This document shows positions 1 through 56,972 of a stretch of 56,972 bases of DNA, in pieces. Made by a program: the position numbers and the translations under genes. This DNA comes from a virus, in the IMG/VR virus record IMGVR_UViG_3300043654_000022, positions 1 to 56,972 of that record, one strand, 5' to 3'. The number at the start of each line of letters is the position of its first letter. Positions within the stretch are counted from its first letter, which is position 1. Under the pieces are notes generated by a model, which did no database searches, had not been told where the DNA came from, and was given only the letters and a program-made list of their open reading frames with translations.

Positions 1-4
1 AGTT

Positions 5-199
5 GTGGTTCCATCCTCGTTTGACACATTGAAGGCAGAGAACAAAGTCGGTGACCTAGCTGAATACGGCAACCGATACGGAAATTTTCACAAGTGCACA
101 TGTGACGCGCCGAAGCCCTTAATCGGGACGGAAGAAGAGTGGTGTCCTGTGCATGGGAGTAAAGAATGTCTCGAACCCATTACATCATCCACCAAGTAG
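5..199 (+). CDS. small CxC/CPxH zinc-ribbon-like protein, possibly cut at the left edge
   Basis: A 64-aa frame from a GTG at position 5. The frame is already open at the first base, so the real start may lie outside the window. It has a C-x-C pair near residue 31 and a CPVHG motif near residue 47, a spacing that fits a small metal-binding protein of the kind common in phage early or accessory regions. It overlaps the next gene by 34 nt. No function can be assigned. Confidence 0.5.
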   Translation: MVPSSFDTLKAENKVGDLAEYGNRYGNFHKCTCDAPKPLIGTEEEWCPVHGSKECLEPITSSTK

Positions 200-612
200 T
201 ACGCGGACTACGTGGACTTCTCGGCCTTCTCACTGAGCAGTGCGATAGATGTAACAGTGAGCAAGAGCGCCGCAGAGTTGTCGAGACGAGCCGGGATGTA
301 AATCTCCAAATTCCCGCGCCCCGCGACGCAGAGTTATTAAAAAATGTAGAGTTATTAAAAAATGTAGAGTTATTAAAAAATGTTTACGGGCAAACCGATG
401 GTAGGTACACAAGCAGCAGAATCGGAGATGCAGTTCCCGGCTGGACATCTTACCGAGTCCTCCGCGATATGAGCCCGTCGCGAGGTCTTAACAACGAATT
501 TTTCCAATACAGTACGTTTAGTGGTGGGACCTACTCACTTAGATTTCAAAAGCAAGAGCACTTCCCTTTACCGGAAGCCGCCAAAGAGTTATTTGAGAAA
601 ACCAATGTCTAA
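166..612 (+). CDS. hypothetical protein with a perfect hexapeptide tandem repeat
   Basis: A 148-aa ORF whose ATG follows a GGGAGTAAAGA ribosome site inside the end of the preceding frame. Residues 56-73 are three copies of ELLKNV, encoded by three nearly identical 18-bp DNA units at 331-384. The identity at DNA level means the expansion is recent or actively slipping. The rest of the protein resembles no family I recognise. The stop overlaps the next start by 7 nt, so translation is probably coupled. Confidence 0.6.
   Translation: MSRTHYIIHQVVRGLRGLLGLLTEQCDRCNSEQERRRVVETSRDVNLQIPAPRDAELLKNVELLKNVELLKNVYGQTDGRYTSSRIGDAVPGWTSYRVLRDMSPSRGLNNEFFQYSTFSGGTYSLRFQKQEHFPLPEAAKELFEKTNV
331..384 (+). 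repeat. 18-bp tandem repeat x3
   Basis: Three head-to-tail copies of GAGTTATTAAAAAATGTA; the last copy differs only at its final base. The unit is a multiple of three, so copy-number change keeps the reading frame of the 166-612 gene. Confidence 0.9.
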
Positions 613-838
613 CTACGTGTGTCAAGATTTCAATGCTCTTTGCTTTGAACTTGGAGTTCAATGTCTCATCACGATGAACCCTGAAACATTCAAGATGGAC
701 TTTTTGCTCCAAAATCTCAAGAATCAGGCTGTCGCTGTTTTCACTGATGATTGGTTCCGCGTGATTGAGCCCGGGATGGAGACTTTGTTTTCAATGCCGG
801 GGACAGACACCCCGTGGATGGCACACTGGAATGAATAA
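606..838 (+). CDS. hypothetical protein, 77 aa
   Basis: The start at 606 was chosen over an upstream start at 521 because it overlaps the previous stop by only 7 nt and has a purine-rich GAGAAA before it. The protein has aromatic and acidic patches and resembles no family I recognise. It sits in a run of short genes that overlap by a few bases, which suggests one polycistronic message. Confidence 0.6.
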
Positions 839-1022
839 ACCAATCACCACGAAGGTGCTGCACATGCCGATGGAAACACTAATCGCAGAAAACTCCAAGC
901 GTATTAGACTATATCTAGCGTCTATCAATATCCACGGCGCGCAAATCGATGCGAGGGTGACAGCTTACGCAGATTCGTTTCGAGAGGCATTTAAGCGCCG
1001 TGAGCAAGAAAAACATAACTGA
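831..1022 (+). CDS. hypothetical protein, 63 aa
   Basis: The ATG at 831 overlaps the preceding TAA (ATGAATAA arrangement), so this start was preferred over the upstream one at 765. The charged C-terminal half looks helical. No family is recognised. It is part of the left-end operon of short coupled genes. Confidence 0.6.
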   Translation: MNKPITTKVLHMPMETLIAENSKRIRLYLASINIHGAQIDARVTAYADSFREAFKRREQEKHN

Positions 1023-1188
1023 AAAGACGAAGACGGAAAACGGCGCGGTTCACGTCACCTTCCAAAACGACGACGGCCACAGAGTTTATGAATTTCGAGG
1101 AGCGGCAGCACGCTCCATTATGAGAGGCAAGGACCCGGCAGCGCTCACTGGTGGGCGCATGATTGAGTTCAAACCCAAGGAACAGTGA
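1000..1188 (+). CDS. hypothetical small protein, 62 aa (GTG start)
   Basis: It begins with GTG inside the end of the previous gene and stops with TGA exactly where the next gene starts (TGATG). The mixed-charge, beta-rich sequence looks like a compact single domain. No function is recognised. The tight overlaps on both sides support that it is translated. Confidence 0.55.
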   Translation: MSKKNITEKTKTENGAVHVTFQNDDGHRVYEFRGAAARSIMRGKDPAALTGGRMIEFKPKEQ

Positions 1189-1502
1189 TGGCAACCTCCA
1201 AAGAGTTTCAACGCGAGCAGCAAGGCGACGTGAAGGACTACGCTCCCACGTATAAAGAAGAGCAGCCGAAGCAGAGCGAGTCGTACAAGGTTTATCATGA
1301 CAAGACGGAAGCCAGCAAGAGCGGCGTCATCGAGTCACAGCCGGACGGTTTGAGCCGCGAGCTTCCAAAGTCAGAAGCGGTGACGAACGCCACCGTGCAG
1401 AAGGGCAAAGGGCCAGAGTGCGCTCGCAAGCAGTTGGGCGAGAACTTGAAGCCGATTAACTCTCACGAAAAAGAAGTGAAACACACCGCCCCGAACAACT
1501 AA
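1188..1502 (+). CDS. hydrophilic, probably disordered protein, 104 aa
   Basis: The ATG at 1188 overlaps the previous stop in a TGATG junction, so it is preferred over the GTG at 1185. The composition is dominated by K, E, S and Q with almost no hydrophobic core, which suggests an extended protein. No domain is recognised. Confidence 0.6.
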   Translation: MATSKEFQREQQGDVKDYAPTYKEEQPKQSESYKVYHDKTEASKSGVIESQPDGLSRELPKSEAVTNATVQKGKGPECARKQLGENLKPINSHEKEVKHTAPNN

Positions 1503-1524
1503 TTTCAATTCTCAGGAGACCACC

Positions 1525-1683
1525 ATGCTATTCCATATCATCGCCAGTCTCGTGCTTGTCGCCATCGGCTTCGGCCTTGGTCGCATCAAGAACTTGAAGG
1601 GCGCATCAGCGAAGGCACAAGCCGACGCAACAGCTTTGAAGGCCTCGGCAGAGAAGGCTCTCGCAGAAGCAAAGAAGCTGTAA
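1525..1683 (+). CDS. 52-aa single-pass membrane protein with Ala/Lys tail
   Basis: A short ORF with a good ribosome site (CAGGAG, 7 nt before ATG). Residues 2-17 form one hydrophobic membrane segment, followed by a helical tail rich in A, K and E. The topology resembles small phage inner-membrane proteins such as spanin- or holin-like accessory factors, but nothing in the sequence proves a role. It is the last gene before the promoter that opens the tRNA cluster. Confidence 0.65.
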   Translation: MLFHIIASLVLVAIGFGLGRIKNLKGASAKAQADATALKASAEKALAEAKKL

Positions 1684-1697
1684 GCCAAAAATAGTTC

Positions 1698-1726
1698 TTG
1701 ACAAAGCACGGGCGCTGGTGTACCAT
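1698..1726 (+). promoter_or_regulatory. sigma70-type promoter before tRNA-His
   Basis: TTGACA at 1698-1703, a 17-nt spacer, and TACCAT at 1721-1726. An A/T-rich AAAATAGT block lies just upstream, as at several other promoters here. Transcription would begin about 1733, shortly before the first tRNA. Confidence 0.7.
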
Positions 1727-1745
1727 CGTTTCAAGTTTGCATTAC

Positions 1746-1822
1746 GGTGTTTGGACCCAAATGGCGAGGGCGTGGTCTGTGAAGCCAATGTTTAGTCGGC
1801 TCGATACCGACCTTACACCCCA
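1746..1822 (+). tRNA. tRNA-His(GTG), somewhat degenerate
   Basis: A cloverleaf can be drawn with an extra 5' G opposite C73, typical of tRNA-His. The D-stem is CCC/GGG, the anticodon loop CTGTGAA gives GTG, the T-stem is GTCGG/CCGAC and CCA is encoded. Two U-U mismatches in the acceptor stem and a 4-bp anticodon stem lower confidence. Confidence 0.62.
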
Positions 1823-1832
1823 AAAATAGTGC

Positions 1833-1861
1833 TTGACAAACGCAGAAAGTTCTGGTACACT
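1833..1861 (+). promoter_or_regulatory. sigma70-type promoter
   Basis: TTGACA at 1833-1838, a 17-nt spacer, and TACACT at 1856-1861. AAAATAGTGC lies directly upstream of the -35 box. It would drive the secreted protein gene at 1904 and the tRNA genes after it. Confidence 0.75.
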
Positions 1862-1903
1862 GGTTTTAGAGTCAAGAAAGTATTGACTAAGAAAGAAGAA
1901 CAA

Positions 1904-2131
1904 ATGAAGATAACCGCACTTCTTGCTGCTTTACTGATTGGTGGATTTGCTTTCGCACAAACGCCAGCACAAGGCGACCACAGAGTTCGTCTGTACGTAA
2001 AGAGAAACGGCACTACCGTTGCTCCCCACTATCAGACGAACCCAAACAAAACTCAGCGGGATAACTACAGCGCGGCGGGCCGATACAACCCTCACACGGG
2101 ACAATCAGGAACTAAGCACCCGAAGCGTTAA
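1904..2131 (+). CDS. small exported protein with YVKRNGT...PHYQTNPN motif
   Basis: The ATG at 1904 lies 42 nt after a strong promoter and gives a 75-aa protein with a clear signal peptide (MKITALLAALLIGGFAFAQ, cleavage near residue 19). The mature part carries the sequence pattern YVKRNGT, APHYQTNPN and DNYSAAGRYNPHTG, which recurs in small uncharacterised exported bacterial and phage proteins. The starts before 1904 lie within the promoter or upstream of the expected transcript. It probably acts in the periplasm or outside the cell; the role is unknown. Confidence 0.75.
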   Translation: MKITALLAALLIGGFAFAQTPAQGDHRVRLYVKRNGTTVAPHYQTNPNKTQRDNYSAAGRYNPHTGQSGTKHPKR

Positions 2132-2141
2132 AAGTTTCAGT

Positions 2142-2220
2142 CGTGGAATGGGAGAGTCTGGCCGTCTCCGCTCGTTTTGGAAACGAGAGAACCTTGGTTC
2201 AAATCCAAGTTCCGCGACCA
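2142..2220 (+). tRNA. tRNA-Pro(TGG)
   Basis: Acceptor CGTGGAA/TTCCGCG with one G-U pair, D-arm GGAG/CTCC, anticodon arm CTCGT-TTTGGAA-ACGAG, T-arm CTTGG-TTCAAAT-CCAAG, encoded CCA. Confidence 0.93.
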
Positions 2221-2236
2221 TTTTTGTGGCGTAACA

Positions 2237-2304
2237 GACCACGATTGAAGTAAATCGTTCTCGGACGTAAACCGAGTGGTTGAGTTCAGTTCCACTCTGG
2301 TCCA
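2237..2304 (+). tRNA. atypical tRNA-Tyr-like element (GTA loop, C33)
   Basis: A perfect 5-bp anticodon stem CTCGG/CCGAG closes the loop ACGTAAA, which would present GTA but has C instead of U at position 33. GACCA and TGGTC could close the ends, with GATT/AATC as a D-arm, but no normal T-loop is visible and the 3' part overlaps tRNA-Asn. It may be a decayed or non-canonical tRNA. A normal tRNA-Tyr(GTA) exists at 7004. Confidence 0.3.
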
Positions 2305-2366
2305 ACAGGTAGGACACTTCACTGTTAATGAAGAGGGTCTCCGTTCGAATCGGAGGGGTGGAGCCA
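2291..2366 (+). tRNA. tRNA-Asn(GTT)
   Basis: Acceptor TCCACTC/GGGTGGA, D-stem GTCC/GGAC, anticodon arm CTTCA-CTGTTAA-TGAAG, T-arm CTCCG-TTCGAAT-CGGAG, discriminator G, encoded CCA. Confidence 0.95.
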
Positions 2367-2375
2367 ATTTTTTAC

Positions 2376-2449
2376 GGGGTCGTCGTCCAGTGACAGGACG
2401 CTCGACTGTCTATCGAAGAACGGGGGTTTGATTCCCCTCGGCCCCGCCA
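2376..2449 (+). tRNA. tRNA-Asp(GTC)
   Basis: Acceptor GGGGTCG/CGGCCCC, D-stem GTCC/GGAC, anticodon loop CTGTCTA, T-loop TTTGATT, discriminator G, encoded CCA. The first anticodon-stem pair is mismatched (C-A). Confidence 0.9.
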
Positions 2450-2726
2450 TGATGTTGCAACAGTGCCGCAATGCTCCGGGTCGCCCCCGCGAAGCAGACT
2501 CGCTAGCTGGTTAAGGGTCAGAAGGCACACGGGACTTGAAAAATCCCCAAGGCGCGTCCGGGAACCGCGCGTTGATAAATAGTTCCTCGGATTTGTGTCC
2601 AGCACGGAGATATTATTGTGCTGGCAAAGCCAGTAGTGATTCACGTTTGGTAGCCGAGATAAATTGGTAACTCGGTGCCGACTGCCGAAAGGCCCGAACC
2701 GTGCCTCACGCCAATTGATTTTCTGT
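2450..2726 (+). other. structured inter-tRNA segment without a clean cloverleaf
   Basis: No protein gene is supported here. The stretch is unusually rich in hairpins. GCGCG/CGCGC lies near 2551-2571. A perfect 7-bp CCAGCAC/GTGCTGG near 2599-2624 competes with CTGGC/GCCAG just after it, and CCGAG/CTCGG near 2654-2674 encloses a TTGGTAA loop. A GGGAC-TTGAAAA-ATCCC arm near 2531 looks like a Phe(GAA) anticodon arm. A CCA at 2711 could be a tRNA end, but I cannot close a complete tRNA around it. Confidence 0.4.
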
Positions 2727-2811
2727 AGCCTCTTGGCGGAACGCATACGCTCTGGTTTTAGAAACCAGCGCCCGTAAGGGATTGAGAGTTCAAGTCTCTC
2801 AGAGGCTACCA
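2727..2811 (+). tRNA. tRNA-Leu(TAG)
   Basis: Class II tRNA of 85 nt: acceptor AGCCTCT/AGAGGCT perfect, anticodon arm CTGGT-TTTAGAA-ACCAG, long variable arm, T-arm TGAGAG-TTCAAGT-CTCTCA, encoded CCA. The stretch from 2812 to 2957 holds a GCGGCT/AGCCGC hairpin but no recognised gene. Confidence 0.95.
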
Positions 2812-2957
2812 AGTTTTGGCTGAGTATGCTTCGCCGTGAAAACGGAATGAAGACCAACCAGCGGCTACGAGCCGCAAAGTTTGTACGTACATCGGTAGGG
2901 GGTGCCGCAATCATCCCCAGCCACTCTATTGCAGAGGGTGAAATAAAGAATTTCAGA

Positions 2958-3033
2958 CTCCTCGATTCTCGGACGGACGGGTACCGCACTTCTAAGGCGG
3001 ATTTAGAGAGTTCGAATCTCTCCGAGGGGTCCA
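2958..3033 (+). tRNA. tRNA-Arg(TCT)
   Basis: Acceptor CTCCTCG/CGAGGGG with one wobble, anticodon loop CTTCTAA in a CCGC/GCGG stem, T-arm GAGAG-TTCGAAT-CTCTC, discriminator T, encoded CCA. Confidence 0.92.
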
Positions 3034-3117
3034 GTTTTTTCGTGGGTAGGTGTGACAACCGGGAGGCGAAACGAAAAAGCGGGAATTAGGATATGGTGTC
3101 TTCCCCCGCCGCGATGC

Positions 3118-3174
3118 AATCGTGAATCCGGTCTAGTCAACTGGAGTGCTTTGCACTGTGAGGACGCCACGATT
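3118..3174 (+). ncRNA. tRNA-like three-way junction lacking a T-arm
   Basis: A perfect 7-bp closing stem AATCGTG/CACGATT encloses a 6-bp arm (TCCGGT/ACTGGA, one G-U) in the D-arm position. A second hairpin carries TTTGCAC, the loop sequence of Ala(TGC) tRNAs. There is no T-arm and no CCA. It ends 4 nt before tRNA-Arg(ACG). It could be a minimal or decayed tRNA-Ala or a processing signal. Confidence 0.35.
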
Positions 3175-3178
3175 TTTA

Positions 3179-3253
3179 GGGCTGCTCGTATATCGTATAA
3201 TGCACAGCGCTACGAACGCTGGGAGCGGGGTTAGACTCCCCGGTGGCCCTCCA
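3179..3253 (+). tRNA. tRNA-Arg(ACG)
   Basis: Acceptor GGGCTGC/GTGGCCC with two wobbles, anticodon arm CAGCG-CTACGAA-CGCTG, T-arm CGGGG-TTAGACT-CCCCG with a slightly unusual T-loop, encoded CCA. Confidence 0.9.
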
Positions 3254-3260
3254 TTTTAAT

Positions 3261-3346
3261 CGCCTGCTGGCGGAATTGGCAGACGCAGCGGATTCAAAAC
3301 CCGCCGCCCGAGAGGGCGTTAGAGTTCGAATCTCTAGTTGGCGACC
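3261..3346 (+). tRNA. tRNA-Leu(CAA)
   Basis: Class II, 86 nt: acceptor CGCCTGC/GTTGGCG with one mismatch, anticodon loop TTCAAAA, variable arm GCCGCCCGAGAGGGCGT, T-arm TAGAG-TTCGAAT-CTCTA, encoded CCA. Confidence 0.93.
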
Positions 3347-3379
3347 ATTTTGAAATCCATTGACTACGGTCAGGTGATT

Positions 3380-3799
3380 ATGAACAGCAACCAAAGAAAA
3401 GATGCAACGCTAGGAATGCCTCACGGCACCGCGAGTGGCAGACTTCGGAAGATGATTTTGTTCAATCTTTTGAAAAAGCACGGCGAGAATTCCTGCCATG
3501 CTTGCGGAAAGCCGATTGATTCTGTAGATGCTTTGAGTATTGAGCACAAGAAACCGTGGGAAGGGGTATCGGCTGACTTGTTTTGGGATTTAGAAAACAT
3601 AGCGTTTTCGCATCTTCGATGTAATACTCCGAACCGCCCTTACAACAATGGTGGGTGGAACAAGAAACCAGCCCCAGAAGGGATGGCGTGGTGCATCGGA
3701 CATCAAGTATTCGAACCAGTCGAAAACTTTTGGAAGAACGCAAGTTTTTGGAATGGTCTTGAGAAGTACTGCAAGACGACCAAGATTCGAAATAGATAA
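3380..3799 (+). CDS. HNH endonuclease (homing-type)
   Basis: A 139-aa protein. A zinc-knuckle CHACGK near residue 35 is followed by SIEHKKPW (the HNH histidine), then DLENIAFSHLRCN, the final N/H part of the fold. The spacing is that of phage HNH homing endonucleases, which cut DNA site-specifically and spread by gene conversion. The ATG at 3380 was chosen because earlier starts lie in the preceding tRNA-Leu. It sits between two tRNA-Leu genes and has probably invaded the cluster as a free-standing mobile gene. The C-terminal 45 residues are of unknown role. Confidence 0.85.
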   Translation: MNSNQRKDATLGMPHGTASGRLRKMILFNLLKKHGENSCHACGKPIDSVDALSIEHKKPWEGVSADLFWDLENIAFSHLRCNTPNRPYNNGGWNKKPAPEGMAWCIGHQVFEPVENFWKNASFWNGLEKYCKTTKIRNR

Positions 3800-3806
3800 A
3801 GATTTT

Positions 3807-3890
3807 GCGCGTGTGGCGGAAAGGCATACGCAGGGCACTTAAAACGCCCCGCCGAAAGGCATGAGGGTCCGACTCCCTCGGCGCGCACCA
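3807..3890 (+). tRNA. tRNA-Leu(TAA)
   Basis: Class II, 84 nt: anticodon loop CTTAAAA in a GGGC/GCCC stem, T-arm GAGGG-TCCGACT-CCCTC, acceptor GCGCGTG/GGCGCGC with one mismatch, encoded CCA. Confidence 0.92.
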
Positions 3891-3926
3891 AGTGACAAAG
3901 GCCCGACGCGAGTCGGGTCGGAGATT

Positions 3927-4000
3927 GCACGAATCGGCAAGTGGTAAGCTAGCTGTCTGCAAAACAGCCATCGCGTGTTCGATTCACGCTTCGTGCTCCA
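3927..4000 (+). tRNA. tRNA-Cys(GCA)
   Basis: Perfect acceptor GCACGAA/TTCGTGC, anticodon arm GCTGT-CTGCAAA-ACAGC, T-arm GCGTG-TTCGATT-CACGC, encoded CCA. A strong GCCCGAC/GTCGGGT hairpin at 3901-3918 separates it from the previous tRNA. Confidence 0.95.
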
Positions 4001-4084
4001 AGTTCGTCGGCCCTATTCACGAAGACAAGCCGAATCGTTTCTTCTCCGCGTTGGTAACGAAAACTCAAAGCGGAATATTTTGGT

Positions 4085-4355
4085 AGCGTAGACGAACGCG
4101 GTGAGAAACCCGAGAGGGCTATAAGCCGAGGAAAGTCAGGCCATATCTCAACGCCGCTTTGTGGAAGTTGCAAGACGCGTAAGCGTACGAGTAAGGACCC
4201 ATAACCGAAAGGTTCATTCGAGTGGGGTAACTCTCAGCGGATGTAAGTTCGAATAGGACCGGAGCGCTCGTTGAGCACAATGATGGTCGGGTTGAACGCA
4301 CAGAGGAATGTTCGTCACCGCGCAAGCGGAACAGAAGCCTGCTTATTCGTTGCCA
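4085..4355 (+). ncRNA. rnpB: RNase P RNA (bacterial-type, compact)
   Basis: The catalytic RNA of RNase P, which removes 5' leaders from pre-tRNAs. The universally conserved blocks occur in the right order: GAGGAAAGTC at 4128-4137 (5' strand of P4), GTAAGG at 4191 with CGAAAGGT after it, a GTAACTCTC...TGTAAG...GAATAGG block up to about 4257 (compare GGTAAAC...GCAAG...AAATAGG in bacterial rnpB), AGAGGAATG near 4302, and ACAGAAGCCTGCTTAT at 4331-4346 (3' strand of P4). ACGAA at 4092-4096 can pair with TTCGT at 4346-4350 as P1. The length of about 270 nt is shorter than the roughly 350-400 nt of cellular versions, the middle domain being reduced. It lies inside the tRNA cluster, so substrate and enzyme RNA are co-encoded. 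Exact ends are inferred. Confidence 0.85.
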
Positions 4356-4398
4356 CTAAATTTTAGTTTTGTACGTACGCACGATAAGCGAGTTCAGT

Positions 4399-4473
4399 CG
4401 GTTGCTAGTGTCAAAGTAGCACAGCAGGCTCTTAACCTGACGAGTGAAAGTGCAAGTCTTTCGCGACCGACCA
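4399..4473 (+). tRNA. tRNA-Lys(CTT)
   Basis: Acceptor CGGTTGC/GCGACCG, D-stem GTG/CAC, anticodon loop CTCTTAA in a CAGG/CCTG stem, T-arm GAAAG-TGCAAGT-CTTTC with G instead of T at the second loop base, encoded CCA. Confidence 0.9.
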
Positions 4474-4588
4474 ATTTTCGAAAGAGACGTGCTCCGCGCA
4501 CGAGAGCGAAATAATGCGGCGGCGGGCGAATGACGCCCTCAGTCTACCAAGACGTTACGAAGAGGTGGAATGCCTCAAAAGTTTCTGT

Positions 4589-4665
4589 ACCCGATTATCA
4601 AACTGGTCGTATGAACCTCTCCTACAAAGAGGCTGGCAGAGTTCGATTCTCTGATTGGGTACCAA
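4589..4665 (+). tRNA. tRNA-Val(TAC) with C33
   Basis: Acceptor ACCCGAT/ATTGGGT, anticodon arm CCTCT-CCTACAA-AGAGG, T-arm CAGAG-TTCGATT-CTCTG, encoded CCA. Position 33 is C where U is near-universal. The preceding stretch 4474-4588 contains CGTGC/GCACG and GGGCG/CGCCC hairpins and no gene. Confidence 0.88.
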
Positions 4666-4670
4666 TTTCT

Positions 4671-4763
4671 GTGGGGACGCAGTTCGCGGTAGAGTGAACG
4701 CTTGCGACATCCGGTACCGGACTCGTAAGATGGCGGGGGTGAATGACCCTCGGGTTCCCAGAT
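4671..4763 (+). other. tRNA-like segment with a 12-nt perfect palindrome
   Basis: A GTTC/GAAC arm with an internal GG resembles a D-arm, GGGGG-TGAATGA-CCCTC resembles a T-arm, and GGGGACG/GGTTCCC could be an acceptor. The centre is CTTGCGA/TCGTAAG enclosing the palindrome TCCGGTACCGGA (4709-4720). CTCGTAA looks like a Thr(CGT) loop but lacks a stem. There is no encoded CCA. It may be a tRNA disrupted by a 12-nt insertion. Confidence 0.3.
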
Positions 4764-4766
4764 TTT

Positions 4767-4857
4767 TGTCGGTAGCATCAGTATGCAGCGCGGTTTTATA
4801 AACCGCGAAGCTCCAGATGAGAGCGCCGAGAGTGGGCAGCACACTCACCGACAACCA
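4767..4857 (+). tRNA. atypical class II tRNA, anticodon TAT (Ile, AUA)
   Basis: Perfect acceptor TGTCGGT/ACCGACA, perfect anticodon arm GCGGT-TTTATAA-ACCGC, a long variable arm, T-stem GAGTG/CACTC and encoded CCA. Oddities: a 4-nt D-loop, T-loop GGCAGCA without TTC, and a long variable arm on an apparent Ile tRNA. Bacteria usually read AUA with a lysidine-modified CAT tRNA, so the identity is uncertain. Confidence 0.6.
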
Positions 4858-4859
4858 AC

Positions 4860-4933
4860 GGCCCTGTCGTCTAAAGGCAGGACTTCCGCTTCTCAAGCGG
4901 AAAACGGCGGGTCAGTACCGCCCGGGGCTACCA
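4860..4933 (+). tRNA. tRNA-Glu(CTC)
   Basis: Acceptor GGCCCTG/CGGGGCT with two wobbles, D-stem GTC/GAC, anticodon arm TCCGC-TTCTCAA-GCGGA, T-stem GGCGG/CCGCC with unusual loop GTCAGTA, encoded CCA. Confidence 0.88.
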
Positions 4934-4972
4934 AGTTTGAAAATGTAAGAGGAGCAGTTTTAAGATACTCTC

Positions 4973-5263
4973 ATGGCAAACAACTATAACTCGAATCCGA
5001 TTTTCATCGACAGCATAATGGCGGCAACCGCGAAGAATAGCGGCGCGACAACGACCAACTCGTTTCATATTAAAGAAATCGTGTGGAGCACACCCGGAAG
5101 CACCGCGGCAGATTCCGCCGTAATTCAAGACGGCTTGGGTAATGAAATTTTCGAACAACAATCGGGCCGAGCAGCACCTGAACTATTTAATCCACCGATG
5201 GTTATAGATGATTTCAAAGTAACAACTTTGGCAGATGGACACATTCTGATTTATTTGGTATAA
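4973..5263 (+). CDS. hypothetical protein, 96 aa, virion-type beta protein
   Basis: A beta-rich sequence with NPIFIDS near the start and a central IKEIVW...SAVIQDGLGNEIFE strand-turn-strand pattern. It resembles small phage proteins that accompany structural genes, often annotated only as hypothetical. It is flanked on both sides by tRNA genes and may be an insertion of a structural-type gene into the RNA cluster. Starts with ATG after an AGAGGAG site about 23 nt upstream, so the ribosome site is not ideal. Confidence 0.65.
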   Translation: MANNYNSNPIFIDSIMAATAKNSGATTTNSFHIKEIVWSTPGSTAADSAVIQDGLGNEIFEQQSGRAAPELFNPPMVIDDFKVTTLADGHILIYLV

Positions 5264-5300
5264 AGCATAAGTTCAAAGATTCTCTCGTGTCGCTGTAAAC

Positions 5301-5376
5301 TATCGGCCTGTAGGTGAGCATAGGCGTCCGCTCGATAAGCGGAAGGTAGCTGGTTCGAATCCAGCGACCAGAACCA
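5301..5376 (+). tRNA. tRNA-Ile(GAT) with C33 and weak acceptor stem
   Basis: Anticodon arm TCCGC-TCGATAA-GCGGA gives GAT with C at position 33. T-arm GCTGG-TTCGAAT-CCAGC and CCA are perfect. The 5' end pairs poorly with GACCAGA unless a base is bulged, so either the 5' boundary is wrong or the acceptor is edited or decayed. Confidence 0.75.
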
Positions 5377-5458
5377 ATTTCGAAGCGACACGGGTCCCGC
5401 GTACGCGGTACGTCGTCAACGGTGGGGAAGCCCGATGGGCCACCGAAAAATTTTTAAT

Positions 5459-5532
5459 CGCAGCGGAGAATTGGTATTCAAGTCTGTCTCATAAGCAGAC
5501 CTCCGAAGGTTCGTTTCCTTCCCCTGCGACCA
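5459..5532 (+). tRNA. tRNA with CAT anticodon (Met or lysidine Ile)
   Basis: Acceptor CGCAGCG/CCCTGCG with one mismatch, D-stem GAA/TTC, anticodon loop CTCATAA, T-arm GAAGG-TTCGTTT-CCTTC, encoded CCA. The paired first position argues against an initiator. Upstream (5377-5458) a CGGTGG/CCACCG hairpin is visible. Confidence 0.9.
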
Positions 5533-5546
5533 ATTTAGGAGACCCG

Positions 5547-5885
5547 ATGATTGAACAAGCATGGACTAGTTTACAAGTCGCAGGTCTCGCGGCATTGACG
5601 TTGACCACGGTTCTTACGGCTCTTGCAGACGGCTACACGACGATGATTGGCATAGAGCACGGAGACGCGGAAAAGAATCCGCTTATCAAGTGGCTCTTCT
5701 CCAAACTAGGCCAGCAACTCACGCTGTTCCTCACGACGGGCGCGGTTCTCTTCGGCGGCGCGATTATCGCAGCGCACACGATGGCGGGTGGCTTCTTGTA
5801 CTTCGGCGCTATGACAGTTAGTCGCGGTATCCGCGCGCTGTTGAACTATCGCTTGTTGAAGAAGCAGAAGATTAGTTTGAAGTAA
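5547..5885 (+). CDS. DUF5658-like membrane protein
   Basis: A 112-aa protein with three predicted membrane helices, near residues 13-30, 55-78 and 80-98. An acidic-polar DGYTTMIGIEHGDAEKNPL stretch follows the first helix. The D...G..E.NPL pattern is the hallmark of the small DUF5658 family of unknown function. The start follows an AGGAGACCCG ribosome site. It lies between tRNA genes in the RNA cluster. A membrane role is inferred only from hydrophobicity. Confidence 0.75.
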   Translation: MIEQAWTSLQVAGLAALTLTTVLTALADGYTTMIGIEHGDAEKNPLIKWLFSKLGQQLTLFLTTGAVLFGGAIIAAHTMAGGFLYFGAMTVSRGIRALLNYRLLKKQKISLK

Positions 5886-5988
5886 GATTTTGAGTAGTGC
5901 CACACGACCCGCCTGACGTTTATGGTAGTCGTCCAGATGCTTTGTTCGGATAAAGGTAGTCCGTCCGTGACGCCGCTCCAGTTTCTAT
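5886..5988 (+). other. structured inter-tRNA segment
   Basis: A GAC/GTC arm with a GG-containing loop (5918-5933 region), a CTTTGTTCGGATAAAG hairpin resembling a Pro(CGG) anticodon arm, and CCGCTCCA at the end (5973-5980) suggest a former tRNA. I cannot pair the acceptor or find a T-arm. Confidence 0.3.
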
Positions 5989-6064
5989 GCCTCGTTAGCT
6001 CAGAAGCAGAGAACTCGGTTCTAACCGAGGGGTGGTACGGGTCGCGTCGTACACGGGGCTTCCA
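5989..6064 (+). tRNA. atypical tRNA: Arg(TCT) or amber suppressor (CTA)
   Basis: Acceptor GCCTCGT/ACGGGGC pairs fully, followed by TTCCA. The anticodon arm CTCGG-TTCTAA-CCGAG has a 6-nt loop. Counting from U33 it reads TCT (Arg), while a shift by one reads CTA, which would decode UAG. The T-arm GTACG/CGTAC has an 8-nt loop without TTC. Identity is open. Confidence 0.5.
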
Positions 6065-6071
6065 GTTTTGA

Positions 6072-6145
6072 GCCGATGTAGTTTAGTGACAGAACTTTTC
6101 TTTGGTAAAGAAAAAGCCTAAGTTTGATTCTTAGCGTTGGCTCCA
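6072..6145 (+). tRNA. tRNA-Thr(GGT)
   Basis: Acceptor GCCGATG/CGTTGGC, anticodon arm TTTCT-TTGGTAA-AGAAA, T-arm CTAAG-TTTGATT-CTTAG, encoded CCA. Confidence 0.93.
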
Positions 6146-6154
6146 GTTTTCAAA

Positions 6155-6229
6155 GCCGAACTAGCTCAATGGTAGAGCGGCGCTTTTGTAAAGCGACGGT
6201 TCGCGGTTCAAGTCCACGGTCCGGCTCCA
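6155..6229 (+). tRNA. tRNA-Thr(TGT)
   Basis: Acceptor GCCGAAC/GTCCGGC with one mismatch, D-arm GCTC/GAGC, anticodon loop TTTGTAA, T-loop TTCAAGT, encoded CCA. Confidence 0.93.
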
Positions 6230-6247
6230 GTTTTGTAGCTACAATTT

Positions 6248-6272
6248 GACGGGGTGCCTTGAACACCCCGTC
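6248..6272 (+). terminator. 9-bp GC hairpin after tRNA-Thr(TGT)
   Basis: GACGGGGTG/CACCCCGTC is a perfect stem with a 7-nt loop, followed by TCTCACTCTTTC. The weak U tract means it may attenuate rather than fully terminate. It could also protect the 3' end of the tRNA transcript. Confidence 0.55.
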
Positions 6273-6296
6273 TCACTCTTTCAAGGAGGGTGAAAA

Positions 6297-6866
6297 ATGA
6301 AATATAAATGTGTTCGGTGTGGTGTTGAGTTTTTCAGAAAGCACGGTGCTAGAAAGTATTGCTCCGTCGCCTGTGCCCAGAGAAGACTAGAAGGCGAGTG
6401 CGCCGATTGTAAGAAAGTCATTTCAGCCAATAAGGTCCGATGTGCAGATTGTCGAAACAAGATACGAGATGAGTGGCCCGAAAAACAAAAGATTCAGAGA
6501 AGAGAAAACGCGTATAGAATAAGTCGAGAGCCGCGCGGTCGATTTCACAGGCTTAAGAAAAATTTGAAAGACGAGAAAGTCCCCTCATCAGACCCTATCT
6601 GGAATTTTAATTTTTATGCTGCTTTGATACAAGATGAGCAGTGTCATTACTGTTTCGGTCCTCTGAGTCCGACAGGACACGCGTTAGACAGAGTAATAAA
6701 CAGTTTGGGACACACGGCGGGTAATGTTGTTCCTTGCTGTTAGCCCTGCAACACTATTAAAGGAAAGTACTGGGAGTATGAGCACATGATGTTGCTTGCC
6801 CCCAAACTTAGAGGTCTAAGAATTTCAAAGCTGGAAGCGCCCGATGGCAGGGCACCTCTTTCGTAA
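6297..6866 (+). pseudogene. HNH endonuclease interrupted by an in-frame TAG
   Basis: Starts with a strong AAGGAGGG ribosome site. Residues 4-27 hold a zinc ribbon (CVRCG...YCSVAC), another CADC/CADC pair follows at about 40-55, and the HNH core begins with CHYCFG...ALDRVINSLGHTAGNVVPCC. The frame then meets TAG at 6741-6743 and continues without shift as PCNTIKGKYWEYEHMMLLAPK to TAA at 6866. That continuation is exactly the missing C-terminal half of the HNH motif (CC-x-x-CN-IK). So either one nonsense mutation has killed the gene or the TAG is read through. The extended end overlaps tRNA-Thr(CGT). Confidence 0.75.
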
Positions 6867-6904
6867 AGAGTTCTCCAAAGGTTCAATTCCTTTTTCTAGC
6901 TCCA
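6830..6904 (+). tRNA. tRNA-Thr(CGT)
   Basis: Acceptor GCTGGAA/TTCTAGC, D-stem GCCC/GGGC, anticodon loop TTCGTAA in a CTCT/AGAG stem, T-arm AAAGG-TTCAATT-CCTTT, encoded CCA. The 5' half overlaps the read-through end of the HNH gene. Confidence 0.93.
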
Positions 6905-6914
6905 ATTTTTCTGA

Positions 6915-6988
6915 GCGGGACTGGCGTATTGGCAGCGCGACAGTCTTCCAAACTGTAGGAAAGGGTTCAACTCCCTTGTTCCGCTCCA
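6915..6988 (+). tRNA. tRNA-Gly(TCC)
   Basis: Acceptor GCGGGAC/GTTCCGC, D-stem GCG/CGC, anticodon arm ACAGT-CTTCCAA-ACTGT, T-arm AAGGG-TTCAACT-CCCTT, encoded CCA. Confidence 0.95.
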
Positions 6989-7003
6989 AAAATTACGTGG
7001 AAG

Positions 7004-7088
7004 TGCGGCGAAGACGGCGGGTCGCATCTGTCTGTAAAACAGACTGTCTTTGTGGCACTAGAAGGTCCGAATCCTTCCGCCGCAACCA
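7004..7088 (+). tRNA. tRNA-Tyr(GTA)
   Basis: Class II, 85 nt: perfect acceptor TGCGGCG/CGCCGCA, anticodon arm TCTGT-CTGTAAA-ACAGA, long variable arm, T-arm GAAGG-TCCGAAT-CCTTC, encoded CCA. It is the last tRNA of the cluster. Confidence 0.95.
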
Positions 7089-7102
7089 ATTTCATATCAT
7101 AA

Positions 7103-7127
7103 ACCCCCGACTTTCTTGGGGCTTTTT
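7103..7127 (+). terminator. rho-independent terminator closing the tRNA cluster
   Basis: A CCCC/GGGG stem with loop CGACTTTCTT is followed by CTTTTT. It lies 15 nt after the last tRNA and before the next ribosome site. Confidence 0.7.
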
Positions 7128-7143
7128 CATTTACGGAGACCTC

Positions 7144-7509
7144 ATGGCAAACACGCCTACCGCGATGTATTCGCAAAATAGTTCGCAAAGCGGCACGACC
7201 GTTGCGGGAGCCTTCCCCCAAGGTCCGGGCAGCGCGCAGAATCTTGACCTGTTGCAGATTATCGGACAAGGCGGCAGCGTTCTCCTAAACGTTGATTCCG
7301 CAGGCGTAGTTCATAATGCCGCAGTCTCTCCGACAAACGGCACGCGCGTCGGCCAGTTTCAAACCCGCCTAAACAGCAGCGCAACCACGGCGCAGCTATT
7401 CGCGGATGCATTCTCGAACCCTTCTCAGCTAGACATTCTCCAAGTCATCAACGCGGGCGGCAACATCCATTACTTCCTAGACTACTTGGGAGTAGCGCAC
7501 GGTTCGTAA
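7144..7509 (+). CDS. small virion-type protein with an internal duplication
   Basis: A 121-aa protein; the ATG at 7144 follows ACGGAGACCTC. Two similar blocks are visible, LDLLQIIGQGGSVLLNVDSAGVVH (residues 35-58) and LDILQVINAGGNIHYFLDYLGVAH (about 97-120), suggesting an internal repeat of a short beta unit as in fibre or decoration proteins. It opens the post-tRNA block of structural-type genes. No named family is recognised. Confidence 0.75.
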   Translation: MANTPTAMYSQNSSQSGTTVAGAFPQGPGSAQNLDLLQIIGQGGSVLLNVDSAGVVHNAAVSPTNGTRVGQFQTRLNSSATTAQLFADAFSNPSQLDILQVINAGGNIHYFLDYLGVAHGS

Positions 7510-7528
7510 TCCTCTGCGCTAAACTTCT

Positions 7529-7624
7529 ATGTGGCAGCGCCGTTGTGGTCGCTGTAACCGAGAACTTTTTAAGAAAGACCCGTGGGCCGTCATCGTCTGT
7601 ATTTGCGGCTGGGTTTGGAGATAA
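7529..7624 (+). CDS. 31-aa zinc-ribbon miniprotein
   Basis: The frame starts at ATG 7529 and ends 2 nt before the next ATG. It contains RRCGRCN near residue 5 and VICICGW near residue 23, that is CxxC plus CxC separated by about 15 residues, a minimal zinc ribbon. There is no strong ribosome site, so translation is inferred from the motif and the tight fit between neighbours. Confidence 0.5.
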   Translation: MWQRRCGRCNRELFKKDPWAVIVCICGWVWR

Positions 7625-7625
7625 C

Positions 7626-7862
7626 ATGGCCAACGTAGGAAATAGACAGAATCTAACCCCGGAAGAGGCAGCACTCGCTGTTGAGGTATACAACAGCGCA
7701 GGCCGCTTGGACAAAGTTAAAACCGACGCGGCTAACGATGTGATTTTTCACACCAACAACGTGGTGACTAGCGTCATAGCGGGTTCGGTTGTTAAGAACG
7801 CAGCGGCAACACTGGCGAACCACAAGACTGCCAGAGATAAGTTTCGAGCGGACAACAAGTAA
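7626..7862 (+). CDS. hypothetical protein, 78 aa
   Basis: The ATG at 7626 follows TTTGGAGATAAC, giving a better start than 7545. The mixed helical protein has a hydrophobic VVTSVIAGSVV stretch flanked by charged helices. A role in the virion or capsid is possible from its position. No family is recognised. Confidence 0.65.
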   Translation: MANVGNRQNLTPEEAALAVEVYNSAGRLDKVKTDAANDVIFHTNNVVTSVIAGSVVKNAAATLANHKTARDKFRADNK

Positions 7863-7985
7863 GGTCCAGCAAAAATTTTGAGCGGCTCACAGCACGTCCT
7901 AAGTGTGTCGCCAATAAAAAGCGTTTCGTCGGCGTAAATCCCAATAAAGGGAGCGTTGACGTTGCGTATACATAAAAGGTGATAC

Positions 7986-8591
7986 ATGAGTAACGTACTA
8001 GATTTCGGCGTAGTCGGCGCATTCCCATCAAAGGTGGGTGGAACCGGAACAGCCGTGAAGTATTTCCCTCGTCCGCTTGGCCCGTCAATCGGCGTGGCTC
8101 CGACGACTCCGTCTTCGACGAGCGCAGCGGGCGCGCTTTTGCTCCCGGCTGCTAACGTTTACAACGGTCAGCAGATTTCTGTTTTGGCATCAGGTTCTTT
8201 CGGTTCAGACACTGGCGACCCATCGGGAACCGTGACGGTGAAGTTGTATGGCGTAACTGGCAGCTTGACTTCTCCGGTTTACACCGCGCTTGCGGCAACC
8301 ACCGCGTTCGTTCCGACGTTCGCAGCGGCAGAATCGTGGGCAATCGAAGCCACCTTGTATGGCGACAGCAACTCGGGTGTTCTTGGTGGCTCGTACTCAT
8401 CGTACGTTCAAGGCGCTTTGAACAACTCTAGCCCGAAGACCTCGGACAGCGTCATCAGCGGTTTGAACTTCAACACGGGCAACCCGGCGCTTGCACAAGG
8501 CGCAGTGCTTGGCTTCGTCGTTGGTGTGACCTTCGGCACTTCGGACGCAAGTAACACCGCGTCGTTGTTCCAGTTCACCATCGAGTCGTAA
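7986..8591 (+). CDS. probable virion surface or decoration protein, 201 aa
   Basis: Rich in S, T, G and A with alternating hydrophobic strands (ISVLASGSF, GTVTVKLYGVTG, AVLGFVVGVTFG), which suggests a beta-sandwich. It has an AAAAGGTGATAC ribosome site and is followed directly by a terminator. Such compact beta proteins upstream of terminase are often capsid decoration or head-fibre proteins. This is inferred from composition only. Confidence 0.65.
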   Translation: MSNVLDFGVVGAFPSKVGGTGTAVKYFPRPLGPSIGVAPTTPSSTSAAGALLLPAANVYNGQQISVLASGSFGSDTGDPSGTVTVKLYGVTGSLTSPVYTALAATTAFVPTFAAAESWAIEATLYGDSNSGVLGGSYSSYVQGALNNSSPKTSDSVISGLNFNTGNPALAQGAVLGFVVGVTFGTSDASNTASLFQFTIES

Positions 8592-8598
8592 AGTCTCA

Positions 8599-8624
8599 GG
8601 GGAGTCGAAAGGCTCCCCATTTTT
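8599..8624 (+). terminator. rho-independent terminator
   Basis: A GGGGAG/CTCCCC stem, loop TCGAAAGG, then ATTTTT. It ends the transcript carrying the 7986-8591 gene. Confidence 0.8.
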
Positions 8625-8719
8625 CCCTGTCGCTGGTGCGCCCCTAAATACGGCGACCACGCGGGCGTGTGAAATCCACAGCACCCACGGGTTATAGCCC
8701 CGGATTTTTTAAGGACACC

Positions 8720-9001
8720 ATGTTTGACCCAGCTAGTTTAACTTTGGGACAGGTGTCATCGACCCTCAGAGACTTTGCGGTAGTAGGATTTCTTGTCGGA
8801 GTCGCGTGGAGAGCGCGCGGCGGTTTTGAACTAGTTAAGAAATTCTTTGAGCGTTTGACGACGTTTATGGATACTGTGGAGCAAGATAGCGCCTTCATTC
8901 GTGAGGGCATGCAAACGCTCCTACACAACCATCTGACCCACATCGAAGCAGATTTGAAGACCATCTCGGGCCGCAAGGACGAGAGTGTTTTCGGAGAGTA
9001 A
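8720..9001 (+). CDS. single-pass membrane protein, 93 aa
   Basis: The ATG at 8720 follows AAGGACACC. One hydrophobic segment (FAVVGFLVGVAW, near residues 18-30) is followed by an amphipathic, probably coiled-coil tail with HNHLTHIE. The architecture resembles small phage tail-end or lysis-accessory membrane proteins, but nothing specific is recognised. Confidence 0.65.
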   Translation: MFDPASLTLGQVSSTLRDFAVVGFLVGVAWRARGGFELVKKFFERLTTFMDTVEQDSAFIREGMQTLLHNHLTHIEADLKTISGRKDESVFGE

Positions 9002-9003
9002 TT

Positions 9004-9189
9004 ATGCCGTTCGAGAGCGCAGCACAACGAGGCTACCTCCACGCTCATCCTGAGATTTTAGGGAAGAAGGCGTTGGCTGAGTGGGATGCTGCGTCGAAGG
9101 GCCAACACGTACCGGAGCACGTCCACAAGACGGCATCATACTCGGTGGCTCGCGCAACAAGAAAAGAATCTGAGAAGAAAGAGGGCTAA
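9004..9189 (+). CDS. small phage protein of the MPFxSxAQR type, 61 aa
   Basis: The N-terminus MPFESAAQRGYLHAHPEI matches the widespread short phage proteins that begin MPFKSxAQRRxxxA and have a basic tail ending in a KLPExV-like motif (here QHVPEHV). The function is unknown. It starts 2 nt after the preceding stop. Confidence 0.75.
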   Translation: MPFESAAQRGYLHAHPEILGKKALAEWDAASKGQHVPEHVHKTASYSVARATRKESEKKEG

Positions 9190-9190
9190 C

Positions 9191-9859
9191 GTGGCGGCGG
9201 ATAAACTAGTACAAATTGAGTCCGGCGTTCAAAGATGGGCGCTTGCGTTCGTCGGTGGTACGGACACAGGCGACCAACCGAAGTCTTGTTTCAACTGCCC
9301 ATTTCTCTATATCCACCAAAGACGATGCCAGATTCATGGACCGGATATCATCATCGACCGAGTTACAAAGGGCGGACAGGTTTACACGCCAGTCTGTTGT
9401 TACCAACGCGGGGGGACACCTCTCGCGGTTGGAGACAATGAAGTCGTTTATAATGTCAACACGCTTGGTGATAAGGCCGCGAACCAAACTGGATTAGAGT
9501 GGGCTAAGAGCTCTACTGGCACCAATTGCGGTGGATTCAAAGACGGCGCACCGTGCGAACACTTTATCGTTACAGATGGCAAGGGCATAGACGGCGATTG
9601 TGCTCTCATGTCTGAGAAGCAAGATGCGACCAGCGATGCAATGTCCGAGCACAAAGGAAGAAGCGTTGACTGGGACGATTGTTGTGATGGGCACGAAGGC
9701 GAGAATATCTCGTGGCGAGAAGCACAGAAGCTGATTGGGCCGGACAAAGCTAAGTTCAAGTTTCAAAATTTGAGTGTCGGCGTAAATAACGCGCCGTCCA
9801 AGACCGAAGATTCTGAATACGTCCGCGCAAGAGCGGAGCGTAAAGCAAAACAGATTTGA
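9191..9859 (+). CDS. cysteine-rich protein, 222 aa
   Basis: The GTG at 9191, 1 nt after the previous stop, is the likely start; the upstream frame overlaps the preceding gene. Cysteine motifs include CFNCPF and RCQIHG (residues 36-56), CCYQ near 74, C at about 115-125, and DDCCDGH near 188. These suggest one or two metal or disulphide-stabilised domains. The lysine/arginine-rich C-terminus could bind nucleic acid. No family is assigned. Confidence 0.65.
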   Translation: MAADKLVQIESGVQRWALAFVGGTDTGDQPKSCFNCPFLYIHQRRCQIHGPDIIIDRVTKGGQVYTPVCCYQRGGTPLAVGDNEVVYNVNTLGDKAANQTGLEWAKSSTGTNCGGFKDGAPCEHFIVTDGKGIDGDCALMSEKQDATSDAMSEHKGRSVDWDDCCDGHEGENISWREAQKLIGPDKAKFKFQNLSVGVNNAPSKTEDSEYVRARAERKAKQI

Positions 9860-9867
9860 GAGGGAAT

Positions 9868-10149
9868 ATGCGTCATCACAACTTTAGTCACACCGTTACC
9901 GAACACCACGACGACGGCTCGCACACGATTCACCACGTTCACAAGAAGCACGGCTTCGTGGGGCCGGAGAAGCGTGATGGAGACGTGAAGGGTGCGGCAA
10001 TGAACCACGACGCGATGATGGACCACATTATGGACCACACATCGATGCCGAATCCGGGCGAAGGCAAGAACGCGGATAACGAGGCGATGGGAGAGCAAGT
10101 CTCGCCGGGCGCTCACCCGAATGTTGCGGCGATGCAACAGGGAGCCTAA
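9868..10149 (+). CDS. histidine-rich protein, 93 aa
   Basis: The N-terminal third is extremely His-rich (for example HTVTEHHDDGSHTIHHVHKK). The middle has DHIMDHTSMPNPGEG and the tail is acidic and small-residue rich. The ATG follows GAGAGGGAAT. Metal binding is likely from composition; the role is unknown. Confidence 0.65.
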   Translation: MRHHNFSHTVTEHHDDGSHTIHHVHKKHGFVGPEKRDGDVKGAAMNHDAMMDHIMDHTSMPNPGEGKNADNEAMGEQVSPGAHPNVAAMQQGA

Positions 10150-10150
10150 T

Positions 10151-10339
10151 ATGGCAAAGTCTGACGCATCATTTTACCGCTCGATGCATCACCTCCGCAA
10201 AGGTGGGCTGCACGACGCGCTCAACATTCCAAAGGACCAAAAGATTCCCGCGGAGCGTTTGGAGAAGGCAAAGAACTCTTCTAACCCGCACGTTAAGAAG
10301 ATGGCCGTCTTGGCAAACAACATGAAGCATTGGGGATAA
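10151..10339 (+). CDS. small basic protein, 62 aa
   Basis: The ATG lies 1 nt after the previous stop. The sequence pattern HLRKGGLHDAL...IPAERLEKA....H.KKMAVLANN resembles short phage proteins with a conserved K-I-P-x-x-x-L-E-K-A segment located near terminase. The function is unknown. Confidence 0.7.
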   Translation: MAKSDASFYRSMHHLRKGGLHDALNIPKDQKIPAERLEKAKNSSNPHVKKMAVLANNMKHWG

Positions 10340-10340
10340 C

Positions 10341-10643
10341 ATGAAGCTGACACCTGAGTTCGTCACTAAGGCGATGGAGAAGATGTCGCCGTGGTTGGCC
10401 AAGGCGTTCAGCGACAACGGTACGCCTAGCTCGTCCCGTTTGTTGACGCTGCTTCATTCTCTTGTCGGATGCGGCGTTCTGATTTACGTGATTGTGAAGA
10501 CGCACCTCTTACCGGATGGCACCACGCTGGCTGGGTTGGGCGCGTTCTCCACGGCGCACTACGCAGTCAATCGCGCGACCAACGCGTGGGGCAAGGACAA
10601 GAACGTTGCCAAGCCGGACGGCGACGATAAAGTTTCGCAGTAA
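10341..10643 (+). CDS. holin-like membrane protein, 100 aa
   Basis: Two hydrophobic segments (LLTLLHSLVGCGVLIYVIV at about 34-52 and a weaker TTLAGLGAFSTAHYAV at 61-76) separated by a short turn, with a highly charged C-terminal tail. This is the topology of class II holins, which form membrane lesions before lysis. The endolysin, however, is far away at 54.2 kb, so the assignment rests on topology alone. Confidence 0.5.
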   Translation: MKLTPEFVTKAMEKMSPWLAKAFSDNGTPSSSRLLTLLHSLVGCGVLIYVIVKTHLLPDGTTLAGLGAFSTAHYAVNRATNAWGKDKNVAKPDGDDKVSQ

Positions 10644-10686
10644 ACCCGGAGCAGAGGATTCCGCGAGGGAGCCGGGCTGAACGGTA

Positions 10687-11583
10687 ATGCTCTGCAAAGA
10701 GCCGTTCACGGATAGACTCGTGAAGAAACTACTCTTGGCAGCAGCACTGTTGCTGTTGTCTATTCCTATGTTCGCAGCAACAAAGCCGACTCCTCAGTTC
10801 TCCGATACCTTGTCCAAGTCAACCTTGGCCGTGTATGTCGGTAAACAGGAATGCGGCTACAATACTGTGTCCACTTTCTTTGGCAGCACCGATGTGTGGT
10901 CGTGTGAGTTCAAGTCTCGATTCACCTGCACTGCAACCGTGGTTGAAGCGGATGGTCGAGGCAGTTACGCCGGATTGACGGCGGGACACTGCTTCTCGTA
11001 CGAGGCGCTCGACAAGGGATACAAGTACTACGTTTCTGATAATTTGAGTGAACATCCGGTAGTGAGTGAAATCTCTTTACAGAAATTTGCGAACGAGCCC
11101 CGCTATGACTACGCGGTGTTCACCTTTCACAGTTTGAAAAATTATGTGCCCATCGAGTTCCAAAAAGAGGGCGCAGCGCCACCAGTTGGTACTGAGACGA
11201 TGAATGTAAACTTCTCTCTCGGCGTCGTGAAGCAGGTTGTAGAAGGCAAAGTTCTCTCGACTCAAATTACTGGGCAAGAAGATAAAGGTCACGAAAGTTT
11301 GCAAGGTCGTTTCTTCGTAGCCATCGGCATAGGTCCGGGCGCATCCGGCTCCGCTATCGTGGACAAGAAGACGCATAAAATTGTTGGCATGGTTGAAGCA
11401 GTATTCCCAAGTACCCAGATGGCGACAATCGTGGTTCCGATGGGAAACCAATTCGTAAACTTCATGGATGACGCCTCGGCGGGGTTGAAGCCAGAGAAGT
11501 CAAAAGCACATGTTCCGACTTTTCGCGAGTTGGTTGCTGACCTATTGAGCCGCATTTTCAACAAGATAAAATTTTGGAGCTAA
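10687..11583 (+). CDS. secreted trypsin-like serine protease
   Basis: A 298-aa protein with an N-terminal signal sequence (KKLLLAAALLLLSIPMFA, after residue 12). The chymotrypsin-fold triad is visible: His in LTAGHCF (about residue 99), Asp in RYDYAVF (about 139) and Ser in PGASGSAIVD (about 220). Several cysteines in the first 80 mature residues could form disulphides, consistent with export. A GTG at 10720 directly before the signal sequence is an alternative start. It sits between a holin-like gene and terminase. Possible roles are processing host surface proteins or modifying the periplasm; the target cannot be read from sequence. Confidence 0.82.
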   Translation: MLCKEPFTDRLVKKLLLAAALLLLSIPMFAATKPTPQFSDTLSKSTLAVYVGKQECGYNTVSTFFGSTDVWSCEFKSRFTCTATVVEADGRGSYAGLTAGHCFSYEALDKGYKYYVSDNLSEHPVVSEISLQKFANEPRYDYAVFTFHSLKNYVPIEFQKEGAAPPVGTETMNVNFSLGVVKQVVEGKVLSTQITGQEDKGHESLQGRFFVAIGIGPGASGSAIVDKKTHKIVGMVEAVFPSTQMATIVVPMGNQFVNFMDDASAGLKPEKSKAHVPTFRELVADLLSRIFNKIKFWS

Positions 11584-11584
11584 C

Positions 11585-11851
11585 ATGAGTTCGATACCAA
11601 GCATTCTTGAGGGCGCGAAGCAAGCATTGAAAAACGCCGACAACTTCGGTCAGCGAGAAACGGGCAACAAGAAAGCAGGCAGCCCGCCTAGCTATGCTGC
11701 CGCACATGAGGCGCGCAAGGCTGAGGGCTCAGCTACGGCACACGCCGCCGCACCAGCAAAAGAATTTATGGGGGTTCGTTCTGATGAAGCCCCGGAGCTA
11801 AATACCGCTCTCAAAGCGAGAGGGGACGCTCAAAAAGCATTGAACGAATAA
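11585..11851 (+). CDS. hypothetical protein, 88 aa
   Basis: The ATG lies 1 nt after the protease stop. Ala-rich, charged, and low in hydrophobic residues, so probably helical or disordered. It occupies the slot directly upstream of the large terminase, where a small terminase is often found, but no DNA-binding motif is visible, so I do not call it that. Confidence 0.6.
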   Translation: MSSIPSILEGAKQALKNADNFGQRETGNKKAGSPPSYAAAHEARKAEGSATAHAAAPAKEFMGVRSDEAPELNTALKARGDAQKALNE

Positions 11852-11863
11852 CCGAGGATTCCC

Positions 11864-14179
11864 ATGTTGACCGCAGAAGAGAGAAAAGAACAAGCCCGCC
11901 GTAGAAAGGCAAATCAGCGTGCTCGTGAAAAAGGTCAACCGGAGCCGTACAAGGTTACTGAGGAAGAAAAGGCTTTTAAGAAAGTGCGCGAGGAGCAATA
12001 CGAGAAAGACCTTGCGTGGGCGCGCCAACAAGATGCGAGTGGGAAGTTTTACAAAGAAGAGTGCCGTGGCACTGAGCAGCTTCTCGCAATCTATTACGGC
12101 AACAACACCGGAGTAGAGGAAGAGGACGACGAAGAAGGGTCGGAAGCCAACAAGAAAAAGAAGGCTCAGCAGAATATGCCGAACCCGGCGATTCAGCCTA
12201 TCCGTATTCTTGCGTCGGAGACTGTCGAAAATGGCGAGCGCGTACTCATCAACCCGGATGACGTGAAGTACCAAGGTTTCTACGAAGTCAGTAAGGTGCT
12301 GGCGTTCCGCGAGTGGTTGGATTATAGAAGCAAAGGCCGCCGCGATTTGTTTTGGCTTTCAGGTCTTCTGGATAAGCCTTTATTTCACGACGTTCATCAC
12401 CTCATTTGCGACATGTTTGTGCAAAAGAATTTCACGGGTAGGTACTATCCGGGGTTCAACCGCCACACCGTGAGCGCGATAATTAATTCACAAGTGCGCT
12501 TTTCAGCCGACGGGTCACCGACCCGAACCGCTTTGATTTTTGCTCCTCGCGGCGTGTGGAAGTCGACTATCGACGGCATCGATGCCGTGCAGTGGATGTT
12601 GAACGCACCAGACGTTCGCATCATGATTATTACGGCGTTTCGCACCCTATCAAAACAGTTTTTGAAGGAAATTAAGAGTTACTTCTATTTGCCGCCGCGC
12701 GGCGAGGCTACGGCATTTCAGTTGTTGTACCCAGAGTACGTTCTTACAGGCTTAGCGGGCCGCTCCAGAGAGCCGCTCGAATGCCCAGCCGCCACATTGA
12801 AATCGAAGGAACCCCACTTGTGGGTCACGTCGATGGAGTCGTCCATTACAGGCCAGCGCTGCGATATTTGTAAAGCAGACGATATCGTGGACCCGAAGAA
12901 TTCGACCGATGAGGTGATGAGACAGGGCCTCGTTGACAAGTTCAACGGAGCGTTGAACCTCACTGAACCTTGGGGATTCATCGACACCATTGGCACACGC
13001 TACTTCACAGACGACTATTACGGCACCCGTATGCAGGCGGATGAAGACGGCACTGTTGCGCCATTCTCTTTGTTGAGTTTGTCGGCGTGGTATCCGAAGC
13101 CGGGATTTGAGGTCACGTATCAGCGCCTTTTGGAAGAGCCGAACGGCATGTCGCAGGTCACCGAAGACATGGTCGATTTGCTGTTTCCATTCAAACTGAA
13201 TTTCGTCACCTTGCGTCGCAAGCTGTTAGACACGAAAGAGCGCAAGTCAACGAACATTCAAAAAGAACGCAATTTCCGTAACCAGTATTTGAACATTGCA
13301 ACTGACCCAGCAGAGGTCAGTGAGTTCACCGTACACTTCGAGATGCAGACGCTCCGCAGCATGACGTATGCATTGTCTGCCGCACCAACGGCAGGCGAGA
13401 CGTTCGTATCGATTGATTGGGCGTACTCGGACGGCAAGACCTCAGACTACTCGGCGTTGGCGGCAGTTCGTCGCCACACACGCGCGGATGGAACTTACGA
13501 GCTAATCGTTTTGGAAGTTCTGTTCGGTAAATGGAAGTCCTCAGTGCTGGCCGAAAAGATTGTTCTGTTCTTGAGAAAGTATCAGCCCGCCGCCACCTTC
13601 ATCGAGAAGGCGCTGGGACATGATTTGCTTCACACACTTCTTGTTTGGAACGCTGGCCGCTACCAAGTTGATTTGAGTCGCGTACAATACGTCCCAACAG
13701 GAAACACAAAGAACGAGAAAGCAAACCGCATCAAGACTTTAGAAGTCCTCGTAGCCGCGGAGCGCCTGCACTTTGTGGCAGGTCCGTGGATTGACGAACT
13801 GTACAAGCAGTTCGAGGGCTTCACAGGCGATACAAAGAAGGGCAGAAAAGACGACATTCCAGACGCAATCTCTCGTGTTAGCAAGACGCTCCCGTCCACG
13901 ATGTTTACGGGAGTCGAGTACGACGAGATAGAAGAGAAGCGTTTGGCAGAAGAAGAAACAAAGCAACTCCGTAAGGCGCACCACTACAACACGTACTTTG
14001 GGACCAACTACGGCGGCACAATAAAGTACCCCGGCCCGCCGTCAACACAGGCCCCAACCGTTCGACAGTGGTTAAACGGTGGAACACTGCCGCCGCTGAC
14101 AATCACCGAAGTTGCACCAGCGAAACCGCAGGACCCGAGAATGAAAATATTCGGCAATAGAGGTCCTTGGAGACTTTAA
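11864..14179 (+). CDS. terL: terminase large subunit
   Basis: A 771-aa DNA-packaging motor. The N-terminal 110 residues are a charged extension with a KKKK cluster. The ATPase has a Walker A-like IFAPRGVWKST near 225-235 and a Walker B-like CDICKADDIVD near 333-343. The nuclease domain shows VSIDWAYSDGKTSDYS with its metal-binding Asp near 518, IEKALGHD near 580 and DDIPDAIS near 663-670. This layout matches the T7-like or podoviral terminase class. It would cut concatemeric DNA and pump it through the portal. The stop overlaps the portal start (TAATG). It is longer than the usual 550-650 residues because of the N-terminal and C-terminal tails. Confidence 0.93.
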   Translation: MLTAEERKEQARRRKANQRAREKGQPEPYKVTEEEKAFKKVREEQYEKDLAWARQQDASGKFYKEECRGTEQLLAIYYGNNTGVEEEDDEEGSEANKKKKAQQNMPNPAIQPIRILASETVENGERVLINPDDVKYQGFYEVSKVLAFREWLDYRSKGRRDLFWLSGLLDKPLFHDVHHLICDMFVQKNFTGRYYPGFNRHTVSAIINSQVRFSADGSPTRTALIFAPRGVWKSTIDGIDAVQWMLNAPDVRIMIITAFRTLSKQFLKEIKSYFYLPPRGEATAFQLLYPEYVLTGLAGRSREPLECPAATLKSKEPHLWVTSMESSITGQRCDICKADDIVDPKNSTDEVMRQGLVDKFNGALNLTEPWGFIDTIGTRYFTDDYYGTRMQADEDGTVAPFSLLSLSAWYPKPGFEVTYQRLLEEPNGMSQVTEDMVDLLFPFKLNFVTLRRKLLDTKERKSTNIQKERNFRNQYLNIATDPAEVSEFTVHFEMQTLRSMTYALSAAPTAGETFVSIDWAYSDGKTSDYSALAAVRRHTRADGTYELIVLEVLFGKWKSSVLAEKIVLFLRKYQPAATFIEKALGHDLLHTLLVWNAGRYQVDLSRVQYVPTGNTKNEKANRIKTLEVLVAAERLHFVAGPWIDELYKQFEGFTGDTKKGRKDDIPDAISRVSKTLPSTMFTGVEYDEIEEKRLAEEETKQLRKAHHYNTYFGTNYGGTIKYPGPPSTQAPTVRQWLNGGTLPPLTITEVAPAKPQDPRMKIFGNRGPWRL

Positions 14180-16323
14180 TGGCAGACCCGTTCGAGAATG
14201 TGGACACAAGCAGCTTAGAGCAGAGTGCCCACGATAAGGCTATTGCTGCACTGGCGCAGACGCCTGCGAACGAGATTACGGACGAGAACACGTATCTTGA
14301 TGCCGACACCGGAACGGTTCAGTTCAACGATACGGCAGCCATCAAGTTGGTCATCGACAACACCGCGATGGCTGACAACTACATGAACATCAACCAGTGG
14401 GCTTCGGGTTGGACAATGGCGGACTTGCTGTACCAGTCACCCGTGTCCGGCAACGGGGACGGCGCTACTGACGTGGCGACCTCCGCGGTTCCGAAGTTCA
14501 TGGTTTCTAATCACATCTCATCGATTGTGCCGAAGATTATGGGCGGCATTTTCTATGAAGACCCGTGCTTCTTGCTGCGCCCGTCACCGGGCACCACAGA
14601 GCAAGTGATTCAAGCGAAGACGGCAATCTTTGAATTTCAATTGAAAGCAATGCGCTTCGAGGAAGAAGTCGAGCGCGGCTTGGAACAGATGGCCTTGTTG
14701 GGCACCGCGATTTGGAAGTGGGGCTACACCGAGTACAGTAAGAAAGAGAAGAAATACAAGCGCTACGCCGACAAGACAACAATTGCCGATGGCGAAGGCA
14801 CAATCGAAATCGATACGCCGGAATCGGATGACTTTGAAATCGAATTTTACGACAAGGAAGTCTCCCACCCTTGGTTGAAGTATTGCGACATCCGCACGGT
14901 CCTCGTGGACCCGGGATGCCGTCAAGGCGACATCCGTTACGCCAAGTGGGTGGTCTACCGCGACTACGCAACGTATCAGGATTTGAACAAGCTGCGCGAC
15001 ATGGAAGGCTACGACATCCCTTCGGAAGAAGTTTTGAAGGCGATGTTTTTGAAGCCTCACACGGGCAGCAAGCCGGACAACATCTCGATGACCATCCCGG
15101 AAGGGATGTTGGGTTATTTGCAGCACGCAACCCCGAGAAACCAAGCAAACACCGCGGACCCAACTCGCGCGCCGTTGGAGATTTTGGAGTACTGGGACAG
15201 CGAGAAAGTTATCGTTGTCTTGATGTATAACAGCAACTACATTCTTATTCGCAACGAGCAGAATCCGTACGGGAAGATTCCTTTCTACTCGGCAAACTGG
15301 CGCAACATCCCGGATTGCTTTTACGGGCAGGGCCTAGGCCTGCTAATTGGTAGCGAGCAAATCGTTGAGCAAGGCGTAACAAACCTCGCACTAGACCTGC
15401 TTGCTTACTGCTTGCAGCCCGTGGCTCTACGTAAGAAAGGATTCAACGCCCCAACGCAGAACACACGATGGGAACAGGGCGGCATTATCGACGTTGAAGA
15501 AGACGTTGAGAAGGCCTTTAAGTTCCTACAAATGCCGACTCCTCCTCAAGAGGCGTTTGCCTTCATCCAGCAATCACAGAGCGCGGGCGCGGCCACATCG
15601 GGCGCGAACGAGCAAGTTATGCAGGGCGCTGGACACGCAGGCATTTCTACGACGGGTATGAGAAGCGGGACGGGAGCAGCGGCGGTTGTTGCAGCCAACG
15701 CATCGCGTCTTGATGGACCAACCGGACGCTTCGTACGCCAAGTGTTCGAACCTTGGTTGCACCAGATGGACGACCTTGACAACGATTTGTTGCCGACCGC
15801 CGTTCTTCGTGACATTTTAGGCGACGAGATTAGTGAGTCCTTCAAGGTTGACCACATTGACTACCGTAACTCGGAAGTCAAGTATGAGGTCTTGGCGGGA
15901 GCAAATCTGGGAGCGAAGAAGGAAATGGCGCAATTCTTACCAGTCCTCATCCAGATGTTCACCAACCCAATCTTTTTGCAGGGTGTCAAGGACGCCGGAC
16001 ACAAGTTCGACGCTCTTGCAATCTTCCAATCATTCTGTGACGCAGCAGGATGGAAGTTCTCTCAGAATTTCGTCGTTCCGATGACGGACCAAGAGAAGGC
16101 AAAAGAACAGGCAAACAGCCCAGCAGCGTTGCAGGCGGCGCAAGCACAAAGCGCCAAGGCAATGCAGGACGCTAAGTTCAAACAAGAACAGACCTTGGAA
16201 AACCAGAAACAACTTGGCAAGGCTGGCAACGAAGCTGTTCGAGCTTCGATTGAGAAATCAACTCAGCCCGAGTACCTAGGTACGAATAATACCGAGGGCT
16301 TCGGCTCAACTACAAGTTTGTAA
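14179..16323 (+). CDS. portal (head-tail connector) protein
   Basis: The ATG at 14179 shares its A with the terminase TAA, so it is preferred to 14167. 714 aa. The central part carries YGQGLGLLIGSEQIVEQG and a long helix, typical of podoviral portals that form the dodecameric DNA channel. The C-terminal 100 residues are Q/A/K-rich and helical, as in the barrel or tail of large portals. Genomic position directly after TerL strongly supports the call. Confidence 0.88.
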   Translation: MADPFENVDTSSLEQSAHDKAIAALAQTPANEITDENTYLDADTGTVQFNDTAAIKLVIDNTAMADNYMNINQWASGWTMADLLYQSPVSGNGDGATDVATSAVPKFMVSNHISSIVPKIMGGIFYEDPCFLLRPSPGTTEQVIQAKTAIFEFQLKAMRFEEEVERGLEQMALLGTAIWKWGYTEYSKKEKKYKRYADKTTIADGEGTIEIDTPESDDFEIEFYDKEVSHPWLKYCDIRTVLVDPGCRQGDIRYAKWVVYRDYATYQDLNKLRDMEGYDIPSEEVLKAMFLKPHTGSKPDNISMTIPEGMLGYLQHATPRNQANTADPTRAPLEILEYWDSEKVIVVLMYNSNYILIRNEQNPYGKIPFYSANWRNIPDCFYGQGLGLLIGSEQIVEQGVTNLALDLLAYCLQPVALRKKGFNAPTQNTRWEQGGIIDVEEDVEKAFKFLQMPTPPQEAFAFIQQSQSAGAATSGANEQVMQGAGHAGISTTGMRSGTGAAAVVAANASRLDGPTGRFVRQVFEPWLHQMDDLDNDLLPTAVLRDILGDEISESFKVDHIDYRNSEVKYEVLAGANLGAKKEMAQFLPVLIQMFTNPIFLQGVKDAGHKFDALAIFQSFCDAAGWKFSQNFVVPMTDQEKAKEQANSPAALQAAQAQSAKAMQDAKFKQEQTLENQKQLGKAGNEAVRASIEKSTQPEYLGTNNTEGFGSTTSL

Positions 16324-16326
16324 TCC

Positions 16327-16347
16327 GGGAGGGGCCGAAAGGCCCCC
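16327..16347 (+). terminator. GC hairpin between portal and next gene
   Basis: GGGGCC/GGCCCC with a GAAA tetraloop. There is no U-run after it, so it more likely stabilises mRNA ends or attenuates than terminates. Confidence 0.4.
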
Positions 16348-16364
16348 ACCGATAGAGGTAACCA

Positions 16365-16763
16365 ATGTCAGAACGTAAATTGCTTGGGCAGAACTTGAAT
16401 TACGAAGAACGAATTTTGTTGGCGCAGCTAACCACCCAACCGGGTTGGAAAGTTCTCGTCAAGTTGATGGCAGAAGCCTGCCGTACAGCGACGGAAGAAG
16501 TAATCAAGTTGAAGCCAACAACAGAGCGCTACACGGAGCAACTCGCAGGGTTGCAGACTACCGCTCACGCGATGAACAAGTTTTCCGCCGAGGTGCTTGA
16601 CTCCGTCAAGCTACACCAGCGTAGAGCATTACAAGAAGTCAACGTGGCAGGAACCGCCGGGCAGGCCGATGAAGTAAAGACGACCCGCTTCTCTGGATTC
16701 AAGCCACCAGTAGCACGAGTAGTACCACAATCCCCGGAAGGGGCAGTTTCAGAATCGAATTAA
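16365..16763 (+). CDS. hypothetical helical protein, 132 aa
   Basis: Starts after an AGAGGTAACC site. Mostly helical, with an N-terminal NYEERILLAQLT segment and a Pro/Ser tail. It lies between portal and scaffold candidate, a slot often taken by small head proteins. No family is recognised. Confidence 0.65.
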   Translation: MSERKLLGQNLNYEERILLAQLTTQPGWKVLVKLMAEACRTATEEVIKLKPTTERYTEQLAGLQTTAHAMNKFSAEVLDSVKLHQRRALQEVNVAGTAGQADEVKTTRFSGFKPPVARVVPQSPEGAVSESN

Positions 16764-16773
16764 AAGGTGAGCT

Positions 16774-18036
16774 ATGAGCACAATCAATCGCGAAGATTTG
16801 ATGAATATGGATTGGAAGTCCATCGCCGCGGCGTTGAAGAACCCGGAAACCCAAGGTCGAGTTATGTCCTTGATGAAGGGCGATAGAGATTTGAACGCTC
16901 ACATCAACAAGCTGTTGCTGGCGAGAAACTCGGAGTTGTCGCAAGTTGAAGAACAGGTTGACCACCAGATTGCGGTCGCCGTTCCTCCGACCACCGAGGC
17001 TTTGGCAGCGGAAGCGCAAGCAGCGACAGAGGTCCCGGTAGCACCGCCTGTGGCTGAACCAGTAGCGCCCCCGGCAACCGCGGAGCGCAAGAAGATTGTG
17101 CGCGAGTATCAAGTGCGCGACGAAGATGGCAGTCCGATTGGCCGCCCAACACATTTGGAAGCTTGGTCATCGGAAGAGATGATGGAGAAGATGCAAACGG
17201 CGCATGAAAATGCGACGCGCGCATTTCACCGCTTGAAGAAGCAGAAGCTGCAATTCAAGGAACAAGAGCAGAGTCGCTTGCTGACGCCGGAAGAGATTAA
17301 AGCCGTAGCAACGAAAGCTTTGGAAGGCAAGGACGCCGCGGAAGCCGAGAAAATCGTGCGCGCAGCCCTTGACAGCACTTTTAAGCAAAGAGAAGTTGAG
17401 ATACAACAGAAGAGTGACATGCAGGAAGGTTTGGCAATCGCCAACTCGTTCATCCTCCGTCATCGCTTCGACTATAACCCGTGCAAGGCAAACAACGATG
17501 CGATGGCTGAATACCTTCGCGAGCACGGACTGAATTATACCTTGGACAACTTGGAGGTCGCGTTCATCGACCTCTCGGAACAAGGTGATAAACTCGCCGC
17601 CGTGGATGTGAACAGCTTCCCGGCGGCAAAGAGACCAGCGGAGCAGGCGACAAATACGCCTGTCACCGCGGCTGCATCAGCAGTTGTTGCTCCAGCGGAA
17701 CTCCCGCCAGCACCAGCGGCAGCAGCGATACCAGCAGAAGTAGCCCAACCGGCGGCTGTCACAGAAGCAAGCCAGCCAGCGGTTGAAGAAACGGTAACGA
17801 CGCCTGTAGCAACGCAGCCTAATGCTGCTACGCCTACCCGTCGTCCGGGCGTGAATGGGAGCCTACCACCGGGAACGATGAGCGCAAATCGTCCCTCGGC
17901 AGTTGACCCCGCTCAAGCGAGAAAAGAGTTCATGAGAGAACTCAAAGTCATGAAGCCGGAAGTAATCAGACAGAAGTTGAAGAGCGACCCTCAGTTCGTG
18001 AAACAACTTCAAACTTACGGCATTCGCGTCTCGTAA
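16774..18036 (+). CDS. probable capsid scaffolding protein
   Basis: A 420-aa, highly charged, helix-rich protein with long Ala/Pro/Glu/Thr low-complexity linkers (residues 70-110 and 290-375) and a basic C-terminal helix ARKEFMRELKVMKPEVIRQKL. These are features of scaffolding proteins, whose C-terminal basic helix contacts the coat protein. It directly precedes the capsid gene, the canonical scaffold position. There is no sequence motif that proves it. Confidence 0.7.
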   Translation: MSTINREDLMNMDWKSIAAALKNPETQGRVMSLMKGDRDLNAHINKLLLARNSELSQVEEQVDHQIAVAVPPTTEALAAEAQAATEVPVAPPVAEPVAPPATAERKKIVREYQVRDEDGSPIGRPTHLEAWSSEEMMEKMQTAHENATRAFHRLKKQKLQFKEQEQSRLLTPEEIKAVATKALEGKDAAEAEKIVRAALDSTFKQREVEIQQKSDMQEGLAIANSFILRHRFDYNPCKANNDAMAEYLREHGLNYTLDNLEVAFIDLSEQGDKLAAVDVNSFPAAKRPAEQATNTPVTAAASAVVAPAELPPAPAAAAIPAEVAQPAAVTEASQPAVEETVTTPVATQPNAATPTRRPGVNGSLPPGTMSANRPSAVDPAQARKEFMRELKVMKPEVIRQKLKSDPQFVKQLQTYGIRVS

Positions 18037-18078
18037 TCTCTCTCCCGCGAAAGCGGAGACTAGCTTGCAGAGTAGAAT

Positions 18079-20155
18079 ATGTCAGGACCTAACCCATCGG
18101 GAAATAACGTAGCAAACGTACTAACGGCGCAAGCCATCATCAAAAAGGTGACACTCTAAAACAACTTGACTGAAAGAGTCAAATGTGCTAGAATAGACAA
18201 TCTCTTCTTATTGACTTGAAACCTGAAACGGCAACAAGGCGGAAGCCGAAAGGCACCGTGAGAGACTAAGCGAAGAGACGCCGAAAGGCGATGCGATAGT
18301 CCGTTCTTCCGAGAAAACAATCGGAAGAAGCAAGCAGAAATGACTTGCTCTCTGGAATACACCAGAGTAACAAAACAGCTTCGACAAGGAACTTATCCCT
18401 ATCGCGTAAGCGAGCAAGTTCCGAAGGAATGACATGAAGGTACGAAACATCGTTGGACAGACTTTTGGGAGACTGACCGCCCAGAGTGCCGCAGGCAGTA
18501 ACAGCAGGGGGCGAGCACTGTGGTTGTGTCGTTGTTCTTGTGGCAAAGAGAAAATAGTTCTCGGAGACCACTTAACACGAAAGGATGCCAAAGGCGTAAG
18601 GTCTTGCGGATGTTTACAGCAAGAGAATCGTACAAAGCATGGAGCATTTTCTTCAAATTCAGATATAAAATACCACGTTCGTTATTCTCTTCTGGCAGGC
18701 TTGAAGGACAGAAGCCGCAGAAGGGGCTACGAATCAGACTTAGAAATCTCCGACATACCCGAGATTCCTGAGCTTTGTCCCGTTCTTGGGACTCGTTTGA
18801 GTTTGCACCGAAACAGCCACGGCAAAGGAAAAGGCAGAGGCAGAAATAGACAAGACGCCTCTCCATCAATAGACAGATTTAATTCAAATCTTCCGTACCT
18901 TAAAAAGTACAAAGATAATCTGTGTATTATTTCGTGGCGAGCAAACAAGCTAAAGTCAGACGCGTCTCTTGTCGAGATGAAGAAAGTGGTGGAATATCTT
19001 GAAAATTGGGGCACTCAGCAGAGTGAAAAATCTTCTCTAATTGACTCGAAACCCAACCAAATCGGGGGCAACGAGGCGGAAGCGAATAGCGCCGTGAGAG
19101 ACTAATCGAGAAGACGCCGAGAGGCGATGTAATAGTCCGGTCTAACAAATGAAAATTGTTAGAGGCTGGCGGAAACGACCAGTCCCGTGATGGGCGTCAC
19201 GGTAACATATACGAACCTAAAGGGTAATACAAACGCCTTCGTTGGAGCAGCAGAGCGTCGTGTTCAAGGCCTTCACATGGGCGTGAACCGCACCTTCTTC
19301 CAGTACAACACTTTGTCGGGTGACACTGTTCAGAACAGTGACGGCACTGTGGGTTCGCCGGAAACCATCAGCCAAGTCAGCGCGCCAGCGCAGATTGGTG
19401 AGTGGAACAACTATGCGAACTTCTCATCGTTTGCAATCGCAGCCGCAATCGATGAGCTCGTTGGCAACAGCGCAGTTGAACTCGGCTACCAAGCTGGGCA
19501 GTCAATCAGCGAGTTGTACAGCGCAGTTGCTGACAGCGCTTCGGGCGTAGACAGCAACGTGAACCAGTCAAGCCTATTGGCCTCGCCGTTTATACTTGAT
19601 TTGGCAACCATCCGTACTTTGAAGCAGCAGCTTGTTTCGAAGAACGTGCTTCCATGCAAGCGTGGAATGTATTTGGGCGCAATCAGCCCGAACGTGTTGG
19701 GCGACATCTACAACGCAACGACTGTGAACAACAGCATCGCTGACTTGTGGAAGTACGAAAACATGGAGAAGTTTGATGCGACCGCGGGCGCTGACCAGAA
19801 CAAGGTCATCGTGTTGCCGGGCACCAACATCGGCTTCATGCAGACCCCGTTCGTGACCACGACGGCTAACTACCAAGCAAGCGGAAAAATCGGATACCGT
19901 ACCTACGTATTCGGTAACTACGCAATGATTGGTGTTTGGTTGCAGGTTCCGGGCGACACCGACCTCGATGAGGGAGACTGGAAGACGATTGACTGCCGTG
20001 TCGTAACAGACGCGCCAGCATCATCGTTTGACCCGGTTTCGACAATCGGGGGATGGTGCAGCTACAAATTTCATCAAACCGTTACGTTGCCACCAGCAAC
20101 GGGCTTGAACTCGCAGCGTATCCGCTACATAGATTCGGTTCCGGCCATTCAGTAA
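18079..20155 (+). CDS. major capsid protein gene, interrupted by two group I introns
   Basis: Exon 1 (18079-18155) encodes MSGPNPSGNNVANVLTAQ... and hits TAA right after the intron border. The last exon (about 19193-20155) encodes roughly 320 residues starting VTVTYTNLKGNTNAF. A micro-exon of about 16 nt (18379-18394, coding LFDKEL) makes the frame close: 77 + 16 = 93 nt, exactly 31 codons before the last exon. The coat identity rests on position after portal and scaffold candidate, the size of about 350 residues, and sequence such as GMYLGAISPNVLGDIYN and NYAMIGVWLQVPG that is typical of a shell protein. Splice borders are proposed from frame and group I rules (U before, G at the end) and are not proven. 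Confidence 0.75.
18156..18378 (+). ncRNA. group I intron 1 in the capsid gene (no ORF)
   Basis: The catalytic-core R and S elements are clear: GTGAGAGACTAAGC at about 18258-18271 and GATGCGATAGTCCG at 18290-18303, separated by GACGCCGAAAGGCG. About 220 nt in total, with flanking hairpins such as TTCTTCCGA/TCGGAAGAA around 18304-18328. It should self-splice and join exon 1 to the micro-exon. It has no endonuclease gene, so it may be a derived copy of intron 2. Borders are inferred. Confidence 0.78.
18166..18194 (+). promoter_or_regulatory. promoter-like sequence inside intron 1
   Basis: TTGACT at 18166-18171, a 17-nt spacer, TAGAAT at 18189-18194. The same bases form a TTGACT/AGTCAA hairpin that may be an intron stem, so the promoter match could be incidental. 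Confidence 0.35.
18395..19192 (+). ncRNA. group I intron 2 in the capsid gene, carrying an HNH gene
   Basis: The core repeats that of intron 1: GTGAGAGACTAATC at about 19094-19107 and GATGTAATAGTCCG at 19126-19139. GGAACTT at 18388-18394, the end of the micro-exon, pairs perfectly with AAGTTCC at 18416-18422, the expected P1 helix. The HNH ORF occupies the loop between P1 and the core and its last codons run into the core. The 3' border is placed after the G at 19192 to keep the reading frame, with G19189 or G19194 as alternatives. Confidence 0.8.
18434..19105 (+). CDS. HNH homing endonuclease of intron 2
   Basis: A 223-aa protein. Residues 1-70 contain QTFGRLT and a cysteine module WLCRCSCGKEK...RSCGCLQQE, a DNA-recognition element seen in phage HNH/AP2-type homing enzymes. 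The HNH part is CPVLGTRL (about 115), SIDRFNSNLPYL (about 147) and NLCIISWRANKLKSD (about 165-180), that is the N-terminal Cys/Asp, the Asp-Arg pair and the final N-x-x-K. The ribosome site is CCGAAGGAATGAC. It is expected to cut the intronless capsid allele and drive intron spread. Confidence 0.88.
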   Translation: MKVRNIVGQTFGRLTAQSAAGSNSRGRALWLCRCSCGKEKIVLGDHLTRKDAKGVRSCGCLQQENRTKHGAFSSNSDIKYHVRYSLLAGLKDRSRRRGYESDLEISDIPEIPELCPVLGTRLSLHRNSHGKGKGRGRNRQDASPSIDRFNSNLPYLKKYKDNLCIISWRANKLKSDASLVEMKKVVEYLENWGTQQSEKSSLIDSKPNQIGGNEAEANSAVRD

Positions 20156-20211
20156 CTAAATAGTTACTATGACGAACTTCCCACGGGCTTATAATCCGCG
20201 GCTTACTAATC

Positions 20212-20232
20212 AGGGGGAGCCTCGAACTCCCC
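20212..20232 (+). terminator. hairpin after the capsid gene
   Basis: A perfect GGGGGAG/CTCCCCC stem with 7-nt loop, followed by AGATTATCTTT. It may cause partial termination after the highly expressed capsid gene. Confidence 0.55.
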
Positions 20233-20254
20233 CAGATTATCTTTCGAGGAGATT

Positions 20255-20539
20255 ATGTCAGAAGCAACAAGAGCAGCAAGTCGTCGTTATTATCAAAAGA
20301 ATAAGGAAGCAGAACAAGGAAACAAATGTGCTATTTGCCGACAGGAAACTAATTTGCTTGTAGTAGACCATAATCATCTGTGTTGTCCATCGAGAAAAAG
20401 CCGAGCAGGATATAAAACTTGTGGCAGATGTAATCGTGGCCTCTTATGTCGTTCATGTAATACAGCAATCGGATTGTTCAAAGAATCGGAGCAAGTCCTC
20501 AGCAGCGCAATCCAATATCTCAAAGGATACCAACAATGA
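20255..20539 (+). CDS. recombination endonuclease VII-type nuclease
   Basis: A 94-aa protein with the pattern CAICRQ...LLVVDHNHLCC...CGRCNRGLLCRSCNTAIGLFK, which is the zinc-binding beta-beta-alpha core of the endonuclease VII (His-Me) superfamily: paired CxxC motifs, D-H-N-H catalytic segment and the GLLC..CN..IG signature. Phage copies either resolve branched DNA or act as free-standing homing nucleases; placement right behind the capsid gene favours the latter. The ribosome site is CGAGGAG. The stop overlaps the next start (ATGA). Confidence 0.88.
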   Translation: MSEATRAASRRYYQKNKEAEQGNKCAICRQETNLLVVDHNHLCCPSRKSRAGYKTCGRCNRGLLCRSCNTAIGLFKESEQVLSSAIQYLKGYQQ

Positions 20540-21228
20540 GCATCATTCTACCGGGCCAAAATGATTTTAGATTGCCGGGTTCTGACGTAGAGAATCCATT
20601 CAACGAGCGTCACGATGTGAAAGCAACAAGCGAGGCGATTGAGCGCATGCTCGCTGGGGGCACCCCGAACTGGGTGAAGTTCCCACAAGATTATAAGGCG
20701 ATGGCAAAGGAGTCCTTTGCGTCCCACCGAGAGGACTCGGAGCGCATGGCGACCCAATACAAGTGGGACGACCAAGACGTGCTGACCGATAGAATCGCAC
20801 GACGTGTAAACGGGATGACAACCCGAAATTTTATTGAAAGAAAATTGAGAGCAAACGGCATCAAGTGTGGCGTCATCGACAACGGATTCGTTGGCGTGGG
20901 CGGCATTCCGACAGTCGGTTTGTTCTGTGTTCCGCCTCACAAGACTGATAAGCTGAGACCTGTCTGTTATCTCGACGTTCCGATGATGTACGAGTGGAGC
21001 GTCTTGAAGCTAGACCAGTACGGGATTCCAGCAGGCGAGGAGTCGCGCGGCTGGCGCACGGCCGCAGTGCAGCTTGTGGAAAAAGAGATTATCACCGAGG
21101 CTGAGTGTCACCGGATTTTCGGCGCTCCCCCGGCGAACAGACTTTCGGCAAGATACTACCGCAGTCTTTGGGAAAAGCGTCACCAGAAACCGTACGCTGA
21201 CGAAGACGAGCGTGGACTCACCGAATAA
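20536..21228 (+). CDS. hypothetical protein, 230 aa
   Basis: The ATG overlaps the nuclease stop. No recognisable domain: the N-terminal part is polar (NPFNERHDVKATSEAI), the centre beta-rich (GVGGIPTVGLFCVPPHK), the C-terminus helical and charged. Its place between capsid and fibre genes suggests a virion or assembly role. Confidence 0.65.
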   Translation: MSIILPGQNDFRLPGSDVENPFNERHDVKATSEAIERMLAGGTPNWVKFPQDYKAMAKESFASHREDSERMATQYKWDDQDVLTDRIARRVNGMTTRNFIERKLRANGIKCGVIDNGFVGVGGIPTVGLFCVPPHKTDKLRPVCYLDVPMMYEWSVLKLDQYGIPAGEESRGWRTAAVQLVEKEIITEAECHRIFGAPPANRLSARYYRSLWEKRHQKPYADEDERGLTE

Positions 21229-21307
21229 AACGGCAGACGTTCAGGCCGAATTGCCCGACCAAGGCACGAAACTGGCGTGGAAGAAGTTTAGCCCACAAAG
21301 GAACTAA
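21212..21307 (+). CDS. possible 31-aa protein (GTG start)
   Basis: An open frame from GTG 21212 overlapping the previous gene by 17 nt and ending 1 nt before the next ATG. The polar composition with a KLAWKKF patch gives no functional clue. Included because it fills the gap exactly; translation is unproven. Confidence 0.35.
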   Translation: MDSPNKTADVQAELPDQGTKLAWKKFSPQRN

Positions 21308-21308
21308 C

Positions 21309-21893
21309 ATGGCAAACCCGACTAAAAAGCAGGACGCTTTCGGAGAAGTTAACGAAGCGAACATGGGCGAAGTACTCAACAGCGCAGCGAACGGAGCCGT
21401 CTTAAACGACGCCGAATTCAAGGCTCTACTGTCGTTGATGATGTTGAAGGAAAAACGCCTTATTCAGAAGGAAGCAGACTTGGAGCGCATCGCCGTTGAG
21501 CGCGACAAGGTGGCTCGCATCAATTCTGAGCAGTACACCATTGCGAAGATTACAACGCAGAAAAACTGCCGTCACATGAAGGGCGGCAAGTCTCGTCAGC
21601 GCGGCCAACAGAAGGACCCGGCAGTTTACGCTCACACGTTCACGGATGGCACCACAGTTATCAAGTGCCAATTGTGCGCCGCGAGATGGATGCCGAAGGA
21701 TACCGCTGAGTTCCTCTTCCGCAACGGCAGCGCAATCCCGAATTGGACTAAGATTGGCTGGCGCGAAGCTATTGAGCTAGCTGGCGAGTCGAGCAACAAG
21801 CCGTCATCGTCAGAGCGTTTCTTCATGACAACCAGCAACGAAGAAGCACCAAAGACAACGGAAGGCGTAAGCGTTCCGAACTTGCAGATTTAA
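21309..21893 (+). CDS. zinc-binding-like protein, 194 aa
   Basis: An N-terminal coiled helix (residues 35-80, LMMLKEKRLIQKEADLERIAVERDK). Then CRHMKGGKSRQR and KCQLCAARW form a probable C-H/CxxC metal site around residues 95-130, followed by WMPKDTAEFLFRNGSA. It resembles small phage zinc-finger proteins of the capsid region. The function is unknown. Confidence 0.65.
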   Translation: MANPTKKQDAFGEVNEANMGEVLNSAANGAVLNDAEFKALLSLMMLKEKRLIQKEADLERIAVERDKVARINSEQYTIAKITTQKNCRHMKGGKSRQRGQQKDPAVYAHTFTDGTTVIKCQLCAARWMPKDTAEFLFRNGSAIPNWTKIGWREAIELAGESSNKPSSSERFFMTTSNEEAPKTTEGVSVPNLQI

Positions 21894-21903
21894 GCAACTC
21901 TCC

Positions 21904-21932
21904 GGGGGCCGGGAAACTGGCCCTCCTCTTCT
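21904..21932 (+). terminator. rho-independent terminator-like hairpin
   Basis: GGGGGCC/GGCCCTC (one G-U pair) with an 8-nt loop, followed by CTCTTCTTT. Confidence 0.55.
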
Positions 21933-21951
21933 TTATAGGGAAGAAGAATAC

Positions 21952-22050
21952 ATGACATCAGTCGCAACGACTCAAACTTCTCAAACCACCACTTGCAGAT
22001 TCTGCACCCCGCTACATTTTAATGCGCCCCTATCTGCGCGAGGATTTTAA
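21952..22050 (+). CDS. possible 32-aa protein with CRFC motif
   Basis: A short ORF with AGGGAAGAAG ribosome-site-like sequence just upstream, ending 3 nt before the next ATG. It is Thr-rich with CRFCTPLHF. Could be a leader peptide for the fibre gene. Support is only positional. Confidence 0.4.
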   Translation: MTSVATTQTSQTTTCRFCTPLHFNAPLSARGF

Positions 22051-22053
22051 TTT

Positions 22054-24003
22054 ATGACAGCAAAAGGCGTAAACTCTCCCGCACCTACGACAGCAGAAGT
22101 TGTCGGCGGCGTATATAATGTATCCCCACCAGTGCTGGCCGACGGACAAGCAGCCGCGTTACAGGTCGATGTCAATGGAAAACTCATTACTTCTGGTGGC
22201 AGCGGAGGCGGTGGTAACGTAAACATCACCGGAGTTAACAGCAACCCTCCGGCATTGAACAATCCGCTTCCTGTAGAGTTATCAGACGGCACGCAAGCGG
22301 TTGGCACGGCAGGAAATCCGCTCAGCGTTAACGTAATCACGGGCGGCGGTTCAAACGCGTCTGTGGGCGTGACCGGCGCGGCGGCACCGGCTTCTGCGAC
22401 AGAGATTGGTATTGTTGATGGCACAGGAAAGTTACAGAACGTTTCTCCGACAAGCCCTCTCCCAATTAGCGCGGCGTCTCTTCCTCTTCCGACGCTAGCT
22501 GCGACGAGCACTAAACAATCGGATGGTAGTCAGAAAACGCAAGTTGTGGATGGCTCTGGTAACGTAGTTGGTACCACGGGAAACGCTCTCGATGTAAACA
22601 TTAAGACAGGTATTTCAAATCCGCTCCCCGTCTCTGTCGCTTCCTTGCCGCTCCCGGCTCTTGCTGCTACATCCACTAAGCAGTCGGATGGCACTCAGAA
22701 AACGCAAGTTGTAGATGGTTCTGGTAACGTAATTAGTTCTACCGGAAACGCTCTCGATGTAAACATTAAGACAGGTATTTCAAATCCGCTTCCCATCAGT
22801 GGCACCGTCGTAACGAATGCCGATACGACAATCGGTGGGACAGTTGCACCAAGCAAAGAAATCTTAGTGGCGGGAAAAACCAACGACGGCACGCCGCAGT
22901 ATCAGCCTATCCCAGAGGGCGCGGGTGGCCGCTCTGTTATCGTAGAAGGTGTTGCTGGCGGAACAGCCGTTCCGGTTTCAGGAACAGTAACAGGTAACCA
23001 AGGGACTGCGGCTGCTAACACGGCGGGTTGGCCAATAACGTCAGGCGGGGTTGCGGAAACTACCGCAGCGTGGACCAGTGCGACAGCGCAGAACACCGTG
23101 TTGCAATTGAACACTGCGGGGATGTCCGCTGTTGTGGTTACGATAGCTTTGACAGGTACCGTTGTCTCCGCAATTTTAACTTTTGAAGCCTCGGATACAA
23201 CAGCGTTTACTACCGCATACCCGATTACAGGAGTTAAGGCAGGGACCACCAACACGGCGGCAGCGTCTAACTCTCCTATTAATGTCATCGCTATCGCCGG
23301 TATAGCTAACACAGCCATAATTTTTAATGTGTCCGCTTTCGCGGCGTTTCGAGTTCGGCTATCTACGGCTATAACCAACACAGGCACGGCGAGTATTGGC
23401 ATCTCAGCATCGGCGGTACCAAACAACGCTGGCGCGGGGGCTATGACCAACGTGTCTGGCTCTGTGATATTTGCTATCTCGCAAGTAGGACCTACAGCCC
23501 CGGCAGATAATTTGGCTTCGAATTCTATCTTCCAAACCAGCACCTCTTCTAGTTTTCCGTTGTCTGTGGCCGATGCTGTGTATGGTGGGGCGTTTAGTGG
23601 CACTCCGAACGCAGCACTACAAGGTTGGTCTAAACTTCGAACACCGACGGTTTTCAAAACAGCATCAGCTACAGCGAGTGGCAACACGGCATTGTGGACT
23701 CCTGCCTCGGGGAACAAATTCCGATTGATGCGCTTCATGGTTCAGATTACCGGAAACTCTACAACAGCAAGCGGCGCAGTTGTAACCGTCAGTTTCCAAG
23801 ACTCTGCGTCAGCGACGAATATCGCTATGGACGCGTTCGTCCCTTCGGCCTCTTTGGGGACCGGTGACGATTTTATCAGCCCTTGGGTTGACCTCGGAAA
23901 CGGCTTCTTGAGCGCGGCTGCGAACAACGTTTTGAACATAAACCTGTCGTCCGCGTTGACCGGTGGAAACGTCAGAGTAACAGTCTGCGGGACGGAGGAA
24001 TAA
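22054..24003 (+). CDS. fibre-like structural protein with internal repeats
   Basis: A 649-aa protein, very rich in Ala, Gly, Thr, Ser and Val with few charges, typical of extended virion fibres. Two 55-residue repeats (about 144-253) start LPLPTLAATSTKQSDGS and LPLPALAATSTKQSDGT and both end in ALDVNIKTGISNPLP; the DNA is also nearly identical. The C-terminal third looks like beta-sandwich domains. It sits after the capsid genes, so it may be a head or tail fibre. The stop overlaps the next start (TAATG). Confidence 0.75.
   Translation: MTAKGVNSPAPTTAEVVGGVYNVSPPVLADGQAAALQVDVNGKLITSGGSGGGGNVNITGVNSNPPALNNPLPVELSDGTQAVGTAGNPLSVNVITGGGSNASVGVTGAAAPASATEIGIVDGTGKLQNVSPTSPLPISAASLPLPTLAATSTKQSDGSQKTQVVDGSGNVVGTTGNALDVNIKTGISNPLPVSVASLPLPALAATSTKQSDGTQKTQVVDGSGNVISSTGNALDVNIKTGISNPLPISGTVVTNADTTIGGTVAPSKEILVAGKTNDGTPQYQPIPEGAGGRSVIVEGVAGGTAVPVSGTVTGNQGTAAANTAGWPITSGGVAETTAAWTSATAQNTVLQLNTAGMSAVVVTIALTGTVVSAILTFEASDTTAFTTAYPITGVKAGTTNTAAASNSPINVIAIAGIANTAIIFNVSAFAAFRVRLSTAITNTGTASIGISASAVPNNAGAGAMTNVSGSVIFAISQVGPTAPADNLASNSIFQTSTSSSFPLSVADAVYGGAFSGTPNAALQGWSKLRTPTVFKTASATASGNTALWTPASGNKFRLMRFMVQITGNSTTASGAVVTVSFQDSASATNIAMDAFVPSASLGTGDDFISPWVDLGNGFLSAAANNVLNINLSSALTGGNVRVTVCGTEE
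22474..22803 (+). repeat. 165-bp tandem repeat inside the fibre gene
   Basis: Two adjacent near-identical units coding 55 residues each, beginning at the LPLP motif. Boundaries are approximate. Confidence 0.7.
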
Positions 24004-24494
24004 TGTACTCAACACCAACAACCACAAAAGGCGTACAAGCCGCATCTACTACCCCAATACAAAATATCATAGACAGCGGGCGCGTAATAAAAATTTTTTC
24101 GGCTTCTTTCTCTGCTGCCACAACCGAGGCTATGGTGACTATCACCCCGATTTCTGACGGAACCGCAGGAGCAACAGGAACATCGTTTACTGTGACCGCA
24201 GGGAAGAGACTTCGAATTCAATCTTTTAGCGTCACCACAAAGAACGCTGGGGCTGCTATCCAAGGCGTTGTTTGTAATCTTAGAATAGCAGCAAGTGGCG
24301 CGGTTATTGCCACTTCGCCTCTGGCTGCCACTGTTGGTGCTGGCACTTTATCAGCGACAGCAAACAACGTCGCAGGCGCGGCTATGGATTTTCCAGATGG
24401 CTTGGAATTGAGTGGCACCATGCAGCTTGGTATCTCTCAAGTCGGTACGGCAACAGCCGGAAATGTTGTTACTTTAATCGGATACGAGTACTAA
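24003..24494 (+). CDS. structural-type beta protein, 163 aa
   Basis: The composition matches the C-terminal part of the preceding fibre protein (A, T, G, V-rich strands such as KRLRIQSFSVTTKN and SGTMQLGISQVGT), which suggests a related beta-sandwich head or receptor-contact module encoded separately. Translation is coupled to the fibre gene by a TAATG overlap. Confidence 0.7.
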   Translation: MYSTPTTTKGVQAASTTPIQNIIDSGRVIKIFSASFSAATTEAMVTITPISDGTAGATGTSFTVTAGKRLRIQSFSVTTKNAGAAIQGVVCNLRIAASGAVIATSPLAATVGAGTLSATANNVAGAAMDFPDGLELSGTMQLGISQVGTATAGNVVTLIGYEY

Positions 24495-24757
24495 TGGCAC
24501 ACACCTATGTGGTCTCCTCCGCGACTTACATTCCGGGGTCTGCGCCCGACCCGTTAGTCACCATCGTAGGCACCGTAGACGGAACTGATGTTACGGTTAC
24601 TTTGTACCTTAGTTCTATTCAGCAAGCCAATGCGGCTGGCGGAATTACAGCAGTGAAAAATTTGGTCGCGCCCGTCATGCTCTCTCAAGCCGTAGTTAAT
24701 AATCCGCCAGCGCCTCAAGCGCCAGCACAGCTTCCAACAGGAACGTTTACACAATAA
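24494..24757 (+). CDS. structural-type protein, 87 aa
   Basis: The ATG overlaps the previous TAA. The beta-rich N-terminal half (DPLVTIVGTVDGTDVTVTLYL) and a Pro/Gln/Ala tail are visible. Probably a virion accessory protein. No family is recognised. Confidence 0.6.
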   Translation: MAHTYVVSSATYIPGSAPDPLVTIVGTVDGTDVTVTLYLSSIQQANAAGGITAVKNLVAPVMLSQAVVNNPPAPQAPAQLPTGTFTQ

Positions 24758-24769
24758 AAGGACCCGCCA

Positions 24770-25462
24770 ATGACCTCTGAATTTCAACAACAAATTGATG
24801 GTTTGAGAAACGAAATATCGGAACTGCGAAAGCACCTTGAAATTTTTGAGCATTGGAACAACTGCCGCCGCGGTCTTGAGGGAGCGCCCGGGCCTGCGGG
24901 AAAGAGCAGCACAGTGCCGGGACCTCAAGGGCTGCCGGGAGCGCAAGGTATAGCCGGGCCGCAGGGAAAAGTTGGGCCACAAGGCGTGCCGGGCGTAAGC
25001 AATGTGCCGGGACCTCAAGGTGAGCCGGGAGAGAGTGGTAAGACAGGCAACCAAGGCCCAGCGGGGCCTCAAGGTGAGCCGGGACCAGCAGGTTTGACAG
25101 GCGAGACTGGACCAGCAGGCGAAGTGGGTCCAGCAGGTCCGCAAGGGCCACGAGGGGATACTGGCGCACAAGGCGAGCCGGGCACGACCGGCCCACAAGG
25201 GCCAGCAGGCCCTCAAGGCGAAAAAGGCGACACGGGGGCGCAAGGCGCAGCCGGGTCACAAGGTTTGACAGGCCCACAAGGCTCAACAGGCCCACAAGGC
25301 CCACAAGGCTCAGCAGGTCCACGAGGCGAAGTCGGTCTAGCAGGCAAGGATGGGATAGGCGGTTTGGCGGGACCTCGCGGACCCGCGGGCGACATCACTG
25401 CGGCAGTGCAACAATCGGTTGCGGCAGTGACCCAACTTTTGAAAGACCGAAATTTGCTTTAA
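24770..25462 (+). CDS. collagen-like fibre protein
   Basis: A 230-aa protein. Residues 1-33 form an amphipathic coiled coil likely to trimerise the chain. Residues 37-208 are an almost unbroken series of G-x-y triplets with frequent GPQ, GPA and GEx, broken once near residue 75. The C-terminal cap (about 209-230) is [15 protein letters not shown]. Such proteins form rigid triple helices in phage tail fibres or capsid fibres. The repetitive DNA is prone to copy-number change. Confidence 0.85.
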
Positions 25463-25480
25463 TGAGGGCGTAAGGATTTT

Positions 25481-26824
25481 ATGGCATACGGCTACTTTTC
25501 ATCTCTATCGAGCATCGACTTGCAGCACATCGTTGACATCGCCAACACGTACTCGGACATCGAGCCCGTATTGAACGCGGGTGGTCAAACGCAAACGGTT
25601 GCTTTGTCGGCGGCCAACACCGTCATCAACGCCATCTGCGCCGTGTCCTTCCCTCACAAGTGGAACGAGTACAATATCCTTCCGTTTTATTCGAACAGCT
25701 ATCAGCAAGACTACGCAGCCATCACCGCAGCGGGGGTCACAGGCAATTTGACGCTCACGAGCGTATCGCAAGTCTCGACAGCCACAGGTACCGCGGTTTA
25801 TAACGGTACAATCACGGGTGGTGAGTTCGGAGGCTATGTTGGTGTGCCGTTTGTCATCACGGGCTTCGTAGCGAGCGCAGGCGTAAACAACGGAACACTC
25901 ATGTGCGTGGCATCATCGGCGACTAGCCTCGTGTTGCAGAATACGGCGGCAGTTATAGAGACGCACGCGGGCAATGCAATATCGGCGGCAGGTGGTTTGC
26001 TCAACCTATCGTGGTTGGAGCGCGGCGTGGCCTTCGACATCAACAATTCAGCCATTCCGAAGCCGTACGTCCGCATCGAGTGCGGTAGACAGCTTCCTCA
26101 ACAAACGGCTCAATATACGGGCGGCGCAGGTTTGGGCGACCCCGGCTTCCGCGCGAACTGGTTCCCGAACCGCGTGCTTTATTACGGCACGTGGGGCGCG
26201 GCCGACGTAGGCACCGGAACTCAAGGTAACAACCCGGTTGCGAATAGTGTGTACACTCAACCACTCGGCAACAAGTCGCAGCCAGCCAATCCAATCACGC
26301 AGATTATTGATGCCAATGGAAATTTCCTTTTGTTGACGACTTATGGGCACGAGGGTTCCGCAGCACCGCTCGCGGCGCTCAACGCAGTTCCGGGCACCAC
26401 CGTGTCAGGCAGTGGCGCAACCACTGCGTGGACCGTGTTAGACCCGAACGGTTGGGGATTCCGCATCATGCCAGTGCCGACACAGTCGGGCTCCCAATGG
26501 CAGTTCAACATCACTGCGCAAATGAAGCCAGTGCGTTTTTATTCTCTATCACAGACTTTGGCACCGTTGCCGGACGAGATGGAGCCGCATTTCCGCGAAG
26601 GCTTTATCGCCCAGTGCTACAAGCGCTCTCCTGAGAAGGCCGTATATTCTAAGTTCAAGGACATGTGGCAGCTTTGGTTGACTAACTTGAATGAGCTCCG
26701 CGCAAAGGAAGACCGCGAGTTGGAAGAGAACAAGTTCATCCCGACCCGCACAGTATTCGGCGCAGCACGCAGCCGCAACAACTTCCAAGGCGGCGCATGG
26801 CCGTACAATTATCCGCGTCCGTAA
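25481..26824 (+). CDS. tail-tube or neck protein with an inserted beta domain
   Basis: A 447-aa protein, probably virion. Residues 1-70 and about 170-447 are the body. Between them (about 90-165) lies a module AVYNGTITGGEFGGY...VITGFVASAGVNNGTLMCV...ETHAGNA. The same module occurs in the next two genes. The C-terminal half contains WLTNLNELRAKEDRELEEN, a charged helix. The gene order before the two tail genes suggests a neck or adaptor component. Confidence 0.65.
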   Translation: MAYGYFSSLSSIDLQHIVDIANTYSDIEPVLNAGGQTQTVALSAANTVINAICAVSFPHKWNEYNILPFYSNSYQQDYAAITAAGVTGNLTLTSVSQVSTATGTAVYNGTITGGEFGGYVGVPFVITGFVASAGVNNGTLMCVASSATSLVLQNTAAVIETHAGNAISAAGGLLNLSWLERGVAFDINNSAIPKPYVRIECGRQLPQQTAQYTGGAGLGDPGFRANWFPNRVLYYGTWGAADVGTGTQGNNPVANSVYTQPLGNKSQPANPITQIIDANGNFLLLTTYGHEGSAAPLAALNAVPGTTVSGSGATTAWTVLDPNGWGFRIMPVPTQSGSQWQFNITAQMKPVRFYSLSQTLAPLPDEMEPHFREGFIAQCYKRSPEKAVYSKFKDMWQLWLTNLNELRAKEDRELEENKFIPTRTVFGAARSRNNFQGGAWPYNYPRP

Positions 26825-26832
26825 GAGGCTAG

Positions 26833-27789
26833 ATGTTCACACTATTAAACTCAAGCTATTTCGCACAACCATTCGTGCAGTATGCGCCGTTGACTGCGGG
26901 CTTCGGGTTGGAACCTTCAACCTCAATCTGCTCGATGATTCGCAACTCGCTATTTTCTGCGCCCGTAACGTGGTACTTCAACCGTAATGAAGTTACGTTC
27001 TCAACAGTTGTGGGTCAACAGGACTATCCGCAATCGATTTCTGCCAACGGTAACGATTTCGCCTTCATTGAGAAGGTGACGTTGACGGACGACCAAGGCA
27101 ATGTTTACGAGTTGAAAGACGCGTTGAACAATTCGGCTTTGGCCGTGTCGGCGTTTCAACAGCGTCCGAGCGCGTGCGCAGCCCAGCAAGTTACTTATTC
27201 GGGTGTAACTCAAACGGTGAAGTTTCGCTTTCTTGGCGTACCGGATAAAATCTACTTGGTGACTATCACTTACCAGAAATTGGCACCTCAGTTCGGTCCA
27301 TACACTATCGCAAGTGTGGCGGCGGCAGCAGGCGGCAACACTGTTTATACGGGCGTCTTCGACCCGTACTCATTGCCAGTGGGCTCAACTGTAATCATCA
27401 CAGGGTTTAAGACATCGCAAGTAGCGAACAACGGTACTTTCATCGTGGGAGCCGTTACGGGTACGACACTTACTGTGAACAATACAGCAGGCGTTTTAGC
27501 AGCCGCGGGCAGCTTCACGGCATTCGCGGTTAATCCGTCGTGGTCGCCAATTCCTGACCAGTTCAGCGACATTTACAACAACTTGTATTTGAGCGAAATT
27601 TTGGCGGCGAACGACGACACTCGCGCCCAACTGTATCGTCAGCGCGGCATCGCGGCGTTCTTGGCAAAGTCAACAGGCTTGTCGGAAATGCAGCGTAACG
27701 TCTTCTTGCAGCAATGGAACGCGCGTGGTATGGAACGCCAATCATCGGCACAAATTACTCAGCAAGGTAATCAAGGCCGCACAGTTTAA
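26833..27789 (+). CDS. tail tubular protein A / adaptor-like
   Basis: A 318-aa protein. The N-terminal part, with NRNEVTFSTVVGQQDYPQSI, FIEKVTLTDDQGNVYEL and FRFLGVPDKIYLVTITY, and the C-terminal helical segment with ILAANDDTRAQLYRQRGIAAFLAKS resemble podoviral head-tail adaptor (gp11-like) proteins. A beta module (about 168-235; VYTGVFDPYS...TVIITGFKTSQVANNGTFIVG) is inserted in the middle. It directly precedes the nozzle-like gene, as in T7-type phages. Confidence 0.72.
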   Translation: MFTLLNSSYFAQPFVQYAPLTAGFGLEPSTSICSMIRNSLFSAPVTWYFNRNEVTFSTVVGQQDYPQSISANGNDFAFIEKVTLTDDQGNVYELKDALNNSALAVSAFQQRPSACAAQQVTYSGVTQTVKFRFLGVPDKIYLVTITYQKLAPQFGPYTIASVAAAAGGNTVYTGVFDPYSLPVGSTVIITGFKTSQVANNGTFIVGAVTGTTLTVNNTAGVLAAAGSFTAFAVNPSWSPIPDQFSDIYNNLYLSEILAANDDTRAQLYRQRGIAAFLAKSTGLSEMQRNVFLQQWNARGMERQSSAQITQQGNQGRTV

Positions 27790-27804
27790 TTGGACAAGGA
27801 AAGA

Positions 27805-30800
27805 ATGACTAACCCCTTCGCAGCATCAGGTGGACCGCCGCAAAAGCAGCCGCGTTACACACCAATATTTATGGACCGCGCTTTTACCGGGCTGTATACC
27901 CAACGCGCGGTGTTGCACGATCCATCGGATGTTTATACTGCGAGATTTTACGGCGGGCGACCGGACGCACTACTTGGTGGATTAAATATCGAGTTGACGA
28001 ACCGCTTGACCTTGCAACGTCGACCCGGCATGGTGCCTTTCCGTACCAGTCCGGGAGAGGGTGCGTCGTATGCGACAGCGCCTGACCGTGCGTTCAGCTT
28101 TCAGCTTTCAGATGGCACGATTCGCGTCATTATTGACACTCAGGATAGCGGGTTGCTCGCAATCACTTCGGTGGCAAATGCTTCGGCAGGCAGCACCGTT
28201 TACACCGGAACCTTTCCGGGCGGCGCTTCAAATGGCTATGCAGGTTTAAGCTTCCTCGTGGCTGGCTTCGTTACGAACTCCCAGAATAACGGCACGTTTA
28301 TCTGCACGGCATCCACAACTACAACGCTCACTTTGAGTAATGCACTCGGTATCTCAGAGACGCACGCGGCAACCGCCGACACTGCGGGCGGCGTGTACTG
28401 GGACCGCCAAGATGGCACCGCAACTTTGTTAGTTGCTAAGTCGCCGGGCGCTGGCCAGATGTACTTCATTTCGGTTGCGGGTGTGCTTTACATGGGTGAC
28501 GGCATCGACACCCGTAAGTACACGCCGCTGAATCCGAATGGGACGATTTGGAATTGGGGTATTGTTGCGCCGACGAATCAACCTGCGCTCACCTTGACGC
28601 CTTCTGGCGCTGCGGCAACCCGTTGGCAGATTAACACGAACTTCACAACGATGGGTTTGACCGAGGATACGAACGCGACTCCGCTAATTTGGCAACTAAT
28701 TAGCGTCAACGCGGACGGTTCAAATCCTCCACCTTCGCAATTCGGAACTGCGGGAACCGGCGAGCCAAGCTGGCCGCAAGCGGAAGGCGCAACGGTCGTT
28801 GACAGCGGCGTAACGTGGTTGAATATGGGCATAGTTAGTCCAATCGCTGTTAAGACATTTTACACCGACCTAGGTATTGGCGGCGGCTACGCGAGCGAAA
28901 ACTTCTCTCAACCGGGAGCAGGTACTGCGGTTAATTCCGTGTACGGAAATTTCAAAAACTCCGGCGGATTGGGAAACACGGGTGGAGCTCTGCCTGCATT
29001 TTCTGGCGCATACCCGGGACCATCAGGCGGTTACTTCAATAATAACACGCACTGGTTCGCAATCGGCAGTTTCAATACTGCGATACAGATGGCCGCAATG
29101 CGTTGGAAGCCGACACACTCTTACGCTAACTGGTCACCAACAGGCGCAAACGCCTCAATCGCGGGCACTCCTGATTTCATTTTGACAGCTAACCTCCCGT
29201 CGACAACGGGGGCACCAGTCTATTTGTTCGTCCCGAAGATTGGTGGCACATCTGGTAGCGGCTACAACCCATTCCCATCAGGTTCTGTTGCGGGCAACGC
29301 GGTAACTGATAATCAACTAAGATGGTTGTGCTTGGGTCAAGCCGCATGGCAGGCGAGTTTCGCATACACGCCGTGGACTGCACAAGGCAATCTTTTTGGC
29401 TGCATCTTTGATGGCGCTAACTTTCAAGTCTGCGTGACTTCATCAGGTCTCGGATTGAGCGGCACCCACATACCGGGAACCGCAATTGCGACCGCGGCCA
29501 GCATCACTGTAACGAATTCGGGCACCACAACTATCTTCACCAAGAACGCAGGAAGCTGGTTGTACACCCCGGTCGCAGGTGAGCAGATTACGACCACAGG
29601 CTTTGCAAACGCGGCAAACAACGCTACGTTCCAAGTAATCTCATCAACGTCGAACACAATTATAGTTGGTGTGAATACGGGCTCGCCGGAAACAGCATCG
29701 GCTACGATTACGTTGAGCCCGTGGGCGACCGGATACGGCTCAACCACGGTAGACGGTGGCATCACGTGGACCTGCGTAGGGCAGAACGTGCCGTGGGTAG
29801 CGGGTTCTGGCACCACTGGCATTTGGCACTTTCCTGTAAACGGATTCCAGCCGCCCGGCCCAAGTCAGCAATTCGGCGGCTCAGAGGTAAATGAGTCGGG
29901 CTTCGTGCAAGCGGTAATCAACTCAGGTAAATCTGGCCCAACCACTCCTCCGGTTTGGCCAACAACTATCGGCTCGACAGTCACGGACGCAGGTTCTCCA
30001 ACAATTACGTGGCAAACTGCGGCTGCGATTGCGTCTCAATCGCTCGCGTGGTCGTTTGGGCTTGCTTATGCGTACAGCTACAAGGCTCGTCCGCTCGATG
30101 ACTTTTATTCGCCTTTGCCATTAGGTGGTGGCGCAACTCCTCCGGGCGGCGCACCATTAGGCATACCTAAGGGTTCTGAAACGAATGCAATCTCTTCTGC
30201 GTCACCGGTAAATCAAATCACTGGCGCAAACACCGGCTCAGTCAACACGATTCAAGGCGACTACAGTGCAGACCCGCAAGTCGATACGATTGTTATTTGG
30301 CGCTCCGCTGACACAGCATCTGGTTCAGGCACCATGTTCGAGTTGACGGAGATTCCGAATATCCCGGCGCTGGCGGGCGTGGTTAAGTGGAAGTTCAACG
30401 ACTACTTGCCGAGCGTGGCGACAGGAATATTTCCGGGATTGAACATTCTTCTACCTGCGCCTATCGATGGCGTGAACAATCCACCACTGTCAACCTTCTT
30501 GCCTCAAGTTTACAACTATCAACGCATTTGGGGCTCGAATGACCAGTCGGTGAATTTCTCAGGCGGACCCGACACATCTGTTGGCAATCCGAACGAGGCA
30601 TTTAACGTTGCGGACGAGTTGCCGTTTTTGGCACCTGTCGTTCGATTGGTGAAAACCCCACAAGGCATCGTTACCTTCTTGACAGACAGCATTGAAATGA
30701 TTGGCGGTGGCCCAGCAACCGCAACGTTCTTCTCGGTGACGATGGCACCGGGCGTAGGCTTGTTAAGCTACAATGCTTGCGATGTGTATGCGGGAGAAAT

Positions 30801-31593
30801 TTATTTCTTTGCAGCGGACAACTCTTTCAAAGTTATCACCCCGTCGTTGAACCTTTCGAACTTTGGCTTTCCGTTGGGCGACCAGTTCGCCAATCAGCCG
30901 TCTTTCGGTTCATCGGATGCAACATGGGACCCGAAGAAGGTTTACGTTGCCGTTCACCAAAATGGAACTGACAATTGTGTTTTCGTTGCGGATGGTTCGA
31001 CCGGATGGTACCGTTTGAACCCTCACCAAGTTCCGGGCGCTGCACAAGGGCCGGAACCTGTTTGGTCTCCGTTCGGTGCAATTACGGGCGGCTTGAAGAT
31101 GGTGCAGTCGGTCGAGACCTCGCCGGGTATTAAGCAATTACTAGGTGGCGGAACTGCGCCGGGTGATAACATCTTGGTGCGCAGCTTGACAACTTTCACA
31201 GATGACGGCGTGACGTACAACGCGAATTTCTCGATGGGCAGCATCAAGTTGGCCGAGCCGGGTCAGATTGCGCTGCTCAAATTCTTGGAGTTCGATTTCT
31301 CCGGAGTGAGTCTACTGCCGACCATCAGCTATCTAATGAATGAGATTAGCGGCACGTTCACGCCGTTTGTGAACGGTACGGACGTAACTGGAAGTGTTCC
31401 GGTATTTGACCCGCCATCTCTATACGGCGAGACAATCGCCCCAACATCGTACAGCCCGAATCGCTACTATTTTGCGTCGAATGCGTCGCTCGCAAAGTGC
31501 CGCCACATGCAGGTTAAGGTGGATTTCGGTAGCACTTCGAATGGCGATGAAATGTACAGCATGACCATCTTTGGACGCCACGTCATAGAATAA
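27805..31593 (+). CDS. tail nozzle (tail tubular protein B)-like protein
   Basis: Start at ATG 27805 (GGACAAGGAAAG site) rather than TTG 27790. 1262 aa. The N-terminus has RYTPIFMDRAFTGLYTQRA and NRLTLQRRPGM; the C-terminal half has RIWGSNDQSVNFSGGPDT, VVRLVKTPQGIVTFLTDSIEMIGG and VYAGEIYFFAADNSFKVITPS. These resemble nozzle proteins that close the podoviral tail tube. At least two copies of the mobile beta module occur (residues about 117-190 and 565-640). It is longer than the 800-residue T7 homologue because of these insertions. Confidence 0.72.
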   Translation: MTNPFAASGGPPQKQPRYTPIFMDRAFTGLYTQRAVLHDPSDVYTARFYGGRPDALLGGLNIELTNRLTLQRRPGMVPFRTSPGEGASYATAPDRAFSFQLSDGTIRVIIDTQDSGLLAITSVANASAGSTVYTGTFPGGASNGYAGLSFLVAGFVTNSQNNGTFICTASTTTTLTLSNALGISETHAATADTAGGVYWDRQDGTATLLVAKSPGAGQMYFISVAGVLYMGDGIDTRKYTPLNPNGTIWNWGIVAPTNQPALTLTPSGAAATRWQINTNFTTMGLTEDTNATPLIWQLISVNADGSNPPPSQFGTAGTGEPSWPQAEGATVVDSGVTWLNMGIVSPIAVKTFYTDLGIGGGYASENFSQPGAGTAVNSVYGNFKNSGGLGNTGGALPAFSGAYPGPSGGYFNNNTHWFAIGSFNTAIQMAAMRWKPTHSYANWSPTGANASIAGTPDFILTANLPSTTGAPVYLFVPKIGGTSGSGYNPFPSGSVAGNAVTDNQLRWLCLGQAAWQASFAYTPWTAQGNLFGCIFDGANFQVCVTSSGLGLSGTHIPGTAIATAASITVTNSGTTTIFTKNAGSWLYTPVAGEQITTTGFANAANNATFQVISSTSNTIIVGVNTGSPETASATITLSPWATGYGSTTVDGGITWTCVGQNVPWVAGSGTTGIWHFPVNGFQPPGPSQQFGGSEVNESGFVQAVINSGKSGPTTPPVWPTTIGSTVTDAGSPTITWQTAAAIASQSLAWSFGLAYAYSYKARPLDDFYSPLPLGGGATPPGGAPLGIPKGSETNAISSASPVNQITGANTGSVNTIQGDYSADPQVDTIVIWRSADTASGSGTMFELTEIPNIPALAGVVKWKFNDYLPSVATGIFPGLNILLPAPIDGVNNPPLSTFLPQVYNYQRIWGSNDQSVNFSGGPDTSVGNPNEAFNVADELPFLAPVVRLVKTPQGIVTFLTDSIEMIGGGPATATFFSVTMAPGVGLLSYNACDVYAGEIYFFAADNSFKVITPSLNLSNFGFPLGDQFANQPSFGSSDATWDPKKVYVAVHQNGTDNCVFVADGSTGWYRLNPHQVPGAAQGPEPVWSPFGAITGGLKMVQSVETSPGIKQLLGGGTAPGDNILVRSLTTFTDDGVTYNANFSMGSIKLAEPGQIALLKFLEFDFSGVSLLPTISYLMNEISGTFTPFVNGTDVTGSVPVFDPPSLYGETIAPTSYSPNRYYFASNASLAKCRHMQVKVDFGSTSNGDEMYSMTIFGRHVIE

Positions 31594-31600
31594 GAGGAAT

Positions 31601-33376
31601 ATGTCGGACAACTCGAATCTAATCAATGAGGAGAATATTCCGGGCAACTGGGAACCAGTAGAGTCCAATCCTATTGTTCCCGGAGCAGCACCGAAAGGTG
31701 CTCCTGCGCCGCCGGTTCCTCACGACATGCCACAATTTTTCTCAGGCTCAATGCCGCCAGCGTTGCAGCATGACGTAGCATTCGTAGGCACAGAGGTTGG
31801 CACGCCGCGCATCCCGAAGTATTCGTTGATGCCGTTCGGCAACCAGAGTAGCCCGTTTACAAACGCCGCTGCGCAAAGCACGGCAATAAAAGTTGTGGAG
31901 ACCACGCCGTCGAGTGGTGGAGGCGGCGGGTCGTCATCGATAGAGTTGATTATTCCGTCGATTTTCACTCCGGTTGACCAAACTGTGGTGTTGCCGGGAC
32001 CTTTGGCATTTGCTCTGGCAACGGAACTTCCGGGAACTTATCTCGGCGTTCCAAGCGGCGCGGGATTAGGCGCACTGGAAGCATTTAACGTCGTAAGCAA
32101 TCTAACGGGCGCTGGCGGGTCGGCCACGGTAACGGTAACGAGTACACCAAGCACGGCGACATCGTGGGCGCTTCTACCCATTGTTACAAAAAATGGATAC
32201 GCCGGGGCGGGATTAGGCGCGTGGACTGGGATAACTGGAAACGACGGGCTTAAAGGCACGTTCATCAAAAATATAGCCGGAACTTCCCCGGTTTCTGTTT
32301 CAGAGCCGCTCATCGCCAACGATACAGCGACCTTGGCTTTAGCTATTTTTTCCGGGCCTCTGCCTACTATAGTTCAGCAGAATACGGCGTCGTCGTGGAC
32401 CGGGCAAACCATGTCCAAGGCTTACGGAAGTAGCAACACTGCGGGAAACACATTATTCATTATTTTTCAATACACGCTTTCTTCCACCGCCTTTGGTGTG
32501 TCCGCTTCCGACACAGCCGGAAACTCCTACGTAACCTTGGCTTCTACCTTTGGAGGAAGCACGGCAATCGGAGCCACAGCGCAATTGATTATGATTGCTC
32601 CTGCTTGCTTGGGCGGTGCTAACACCGTCAACGTAAAAGTAACGGGAGGCAGCGGAGCAACCCCGACAGGTTTGCTTCAAATTTTTGAAATTGCTCCGAT
32701 AGCCGCAGGCGCGGGTGTCCCCTTTTTCCACCCCCTTTTTCCGGGAGATATTCCACCCATCAATTTAAGTTCAGTTGGTAACGGCGGAATACAAAACATC
32801 CTTGGTTTAGCAAACGGGGGCACTAAATCCGATTTGTCCGGTACGGGTGGAGTTCACCAATTCGTGTCGCAAGCCAGTGCTGGCGCGGCACTCACTGTTG
32901 TTCAGCCGGATTTTTCTGACCTAGCTGGCGCGGCTGGGCAGAAAGCTACCAGCTATAACGGTGTCGCATTGGTTGCAAACGGCTTAGTGTCAGAAACAGC
33001 ACAAGCGGACTTGACTGGACAAACAGCAGCGAAAGCTACAACGACGCTTTACGCAGTCCCGACGACAGCCCAGTATCGTCTGTCTTGGAATGCCAAGGTC
33101 ACCACGGTGGACCCGGGGAGTTCGACTCTCGGTGCTTTAACTATTACGTATACAGACGCCGATAACACAGTTCAAACGATTGTGATGTCCGCACAAGATG
33201 CAACGGGTGCTAATGTCACGACGAACACGGGAAATTTGACCACTTCGGTCTTGTTGGGCAACACGCACATGTTGAATTGTCGCTCAGGCACCAACATTCA
33301 GTATGCTTTCGCGTACGCGTCCGGCACCCCAGCAACAATGGCTTACAACCTTCATCTAAAACTTGAGTCTCTTTAA
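31601..33376 (+). CDS. fibre or tail-spike-like structural protein, 591 aa
   Basis: A proline-rich N-terminus (residues 20-60), a GGGGGSSS hinge, then long A/G/T/S-rich beta segments and a C-terminal AQYRLSWNAKVTTVDPGSS...FAYASGTPATMAYNLHLKLE sheet. The last 120 residues have the look of a fibre head. It follows the nozzle gene and likely forms the appendage. No catalytic motif is seen. Confidence 0.7.
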   Translation: MSDNSNLINEENIPGNWEPVESNPIVPGAAPKGAPAPPVPHDMPQFFSGSMPPALQHDVAFVGTEVGTPRIPKYSLMPFGNQSSPFTNAAAQSTAIKVVETTPSSGGGGGSSSIELIIPSIFTPVDQTVVLPGPLAFALATELPGTYLGVPSGAGLGALEAFNVVSNLTGAGGSATVTVTSTPSTATSWALLPIVTKNGYAGAGLGAWTGITGNDGLKGTFIKNIAGTSPVSVSEPLIANDTATLALAIFSGPLPTIVQQNTASSWTGQTMSKAYGSSNTAGNTLFIIFQYTLSSTAFGVSASDTAGNSYVTLASTFGGSTAIGATAQLIMIAPACLGGANTVNVKVTGGSGATPTGLLQIFEIAPIAAGAGVPFFHPLFPGDIPPINLSSVGNGGIQNILGLANGGTKSDLSGTGGVHQFVSQASAGAALTVVQPDFSDLAGAAGQKATSYNGVALVANGLVSETAQADLTGQTAAKATTTLYAVPTTAQYRLSWNAKVTTVDPGSSTLGALTITYTDADNTVQTIVMSAQDATGANVTTNTGNLTTSVLLGNTHMLNCRSGTNIQYAFAYASGTPATMAYNLHLKLESL

Positions 33377-33377
33377 A

Positions 33378-33800
33378 ATGATTCAGTTCGGCGAATCAAT
33401 TGTGGACGACCAGTCCCAGATTAGTGAGTGGACTAAAACGGACCCGTATCACTTTCACCAACTCGACTATTCTGGCCCCGGCTGGTGGTTGACAGGTAGT
33501 GGATTACTTGCATTCACTCTCTTAGATGAGCGTGGCCCCCTATGCTACGTTCGCTTGGATGAGGAAGATGGGCGCATCCGCATTCATACGCAGTTCGCAC
33601 CGGAGGCGGTCGTATCCAAACGCCGCCTTTTGGTGGGAATGATTCAGTGTGTGACCAAACTGATTGAACTGTACCGCCCCACTCACAACGGGATGGTGTT
33701 CAACTCGGTCAGCCCAAGTTTGATTGCCTTTATGGGCAAGCGTTTCGGTTTCATGTCAGTTGGTAACGACGATTACCGACTAGACTTCGAGGACAAATAA
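33378..33800 (+). CDS. GNAT-like internal protein, 140 aa
   Basis: The start at 33378 follows the previous TAA by 1 nt. The sequence runs helix, strand (LLAFTLLDERGPLCYVRLDEE), helix (LLVGMIQCVTKLIELY), then a final MVFNSVSPSLIAFMGKRFGF segment that matches the last motif of GNAT acetyltransferase folds. Podoviruses commonly carry such a protein between nozzle and internal virion genes. The fold match is inferred by eye. Confidence 0.55.
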   Translation: MIQFGESIVDDQSQISEWTKTDPYHFHQLDYSGPGWWLTGSGLLAFTLLDERGPLCYVRLDEEDGRIRIHTQFAPEAVVSKRRLLVGMIQCVTKLIELYRPTHNGMVFNSVSPSLIAFMGKRFGFMSVGNDDYRLDFEDK

Positions 33801-34421
33801 ATGTGTGGACCATCCGGCGCAGAGACCTCCCTACAAAACCAAAGTGCGGGATTCTCAACACAGTTAATGAATAATTATGCGCAACTTTTCGGCCAGCAGC
33901 AAAGCGTGTTAAAAGGTTTGAACGCCTCGGTTAATCCTATCGTTGCGGCAGGACCGAGTCAGCGCGGATTCTCGGGGGCGGAAACCGCCGCGCTCAATAC
34001 CTCGGCAATTAACCGTGCAGGCGCAGCAGCCACGAACGCGCTGCAAGCTGCGCGTACTTTCGGAGCAGGACAGGGTGGCGGGGGAACCAGCGGATTGACC
34101 TCTGGTATCACGAAGCAGATTGAGTCGTCAGTTGCATCCCAGCAAGCCGGAAATTTGGCTACCACGGAAGGCAACATCGAGCAAGCCGATTGGGCAACAG
34201 GCAATCAGAACTACTTTAAAGCATTGGGCGCGGAAGAGGGTATAGCCCAAATGTACAATCCGAACGGGGCACAAAGCGGAGCAATCGGAGCTAACCAAGA
34301 ATCGTTCGGTGAAGCAAGCAAAATTAATCAAGAGAACAACGCTCTTGGTCAAGATGTCGCAGGCTTCTTGACGGCAGCAGCCGGAAGTGCTGGCGACATT
34401 GTGAAGGGGTTTAAGAGATAA
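33801..34421 (+). CDS. internal virion-type protein, 206 aa
   Basis: Starts MCGPSG 1 nt after the previous stop. Rich in G, A, Q, N and S with few charges; the C-terminal amphipathic helix is VAGFLTAAAGSAGDIVKGF. This profile is typical of the small internal or ejection proteins (T7 gp14-like) that leave the capsid at infection. Identification is by position and composition. Confidence 0.65.
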   Translation: MCGPSGAETSLQNQSAGFSTQLMNNYAQLFGQQQSVLKGLNASVNPIVAAGPSQRGFSGAETAALNTSAINRAGAAATNALQAARTFGAGQGGGGTSGLTSGITKQIESSVASQQAGNLATTEGNIEQADWATGNQNYFKALGAEEGIAQMYNPNGAQSGAIGANQESFGEASKINQENNALGQDVAGFLTAAAGSAGDIVKGFKR

Positions 34422-34425
34422 TTTT

Positions 34426-34647
34426 ATGGAAAACAAATCACGCCCAGCAGCGCCTCCGATGTTCACATCAGACGATGCCACGATGCCGCCACCGGAAACT
34501 GTTTCAGCCCCGGCCCCGACGGTGTCGGTAGAGACGCCGAAATCAACTAGTGACAGAGTTATGGGCGGCATTTCAGCCCTCGGCAACGCAGCCTACAAGG
34601 GTCTCTCGTACGCGAACGCAAGACGCGCTCGACAAGACGCCAACTAA
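34426..34647 (+). CDS. small Pro-rich protein, 73 aa
   Basis: A Pro/Thr/Ala-rich N-terminal half and a basic helical end GISALGNAAYKGLSYANARRARQD. It lies between internal virion genes and ends just before a promoter. It may be a fourth ejection protein or a fragment. No family is recognised. Confidence 0.6.
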   Translation: MENKSRPAAPPMFTSDDATMPPPETVSAPAPTVSVETPKSTSDRVMGGISALGNAAYKGLSYANARRARQDAN

Positions 34648-34652
34648 ACAGC

Positions 34653-34681
34653 TTGACAACCACCCTGAAATATGGTATATT
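34653..34681 (+). promoter_or_regulatory. sigma70-type promoter before the internal virion protein genes
   Basis: TTGACA at 34653-34658, 17-nt spacer, TATATT at 34676-34681. It lies in the only gap of this block and 14 nt before the next ATG. Confidence 0.8.
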
Positions 34682-34695
34682 GAATAGAGGATAAA

Positions 34696-36816
34696 ATGGG
34701 AACAGATATCACTCAAGGTTTGCCGTTGGAAGTTCAGCAGGCCATCGCCCCAGCACAATCGGGACCCCAGCCGACAGGTTTTAACGGTCCACAAGGCAAC
34801 ACCTACGACTCTGGCGTGGCCCGTGTGCCTGCGCCACAAATCCCATTGCGACCCTCAGACCAGCCGGACGATTCAGAAGCCCCAGATATCCACCCAGTGG
34901 ACGCGATGGCATCGGCCTTCATTGGCCATTTAATTGACAAAGACAAGCCTGTGCAGCCAGCGCCCTCGACATCGGGCCGTCAACCCGGCTCGTTTGCGGA
35001 CAAGCTGGCAGGCGCTGCGAGCGCACTCGGTACAGGTTTGGGCGACATGCGCACAGGCGGCGACCCCGGACAAGGTCACGGCTGGTTGAGCGCGGTAGGC
35101 GCAACTTTGAATGCGCGCAGCGAGCGTGTTTCGAGAGAGAAACAGCAACAGTTTGAAAACAGCGAGCGCTTAAAAAGCGACCAAGTTAACTTGGCGCAAG
35201 CGAACATGAACATGGTTATGCATGCTCGCGCAATCCAGATGCAGGACAAGACTATCCGTGATGCAGGTGCCGCGTCTTCTGCCCACTTCATGGACACGAT
35301 GCGCGACAACTACAAAGTTCAAGACAACATCAACCAGAGCAAAATAGGTGAGATGATGACAGACCCACAGTTTGCTCGTACTCACACTGCGCGCATCACA
35401 GGGTATGAGCCCATGTTGGGAGCGGACGGTAAACCGAAGATGGATTCGGCTGGATTGCCGATTGAGTCGCCGCTTTACAGTGTTGTGAATATTGGCGCTG
35501 GGGACACGAGTACTCAGTATACAGTTCCTGCCACAGTCGCAAAGAAGTGGGCAGATGCCGGATTGCAATCAGTTCCGCCGGGGACTATGATGCCCGCTTC
35601 GGCAGCGAACAAGTTGGATGTCCAAGCGGAAAGATACGGAACGACTCTCGGCCTTTTGAATCTTGGCAAGGTCCAGCCTCTTCCGAGCAATGTTAAGGAC
35701 CAGATGGTCAGCGCATTACAGGACCCAGAAGTTCAACACGCTGTCGCAATGCAGCCGGGCAGCCCGCTCGCTGGATTGTATGATGCTCAAGCCACCGTGG
35801 CGCAGCACGTAACTGCGGCACAACAACAGCTTGACGCGGCGCAGAAGTCAGGCAACCCGCAAGCAGTACAGGCCGCACAAGACAACTTGAAGAAGGTCCA
35901 GTTGACGGCTCAAAACGTGGACTCTACCATCAACAATGGATTCACGGATGGGGAACGCAACAGTTACGCAAAGCAGAAAGAAGCCGAGGACAAGGAAGCG
36001 CAGAAGGAAGCACACGAAAACGCACGCGACGCGGAGACGGCAAGACACAATCGCGCGGAAGAAGTCATCAAACGCGCGGAAGGCGGCAACAGCCCGGAAG
36101 ACATCAACAACGCTGCCGAACTCCTTGCTACCGCAAATGAGGACCCGAGCCAACTATCGAAGCGCGCAAAGGGTTACCAGAAAACGATTGACGCGGCGGC
36201 TGACTACTCGTGGGCAAAGTACGGCAAGCCGTGGTCGCCTGCGGATGCACAAAGCGAATACAAGTACGCGACGACCAGCCAGAACCAGAACGTCCTTAAG
36301 CTGATTAATGGCGTGGTCGAGCCGAACGGAGCGTTGGAAATTGCGCAAAAGGCTGCACAAGGTTTGACTGGTTTCGACAACCAGACCTTGAACAAGGTCT
36401 TCAACACTGCCAAAGCAGAATTTGGCGATGCAAAAATCACTGACTTCCATACCGCTATGCTTGGTCTCGCCGACGAGTACAGCAAAATTATGGGCGGCGG
36501 CAACGCCAGCGACACGGGCCGTCAACAGGCTCTCGACCTTTTGAAGGATGCATATTCGAAGGGTCAGATGGCTGGCGCAGTCGCCATCATTAAGAAGGAC
36601 ATCGCGGCGCGCCAAAAGGCCATTATCGGAAATAACCGCTACTTGCAGCGCCAATATCTTGGACCACAAGGCATCACTACCACGATGATTGCGCCGAACG
36701 GCCAGAAGCAGGAAATTCCTGCAAGCCAAGTGGATTACTTCAAGGCCAAGGGCGCACACATTCAGACGAAGGACGAATACAACAAGTCGCTCCCAGCACC
36801 ACCACCAGTACAGTAA
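34696..36816 (+). CDS. internal virion (ejection) protein, 706 aa
   Basis: An N-terminal Pro/Gln-rich region (1-90) and long helical segments with repeated A, Q and K (about 130-220, 350-480). No catalytic motif is seen. Size, helical content and position between nozzle or fibre genes and a 1500-residue partner match the T7 gp15-type protein that forms part of the DNA-ejection conduit. The ATG is 14 nt behind the -10 box, so the leader is very short; the GAGGAT at 34687 is the ribosome site. Confidence 0.65.
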   Translation: MGTDITQGLPLEVQQAIAPAQSGPQPTGFNGPQGNTYDSGVARVPAPQIPLRPSDQPDDSEAPDIHPVDAMASAFIGHLIDKDKPVQPAPSTSGRQPGSFADKLAGAASALGTGLGDMRTGGDPGQGHGWLSAVGATLNARSERVSREKQQQFENSERLKSDQVNLAQANMNMVMHARAIQMQDKTIRDAGAASSAHFMDTMRDNYKVQDNINQSKIGEMMTDPQFARTHTARITGYEPMLGADGKPKMDSAGLPIESPLYSVVNIGAGDTSTQYTVPATVAKKWADAGLQSVPPGTMMPASAANKLDVQAERYGTTLGLLNLGKVQPLPSNVKDQMVSALQDPEVQHAVAMQPGSPLAGLYDAQATVAQHVTAAQQQLDAAQKSGNPQAVQAAQDNLKKVQLTAQNVDSTINNGFTDGERNSYAKQKEAEDKEAQKEAHENARDAETARHNRAEEVIKRAEGGNSPEDINNAAELLATANEDPSQLSKRAKGYQKTIDAAADYSWAKYGKPWSPADAQSEYKYATTSQNQNVLKLINGVVEPNGALEIAQKAAQGLTGFDNQTLNKVFNTAKAEFGDAKITDFHTAMLGLADEYSKIMGGGNASDTGRQQALDLLKDAYSKGQMAGAVAIIKKDIAARQKAIIGNNRYLQRQYLGPQGITTTMIAPNGQKQEIPASQVDYFKAKGAHIQTKDEYNKSLPAPPPVQ

Positions 36817-36831
36817 CGCGAGTGAGATGAA

Positions 36832-39800
36832 ATGACCGACCAGAATCAAGATTGGTTTTCACAGAACGCACAAGGCCAGCCTCAACAGCCCGCCCAGCCT
36901 GCGACACCCGCAACAGCAGCGCCAGCAGCCGCGCCTGCGGCAGCCCCGCAGGCTTCGGGAAACTGGTTCACGGATAATGGAGCACCAGTTTCGGCTGCGG
37001 CTCCGCAAACCGGACGAGAGCAAAGTAATGCGGCGGTTGACCGAGAGTTGGCAGCGCACCCACAAGCGCCGGAAAACTATGGCTTCACCTTGGGCAACAT
37101 GTTTCACAAGGCTGTCGGCGGCGCAAAAGACGTGGTTCGTTTCGCTGCCGATGTGTCGAAGGACATCTCGGACGCGAACAAGCCTCTATTCTTTGGCGGT
37201 GCAGAATCCGGGCAGCAAGAGAGCACTTTTCACAAGTATGTGATGGCCCCTGCGGAAGAGCAGAATAAGAAAGGGCAAGAGGGCGACCAGCCGTGGTATG
37301 AGTCAGTAGGTCACTCCATCGCTGCGGCTATTCCGCTCGTTGGTCCGTGGGCGGCATCGGAAGCCGAAAAGGCTGGACAGACGCAAGATATTGGCGGCAC
37401 CGTCGCAGAAGTTGCCGGACAGGCGTTGGCTGGAAAGGGATTGGAAGTTGGCGCTGAGCACGTTATTGGCGGCTCAACCCGAGTTGCCGGGGCTGTGGCA
37501 GAGAAGGTGGCGACGAGATTGGGCGCATCGCCAAAGACAGCGGAGACAATCGGCAACATTGCATCTATTGGAGCAATCAAGCCGTTGGATGCGCACATGG
37601 AAGCGCTCGACGTTGCTGTGGACTCGCATATCTCTGCGGAGAAGAACTTTGACGCGGCGAACAAGGCGGCAGAGGCAGCGCAAGCGCAAGTAGACGCGAA
37701 CCCAAACGACGCGGGAGCGAAGGCGGATTTGGGAGCGGCACAAAAGGACCTTGTCAAGGCTGGCGCGGTTCGCGACTCAGCAGAGGCTGCGGTAGACAAG
37801 ATTCAGGATAATATCCTAAAGAGTTTGACACCCATCGACTGGTCGAAGTTGAGTTTGGAGAGTGTCGCCAACATCACTAATAAGGTGTTGAGTTCCAAAC
37901 CAGCCGACATAGCGAAGGGATTGATGGGCGTGACCTCGGACTTCCAAACTGCGCTGACCCGCTTCGCAAACATGGCGGGGAAGGCATCCGGGGTAAGATT
38001 CCGCGACGCGCTCAAAGACGTTTCGAGCGACATCAAGTCCATCATTAACGCCGACGTTGATAACAAAATTGTTGACCCGAACTCAGCAGCGGATGCCGTG
38101 GACCAGCATATCTATCAGAATATCGAGAACCCGTTGCAGCGTGCATCTGGTGCAACCCGCGATGAAAATGTCCCAGTCGTGGACAACTTCCGCGCACGAG
38201 CGGAAGCCCGCATCGACAAGTACTTTCAAGACAACCCCGGTAAGGCTGGCGGAGTAGACGAAGAGAAGGCCATCAAGGAAAAGTTGTTGGACCGCGTCAT
38301 GCGAGAGCAAGATTTGGGCGGTGATGTAACCACCCCGCGTGAACCAAATTTGTACGAGGCTGAGAGCATCCGTCAAGGCTTGAAGCAGTACGAGCCGAAC
38401 GAATCGAACGGCTTTCGTGCGGCGGCTTACGACCTTGCGAACTTCATGCGCGAGACAATCGACGAGGGCTACGAACAGCGCGGCGTTTCAGGAGTGAAGG
38501 AATCGCGTCTAGTTGAATCGAAACTAATCGACATCTCGAAGGGCCTGCGCAAAGCTCAAACATTGTTTGAAGCACAGCAGGCCGTTCCTGCGATGCAGAA
38601 GATTTGGCATGGCGCGAAAGCTGCGGCTTACGTCGCAACCCTTGGCTCTCTCCTACTCCAAAGTCCACATGGCGCACTTATAGGATTGGGGGGATTGTGG
38701 GAAGACCTCTACAAGGCGAACACGAAAGATTTGAGCGGCAACTTGGCGCGCGCTCGTGAACTCGCGGGCCGTGAACCGGAAGCAACGGCGACCGTACCAG
38801 ATATTAACCAGCAGCCGCCAACCAGCGGAGCGGGTCCCTCTATCGGTAGTGGTCCTAAGCCGACCCCTCCAAGCGTTCCGCCCCCTACACCGCCAGAGGC
38901 TGCGGTACGTCCACCGATTAACCACACACTGAACGGAGAACTCGCTGCGTACTTCCCAGACGCGACCCGTGGAACGACGCCGGACGAGTACAATGCCTTG
39001 ATAGACCGATTCAACGCGGATTATCAAGCGAAGCTGCGCGGCGTTACTGACTTCAAGGCGAAGAACCCGGACCAGCCTCTTCCGGAAGGTGTTGCGGAAG
39101 AGTGGGCAGCGGCTAAGCAGTTGAAGGGCACGATTGAAAGAGAGGGCGCGAAGGAAGACGCTAAAATTGAGCAGGAGAACCAGAAGCGCCAACAGCAATA
39201 CCAGAAGGAACTTCTCAAGTATCAGGCGAAGAACCAAGCAGAGATTACGAAGGCACAAGCAGAGACTGCGGCGAAAGCGGAGCAAGAGAAGGCCGCTGCC
39301 GAACAAGCAGAGAAGAACCGCGTTGCTGCAATCTTGGCAGACAAAAAAGTTGCGCACGCTCCGTTTGTTAACGCTACGGAGCCTTCGACCTTGTCGGCGC
39401 GCGAGGGCACTCACGAAGTTGGCGGTCACATCCTTGTAGCGAACGCAGTGGGGCTGAACCCGACAAAGTTCTTGTCGGAGTTCCACCCGGAACTGGAGGG
39501 TACCGACTCCCACGCTCAAGTTCAAACGGACAGCAGCGGCGCTCAAGAGGGTCCAGTTGGTATCGCCCAGCGCGTGCTGACCCACCTCGGCGGTCCCGCG
39601 TGGGACGAAGTTCACAACAACATTCCTGCGGACGTGAACGACAGAGCCAGCGGCGATTTTGATGAAGCGAAGCGCATTCTGCGCGAAGAGAGCAGCTTGA
39701 ACCCGCGTCAGCAGAAGATGCTGTATGACGCGTTGTATGACAAGGCGAAGGAAATTGTATCGAATCCAGACGCTGTGGCTATCGCGAAAACGAACGCCGC

Positions 39801-41391
39801 GCTTCGCGAGGAGGGTCTGCACAACTCTCTTCACATGTCGGAGAACCGCATCAAGGTCTTGAATAAACTATTTAAGGGGGTATTTGGCGATGATGTCGAA
39901 ACAACACTCGGTGGTAAAAGAGTTCGTAAAGGGGCAACCGATGGAGGAGTATCGTCAGGAGAACCCGCTGACACCGGAGCAGAAGGAACAGAACGCGATG
40001 GGTCTGCTCAAGACGTTTCTGCCGGAAGTCCACGAGCGGCTGGTGAAGAAGCAGTCGAAGGAAAGCAAGAACGCTCAAGCATAACAAAGGGCGCGGAACA
40101 GTCTTCTATAAAGAAAACCATTCCGGCGGGCGGCACAGGAGCGAAGACGGAGTTTCCGGATTACCCGTTGGAGCAGCGTCTAGCTGACCTCGGTATCGAG
40201 AAGTCAAATCTGGCGAAGTCGCCGAAGGGTTCCAGCGTTCCTTTGATGGAGAATCCGCTGAGAGTGAAACCGGGTAAAGGGCGCGAAGAAGCCAACACGC
40301 TCGACCTTGCGAAGGGGTTGAACCAGTTCAACAGAAAACAACTGCCTGCGTTGGAGCCGGGTTCGGAGCCGAAGGAGATGGTTGACCGCGCGAAGAAGAT
40401 TGCGGAAGACGAAGCGAAGTATCAGTTGGCGCAGTCAAAGACTGGCACCGAGTGGTACACCACGGAAATGAAGGACCACGACAAGGTCTTGACCGACCTG
40501 CGCCCTGAGTTGTTGACGGGACCGGAGACAGCTTCGGAAGCGCCGTGGACTCACACCGCGAAGATGACCTTGTTCAAGGCGGCGGAAGCTATTTTGTCAT
40601 CCGGCCAGAAGCCGTATGCGAACGTGAAGGCGGCACTGCGCGCTTGGGATGCATACAACGAGACGGGAGAATTTCCTCGCAGTAATCCGGCAACAGGCAA
40701 GGAAGGAATGTCGTGGGGTCCTCGCGGCGTGAATGCGTACGGGAACGCTTTCGACTATTTGAACCGCTTGGTTTCGGAGAAGGGTGAAAAGGGTGCAGCC
40801 GATTGGTTGCTCTCGGAGCACCCGGTATCGGAATTGAAGGACTACAATCCAAGTGTCAGCGGCAAGAAGACCGACATGGCAACAGGCGCGATGATTTTGG
40901 GAGAGAAGCGTGGACCATTCATGCAGAACCTTCACGGCATCGAGTCGAAGTTCACCGCCGACATGTGGGTATCGCGTAGCTGGAACCGCTGGATGGGCAC
41001 ACTAGACTTGGACCCTCGCATCGGGGACAAGGGCAAGATGATATCAGAGTCGGACGCGCCACGCAACAACACGGAGCGCACGCTGATGAAACAAGCGTTC
41101 GGTGAGACCGCCGACAAGCTAGGCTTAACCACATCATCGTTGCAGGCCGTGCTCTGGTACTACGAGCAAGCATTGTATCGTGCCCACGGGCTCCCTGTAG
41201 AGTCGTGGTCGTTCTCTGACGCTGCAAAGCGAGTAGGGAAGGAAGCGAGTGCCCCATCGGAGTCGGAGCAGAGCGGATTCAAGTTCGGAGCGAACGAGGG
41301 CGGGGAAGGCGCGGTGCCGAAGATAGAGCCAAAGCACTCAGGCGCTTTACACGCGTTCGACTTCTTAAACTCATTTAAGGACAAGAAATAA
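36832..41391 (+). CDS. giant internal virion protein with HExxH metalloprotease-like motif, 1519 aa
   Basis: A Pro/Ala-rich N-terminus (1-60), helical blocks (230-340), then a Pro-rich hinge near 660-700 and a K/E/Q coiled coil (about 745-840). Next comes SAREGTHEVGGHILVANAVG near 853-872, an HExxH-type zinc-binding helix of gluzincin or M41 appearance. The C-terminal 500 residues are mixed. The protein is encoded last in the virion block, like T7 gp16, which carries a different enzyme (a lytic transglycosylase). The metalloprotease motif could cut peptidoglycan cross-links or host proteins during ejection; the enzyme activity is inferred. Confidence 0.7.
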   Translation: MTDQNQDWFSQNAQGQPQQPAQPATPATAAPAAAPAAAPQASGNWFTDNGAPVSAAAPQTGREQSNAAVDRELAAHPQAPENYGFTLGNMFHKAVGGAKDVVRFAADVSKDISDANKPLFFGGAESGQQESTFHKYVMAPAEEQNKKGQEGDQPWYESVGHSIAAAIPLVGPWAASEAEKAGQTQDIGGTVAEVAGQALAGKGLEVGAEHVIGGSTRVAGAVAEKVATRLGASPKTAETIGNIASIGAIKPLDAHMEALDVAVDSHISAEKNFDAANKAAEAAQAQVDANPNDAGAKADLGAAQKDLVKAGAVRDSAEAAVDKIQDNILKSLTPIDWSKLSLESVANITNKVLSSKPADIAKGLMGVTSDFQTALTRFANMAGKASGVRFRDALKDVSSDIKSIINADVDNKIVDPNSAADAVDQHIYQNIENPLQRASGATRDENVPVVDNFRARAEARIDKYFQDNPGKAGGVDEEKAIKEKLLDRVMREQDLGGDVTTPREPNLYEAESIRQGLKQYEPNESNGFRAAAYDLANFMRETIDEGYEQRGVSGVKESRLVESKLIDISKGLRKAQTLFEAQQAVPAMQKIWHGAKAAAYVATLGSLLLQSPHGALIGLGGLWEDLYKANTKDLSGNLARARELAGREPEATATVPDINQQPPTSGAGPSIGSGPKPTPPSVPPPTPPEAAVRPPINHTLNGELAAYFPDATRGTTPDEYNALIDRFNADYQAKLRGVTDFKAKNPDQPLPEGVAEEWAAAKQLKGTIEREGAKEDAKIEQENQKRQQQYQKELLKYQAKNQAEITKAQAETAAKAEQEKAAAEQAEKNRVAAILADKKVAHAPFVNATEPSTLSAREGTHEVGGHILVANAVGLNPTKFLSEFHPELEGTDSHAQVQTDSSGAQEGPVGIAQRVLTHLGGPAWDEVHNNIPADVNDRASGDFDEAKRILREESSLNPRQQKMLYDALYDKAKEIVSNPDAVAIAKTNAALREEGLHNSLHMSENRIKVLNKLFKGVFGDDVETTLGGKRVRKGATDGGVSSGEPADTGAEGTERDGSAQDVSAGSPRAAGEEAVEGKQERSSITKGAEQSSIKKTIPAGGTGAKTEFPDYPLEQRLADLGIEKSNLAKSPKGSSVPLMENPLRVKPGKGREEANTLDLAKGLNQFNRKQLPALEPGSEPKEMVDRAKKIAEDEAKYQLAQSKTGTEWYTTEMKDHDKVLTDLRPELLTGPETASEAPWTHTAKMTLFKAAEAILSSGQKPYANVKAALRAWDAYNETGEFPRSNPATGKEGMSWGPRGVNAYGNAFDYLNRLVSEKGEKGAADWLLSEHPVSELKDYNPSVSGKKTDMATGAMILGEKRGPFMQNLHGIESKFTADMWVSRSWNRWMGTLDLDPRIGDKGKMISESDAPRNNTERTLMKQAFGETADKLGLTTSSLQAVLWYYEQALYRAHGLPVESWSFSDAAKRVGKEASAPSESEQSGFKFGANEGGEGAVPKIEPKHSGALHAFDFLNSFKDKK

Positions 41392-41392
41392 C

Positions 41393-41421
41393 TTGACAAG
41401 CTGCCCCAATTGTGGTAGCAT
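41393..41421 (+). promoter_or_regulatory. sigma70-type promoter
   Basis: TTGACA at 41393-41398, 17-nt spacer, TAGCAT at 41416-41421. It begins right at the end of the giant gene and precedes two small genes and a glycosyltransferase. Confidence 0.75.
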
Positions 41422-41437
41422 CATATAGAGGATTGAC

Positions 41438-41608
41438 ATGGAAAAGAAACAGGGTCCAACCGAAATGCAGGCCGAGGTCGAACGCTTGAAGGCTGCGGGT
41501 AAGCTGCCCCAGCTTCATGAGCTCTTGGGTGCAGTCGCCGATACCCGTTCTAAGTACCGTGATGCAATCCTTGATGCTCAAAAACTAGATGAGGAGAAAG
41601 AAGAATAA
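41438..41608 (+). CDS. small acidic-basic helical protein, 56 aa
   Basis: The ATG follows TAGAGGATTGAC 17 nt after the -10 box. Sequence MEKKQGPTEMQAEVERLK... is a single amphipathic helix pair with a KLPQLHELL segment. The TAA overlaps the next ATG (TAATG), so it is translated with it. The function is unknown. Confidence 0.65.
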   Translation: MEKKQGPTEMQAEVERLKAAGKLPQLHELLGAVADTRSKYRDAILDAQKLDEEKEE

Positions 41609-41802
41609 TGTCACACTCAGCAGGCAGCGGCGATACCTTGGCTCGTGGCGCAATCCGTGCAACTTATGCGGTTCGCGACGAGAAGTCAATCTCCCAGAAG
41701 AAATGGGATGAGATGTTTGCGGATTTCGACCCGGAAGCATTTCAAAAGAAGGACTCACAAAAGGCCGTAAGCGGACCAAAAGAAAAGACGGCGCGTCGCT
41801 AA
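41608..41802 (+). CDS. hypothetical protein, 64 aa
   Basis: Coupled to the previous gene by TAATG. Contains DEKSISQKKWDEMFADFDPEAF, a charged helical stretch, and a basic end. No family is recognised. Confidence 0.6.
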   Translation: MSHSAGSGDTLARGAIRATYAVRDEKSISQKKWDEMFADFDPEAFQKKDSQKAVSGPKEKTARR

Positions 41803-41806
41803 TTTG

Positions 41807-42604
41807 ATGCGAGACATCGTCGCTATCCCGACTTGTTACAGAACTGAACTGCTTGCGCTGTGTCTGCTTAGATTATCTGGTGCTGAGGGCTGCCCCGAGG
41901 TCCACATTTACGCAGACACAGCTTCCAAGATTGACGAAGTGGAATACGTTCGAGACGAGTACTTTCCCACAGCAACAATATTCCACGCCAAGCCTCATAT
42001 CCAAGCGCCGTCCGGCTGCTGGAATATCCTCAACTCAATTAAGAGCGCGGCATCCTTTGCGGACGATGTGTATTTGATTGAAGACGACGTGATGGTTTTC
42101 CCGGATTTTTTCCGTTGGCACCGCTCCCGCTTGGAAGCCGCCTCCTGCGGTCGTCGCATGTTAACCCGCCCTGACTTTTCCTATTACACAAATCCCGGCT
42201 CTCTCTTGCGTCGCGCGCTTCTCGACGCCCTTATTCCTCACATCAACGACACATATTTTCAAGACACGGTCGCTTATTGCGAGAAGTTTCCTACCGCGGA
42301 TTGGAGCTCCACTTTAGATGATGGGTTGATTCGTCGGGTGATTAAAGAGGCGGGTCTGAGTTGGCACATCCCGGACAAGGCCGTTTGCGCACACCAAGGT
42401 TTTCGAAATTATAGCAAGCTTGATATATTTATGAATGAGGGGGCGGATGTGGAAGAGCGTATCGGTCGCTTTCTCGAATTGTGCGAGCTCATCCCGAACT
42501 CCCCAGACCCGCGCGTTCAACGTTACGCTGCCGACTTCGAACCGTTCTCGCCTTCTATGTCTCCGCAAAAGACGCAGTGGTGCTCGTCTCCGACTCCAGA
42601 GTAA
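41807..42604 (+). CDS. glycosyltransferase (GT-A type)
   Basis: A 265-aa protein starting MRDIVAIPTCYRTELLAL, the first strand and helix of a GT-A nucleotide-sugar fold. The metal-binding acidic motif is LIEDDVMVFPDFFRWH (about residues 88-103), and DDGLIRRVIKEAGLSWHIP near 165-185 supplies a later acid. It shares the IEDDx4PDFxRWH core with the minus-strand gene at 52.4 kb, so the two are paralogues. It may decorate virion proteins or the host surface. The 3' end overlaps a convergent minus-strand gene by 82 nt. Confidence 0.8.
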   Translation: MRDIVAIPTCYRTELLALCLLRLSGAEGCPEVHIYADTASKIDEVEYVRDEYFPTATIFHAKPHIQAPSGCWNILNSIKSAASFADDVYLIEDDVMVFPDFFRWHRSRLEAASCGRRMLTRPDFSYYTNPGSLLRRALLDALIPHINDTYFQDTVAYCEKFPTADWSSTLDDGLIRRVIKEAGLSWHIPDKAVCAHQGFRNYSKLDIFMNEGADVEERIGRFLELCELIPNSPDPRVQRYAADFEPFSPSMSPQKTQWCSSPTPE

Positions 42605-42750
42605 ACGAACTGGTGCTTGTACTGCTTGCCCTTCACTTTGATACACACGCGCTTCAAATCGTGCGCGTTCCCCTTGTTCAAAGGACAACCTGTGTACACG
42701 GAACACCAGCGACCGGATTGTCCACACGCACGGCAAATTTCTCTATCCAT
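42523..42750 (-). CDS. zinc-ribbon protein, 75 aa
   Basis: The start at 42750 overlaps the previous gene's TAG. MDREICRACGQSGRWCSVYTG at the N-terminus and HHCVFCG near the C-terminus give paired CxxC sites, a likely zinc ribbon. It runs convergently into the glycosyltransferase end, overlapping 82 nt, and no terminator separates them. Either both are real or one is shorter than drawn. Confidence 0.6.
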   Translation of the reverse strand: MDREICRACGQSGRWCSVYTGCPLNKGNAHDLKRVCIKVKGKQYKHQFVYSGVGDEHHCVFCGDIEGENGSKSAA

Positions 42751-42925
42751 TGTTCGGTTCCTTTGGTGCTCGGGCCTCGGTACACTTGGGGCACCAGCGG
42801 AGCCGATTGCAGACCCCGTCTCGACCAATTCGCACGCTGTCATGTAGCGGCCCGAAGTCAGCCAGCGGTTTCGTTTCTCGGTGGCCGCAAAAGTAAATCA
42901 TAGTCACCACAGTTTCCGGGTTCAT
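42743..42925 (-). CDS. small Cys/His protein, 60 aa
   Basis: The ATG at 42925 overlaps the preceding TGA (ATGA) and has GGAAGTGA upstream. It has IYFCGHR and RWCPKCTE, consistent with a metal site. Member of a series of coupled short minus-strand genes. The function is unknown. Confidence 0.6.
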   Translation of the reverse strand: MNPETVVTMIYFCGHRETKPLADFGPLHDSVRIGRDGVCNRLRWCPKCTEARAPKEPNNG

Positions 42926-43302
42926 GTGGTCACTTCCGGGTCTCGATAACCCATCCGGGTACCGATTGCGCGGCACTTCTTCTTCACTAGTTGATACGCC
43001 TCGTCAAACGAATAGTAGCCGTGCCAAAACGCGACCGGGATGCGAAACTTTCCCGGGGTGTGGATGACGAAATACCCCCGGTTGTATCCCAGCTTCACCA
43101 GCGCCACATAAATCTCGTCTCGACCGCCATTGTACATGGACTCGACCATCCCCCATGCGGCATCCATGCCCTTGTCGTCTTTCCACTCGTGGATGACTTC
43201 GAATTGTCCATTGGCCCAATCGGCGAGCAAGCCTCCGTACTCAGAGCCGCGAAAAGCCTTCCACGAGGCGATGAGTCTACGAATTAGGAGAGGTAATTTC
43301 AC
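42922..43302 (-). CDS. hypothetical protein, 126 aa
   Basis: The aromatic-rich body (ADWANGQFEVIHEWKDDKG, YNRGYFVIHTPGKFRIP, FWHGYYSFDEAYQLV) looks like a compact alpha/beta domain. The basic N-terminal helix IRRLIASWKAF could be amphipathic. No family is recognised. Confidence 0.65.
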   Translation of the reverse strand: MKLPLLIRRLIASWKAFRGSEYGGLLADWANGQFEVIHEWKDDKGMDAAWGMVESMYNGGRDEIYVALVKLGYNRGYFVIHTPGKFRIPVAFWHGYYSFDEAYQLVKKKCRAIGTRMGYRDPEVTT

Positions 43303-43303
43303 G

Positions 43304-43567
43304 TCACTCTCCTAACCTTTCCGAGAGGCCGCGCCGTGTTTCCTCGGCTTGCGGTTCCGTCACTGCTGCCAGCGTGGACAAGAACGACTTGAGCTCAATG
43401 CATTCTCTCACGTCCGCTTTGAACTGAGTATTGTAATCTTCCAACCGTTGGGTCAGAGCTTCCAACCGCTGGGTCAGAGATTGAATCTGGCGCATCCTGT
43501 AATTGTTATTGGCGTCTAGCTTCTGGATTCGTTCTTCCACCAGCTTCTTCAAAATCGGTGTCAGCAT
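43304..43567 (-). CDS. coiled-coil protein, 87 aa
   Basis: Heptad-patterned throughout, with a duplicated LTQRLEALTQRLE (residues 31-43), encoded by two nearly identical 21-bp units at about 43441-43482. Probably an oligomeric helical rod. The gene follows the integrase in the same direction; no role is evident. Confidence 0.65.
   Translation of the reverse strand: MLTPILKKLVEERIQKLDANNNYRMRQIQSLTQRLEALTQRLEDYNTQFKADVRECIELKSFLSTLAAVTEPQAEETRRGLSERLGE
43441..43482 (-). repeat. 21-bp tandem repeat x2
   Basis: Two adjacent copies differing by a few bases, coding LTQRLEA/D in the coiled-coil gene. Confidence 0.7.
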
Positions 43568-43581
43568 TATCGTCTTTTCTC

Positions 43582-44100
43582 CTAAAGGCTAAATCCAAGT
43601 CCGGCCTTCTCAGACCAGTCCTTGCGTGCGGAAATTTCGGAGCCCACCTTGGTGTAGCGGGCGGTGATGTCTTTGGCCGCGTGGCCTGCCCAAAACTTCA
43701 CCAGCGTCTCCGGGACGTTGGCGAGTTGCAGGTGAGTGATGCGAAAGCGACGAAGGGAGTGGAAGCCTTCCAGCCCCAAGGCTTTAAACTTGCGGCGGTA
43801 CTGGCGCTCCGATTGGGGGAACATCGGGCCTTCTAGATTCGCGAATTGCGAACGCAGAAGGGCGTTGATTTCCGGGGCGAGGTCAACAATACGCTTCCCG
43901 GCCCGGGTCTTCGGGCCCGTCTGGAAAACACCCTCTACAAGGGTCCCAGAGACCGTAATCGACCCCTGTATGGGGTCCCAGACGTTGCCTTGCCCGATAG
44001 CCAGCGCCTCCCCAATTCTGAGACCAGAGCCTGCTAAGAGGACGATAAGTAGCCTCAATCGGCTATTAGGCGCTCTGTGAGACGACTTTTCAAGAATCAT
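43582..44100 (-). CDS. int: tyrosine recombinase, C-terminal catalytic half (split integrase)
   Basis: A 172-aa cistron holding the full catalytic set: Arg in SGLRIGEAL, Lys in GPKTRAGKR, His-x-x-Arg in FHSLRRFR, His in FWAGHAAKD and the Tyr nucleophile in ITARYTK. The start at 44100 was chosen because a strong GGAGG site lies 9 nt before it and because it resumes the integrase sequence (APNSRLRLLIVLLAGSG). It lacks the N-terminal DNA-binding domain, which is encoded separately at 44503-44901. Ends in TAG. Confidence 0.88.
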   Translation of the reverse strand: MILEKSSHRAPNSRLRLLIVLLAGSGLRIGEALAIGQGNVWDPIQGSITVSGTLVEGVFQTGPKTRAGKRIVDLAPEINALLRSQFANLEGPMFPQSERQYRRKFKALGLEGFHSLRRFRITHLQLANVPETLVKFWAGHAAKDITARYTKVGSEISARKDWSEKAGLGFSL

Positions 44101-44506
44101 GGGTCTTTTCCTCCACCGAGGGTAATTCTGGCTTATAAACGATTCTAGGGCCATTTACGACAATTGCTAGAATATCGCTTTTCATTCGCTCTTTGGATGT
44201 GGTAGGTTCCCCTTTCTTGTTTAAATATCCGGTGCGTACTTCGACGGTGAAAAGAAGTGAACCTCTCTTGACCACTAAATCCGAGGAACCCCAAGGACTA
44301 ACATTTCTATAAACTTCAAATCCTTTATGAAGCAAATCAGCAGAGACAAGTAACTCGCTTTCTGCCCCCAAATTTGACCCTTTTGCTTTAGAATCCGAGC
44401 GAACGTTTTCCCAATGCCTTTTTGACCCACAGCGCGAAGAACAAAATTTCGCTGTTTCCTGCTTATTAGGGTCAAGAGTTTTTCCGCATCTCCAACATTT
44501 TCTCAT
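44090..44506 (-). CDS. PD-(D/E)XK homing-type endonuclease inserted in the integrase
   Basis: A 138-aa protein. The N-terminal zinc ribbon MRKCWRCGKT...KFCSSRCG (residues 1-30) is followed by a compact nuclease: GAESELLVSADLLHKG (conserved Glu), WGSSDLVVKRG (Asp) and LFTVEVRTGYL (E-x-K with Arg for Lys), then KSDILAIVV. This order matches the intron-endonuclease PD-(D/E)XK family. It starts at an ATGA overlap with the N-terminal integrase piece and ends 11 nt inside the C-terminal piece, leaving no room for an intron core. Confidence 0.78.
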   Translation of the reverse strand: MRKCWRCGKTLDPNKQETAKFCSSRCGSKRHWENVRSDSKAKGSNLGAESELLVSADLLHKGFEVYRNVSPWGSSDLVVKRGSLLFTVEVRTGYLNKKGEPTTSKERMKSDILAIVVNGPRIVYKPELPSVEEKTHDS

Positions 44507-44901
44507 TGCAATAGCCTCAAAATTTCTGTTAGCCGCTCTCCTGTAATTATGGGAGTCTTCTGGGAGTCCGGGTCGATGCCGGGGGCCTTGATATAGTCTG
44601 AGTTCCAAACGACCGGGTAAAGGGGGTTGCCGCGGCCATCCACGGCGCTCTTAACCACCTGCTTGACAAGGGTGACCGCCAAGCCTATCGTGGCAGGGCT
44701 AAGGCGAGCCTCGGCAAGATGGCTCACCAGCGACTTGGCGGTCTTGTTGTCGACTTCCTCTAATTCCAACCCGCCGATGGCGGGGTTGATTCGGTTGTCG
44801 AGGATGGAGCGGTAGACGTGCAGCGTGTTAGGACGTGCCACGCTGGCGATGTCGGCTAAGTACGCCTCGGCTTGTTTTGAGAACGTCATTACGCTATCCA
44901 T
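44503..44901 (-). CDS. int: tyrosine recombinase, N-terminal DNA-binding half (split integrase)
   Basis: About 132 aa. It contains the SAM-like core-binding domain (FSKQAEAYLADIASVARPNTLHVYRSILD) and the linker ending GERLTEILRLLQ, exactly where the catalytic domain should begin. The stop then overlaps the nuclease start. The longer start at 44916 overlaps the -10 box, so ATG 44901 (at the predicted transcript start, possibly leaderless) or 44889 is more likely. Together with the 43582-44100 piece it would make a normal-length phage integrase. Confidence 0.82.
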   Translation of the reverse strand: MDSVMTFSKQAEAYLADIASVARPNTLHVYRSILDNRINPAIGGLELEEVDNKTAKSLVSHLAEARLSPATIGLAVTLVKQVVKSAVDGRGNPLYPVVWNSDYIKAPGIDPDSQKTPIITGERLTEILRLLQ

Positions 44902-44907
44902 GTTACG

Positions 44908-44935
44908 AGTATACACGATTCCGGGTTTTTGTCAA
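44908..44935 (-). promoter_or_regulatory. integrase promoter
   Basis: Minus-strand TTGACA (44935-44930), 16-nt spacer, TATACT (44913-44908). The upstream AAAATAGTGC box is cut by the insertion element, whose left end lies 11 bp from the -35 box. Confidence 0.78.
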
Positions 44936-44938
44936 GCA

Positions 44939-44946
44939 CTATTTTA
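44939..44946. repeat. 8-bp target-site duplication, left
   Basis: CTATTTTA directly abuts the left inverted repeat; the same 8 bp abut the right one at 47447-47454. Confidence 0.85.
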
Positions 44947-44968
44947 GGGAATTATATACATGACTCCC
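44947..44968 (+). repeat. left terminal inverted repeat
   Basis: A 22-bp end of the insertion element, beginning GGGAATTATATAC. Confidence 0.85.
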
Positions 44969-45067
44969 TTCAACCTTTCCGCTTCCGTTTTCGGGCACGT
45001 TTCTTCCCTTTCTTGGGTTTGTACTGGAGAACCTTGTCCACCAGTTTCTCTAGCTCTTTCGGCGGCT

Positions 45068-45982
45068 TCATGCGGTCAACCTCTTGTAAGTGATTCGCTT
45101 TCTCGCGGTAGCGTCTACGAGACTGGCGAGGCGGTCTAAGGTATGGCGTTCAACACGTCCAGCATTCAAACGGAACGTAAATTCGTTGACGTAGCGGCCA
45201 AGATGCTTGCGGCTGGCACGGTGATAGACGCCATGCATCTCGCGCTTCATCACAGCCCAAACGGACTCAATCCCGTTCGTGCTCACGTCTCCGCGAACGT
45301 ACACGCCGTCTCTGTGGTTCACGGATTCATGCTTGTAGCCGTTGGTAAGTCCGATATAGCTACGGTGTTCGTCAGTCAGGAGCCGAGAGCCGGGAAGTAC
45401 GTTCTCCGCAATCGTGCCTTGAATCGTCGCGCTGTCGTTTCGGTCAATCGGCATCGCAGTGGTGCGACCGCCGCGTTCCCGCATTCCAATTACAGCGACC
45501 TTGCCGACCGCTCCGCGTCCTTCGTTGAGTTTCTTATTCTTGTGTTTGTTGCGCTCCAAGCCGCCAAAGAAGGTTTCGTCTACCTCAATCGTGCCTTGCA
45601 GAACATCGGTGTCGTTCCCGCAAGCCTCGCGGAGCCGCTGCAAGACGAACCATGCGGACTTCTGAGTAATCCCAATCTGTTTAGCCAGTTGCAAGGAAGA
45701 GACGCCCTTACGGGCCGTCAGGAGCATGTACATGGCGTAAATCCATTTGTGCAAAGGAACGTGCGACCGCTCGAATATCGTGCCAGTGCGAACGGTAAAG
45801 TCCAACTTGCAGGCGTTGCACCGATAGAAACCCTCTTTGCGTGCCGTGATTCGCTCGCCAGAGTTGCACGTTGGACACTTCACGCCATCTTTCCAGAGAC
45901 GGGATTCGAGGTACTTGCGAGCCGTTTCCACGTCAGGGAACAACTTGAAGAGTTGGAAGGTGCTGATAGTAGAACGGCTCAT
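45068..45982 (-). CDS. IS1595-family (ISXO2-type) transposase
   Basis: A 304-aa protein. An N-terminal zinc ribbon CPTCN...YRCNACK (about 36-58) leads into FTVRTGTIFERSHVPLHKW, typical of this family, then the DDE catalytic core: D in EVDETFFGG (about 134), D in LLTDEHRSY (about 203) and E in TNGIESVWAVMKREM (about 237). The length is normal and the frame intact, so the enzyme could be active. The ATG overlaps the end of the upstream ORF; the two are probably translated together. Confidence 0.93.
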   Translation of the reverse strand: MSRSTISTFQLFKLFPDVETARKYLESRLWKDGVKCPTCNSGERITARKEGFYRCNACKLDFTVRTGTIFERSHVPLHKWIYAMYMLLTARKGVSSLQLAKQIGITQKSAWFVLQRLREACGNDTDVLQGTIEVDETFFGGLERNKHKNKKLNEGRGAVGKVAVIGMRERGGRTTAMPIDRNDSATIQGTIAENVLPGSRLLTDEHRSYIGLTNGYKHESVNHRDGVYVRGDVSTNGIESVWAVMKREMHGVYHRASRKHLGRYVNEFTFRLNAGRVERHTLDRLASLVDATARKRITYKRLTA

Positions 45983-46299
45983 GGTTTCTGCCTGCTCTTC
46001 GCCAGTAACTTTTCCACGGTTCTTGTGGCGTTATCGACGCCTTTTTGCCACCCACGACGAGGGAAGGACATTCTGAATTGTTCCCGCAAACGGGCCTTAA
46101 CTCGCCATAGAATTTCCGCTGTGCGGGTTTTGGGGTTTCCTAGAAAGTACGCATGGTCATAGTCTTGAATGTCTTCCATACACTCTTCTCCGCAGATAGA
46201 CTTTCCGTCTGCTCGTTGATAAGTCATCATGCCCACCCAAATCCCACCACCGCAGACGTGACAGTTAAGCGGGAGCGAAGTTCTGCCGAGTTCAATCAT
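45979..46299 (-). CDS. passenger protein with CHVC...C zinc site, 106 aa
   Basis: Starts at 46299 in an ATGA overlap with the upstream ORF. LNCHVCGGGIWVG and ICGEECMEDIQDYD form a likely four-Cys metal site in the N-terminal half; the C-terminal half is basic and helical (RVKARLREQF). Coupled to the transposase. It may assist or regulate transposition, or simply be a captured gene. Confidence 0.6.
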   Translation of the reverse strand: MIELGRTSLPLNCHVCGGGIWVGMMTYQRADGKSICGEECMEDIQDYDHAYFLGNPKTRTAEILWRVKARLREQFRMSFPRRGWQKGVDNATRTVEKLLAKSRQKP

Positions 46300-46499
46300 C
46301 GGGGATACCTCCGCTTCAGTTCCCGCATTGCTCGGCAATGGCGGCAGACGCGCTCCAAGGGAAGCAAAGTACGGCCCCAGCATTTGGCAACGCTATTGTC
46401 CTTAAACTCTGGACTGGAGCACGACTCTTTGGCAACGATTTCACCCAATTCGGCGTCGCTGAGTTCCTCGATTTCTTTTATTTGTGGCTTGGCTATCAT
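46296..46499 (-). CDS. passenger protein, 67 aa
   Basis: The AAGGAG ribosome site lies 9 nt before the ATG. A helical acidic N-terminus (IKEIEELSDAELGEIVAKE) and a basic end with CRHCRAMRELKRRYP are visible. It is the first gene after the internal promoter, so regulation of the element is a possibility. No family is recognised. Confidence 0.6.
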   Translation of the reverse strand: MIAKPQIKEIEELSDAELGEIVAKESCSSPEFKDNSVAKCWGRTLLPLERVCRHCRAMRELKRRYPR

Positions 46500-46525
46500 A
46501 GGTGGCTCTCCTTTGAGCCTGCCTA

Positions 46526-46554
46526 ATAGTACCTTACTCCCTCACGGGAGTCAA
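46526..46554 (-). promoter_or_regulatory. promoter overlapping an internal inverted repeat
   Basis: Minus-strand TTGACT (46554-46549), 17-nt spacer, TACTAT (46531-46526). The spacer holds a perfect palindrome ACTCCC-GTGA-GGGAGT, a candidate operator. It would drive the two small genes and the transposase. Confidence 0.75.
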
Positions 46555-46567
46555 GTATATAATTCCC
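46546..46567 (-). repeat. internal copy of the terminal inverted repeat
   Basis: Reads, on the minus strand, GGGAATTATATACTTGACTCCC, differing from the left end at one base. The flank CAAGTAAT does not match the target duplication. Confidence 0.85.
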
Positions 46568-46574
46568 CAAGTAA

Positions 46575-47018
46575 TCATTGGCGACCGCTTTTCGTTTGGT
46601 CATCCCAATAAGCCGCTGACATTCCGTTTTCGTTCAGGAGAACAGCACGGGCACCGAAAATGGGTTTCGCTAATTCTTGAACCCACTTATTCATCACGAC
46701 TGCCATGAAAGTAGAATCGTTGTGAGGGTTGTAATGAATCTTCACAGGCAGGTCTTTGCCGTTTTCGTCTATACCCATTGCACCTTTTCTACCAGTCAAT
46801 ATCCCGATGGCGAAGGCGTGAACATTCTTTCGGTCTTCAAGTAACACGCGCTGCCTTCCGCTTTCTCGAACTTTGAAAGTCACATCCTTGAGAATAAGGC
46901 GATGACGGTAGCCAACCACTCGCCCGTTCTGCATAAGAGAGTAAAGCGGACGGGCACTACGACCGTGCTTCAGGTTGCGATAAACCCAAACAGGTTTATT
47001 CATGTCAATCTTATGCAT
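46575..47018 (-). CDS. passenger protein, 147 aa
   Basis: Start at 47018 overlapping the upstream stop. Contains KPVWVYRNLKHGRSARPLY, GRVVGYRHRLILKDVTFKV and RESGRQRVLLEDRKNVHAF, a conserved set in uncharacterised phage and plasmid proteins of unknown function. The C-terminal half has KIHYNPHNDSTFMAVV. It lies between the internal and the right inverted repeats, so it travels only with the long form of the element. Confidence 0.7.
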   Translation of the reverse strand: MHKIDMNKPVWVYRNLKHGRSARPLYSLMQNGRVVGYRHRLILKDVTFKVRESGRQRVLLEDRKNVHAFAIGILTGRKGAMGIDENGKDLPVKIHYNPHNDSTFMAVVMNKWVQELAKPIFGARAVLLNENGMSAAYWDDQTKSGRQ

Positions 47019-47301
47019 TGGTAGTCTCCACTTTCCGCAATCCGTCTGTTCCGGCTGCTTTCTCGGCTCCGCGCTTCGTCTTGTAGACTTTGACGGCCCA
47101 TGCTCCCGGTCCAGTGTGAATCCCTTCAGCGTGATACTCGCCATCGGTGCAAAGAACCAATGCCGAATTGATTGTGCTCCGAACGATGAACTGCTCGGTC
47201 GGCATCGGAAGTGACCGCATCCTAATCAATTTGCAGCGACGGCAGTTAGGCACGCACTTGCAAGTGATTGGGTCTAAGGTGTGCATATCTTTCTTATTCA
47301 T
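47011..47301 (-). CDS. passenger protein, 96 aa
   Basis: The start at 47301 has GGAGG 9 nt upstream. An N-terminal CKCVPNCRRCK cysteine cluster precedes a beta-rich body (FIVRSTINSALVLCTDGEYHAEG) and a basic region. It is the first gene of the long passenger operon behind the 47324 promoter. Confidence 0.62.
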   Translation of the reverse strand: MNKKDMHTLDPITCKCVPNCRRCKLIRMRSLPMPTEQFIVRSTINSALVLCTDGEYHAEGIHTGPGAWAVKVYKTKRGAEKAAGTDGLRKVETTNA

Positions 47302-47323
47302 GTGTATTGCCTCCACTAGAGAC

Positions 47324-47352
47324 AGTGTACATTACTACCTCAAGGGAGTCAA
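47324..47352 (-). promoter_or_regulatory. second insertion-element promoter
   Basis: Minus-strand TTGACT (47352-47347), 17-nt spacer, TACACT (47329-47324). Nearly the same 30-bp sequence as the 46526 promoter, with an imperfect version of the same palindrome. Confidence 0.75.
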
Positions 47353-47424
47353 GTACTTTCTCAAACTATTTCGTACTAGTACCGCACTGAAAACACAGGG
47401 TTTATAAGTCCTTTGTTTTCATGT

Positions 47425-47446
47425 GGTAGTTAGCTATATAATTCCC
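47425..47446 (-). repeat. right terminal inverted repeat
   Basis: Minus-strand GGGAATTATATAGCTAACTACC; 18 of 22 bases match the left end. Confidence 0.85.
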
Positions 47447-47454
47447 CTATTTTA
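47447..47454. repeat. 8-bp target-site duplication, right
   Basis: CTATTTTA, identical to 44939-44946. Confidence 0.85.
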
Positions 47455-47495
47455 CAGCACCTTGGTGGGAACGTCGCCGCCCTTACCCGCCAGCA

Positions 47496-48014
47496 TTATT
47501 TACCTGTGTAAAAGTCGATATTGATATAGCGAAAAGCACCCATCGCATCGAGAGTCAACATACACGTCTGCCACGGCTTGCTGTGGTCGTATGCGAGTTG
47601 ACTCATCATTTCGGGGCGGTCTTTTTCCAGCATCCTCGTCCAAACTCGAACGTGACACATCTCGTGAACCATTACGCTTTCAGCGGTTCGAGGTGCGGCA
47701 GTATAATGGGGATTGAAGCGCATCACACAGTTCTGGCCGACGCTATCGCACTGTGTGTCTGCCATATTGAAGCCGCCCAAATCGTTAGAAATTTTCGTGT
47801 CTTTCGGCAGCTTATTGTCGAAATACGAATCGTTGTAGCTTGTGTAAAGCCTTTGCAAATATGCCTCGTCGGTGTCACCAATTGGCGGGCTCGGCTCGAT
47901 GAAGATTACTCCGGTGGAGAATACTGGTGGCTCCTTTGAGCACCCGGACAACCACGAAAAGAGCAAAGCCAACAAAATCGTCAGTAGAACTTTCTCTCTG
48001 ATTGTGAGGTGCAT
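47496..48014 (-). CDS. SprT-like metallopeptidase lipoprotein
   Basis: A 172-aa protein. Residues 8-25 are a lipoprotein signal ending in the lipobox LSGC. The mature part contains the zinc site MVHEMCHVRVW (HExxH, about residue 117) and a downstream DHSKPWQTCM with a third possible His, the arrangement of SprT/Wss1-type peptidases. Unlike cellular SprT it would be anchored outside the cytoplasm. It may remodel the host envelope. A promoter lies 59 nt upstream inside the previous gene. Confidence 0.78.
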   Translation of the reverse strand: MHLTIREKVLLTILLALLFSWLSGCSKEPPVFSTGVIFIEPSPPIGDTDEAYLQRLYTSYNDSYFDNKLPKDTKISNDLGGFNMADTQCDSVGQNCVMRFNPHYTAAPRTAESVMVHEMCHVRVWTRMLEKDRPEMMSQLAYDHSKPWQTCMLTLDAMGAFRYINIDFYTGK

Positions 48015-48326
48015 CTAGTCTTTCTCCTCTGTAATTTCATCGTCGCTTAAGCGAATGATATCTATGTGGTCAAATGTAGCAGATTCCGGGGGAACTGTCA
48101 AGTCTAAAATGTCGGTGGGCACAAGTTCTCCTGCCACCAATATCGGCGAGTCCTCCACTAGCACCTCATTCAAAGGCTTGATGAGGACCCAAAGAGCGGG
48201 GTTGTCTTCGCTCTCCATGTAGACCTCTGCCCGCTCGTGGTTGAATTTCTGGGGCAGCCTCTCGTCGAACTTCAAGACGATTCGAACGTCGTCGATATTG
48301 CCGCCGGGCTGGAATGCGAGAATCAT
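48015..48326 (-). CDS. hypothetical protein, 103 aa
   Basis: A beta-rich acidic protein (DDVRIVLKFDERLP, ERAEVYMESEDNPALWVLI, VEDSPILVAGELVPT). It ends in TAG, which is immediately followed, in the same frame, by the ATG of the lipoprotein gene. Its ATG overlaps the upstream stop. No family is recognised. Confidence 0.65.
   Translation of the reverse strand: MILAFQPGGNIDDVRIVLKFDERLPQKFNHERAEVYMESEDNPALWVLIKPLNEVLVEDSPILVAGELVPTDILDLTVPPESATFDHIDIIRLSDDEITEEKD
48073..48101 (-). promoter_or_regulatory. promoter within the 48015-48326 gene
   Basis: Minus-strand TTGACA (48101-48096), 17-nt spacer, TACATT (48078-48073). It faces the lipoprotein gene. The exact consensus spacing makes chance unlikely, but it lies in coding sequence. 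Confidence 0.55.
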
Positions 48327-48490
48327 TGTCTGTCATCCTTGTACGGCTTTGCAACCGTCTCAAAAACTTCCGCAAGATATCGCACCTTTTCACCTGTCGC
48401 CAGTATGGTGATGTCGTAGAAGCCACCACCCTCTGACTTGGTGGCCTCCACGACAATCCCGGCGACGAGGTACTGGTTACTTTTTTCCAT
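48323..48490 (-). CDS. small protein, 55 aa
   Basis: The ATG at 48490 lies inside the last codons of rtcB (ATGGAAAAAAGTAA) and the TGA overlaps the next ATG. YLVAGIVVEATKSEGGGFYDITI suggests a small beta barrel or OB-like strand set. The coupling on both sides supports translation. Confidence 0.62.
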   Translation of the reverse strand: MEKSNQYLVAGIVVEATKSEGGGFYDITILATGEKVRYLAEVFETVAKPYKDDRQ

Positions 48491-49808
48491 CGCTCAACCC
48501 CTTAACACAAACGAGTTGCTTAATTGCGAGCACTGGCTCAACAAGGTCACTTTGACTCGCCATAACGTCATCAATCGGCTTGTAAGCCCCCGGCGTCTCG
48601 TCAAGCACGCTGAGGGTCTTGTCGCAGTAGACGCCAAACGTTGCCGCTTGGTGGTCGGCTACTGTGAACTCTTTCAAAGCCTGCGTTCGGCTCATCGCGC
48701 GACCCGCGCCGTGGGAGCAAGAGTTGAATGAATCCTTAGAGCCGAGTCCGCGGGCGATGTACGTCTTAGCGCCCATCGAACCGGGAATGATTACCCAATT
48801 ACCTTTCGATGCGTCCACCGCCCCCTTGCGGGTCAAGATGGTGTCGCCCAAGATACTCGCGTAGTTGTGGTGCATGTGAATCACCGATGGCGCATTCAAA
48901 TCCATGTACCCGTCTTGTGTTGCGCCGATTGCCGTCAATACGCGCTGCATCATAATCTCGCGATTAATCCACGCGAACTCTTGCGCGAGTTTGACCGCGC
49001 TGAGATAGTCGTTGTATTCTGGTGTGTCCTTCGGCAGGTAGCCGAGGTCCTTGTTCGGAAGCTGAACTCCCCACTTCTTGCATAATTCCCCAGCTAATTT
49101 GGTGAAGTATGTACCGATGCGATTACCAAATCCGCGCGAACCTGAGTGAATCACAACCCAGAGGTTCGAATCAGGGTTGTCGATTTCAGCGCAAACTTCA
49201 ATGAAGTGATTTCCGGTGCCGAGCGTACCCAAGTGGCGCTCCGCGTTCTTCGAAAGTGCGCCCGGATGACGGGTGAATATGGATTCTGGATGCTCCCGAG
49301 AACCAAGCAGAGAATGCACGCCCGTTACTCGGCTATCAAAATTTTCACGCCAAATCTCTTGAATGTCCGATGGCACTTCGCCCCATGCGCCGCGGTCACC
49401 CAGCCCGCCGTCGTTGGTGCGCCCGTGCGGCACCGCAGTTGAGATATAAGAGAAAAATTTAGCTTCCACGCTTGCGTGACCGCCTGATTGGTACTCGTCA
49501 TCAAGTTCATCAAGACGCAGGTTGGTTCGAACTGCCATCATGCCGCAGCCGATGTCCACACCGACCGCTGCGGGCATCACAGCGCCCACCGTGGGGATAA
49601 CGGACCCAATAGTTGCGCCCATGCCCCAATGCGTGTCCGGCATAGCAGCCACGTACGGCTTCACGAACGGCATTGAGGCGACCTCGTCAAGCTGCTTCAA
49701 AGCCGCGTCTTCAATCGTGACGTGCTTGTTCCACAACTTGATTAGTTTGTTGCCCACCGCTCGGGTGTTGTAGTTCTTTTGAACCATCTTTTCCTTTGGC
49801 AAATTCAT
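48477..49808 (-). CDS. rtcB: RtcB-type RNA ligase
   Basis: A 443-aa protein with every signature of RtcB: metal-binding GVDIGCGM (about 84-91), GTLGTGNHFIEV (about 198-209), HSGSRGFGN (about 223-231) and the guanylated-histidine motif SCSHGAGRAMSR (about 378). RtcB joins 2',3'-cyclic phosphate to 5'-OH RNA ends using GTP and Mn2+, the ends left by anticodon nucleases. In a phage with its own tRNA set and RNase P RNA it is likely to repair cleaved tRNAs. The ribosome site is GAGGAAC. Its start overlaps the upstream stop. Confidence 0.95.
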   Translation of the reverse strand: MNLPKEKMVQKNYNTRAVGNKLIKLWNKHVTIEDAALKQLDEVASMPFVKPYVAAMPDTHWGMGATIGSVIPTVGAVMPAAVGVDIGCGMMAVRTNLRLDELDDEYQSGGHASVEAKFFSYISTAVPHGRTNDGGLGDRGAWGEVPSDIQEIWRENFDSRVTGVHSLLGSREHPESIFTRHPGALSKNAERHLGTLGTGNHFIEVCAEIDNPDSNLWVVIHSGSRGFGNRIGTYFTKLAGELCKKWGVQLPNKDLGYLPKDTPEYNDYLSAVKLAQEFAWINREIMMQRVLTAIGATQDGYMDLNAPSVIHMHHNYASILGDTILTRKGAVDASKGNWVIIPGSMGAKTYIARGLGSKDSFNSCSHGAGRAMSRTQALKEFTVADHQAATFGVYCDKTLSVLDETPGAYKPIDDVMASQSDLVEPVLAIKQLVCVKGLSDGKK

Positions 49809-50068
49809 CGTTCCTCTTCATCAATCTGATGTAGGCTCATCAAATCCAAAAAGTCGTCTACATAGTAAGCCGCATCATCGTATGTCGAAAGAGCGTTCTC
49901 TCGAATCAAGATAAAATCGCCCAACGTATAGTTGGTTTCGAATCCACTGCCCTCGGAGAGTTCTTTCAAGTTCGTCAATTCCTGCACCGCTTCCGCTGGC
50001 GTGAGAATGCCATCTTGTGTCATCTCGATTATGTTCAACAACCCGGCTTGCGCTTCTTGAACTGTCAA
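49805..50068 (-). CDS. acidic helical protein, 87 aa (TTG start)
   Basis: TTG start 7 nt after AGGAG; the TTG overlaps the upstream TGA. The N-terminal half (QAGLLNIIEMTQDGILTPAEAVQELTNL) is helical and the tail is rich in D/E. Directly upstream of and coupled to rtcB, so it may be an accessory factor. The function is unknown. Confidence 0.62.
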   Translation of the reverse strand: MTVQEAQAGLLNIIEMTQDGILTPAEAVQELTNLKELSEGSGFETNYTLGDFILIRENALSTYDDAAYYVDDFLDLMSLHQIDEEER

Positions 50069-50205
50069 TTCGGTCTCCTGAATAACAAGGTCAGCCTATC
50101 ATACCATGTGCCGATTGTCAAGAACAAAATTTGCGGGTCGCCGCCCAGAACGACCCAGCCGATGAGGGCCGGGATTCCGTGAATCGGACAAAATAATTCA
50201 AACAT
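50065..50205 (-). CDS. small membrane protein, 46 aa
   Basis: The ATG directly follows the upstream TAA and the TGA overlaps the next start. It begins MFELFCPIHGIPALIGWVVL and has a hydrophobic central region. Its presence means the TTGACA-like sequence at about 50115 is coding, not a promoter. Confidence 0.6.
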   Translation of the reverse strand: MFELFCPIHGIPALIGWVVLGGDPQILFLTIGTWYDRLTLLFRRPN

Positions 50206-50586
50206 TTACCACCCCGGATTCATCGTGCTGGTTGCACGCGGGTTAAACTGGTCCTCGCGGAGTTTCGGGTCCGCGGCGGTGCGGGTATTGTCGAGCACGG
50301 CCAACAGAATCGTGCTGAAAGCAATAGTGAGCCCGGCCACAGGGACCGGACGGCGACGCCCGGCTTCCTTCGCATGTTCCCGCTTCACGGCCTTCTTCAA
50401 CTCGCTGCGAAGTTGACGGTGAGACATCGTGCGCACATTCTTGCCATACAGTTCAACGCGCTCTTGTTCCGCCTTCGCTTCCGCCTCCAACTGCTCCCGT
50501 ACAGCCTTCGCCGCGGCAATCTGCTCCGGAGTCTGGCTCGGTACGGTGGTCTTCTGGCGCTTTTGGTTTGGCTTCTTGTCGCTCAT
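50206..50586 (-). CDS. basic helical protein with one membrane segment, 126 aa
   Basis: A charged, coiled-coil-like N-terminal two thirds (EQIAAAKAVREQLEAEAKAEQ) and then VPVAGLTIAFSTILLAVLD, a likely membrane anchor near residues 84-101. Probably a cytoplasmic-facing anchored protein. The ATG overlaps the upstream TGA. No family is recognised. Confidence 0.62.
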   Translation of the reverse strand: MSDKKPNQKRQKTTVPSQTPEQIAAAKAVREQLEAEAKAEQERVELYGKNVRTMSHRQLRSELKKAVKREHAKEAGRRRPVPVAGLTIAFSTILLAVLDNTRTAADPKLREDQFNPRATSTMNPGW

Positions 50587-50801
50587 GCTAGTACTCTCCC
50601 GTCTAAGATAACTTCTCGAAATTTACCATCCTTGCACTTCCACATCCACTTCCCGGCGTCCTCGAAATACACCGCCTTGTGGCGGCACACGTAACAACCG
50701 CCGCAGCGGGAGCAGATAAAATTGAAGCGCTCCACGCTGTTTTTATCTGTCCACGTTTGGCGACAATCGTGTTTAAAGTTCGCTACGATGTTTCCCCTCA
50801 T
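50583..50801 (-). CDS. zinc-ribbon-like protein, 72 aa
   Basis: ATG 50801 was chosen over a TTG at 50837. Cysteines in HDCRQTW, FICSRCGGCYVCRHK and WKCKDGK give several CxxC pairs, a probable zinc ribbon. Overlaps the upstream gene by 29 nt. The function is unknown. Confidence 0.6.
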   Translation of the reverse strand: MRGNIVANFKHDCRQTWTDKNSVERFNFICSRCGGCYVCRHKAVYFEDAGKWMWKCKDGKFREVILDGRVLA

Positions 50802-51108
50802 ACCACACCGTTGGATGTGGCTCCACTTCAACACCAATTACGCGGAGGCGGGCAACGTCTATTACAAGATTGGGGCAGGTTGGCTCAAAGGACTTCGCGA
50901 TTCGAAGGTCGTGAGCGAAGACCGGGCGACCTGATGGCTTGAACCCGCAAAAGTAGTTGGGAGATTCCGCGCGCTTCAAAGCAACGAAGGTTGCGGATAG
51001 TGACATCGAGACAGGGACGGTTTCCACCCGCTCTTCTCGATATGCGGTGCCGCGCTCCATAGCCTTCAAGAAGTCGGCGGCAACCTTGTGGACATCTTCG
51101 TTATACAT
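50773..51108 (-). CDS. hypothetical protein, 111 aa
   Basis: First gene behind the 51115 promoter, with an AAAGGA ribosome site. Helical N-terminus (DVHKVAADFLKAMERG), then beta segments. It may be an early gene. No family is recognised. Confidence 0.65.
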   Translation of the reverse strand: MYNEDVHKVAADFLKAMERGTAYREERVETVPVSMSLSATFVALKRAESPNYFCGFKPSGRPVFAHDLRIAKSFEPTCPNLVIDVARLRVIGVEVEPHPTVWYEGKHRSEL

Positions 51109-51114
51109 GGTTCC

Positions 51115-51143
51115 TTTCTAATAGATTCCGATGCTATTGTCAA
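51115..51143 (-). promoter_or_regulatory. sigma70-type promoter for the rtcB operon
   Basis: Minus-strand TTGACA (51143-51138), 17-nt spacer, TAGAAA (51120-51115); the upstream ATTTTGTGC resembles the box at other promoters. Seven coupled genes through rtcB follow. Confidence 0.7.
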
Positions 51144-51152
51144 GCACAAAAT

Positions 51153-51172
51153 AGGGGGCCTTTCGACCCCCT
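51153..51172 (-). terminator. rho-independent terminator of the secreted protein gene
   Basis: On the minus strand an AGGGGG/CCCCCT stem closed by TCGAAAGG, followed by ATTTTG. It ends the 51177-51869 transcript just before the next promoter. Confidence 0.7.
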
Positions 51173-51176
51173 ACTA

Positions 51177-51869
51177 TTACTTGCCGCTGACGCACTCTTC
51201 CAAGGTCACGCCGGACTTCGCCACTTCTGGCAAAGAGAGGATAACCTTGCAAGCTGCGACTTTGGAGCCGATGGCTGCCAGCAAACGCGCATCTTCGCGC
51301 GCTTCGCAGCCCTTGTCAATCTTGCCGCCGCCCAACGACACGCCGAAGCCTGCCGCCTGACCTGCGCCGCTGTACGACTTGAAACATGGAACCGTGGGGA
51401 ACGTCTCCGGGGCAACCGCGCTGGCTGTTTGACGCACGTCTTGAAACGAGGTGCTTTGTGCGTTCGACTGCGGGCCGTTAGATGCCGAGGAGTTGGAGGT
51501 GCTGGAAGCAGAGCCGCCGTTCGCCGTCTGAGACTGCGAGGCGTTCGAGGTGCTCTTGCTGCTATTCGAGTTCGTATTCTCATTCGCGTTGGCGTTCACG
51601 TTCGTGTTGTGGACGTTGGTCTTCACGCTGTTGAGAACCGAGGTGAGATTATCGTTGGTCACATTGACCGTGCTGGACCCGCCGTTCGCAGTTCCACCAG
51701 TGCCGCCGCTTCCACCGTTACCGCCGTTGCCGCCCGGATTGCCGCCGTTCTTCTGACAGGCCGGGGTGCCTTTGCCTTTATCTTTGCCATTTCCACAGTC
51801 ATTAGCGAGCGCAGCGCTGGCGAGACCGAGGAAGAGCAAGGCCAAAACTACTGCCTTCATTAGTTTCAT
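51177..51869 (-). CDS. secreted Gly/Asn/Ser-rich protein, 230 aa
   Basis: Signal peptide MKLMKAVVLALLFLGLASAALA. Then a Gly-rich block (44-66), an Asn/Ser/Thr low-complexity block (68-145), and a compact C-terminal domain with FPTVPCFKSYSGAGQAAGFGVSLGGGKID and four further Cys-containing segments (KGCEAREDARLLAA, AACKVI, LEECV). This C-terminal pattern is seen in uncharacterised secreted phage proteins. Own promoter and terminator imply separate, probably strong expression. Role unknown; extracellular or periplasmic. Confidence 0.75.
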   Translation of the reverse strand: MKLMKAVVLALLFLGLASAALANDCGNGKDKGKGTPACQKNGGNPGGNGGNGGSGGTGGTANGGSSTVNVTNDNLTSVLNSVKTNVHNTNVNANANENTNSNSSKSTSNASQSQTANGGSASSTSNSSASNGPQSNAQSTSFQDVRQTASAVAPETFPTVPCFKSYSGAGQAAGFGVSLGGGKIDKGCEAREDARLLAAIGSKVAACKVILSLPEVAKSGVTLEECVSGK

Positions 51870-51908
51870 TGTTTCCTTTTCGGGGGCTGGTAGCCCGCAT
51901 TCTGAAAT

Positions 51909-51937
51909 ATCCTAGCACACTTCGGTGGTGTTGTCAA
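51909..51937 (-). promoter_or_regulatory. sigma70-type promoter for the secreted protein
   Basis: Minus-strand TTGACA (51937-51932), 17-nt spacer, TAGGAT (51914-51909), preceded by AAACAGTGC. It overlaps the end of the upstream gene, whose TAG stop is part of the -10 box. Confidence 0.75.
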
Positions 51938-52451
51938 GCACTGTTTTCTGGTCCCACATGCAGCACGGTTTTTGTCCCTCTGCGTACTCGTAAAAGTATA
52001 CAGGGGTCCCGCAAATAAAGCAAGTGGTTTCTGGTGGAGGGGGTTTGATGAACGGGTTGGTACTTTCGAAGGGCTTCGGCGTAATTTTGATGCAGACGCA
52101 TTGCAGAACCTCGTCAAAGTACTCGTCCGGCTTCATCGAGTCTTGCTTGTCGAGTTTCAACTTCTTCTTGAGTTCTTTTTTGTGTTGAACTAGGAGAGCC
52201 TTGGTTGCGGCGTTGCGGTCCTCGACCTCTTTCAGTCGAGTGTACTCGGCGCGCGCCTCCGGGGAAATAGTGAGAGTGGCGGGGCGATTCTCTCGTAGCT
52301 TGGTGAGCGGTGCTGCCTTAATGGAATACCAAACCCACGCTGGCGGCCCGTCCGTCTTAAAGCCAGCCGCCTTCACGGCTGCTAGGTCGCCTTGGAAGTC
52401 AGAGAATTCTGCCTCAAAACGCTGAAACGAGGTGTTCCAACGGAGGTTCAA
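51912..52451 (-). CDS. hypothetical protein with K-A-A-G-F motif, 179 aa (TTG start)
   Basis: The TTG start overlaps the glycosyltransferase stop (TTGA). The N-terminal 60 residues carry W(N)xxxxRFEAEF...VKAAGFKTDGPPAWVWYS, a short domain found at the N-termini of various phage and DNA-processing proteins. A coiled basic stretch (95-115) follows, and the C-terminus has CVCIK and CFICGTP, probably a zinc ribbon. A truncated paralogue lies at 53.4 kb. Confidence 0.68.
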   Translation of the reverse strand: MNLRWNTSFQRFEAEFSDFQGDLAAVKAAGFKTDGPPAWVWYSIKAAPLTKLRENRPATLTISPEARAEYTRLKEVEDRNAATKALLVQHKKELKKKLKLDKQDSMKPDEYFDEVLQCVCIKITPKPFESTNPFIKPPPPETTCFICGTPVYFYEYAEGQKPCCMWDQKTVLDNTTEVC

Positions 52452-53206
52452 TCAAAGCCCCACTTAGATTGTGCCACGTATGCTTTTTCCCAGCGATCTC
52501 GACGGTCGCATCCTATTACTAATTCGCCTTGTGTTCTGGGGTTACGAAGTCGAACTCGGTCCCGAAGTTGTGCGATCTTCTCATCTAACGTCCCTAGTGG
52601 TTTGAACTCCCCGAGATTGACACCCGCCACATTGAGGTCATGTGATCGCGGCATTGTGGGGAATATAGACAGCAACTTTTCCTTAATGAGCCTCTTCTGC
52701 GCCAACTCTTCGAAGTGCTGATGATACTCGTGCCCCTGATTCAGTATGTTGCGCAGATTCTTTCCCGACATGCAGCAGCCGCGAATGAGGGAATCGGAGT
52801 GTGACAGACCGACTTCGGCAGGATTATCGGACGGAGGAAAAGACCAACTTTCTCCGCAAGAGATAAACGGCTCAAATTGCGCTTGCGCTTGCTGGTGCCA
52901 CCGAATGAAATCTGGCTCCACAATTTGGTCGTCTTCTATCGCGTATATAAACTCACGACTAGATGCGTCATGGAGGCACCGGTAAATGTTGTCCCAGTTT
53001 TGCTTGCAGTTGTGTCTCTGGATGTAGGGGAAGTTGAAACGACGAAGGACTTCTTTAATCTCGGTTTCGATGCGGTCTGGTCTAGGACGGGCATCTTCAG
53101 AGACTATCACTTCTGTATTTCTTAAATCAGTCCTCGCGATGTGCTCCAAACACACCGCGAGGCATTCTGGCCTATTGTAGGCTGTTACTATCAACAAGTC
53201 TCTCAC
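52448..53206 (-). CDS. glycosyltransferase (GT-A type), paralogue of the 41.8-kb gene
   Basis: GTG at 53206 overlaps the upstream stop (GTGA) and gives MRDLLIVTAYNRPECLAVCL, the first GT-A strand; a TTG at 53221 is an alternative. The motif FIYAIEDDQIVEPDFIRWH (about 88-106) matches the plus-strand gene. HNCKQNWDNIYRCLHDA fits the nucleotide-sugar region. The C-terminal part is charged. Likely modifies a phage or host surface structure. Confidence 0.78.
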   Translation of the reverse strand: MRDLLIVTAYNRPECLAVCLEHIARTDLRNTEVIVSEDARPRPDRIETEIKEVLRRFNFPYIQRHNCKQNWDNIYRCLHDASSREFIYAIEDDQIVEPDFIRWHQQAQAQFEPFISCGESWSFPPSDNPAEVGLSHSDSLIRGCCMSGKNLRNILNQGHEYHQHFEELAQKRLIKEKLLSIFPTMPRSHDLNVAGVNLGEFKPLGTLDEKIAQLRDRVRLRNPRTQGELVIGCDRRDRWEKAYVAQSKWGFD

Positions 53207-53498
53207 GGATTGAGAGTCCAAGTTGCGCTGCTTTCAATTGTTGGATCCATATCGGCATTCTCTTTCGCGAGTTGGTCAAACGACGCACTGAAAACGGCCC
53301 ACTGTTCTTGAATCTGGCTCGCGATCAAGTGGGCTGTTGGGTCCTCATTTGACTTCTCCGCAGACTTCGTGACCATATTCTCGATCTGTCCCTCAATCCA
53401 CCCTTAAAACCGGCGGCCTTAACGCGCGGCTGCTCATCTTGGAAGTCTTGGAATTGCACTTCAAAGCGGCGCTGCTCGGGATTCCAGTTAAGGTTCAT
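53203..53498 (-). pseudogene. fused remnants of two duplicated genes
   Basis: From ATG 53498 the frame reads MNLNWNPEQRRFEVQFQDFQ...RVKAAGFK, a copy of the N-terminus of the 51912-52451 protein, then loses its frame after 32 codons. From that point a different frame reads GWIEGQIENMVTKSAE...SQIQEQWAVF...LAKEN to TGA 53203, a copy of the C-terminal part of the 53550-53771 protein. A deletion between duplicated gene pairs explains this. Confidence 0.75.
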
Positions 53499-53551
53499 TT
53501 TTCTAGGCCTTGAAGCTGTTTTCGCTCTTAAAGTTTACTTTTCTAGGCCTT
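53499..53551 (-). repeat. direct repeat around the remnant
   Basis: TTTTCTAGGCCTT (plus strand) occurs at about 53499-53512 and 53538-53551, bracketing 26 bp. Probably the scar or substrate of the duplication. Confidence 0.6.
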
Positions 53552-53771
53552 ATCGTAAAGCTTCTTGAGCCGAGACCAGCTTGATTCGCAGGTCTCGATT
53601 CTCTCGAATGAGCTCATCTATCGTGGTGTCTACAATCTTCCACTGCTCTTCCAATTGCGTGGCCATCACTTTCTGACCCTCGGAGCCAGCCATCGACTTC
53701 TCAATCAAGTCGGCGATTTGTCCCCCGACCCAGCCTTGTGCGTAAACTGCGTTGTCAATCGAATATGTCAT
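53550..53771 (-). CDS. hypothetical helical protein, 73 aa
   Basis: MTYSIDNAVYAQGWVGGQIADLIEKS... and LEEQWKIVDTTIDELIRENRDLRIKL form a small coiled-coil protein. The ATG is coupled to the upstream TAA (TAATG). It is the intact paralogue of the remnant at 53.2-53.4 kb. Confidence 0.68.
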   Translation of the reverse strand: MTYSIDNAVYAQGWVGGQIADLIEKSMAGSEGQKVMATQLEEQWKIVDTTIDELIRENRDLRIKLVSAQEALR

Positions 53772-54142
53772 TACGTGATTCCCCCCAAACCCATATTGCG
53801 ACGGCGGTCAGCGTTCGCTTTTGCCTCTTTCTCATCGAGCTCTTTGAAATAATTCATGCTGTATAGTTTGTGATTGGCGTACAGCGAGTGCCACATATCG
53901 TAGCAAACACTGCACACGCGGTGAACCTTGGAAGAGTACACATTCTTCGCGCAATAGCAAGCCAGGTCTCCGCACTCGAAAACGAGCTCCTTGATTGCCG
54001 CCTCGTCGCTCACCTTAATAACTTGCCCGCACTTTTTGCAGCGGCCAATCAAGATACGGCGCGCCAAATCATGGTTCCGAACATTTTTGAAAATTATGGC
54101 GCTCGTCTCGGGATGCTTTTCATCCGGCGTCCACTCTATCAT
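53771..54142 (-). CDS. zinc-ribbon protein, 123 aa
   Basis: Cys pairs GRCKKCGQ (about 34-38), ECGDLACYC (about 56-64) and RVCSVCYDMWH (about 74-85) indicate two metal sites. The C-terminal third is basic and helical. Possible nucleic-acid binding; no family is recognised. Confidence 0.66.
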   Translation of the reverse strand: MIEWTPDEKHPETSAIIFKNVRNHDLARRILIGRCKKCGQVIKVSDEAAIKELVFECGDLACYCAKNVYSSKVHRVCSVCYDMWHSLYANHKLYSMNYFKELDEKEAKANADRRRNMGLGGIT

Positions 54143-54150
54143 GGCTCCCC

Positions 54151-54621
54151 CTAACTGTTTATTCGATTAACCCAACCATGCAAAAATTCTGCGTCCAGCG
54201 GATTACGATTGACTACATCCATGCAGTGATTAATCAGCGTGGTGCGGTAGCGATTGATGTCGCCGTGTTCGTTCACCGCGGCCAATGTGTTTGGTCCGAA
54301 TGCGCCGTCTGAGGCGACTTGAATCTCGTCGCTCATCGATATTTGCAGCAGCTTCACCGCGGTCTTCACGCCGAACAGAACACCACAATCGAATAGTTTC
54401 TCAGCCAGCGGTTGGTCATTAATCTGAGAATAAAGGTCTTTCCAATAGTGCGCGCTATAATACATCGTCGCCTGCTCTGGAGTAATGTTCGCAATGTTAG
54501 CACCCGGCATGTCGGCTTGGGTGATGCCGTACTTGGTTGGCCCACCCTTATCGTCCGGGTTGTTAACGTAGCCGCCTTCGTGGACTAACGTCTTTTGAAC
54601 AGCGATTTGAAAATCTGCCAT
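54151..54621 (-). CDS. endolysin, GH108-type N-acetylmuramidase
   Basis: A 156-aa protein. The N-terminal VHEGGYVNNPDDKGGPTKYGIT (residues 13-34) contains the catalytic Glu and the conserved DxGGxTxxGIT of glycosyl hydrolase family 108. YYSAHYWKDLY follows, and the C-terminal half (QVASDGAFGPNTLAAVN, HGWVNRI) is the usual peptidoglycan-binding region of this family. It has no signal peptide, so it needs a holin. The start lies inside the end of the upstream glycosyltransferase gene. Confidence 0.9.
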   Translation of the reverse strand: MADFQIAVQKTLVHEGGYVNNPDDKGGPTKYGITQADMPGANIANITPEQATMYYSAHYWKDLYSQINDQPLAEKLFDCGVLFGVKTAVKLLQISMSDEIQVASDGAFGPNTLAAVNEHGDINRYRTTLINHCMDVVNRNPLDAEFLHGWVNRINS

Positions 54622-55679
54622 AATCCTCTCTCCTGTTTTTCTTCTTCGATTTCAAGGGTGCGCTTCCAAACTCCCAAGGCCCACTCATTGTGCGCTCTCA
54701 ACGAGGAAATACCCAAATTGCGAACCTCTGGATACTTGAGCAGGTCGATTCCTACGCGTGCCACATCGCTCGCGTCATCCGGGTCCGCCCACCACAAGCA
54801 GGGTGCCCAAGAGATAGCCGGGGACACCACGGAAGGCACGCCTGCGTTGATGCCGTCGGCGGTAATCATGTTGAACGATTCGGTGTAAGAGACTTGAATA
54901 AGCAGGTCCATCGCGCCAACTTCCTCGATGAAGTCGTCCCAATAGCGCCACGGATGGCGAACGAGAGTGACGCCGGAATTTTCCAACATCTGCTCGATGG
55001 CGAGAGAGGTCATACACCCGTCTTCTTCCCCGCCCGTGCTCATGTGGAACTCGACCAAAACCTGCAACTGGCGCTGAATCAAAACAGCCGCGGCTGCCGC
55101 AGTCATGAAGTTCTTTTGCGGTCTCACCGCGCCGAATGCTCCAATCTTGAGTGAGTACGGCTTGGTGCGGTCAGGCACTGGATTCATCACGTCACGGTCC
55201 AGCGGGTAAAGGTTCGGCAGAAGGACGGCGTCCTCACAAAAGGATTCGCGCAGCCATTCAACGTAGCGCTTCGAATTGCCACCAACTGAAAGATTTGGGT
55301 GGTACTTCGCCAATTCGACGTAGGCTCGAATGTTGCGCACACCCTCGAAATCAGCTTGCAGAAAGCCTACGTTCGAATGAGAGAGCGCGGTGAATTCGAT
55401 ATACGGGAAGTGGTAAAGTAGCTGTTTCAAATCGTGGGGGCTCAACCACGGCGCGGAGATTACGACGTGCGTCAAAGGCACCCCGTGCTTCTCCCGGTAC
55501 GCGTCGATGGCGTGAACCAAGTCTACGTTGTGGCGAACTGGAAACACGACCGTCTCGATTCCCGCCTCATTCAATACCTTCGCGGTTGCATAACCCGCGA
55601 CGTTTAGCCCCACGCAGCTTGAGCGAAGCCACGCAGCGAAGTCCTTAAATGCTAGTGCTACCCTCACATCTTTCATCAT
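54585..55679 (-). CDS. GT-B glycosyltransferase
   Basis: About 364 aa. The N-terminal Rossmann half starts MKDVRVALAFKDF and includes VGGNSKRYVEWL. The C-terminal half has KIGAFGAVRPQKNF (nucleotide loop), FIEEVGAMDLLIQVSYTESFN with the acceptor Glu, and GVPSVVSPAISW, the classical group 1 glycosyltransferase motifs. The start overlaps the upstream TGA (ATGA); longer starts run into the previous gene. With two GT-A enzymes it may build or modify a glycan on the host or virion. Confidence 0.85.
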   Translation of the reverse strand: MMKDVRVALAFKDFAAWLRSSCVGLNVAGYATAKVLNEAGIETVVFPVRHNVDLVHAIDAYREKHGVPLTHVVISAPWLSPHDLKQLLYHFPYIEFTALSHSNVGFLQADFEGVRNIRAYVELAKYHPNLSVGGNSKRYVEWLRESFCEDAVLLPNLYPLDRDVMNPVPDRTKPYSLKIGAFGAVRPQKNFMTAAAAAVLIQRQLQVLVEFHMSTGGEEDGCMTSLAIEQMLENSGVTLVRHPWRYWDDFIEEVGAMDLLIQVSYTESFNMITADGINAGVPSVVSPAISWAPCLWWADPDDASDVARVGIDLLKYPEVRNLGISSLRAHNEWALGVWKRTLEIEEEKQERGLWQIFKSLFKRR

Positions 55680-56020
55680 TCCCCCTTCGGTCCTTTTGCT
55701 TGATACTTGTCTGGGCGGGCTAAAAATTCTTGGAGCTCCACAGAACCGTAGTCCGTGTACTCGATGGCGAACAAACGTTGCCAAGGATAGCGCAACTGTT
55801 TCTTGAAATTGTCAAGCGCTTCTTTTGCGCGTCTCTCCTCGCTTTTGAATAAGTGCTTTGACCACAATCGTAAATATCGTCTTCGCATTTTCTTAAATCG
55901 TTCCGAAGCTCGATATTTTCTAATTACTTCTAATCCTCGTTTCGTTCTCTGGTATTTCTTCGCGGCTTTAAGAGACGCCCGTCGTTTACGAGACGGACGA
56001 CCAGCCATCTTATGTCTCAT
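55676..56020 (-). CDS. very basic protein, 114 aa
   Basis: The first 65 residues are about 40 percent K and R (for example RPSRKRRASLKAAKKYQR), then LWSKHLFKSEERRAKEALDNF and an acidic-aromatic end. It could be a DNA- or RNA-binding or HNH-associated protein lacking a visible catalytic motif. Coupled by ATGA to the upstream gene. Confidence 0.65.
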   Translation of the reverse strand: MRHKMAGRPSRKRRASLKAAKKYQRTKRGLEVIRKYRASERFKKMRRRYLRLWSKHLFKSEERRAKEALDNFKKQLRYPWQRLFAIEYTDYGSVELQEFLARPDKYQAKGPKGE

Positions 56021-56679
56021 ATGATGATTCCCGGCTCATCCGTTATAGTATACACACCTAGCTCAGGAACGCAGGTGAATTTTGTGCCCTTCCACTCGAA
56101 AGACTTGTTCGCGTGGTAGTTCCCGAAGACCCACTCTTTCGGCTTGTGAATATCGAACATCTGTTGCAACGCCACAGAGGTACGGCTAGTGCCGCAAACT
56201 AGCTTCTCTTTGCGGAAGCCGCCCAACACTTGAGTAAGCATCCATGACGCGGCCGCTGTGGGGGCTTCGTGGGTGGCCACGATTTCTGGCTTAACTTTTT
56301 CATACATGTCGATGGCATCGGCCAATTGTGGATAGCTCAACTCTTCGTTCTCCCACCAGCTTCTGCCGGGAACGCGGTACATGTAATCGATACTGTACGC
56401 GCCGCCCAAAAAGAACATCTTAATGTCTGGATAGTAGCCGTACTCGCCCGCGTATCCTCGGTCAGACAATTGCGCGCACTCGGCTGGGTCATCGTGATTG
56501 CCGCGAATCCACTTATGGTCGCCTGAGTTCATAATATCTTGGTGGAGACCCGGGGTCCCGGAAAAGCCGACGCCCATGTCGCCCACTTGAAAGGTGCGCT
56601 GACCGGCGTATTTTTGACGCAGAATCTTTTGATACCGGTCGGTCTTGCCGTGCACGTCACCGATAAAAGTTATTTTCAT
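56017..56679 (-). CDS. calcineurin-like metallophosphoesterase
   Basis: A 220-aa protein with the complete metal-ligand series: GDVHGK (about 7-12), GDMGVGF (about 33), IRGNHDDP (about 58-65), VATHEAPT (about 133) and FGNYHANK (about 183). Members hydrolyse phosphomonoesters or diesters such as nucleotides, RNA ends or protein phosphates. A phage role in removing terminal phosphates or signalling nucleotides is possible. The ATG overlaps the upstream TGA. Confidence 0.88.
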   Translation of the reverse strand: MKITFIGDVHGKTDRYQKILRQKYAGQRTFQVGDMGVGFSGTPGLHQDIMNSGDHKWIRGNHDDPAECAQLSDRGYAGEYGYYPDIKMFFLGGAYSIDYMYRVPGRSWWENEELSYPQLADAIDMYEKVKPEIVATHEAPTAAASWMLTQVLGGFRKEKLVCGTSRTSVALQQMFDIHKPKEWVFGNYHANKSFEWKGTKFTCVPELGVYTITDEPGIII

Positions 56680-56972
56680 TTTTCCTTCTTATAGAATTTC
56701 ATCGCTTTTTCCACCAAGAAATCCAAGTGATACGCGACGTTCTCTTCATCTTTCAAATCCAGACCGCGAAAAGTTAGCATCGCGTTAATGACGTGCCAGC
56801 ACTCGTGGACAATCGTGCAAATAGGTTGGCACTTTTTATCAATGAGAATGTAAGCGTAGTCTCCTTTCTTCGAGAGCCAAGTCATCGCCTCCGTAACTTC
56901 TCTCGCTCCGTGACTTCCCAACTTGAGGTGCTGAGTTGCTAAGTCGAAATCGTCGGTTTCTACGAAATGAAC
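56676..56972 (-). CDS. HExxH metallopeptidase-like protein, N-terminus outside the window
   Basis: The frame is open to the right edge, so the gene starts beyond the window. The visible 98 residues contain YAYILIDKKCQPICTIVHECWHVINAML, in which HECWH is an HExxH zinc motif followed by a helix, and DEENVAYHLDFLVEKAMKF, which adds another His. The pattern is common among uncharacterised phage proteins. Enzyme activity is not shown. Confidence 0.7.
   Translation of the reverse strand, partial: VHFVETDDFDLATQHLKLGSHGAREVTEAMTWLSKKGDYAYILIDKKCQPICTIVHECWHVINAMLTFRGLDLKDEENVAYHLDFLVEKAMKFYKKEK

Follow-up and report, generated by a model that had tools for sequence, protein, structure and literature searches.

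Introduction

Few ribozymes are, to our knowledge, regarded as universal genes of cells; RNase P RNA is one of them. Its bacterial class A form (Rfam RF00010) is about 370 nt long and combines conserved regions I and V (CR I, CR V), a P4 helix with a bulged U, a P6 pseudoknot, a GGU motif in L15 and the helix order P1-P2-P3-P5-P7-P8-P9-P10-P11-P12-P15-P16-P17. A complete specificity domain (S-domain) is usual and not universal, P12-P14 being missing from some known RNase P RNAs (PMC8172020). Compact RNAs of the CPR/Patescibacteria include various members without P12-P14 and P16-P18, score below the usual model cut-offs, and comprise forms without the UGG/GGU motif (PMC8172020). The accessible part of a report on Mycobacterium austroafricanum and M. 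sp. YC-RL4 describes extra rnpB-like genes with an altered specificity domain and an adjoining endonuclease gene; they lie on bacterial chromosomes, are suspected of horizontal transfer, and no phage origin or function is claimed for them in that part (PMC9569102). Gut phages encode theta ribozymes, which adjoin tRNA genes and have been proposed to act in phage tRNA maturation (PMC10879173). These RNAs are small, HDV-like and cut themselves a single time, in cis, at the 3' end of the tRNA; RNase P works on the 5' end, in trans and with turnover. In the open full-text literature, which leaves out most preprints and subscription articles, no description of an RNase P RNA encoded by a phage was found; one may have been published before. 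The main texts of a huge-phage survey and a jumbo-phage review are likewise silent on RNase P.

Here we describe an RNase P RNA gene in a virus record of 56,972 bases (the window, meaning the whole stretch of DNA that was analysed). The RNA shares with class A the conserved regions, P4 with its bulged U, the P6 pseudoknot, the L15 GGU and the helix order given above. It differs in being phage-encoded, in lying inside a tRNA array, in its length of ~275 nt, in the absence of P13, P14 and P18 and, in most relatives of its terminase clade, in rewritten P4 pairs (GAGGAAGUUC/GGCUA). It keeps the GGU motif, which some CPR forms are reported to lack, and the CPR/Patescibacteria RNAs are cellular genes outside tRNA arrays. 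Some phages may thus bring a multiple-turnover ribozyme along with its tRNA substrates. Such RNAs, in which the core is frequently reduced or rewritten, are natural minimal RNase P RNAs for work on structure and activity. The reason for which phages have tRNA arrays, and the way these arrays mature while host gene expression is shut down, become open to experiment.

The phage record and its tRNA array

The gene lies in a co-oriented tRNA array upstream of genes for phage packaging and structure. The main features of the window are as follows.

2142 to 6988, plus strand: tRNA array, 16 tRNAs predicted by ARAGORN and tRNA-Lys(CTT)
3338 to 3799, plus strand: HNH endonuclease gene in the array (PF01844, E 7.6e-6)
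3927 to 4000, plus strand: tRNA-Cys(GCA), directly upstream of the RNase P RNA (ARAGORN)
4081 to 4355, plus strand: RNase P RNA gene from P1 to P1, ~275 nt (RF00010 match 4080-4360; covariation with relatives)
4399 to 4474, plus strand: tRNA-Lys(CTT), directly downstream (Rfam match 4399-4470, missed by ARAGORN; anticodon read by hand)
11864 to 14179, plus strand: terminase large subunit (phrog_38, E 1.5e-45), which marks a tailed phage and defines the relatives
14167 to 16323, plus strand: portal protein (phrog_1216, E 6.1e-21)

A head protein gene also lies downstream of the array with the terminase and the portal, and the portal is 35% identical over 81% to that of Tunturiibacter phage Tunturi_3. 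The record is that of a tailed phage. The 3' CCA is encoded in all 17 window tRNAs checked.

Some other features of the record were recorded in passing. An HNH-like open reading frame at 6297-6860 (plus strand) contains a single TAG within a conserved motif (GNVVPCC*PCNTIKG) and is open to at least 6860; it is either a broken homing-type endonuclease or a case of amber readthrough. A trypsin-like peptidase gene at 10687-11583 (plus strand; PF13365, E 2e-8) lies just 5' of the terminase gene, an unusual position beside packaging genes. At 335-385 a TTATTAAAAAATGTAGAG-like unit occurs three times in tandem within an open reading frame.

Identification of the RNase P RNA

A preliminary description, made from the sequence, had read positions 4085-4355 as a reduced RNase P RNA within a viral tRNA cluster and had proposed an Infernal search as a check. 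A cmscan of 4001-4500 gave a significant match to RF00010 (RNaseP_bact_a) on the plus strand at 4080-4360, covering model positions 1-367 of 367 with 80.9 bits and an E-value of 5.1e-25. The 5' start proposed in that description falls a few bases short. All of the conserved blocks named in that description are present on the plus strand and in the correct order: GAGGAAAGTC at 4128-4137, GTAAGG in P10/11, GAATAGG at ~4250-4257 and ACAGAAGCCTGCTTAT at 4331-4346. The block pair GAGGAAAGTC..ACAGANNCNNGCTTA has a single occurrence in the window. The covariance model, both pseudoknots and covariation agree on the identity, and the phage RNA is a member of a known ribozyme family.

The Rfam gathering threshold for RF00010 is 100 bits, an annotation cut-off and no biological definition. 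The window RNA, at 80.9 bits, does not reach it, and routine annotation would therefore skip the gene; at the threshold, only tRNAs were returned for the window. Lowered thresholds were likewise needed for the RNase P RNAs of the CPR (PMC8172020). Plain minimum free energy folding of 4078-4362 (z -1.25) is uninformative because the RNA is pseudoknotted.

Structure of the RNA

Helix coordinates were read from the sequence by hand and then checked. P1, P2, P4-P12, P15-P17 and a hairpin resembling P19 can form, P4 and P6 as pseudoknots. Paired cells are counted over the aligned relatives.

4081 to 4088 with 4348 to 4355, plus strand: P1, 8 of 8 standard pairs, two of them G-U (sequence)
4091 to 4097 with 4310 to 4316, plus strand: P2, 100% of cells paired, double-sided change in 3 of 7 pairs
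4128 to 4141, plus strand: conserved region I and 5' strand of P4, GAGGAAAGTCAGGC, with bulged U 4136 and partner 4337-4344
4142 to 4144 with 4241 to 4243, plus strand: P5
4149 to 4152, plus strand: 5' strand of P6, CAAC, forming a pseudoknot with L17 GTTG at 4270-4273; 84% of cells paired in 11 sequences
4154 to 4157 with 4237 to 4240, plus strand: P7
4154 to 4240, plus strand: P7 and reduced specificity domain (P8, P9, P10, P11, minimal P12); P8, P9, P11 and P12 covary
4247 to 4297, plus strand: P15-P16-P17 with L15 CGGGU; P15 and P16 covary
4247 to 4250 with 4294 to 4297, plus strand: P15
4257 to 4260 with 4285 to 4288, plus strand: P16
4318 to 4329, plus strand: P19-like GNRA hairpin CCGC GCAA GCGG between P2 and P4 (sequence)
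4331 to 4345, plus strand: conserved region V and 3' strand of P4, ACAGAAGCCTGCTTA (sequence, cmscan)

That P1 and P4 can pair had been stated in the preliminary description, which made the identification depend on P4 and the conserved pseudoknot; P4 (4133-4135 and 4137-4141 with 4337-4344) and the P6/L17 pseudoknot can both form. The P6 (L17) pseudoknot and the P15-P16-P17 arm, typical of class A, are both present. The motifs of the catalytic core are kept (CR I, CR V, AATAGG and the L15 GGU), as are CR I and J18/2-type elements near known RnpA contacts. In RNase P RNAs the L15 GGU motif pairs with the 3' RCCA of tRNA (see also PMC8172020), and the one in the window RNA is expected to do so; L15 CGGGT is invariant among 11 relatives.

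The specificity domain is a P7-P12 stub and not the complete P7-P14 domain with paired T-loop motifs. P12 is a 4-bp hairpin. According to cmscan, P13/P14 and the canonical CR II/III strand are gone, 28+49 model positions being represented by 14+12 nt (26 nt), and P18 is absent, with 0 nt at its 24 model positions. The canonical GGUGAAA..GGUAAGAG strand was not found in the window RNA. A T-loop-like CATTCGAG occurs at ~4215-4222 in the P11/12 region, and one UUCRANN is present in the window and in most relatives; judging from its resemblance to such motifs, it may replace the elbow-binding T-loops.

The gene in related phages

Relatives were picked by their terminase (46-54% identity), independently of the RNA. 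All six terminase relatives whose records contain the tRNA array upstream of the terminase (G001, G004, G047, G048, G049 and G050) have an RF00010 match of 78-102 bits in it; the relatives that gave none have short records, records beginning close to the terminase, or only a distant relationship. G001 and G004 are identical across the RNA region, and G048 and G049 share scores and tRNA coordinates, so that the six records correspond to about four distinct phages. The RNA follows tRNA-Leu/Cys and precedes tRNA-Lys in the window, G001, G047 and G048; tRNA-Cys is directly upstream in G001 as in the window, and tRNA-Lys is the next tRNA downstream in three relatives. In G050 the RNA lies between tRNA-Trp and tRNA-Ser. 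The location between viral tRNA genes, here tRNA-Cys and tRNA-Lys, was thus correctly recognized in the preliminary description and recurs in phages found by their terminase. The gene is phage-encoded and not host contamination, being at the same locus in relatives that were identified without it.

For Tunturi_3, the closest cultured relative, the searched half (50,000-97,608) contains no RNase P RNA match. This acidobacterial phage has an unannotated permuted tmRNA match at 38173-38397 (RF04321, 63 bits).

Covariation

Five distinct RNAs were aligned over 57 pairs, including both pseudoknots. The pairs are formed in 96.8% of the cells, and 31 of the 57 show double-sided change, a number reached by none of 500 shuffles (mean 12.4). 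Sliding the partners by 1-3 columns lowers pairing to 31-39%; the structure was taken from one aligned sequence, which this control alone would favour, and the double-sided changes are independent of that choice. In a larger set of 11 RNAs, double-sided change was found in 35 of 50 pairs, again reached by 0 of 500 shuffles. P4 and P6 are unscored as pairs in the nested Rfam model, and their covariation is therefore a separate test. In the five aligned RNAs all cells of P4 are paired, with double-sided change in 4 of its 8 pairs; in the 11 sequences P4, built from CR I and CR V around its bulged U, likewise has all cells paired and shows double-sided changes. This pattern of substitution indicates that the RNA fold is under selection.

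Compact RNase P RNAs in other viral and cellular sequences

We scanned IMG/VR for the exact pattern GAGGAAAGTC..ACAGANNCNNGCTTA with a spacer of 149-241 nt. The scan recovered 40 further viral contigs with a canonical compact RNA, 39 of which are confirmed by RF00010. In 32 of the 40, three or more tRNAs on the same strand lie within 3 kb of the RNA, mostly at a distance of 13-100 nt. Across 37 distinct RNAs of viral origin, the unconstrained P4 positions pair 144 times out of 148, compared with an average of 107 and at most 120 after shuffling. Terminase matches vary widely across the viral records, which indicates that several phage lineages are involved. With a spacer of 242-272 nt there are 30 more viral contigs, 17 of them in arrays by the same criterion; of the remainder, some may be host DNA beside prophages. 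The recurrence of the RNA in dozens of uncultured phage sequences suggests that phages supply a tRNA-processing ribozyme of their own. Two of the arrays with an RNase P RNA also hold a tmRNA gene predicted by ARAGORN (L009, 1822-2187; L013, 2368-2685).

As a cellular control, the same pattern with a spacer of 180-210 nt was sought in 84,980 cellular species genomes. It gave 72 compact loci, mostly from Patescibacteria and other MAGs, every one of them with fewer than three tRNAs within 3 kb. Of these cellular genomes 22 were checked, and for most of them the compact RNA is the sole RF00010 match. One bin, an Eremiobacterota MAG, has two full-length RF00010 matches of 267 and 198 bits (contigs C13 and C128); contamination or a different replicon may be the source of the second.

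A BLAST search of the window RNA against phages and plasmids returned nothing similar, and a nucleotide search of 50,697 phage records gave no clear isolate phage with the gene. Matches of other RNase P queries in INPHARED were set aside as bacterial or flanking DNA, or as full-length RNAs in unverified faecal contigs outside tRNA arrays. Microcystis phage MaAM05 (MW495066.1) was also rejected as an isolate example: its 252-bit RNase P RNA at 115284-115683 has bacterial-type neighbours (fabI, glyS, mtgA), and the record looks partly or wholly bacterial.

Proposed function

We propose, with a probability of roughly 80%, that this tailed phage encodes its own class A-type RNase P RNA, which matures the 5' ends of phage tRNAs together with host RnpA. 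The proposal builds on the identity of the RNA, its fold and the selection on it, its location and recurrence, the encoded CCA with the matching GGU, and the lack of a detectable RnpA. With a complete catalytic domain and a stub of a specificity domain, the RNA would be co-transcribed with its neighbours as part of long precursors from the array. It would fold round P4 and the P6 pseudoknot and bind RnpA of the host, none being detectable from the phage. L15 would then pair, through its GGU, with the CCA encoded at the 3' ends of the phage tRNAs, whose 5' leaders the RNA would remove. Maturation of phage tRNAs could in this way be kept up when expression of host rnpB fails or becomes limiting late in infection. 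That the gene is transcribed, that its RNA joins host RnpA and is catalytic, and that phage pre-tRNAs are its substrate, we infer. The reduced S-domain is compatible with activity, since catalytic domains without an S-domain cleave pre-tRNA at lower affinity (PMC11143913).

The phage RNase P RNA could instead serve mainly in something other than the trimming of tRNA 5' ends, namely titration of host RnpA, competition with host RNase P that shifts the tRNA supply, or action on another phage transcript. The S-domain, reader of the tRNA elbow, is reduced here, and E. coli RNA without S-domain residues 94-204 still cleaves pre-4.5S RNA and loses pre-tRNA-Tyr-Su3 (PMC11143913). We consider this role unlikely, because the gene lies inside tRNA arrays in most phages found, and because a pure decoy would not need CR I, CR V, AATAGG and the L15 GGU, all of which are kept.

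The preliminary description had left room for use of the host protein subunit or of none. RnpA (PF00825) was matched in none of 15 records (the window and 14 others), several of them fragments, and in 10 of 14 control genomes. The use of the host protein fits this absence, the pairing with host RnpA being our own deduction; a phage RnpA may exist, either diverged and unrecognised or outside the partial records. The same absence can be read as a sign of a ribozyme that is protein-free in vivo or has a phage partner unrecognised as RnpA. Bacterial RNase P RNAs can work alone in vitro at high salt, but this activity requires non-physiological ionic conditions. With RnpA supplied by the host, and with the elements near the RnpA contacts kept, such a reading seems very improbable. 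That the RNA is a host rnpB fragment in phage or assembly, passenger DNA or contamination functionless in the phage, has some precedent in the host rnpB found in flanking or bacterial DNA of phage-labelled INPHARED records (Salmonella, Acinetobacter, MaAM05), but is largely refuted by the position conserved in terminase relatives and the helices kept by compensatory changes, and retains hardly any likelihood given phage genes all around with no cellular neighbours, a compact form and the absence of similar plasmid or phage records in BLAST.

A variant P4 helix

Four of the five clade RNAs, all but that of the window, have P4 as GAGGAAGUUC or GAGGAACUUC, opposite GGCUA or GGGUA. In this variant there is still room for the bulged U, the adjacent A-U and G-C pairs being replaced by G-C or C-G and U-G. 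A shifted P4 bulge in the relatives was considered and rejected, as the bulge can keep its position with compensated neighbouring pairs.

A scan for the variant P4 matched 44 viral contigs, a few of them already among the earlier ones, and in 30 of the 44 three or more tRNAs on the same strand lie within 3 kb. The unconstrained pair beside the bulge is complementary in 32 of 33 distinct variant cores (shuffles: mean 21, maximum 28). Five (L193, L204, L206, L207 and L219) look like chance because their P4 bases fail to pair. RF00010 also matches 20 of 36 variant records searched; those without a match may be too diverged or false. With compact spacing, the variant pattern turned up twice among 396 genomes of a single phylum, the one to which a Bryobacterales genome belongs; both matches were judged to be chance since the sequence is unlike RNase P RNA.

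We tentatively suggest, at somewhat less than even odds, that phages hold an old, phage-specific and independently evolved branch of RNase P RNA. The specificity domain of its members would be minimal and rebuilt, and many lineages would have GAGGAAGUUC/GGCUA and not GAGGAAAGUC/GCUUA beside the P4 bulge. In many lineages of tailed phages, tRNA maturation would then no longer depend on the RNase P RNA of the host.
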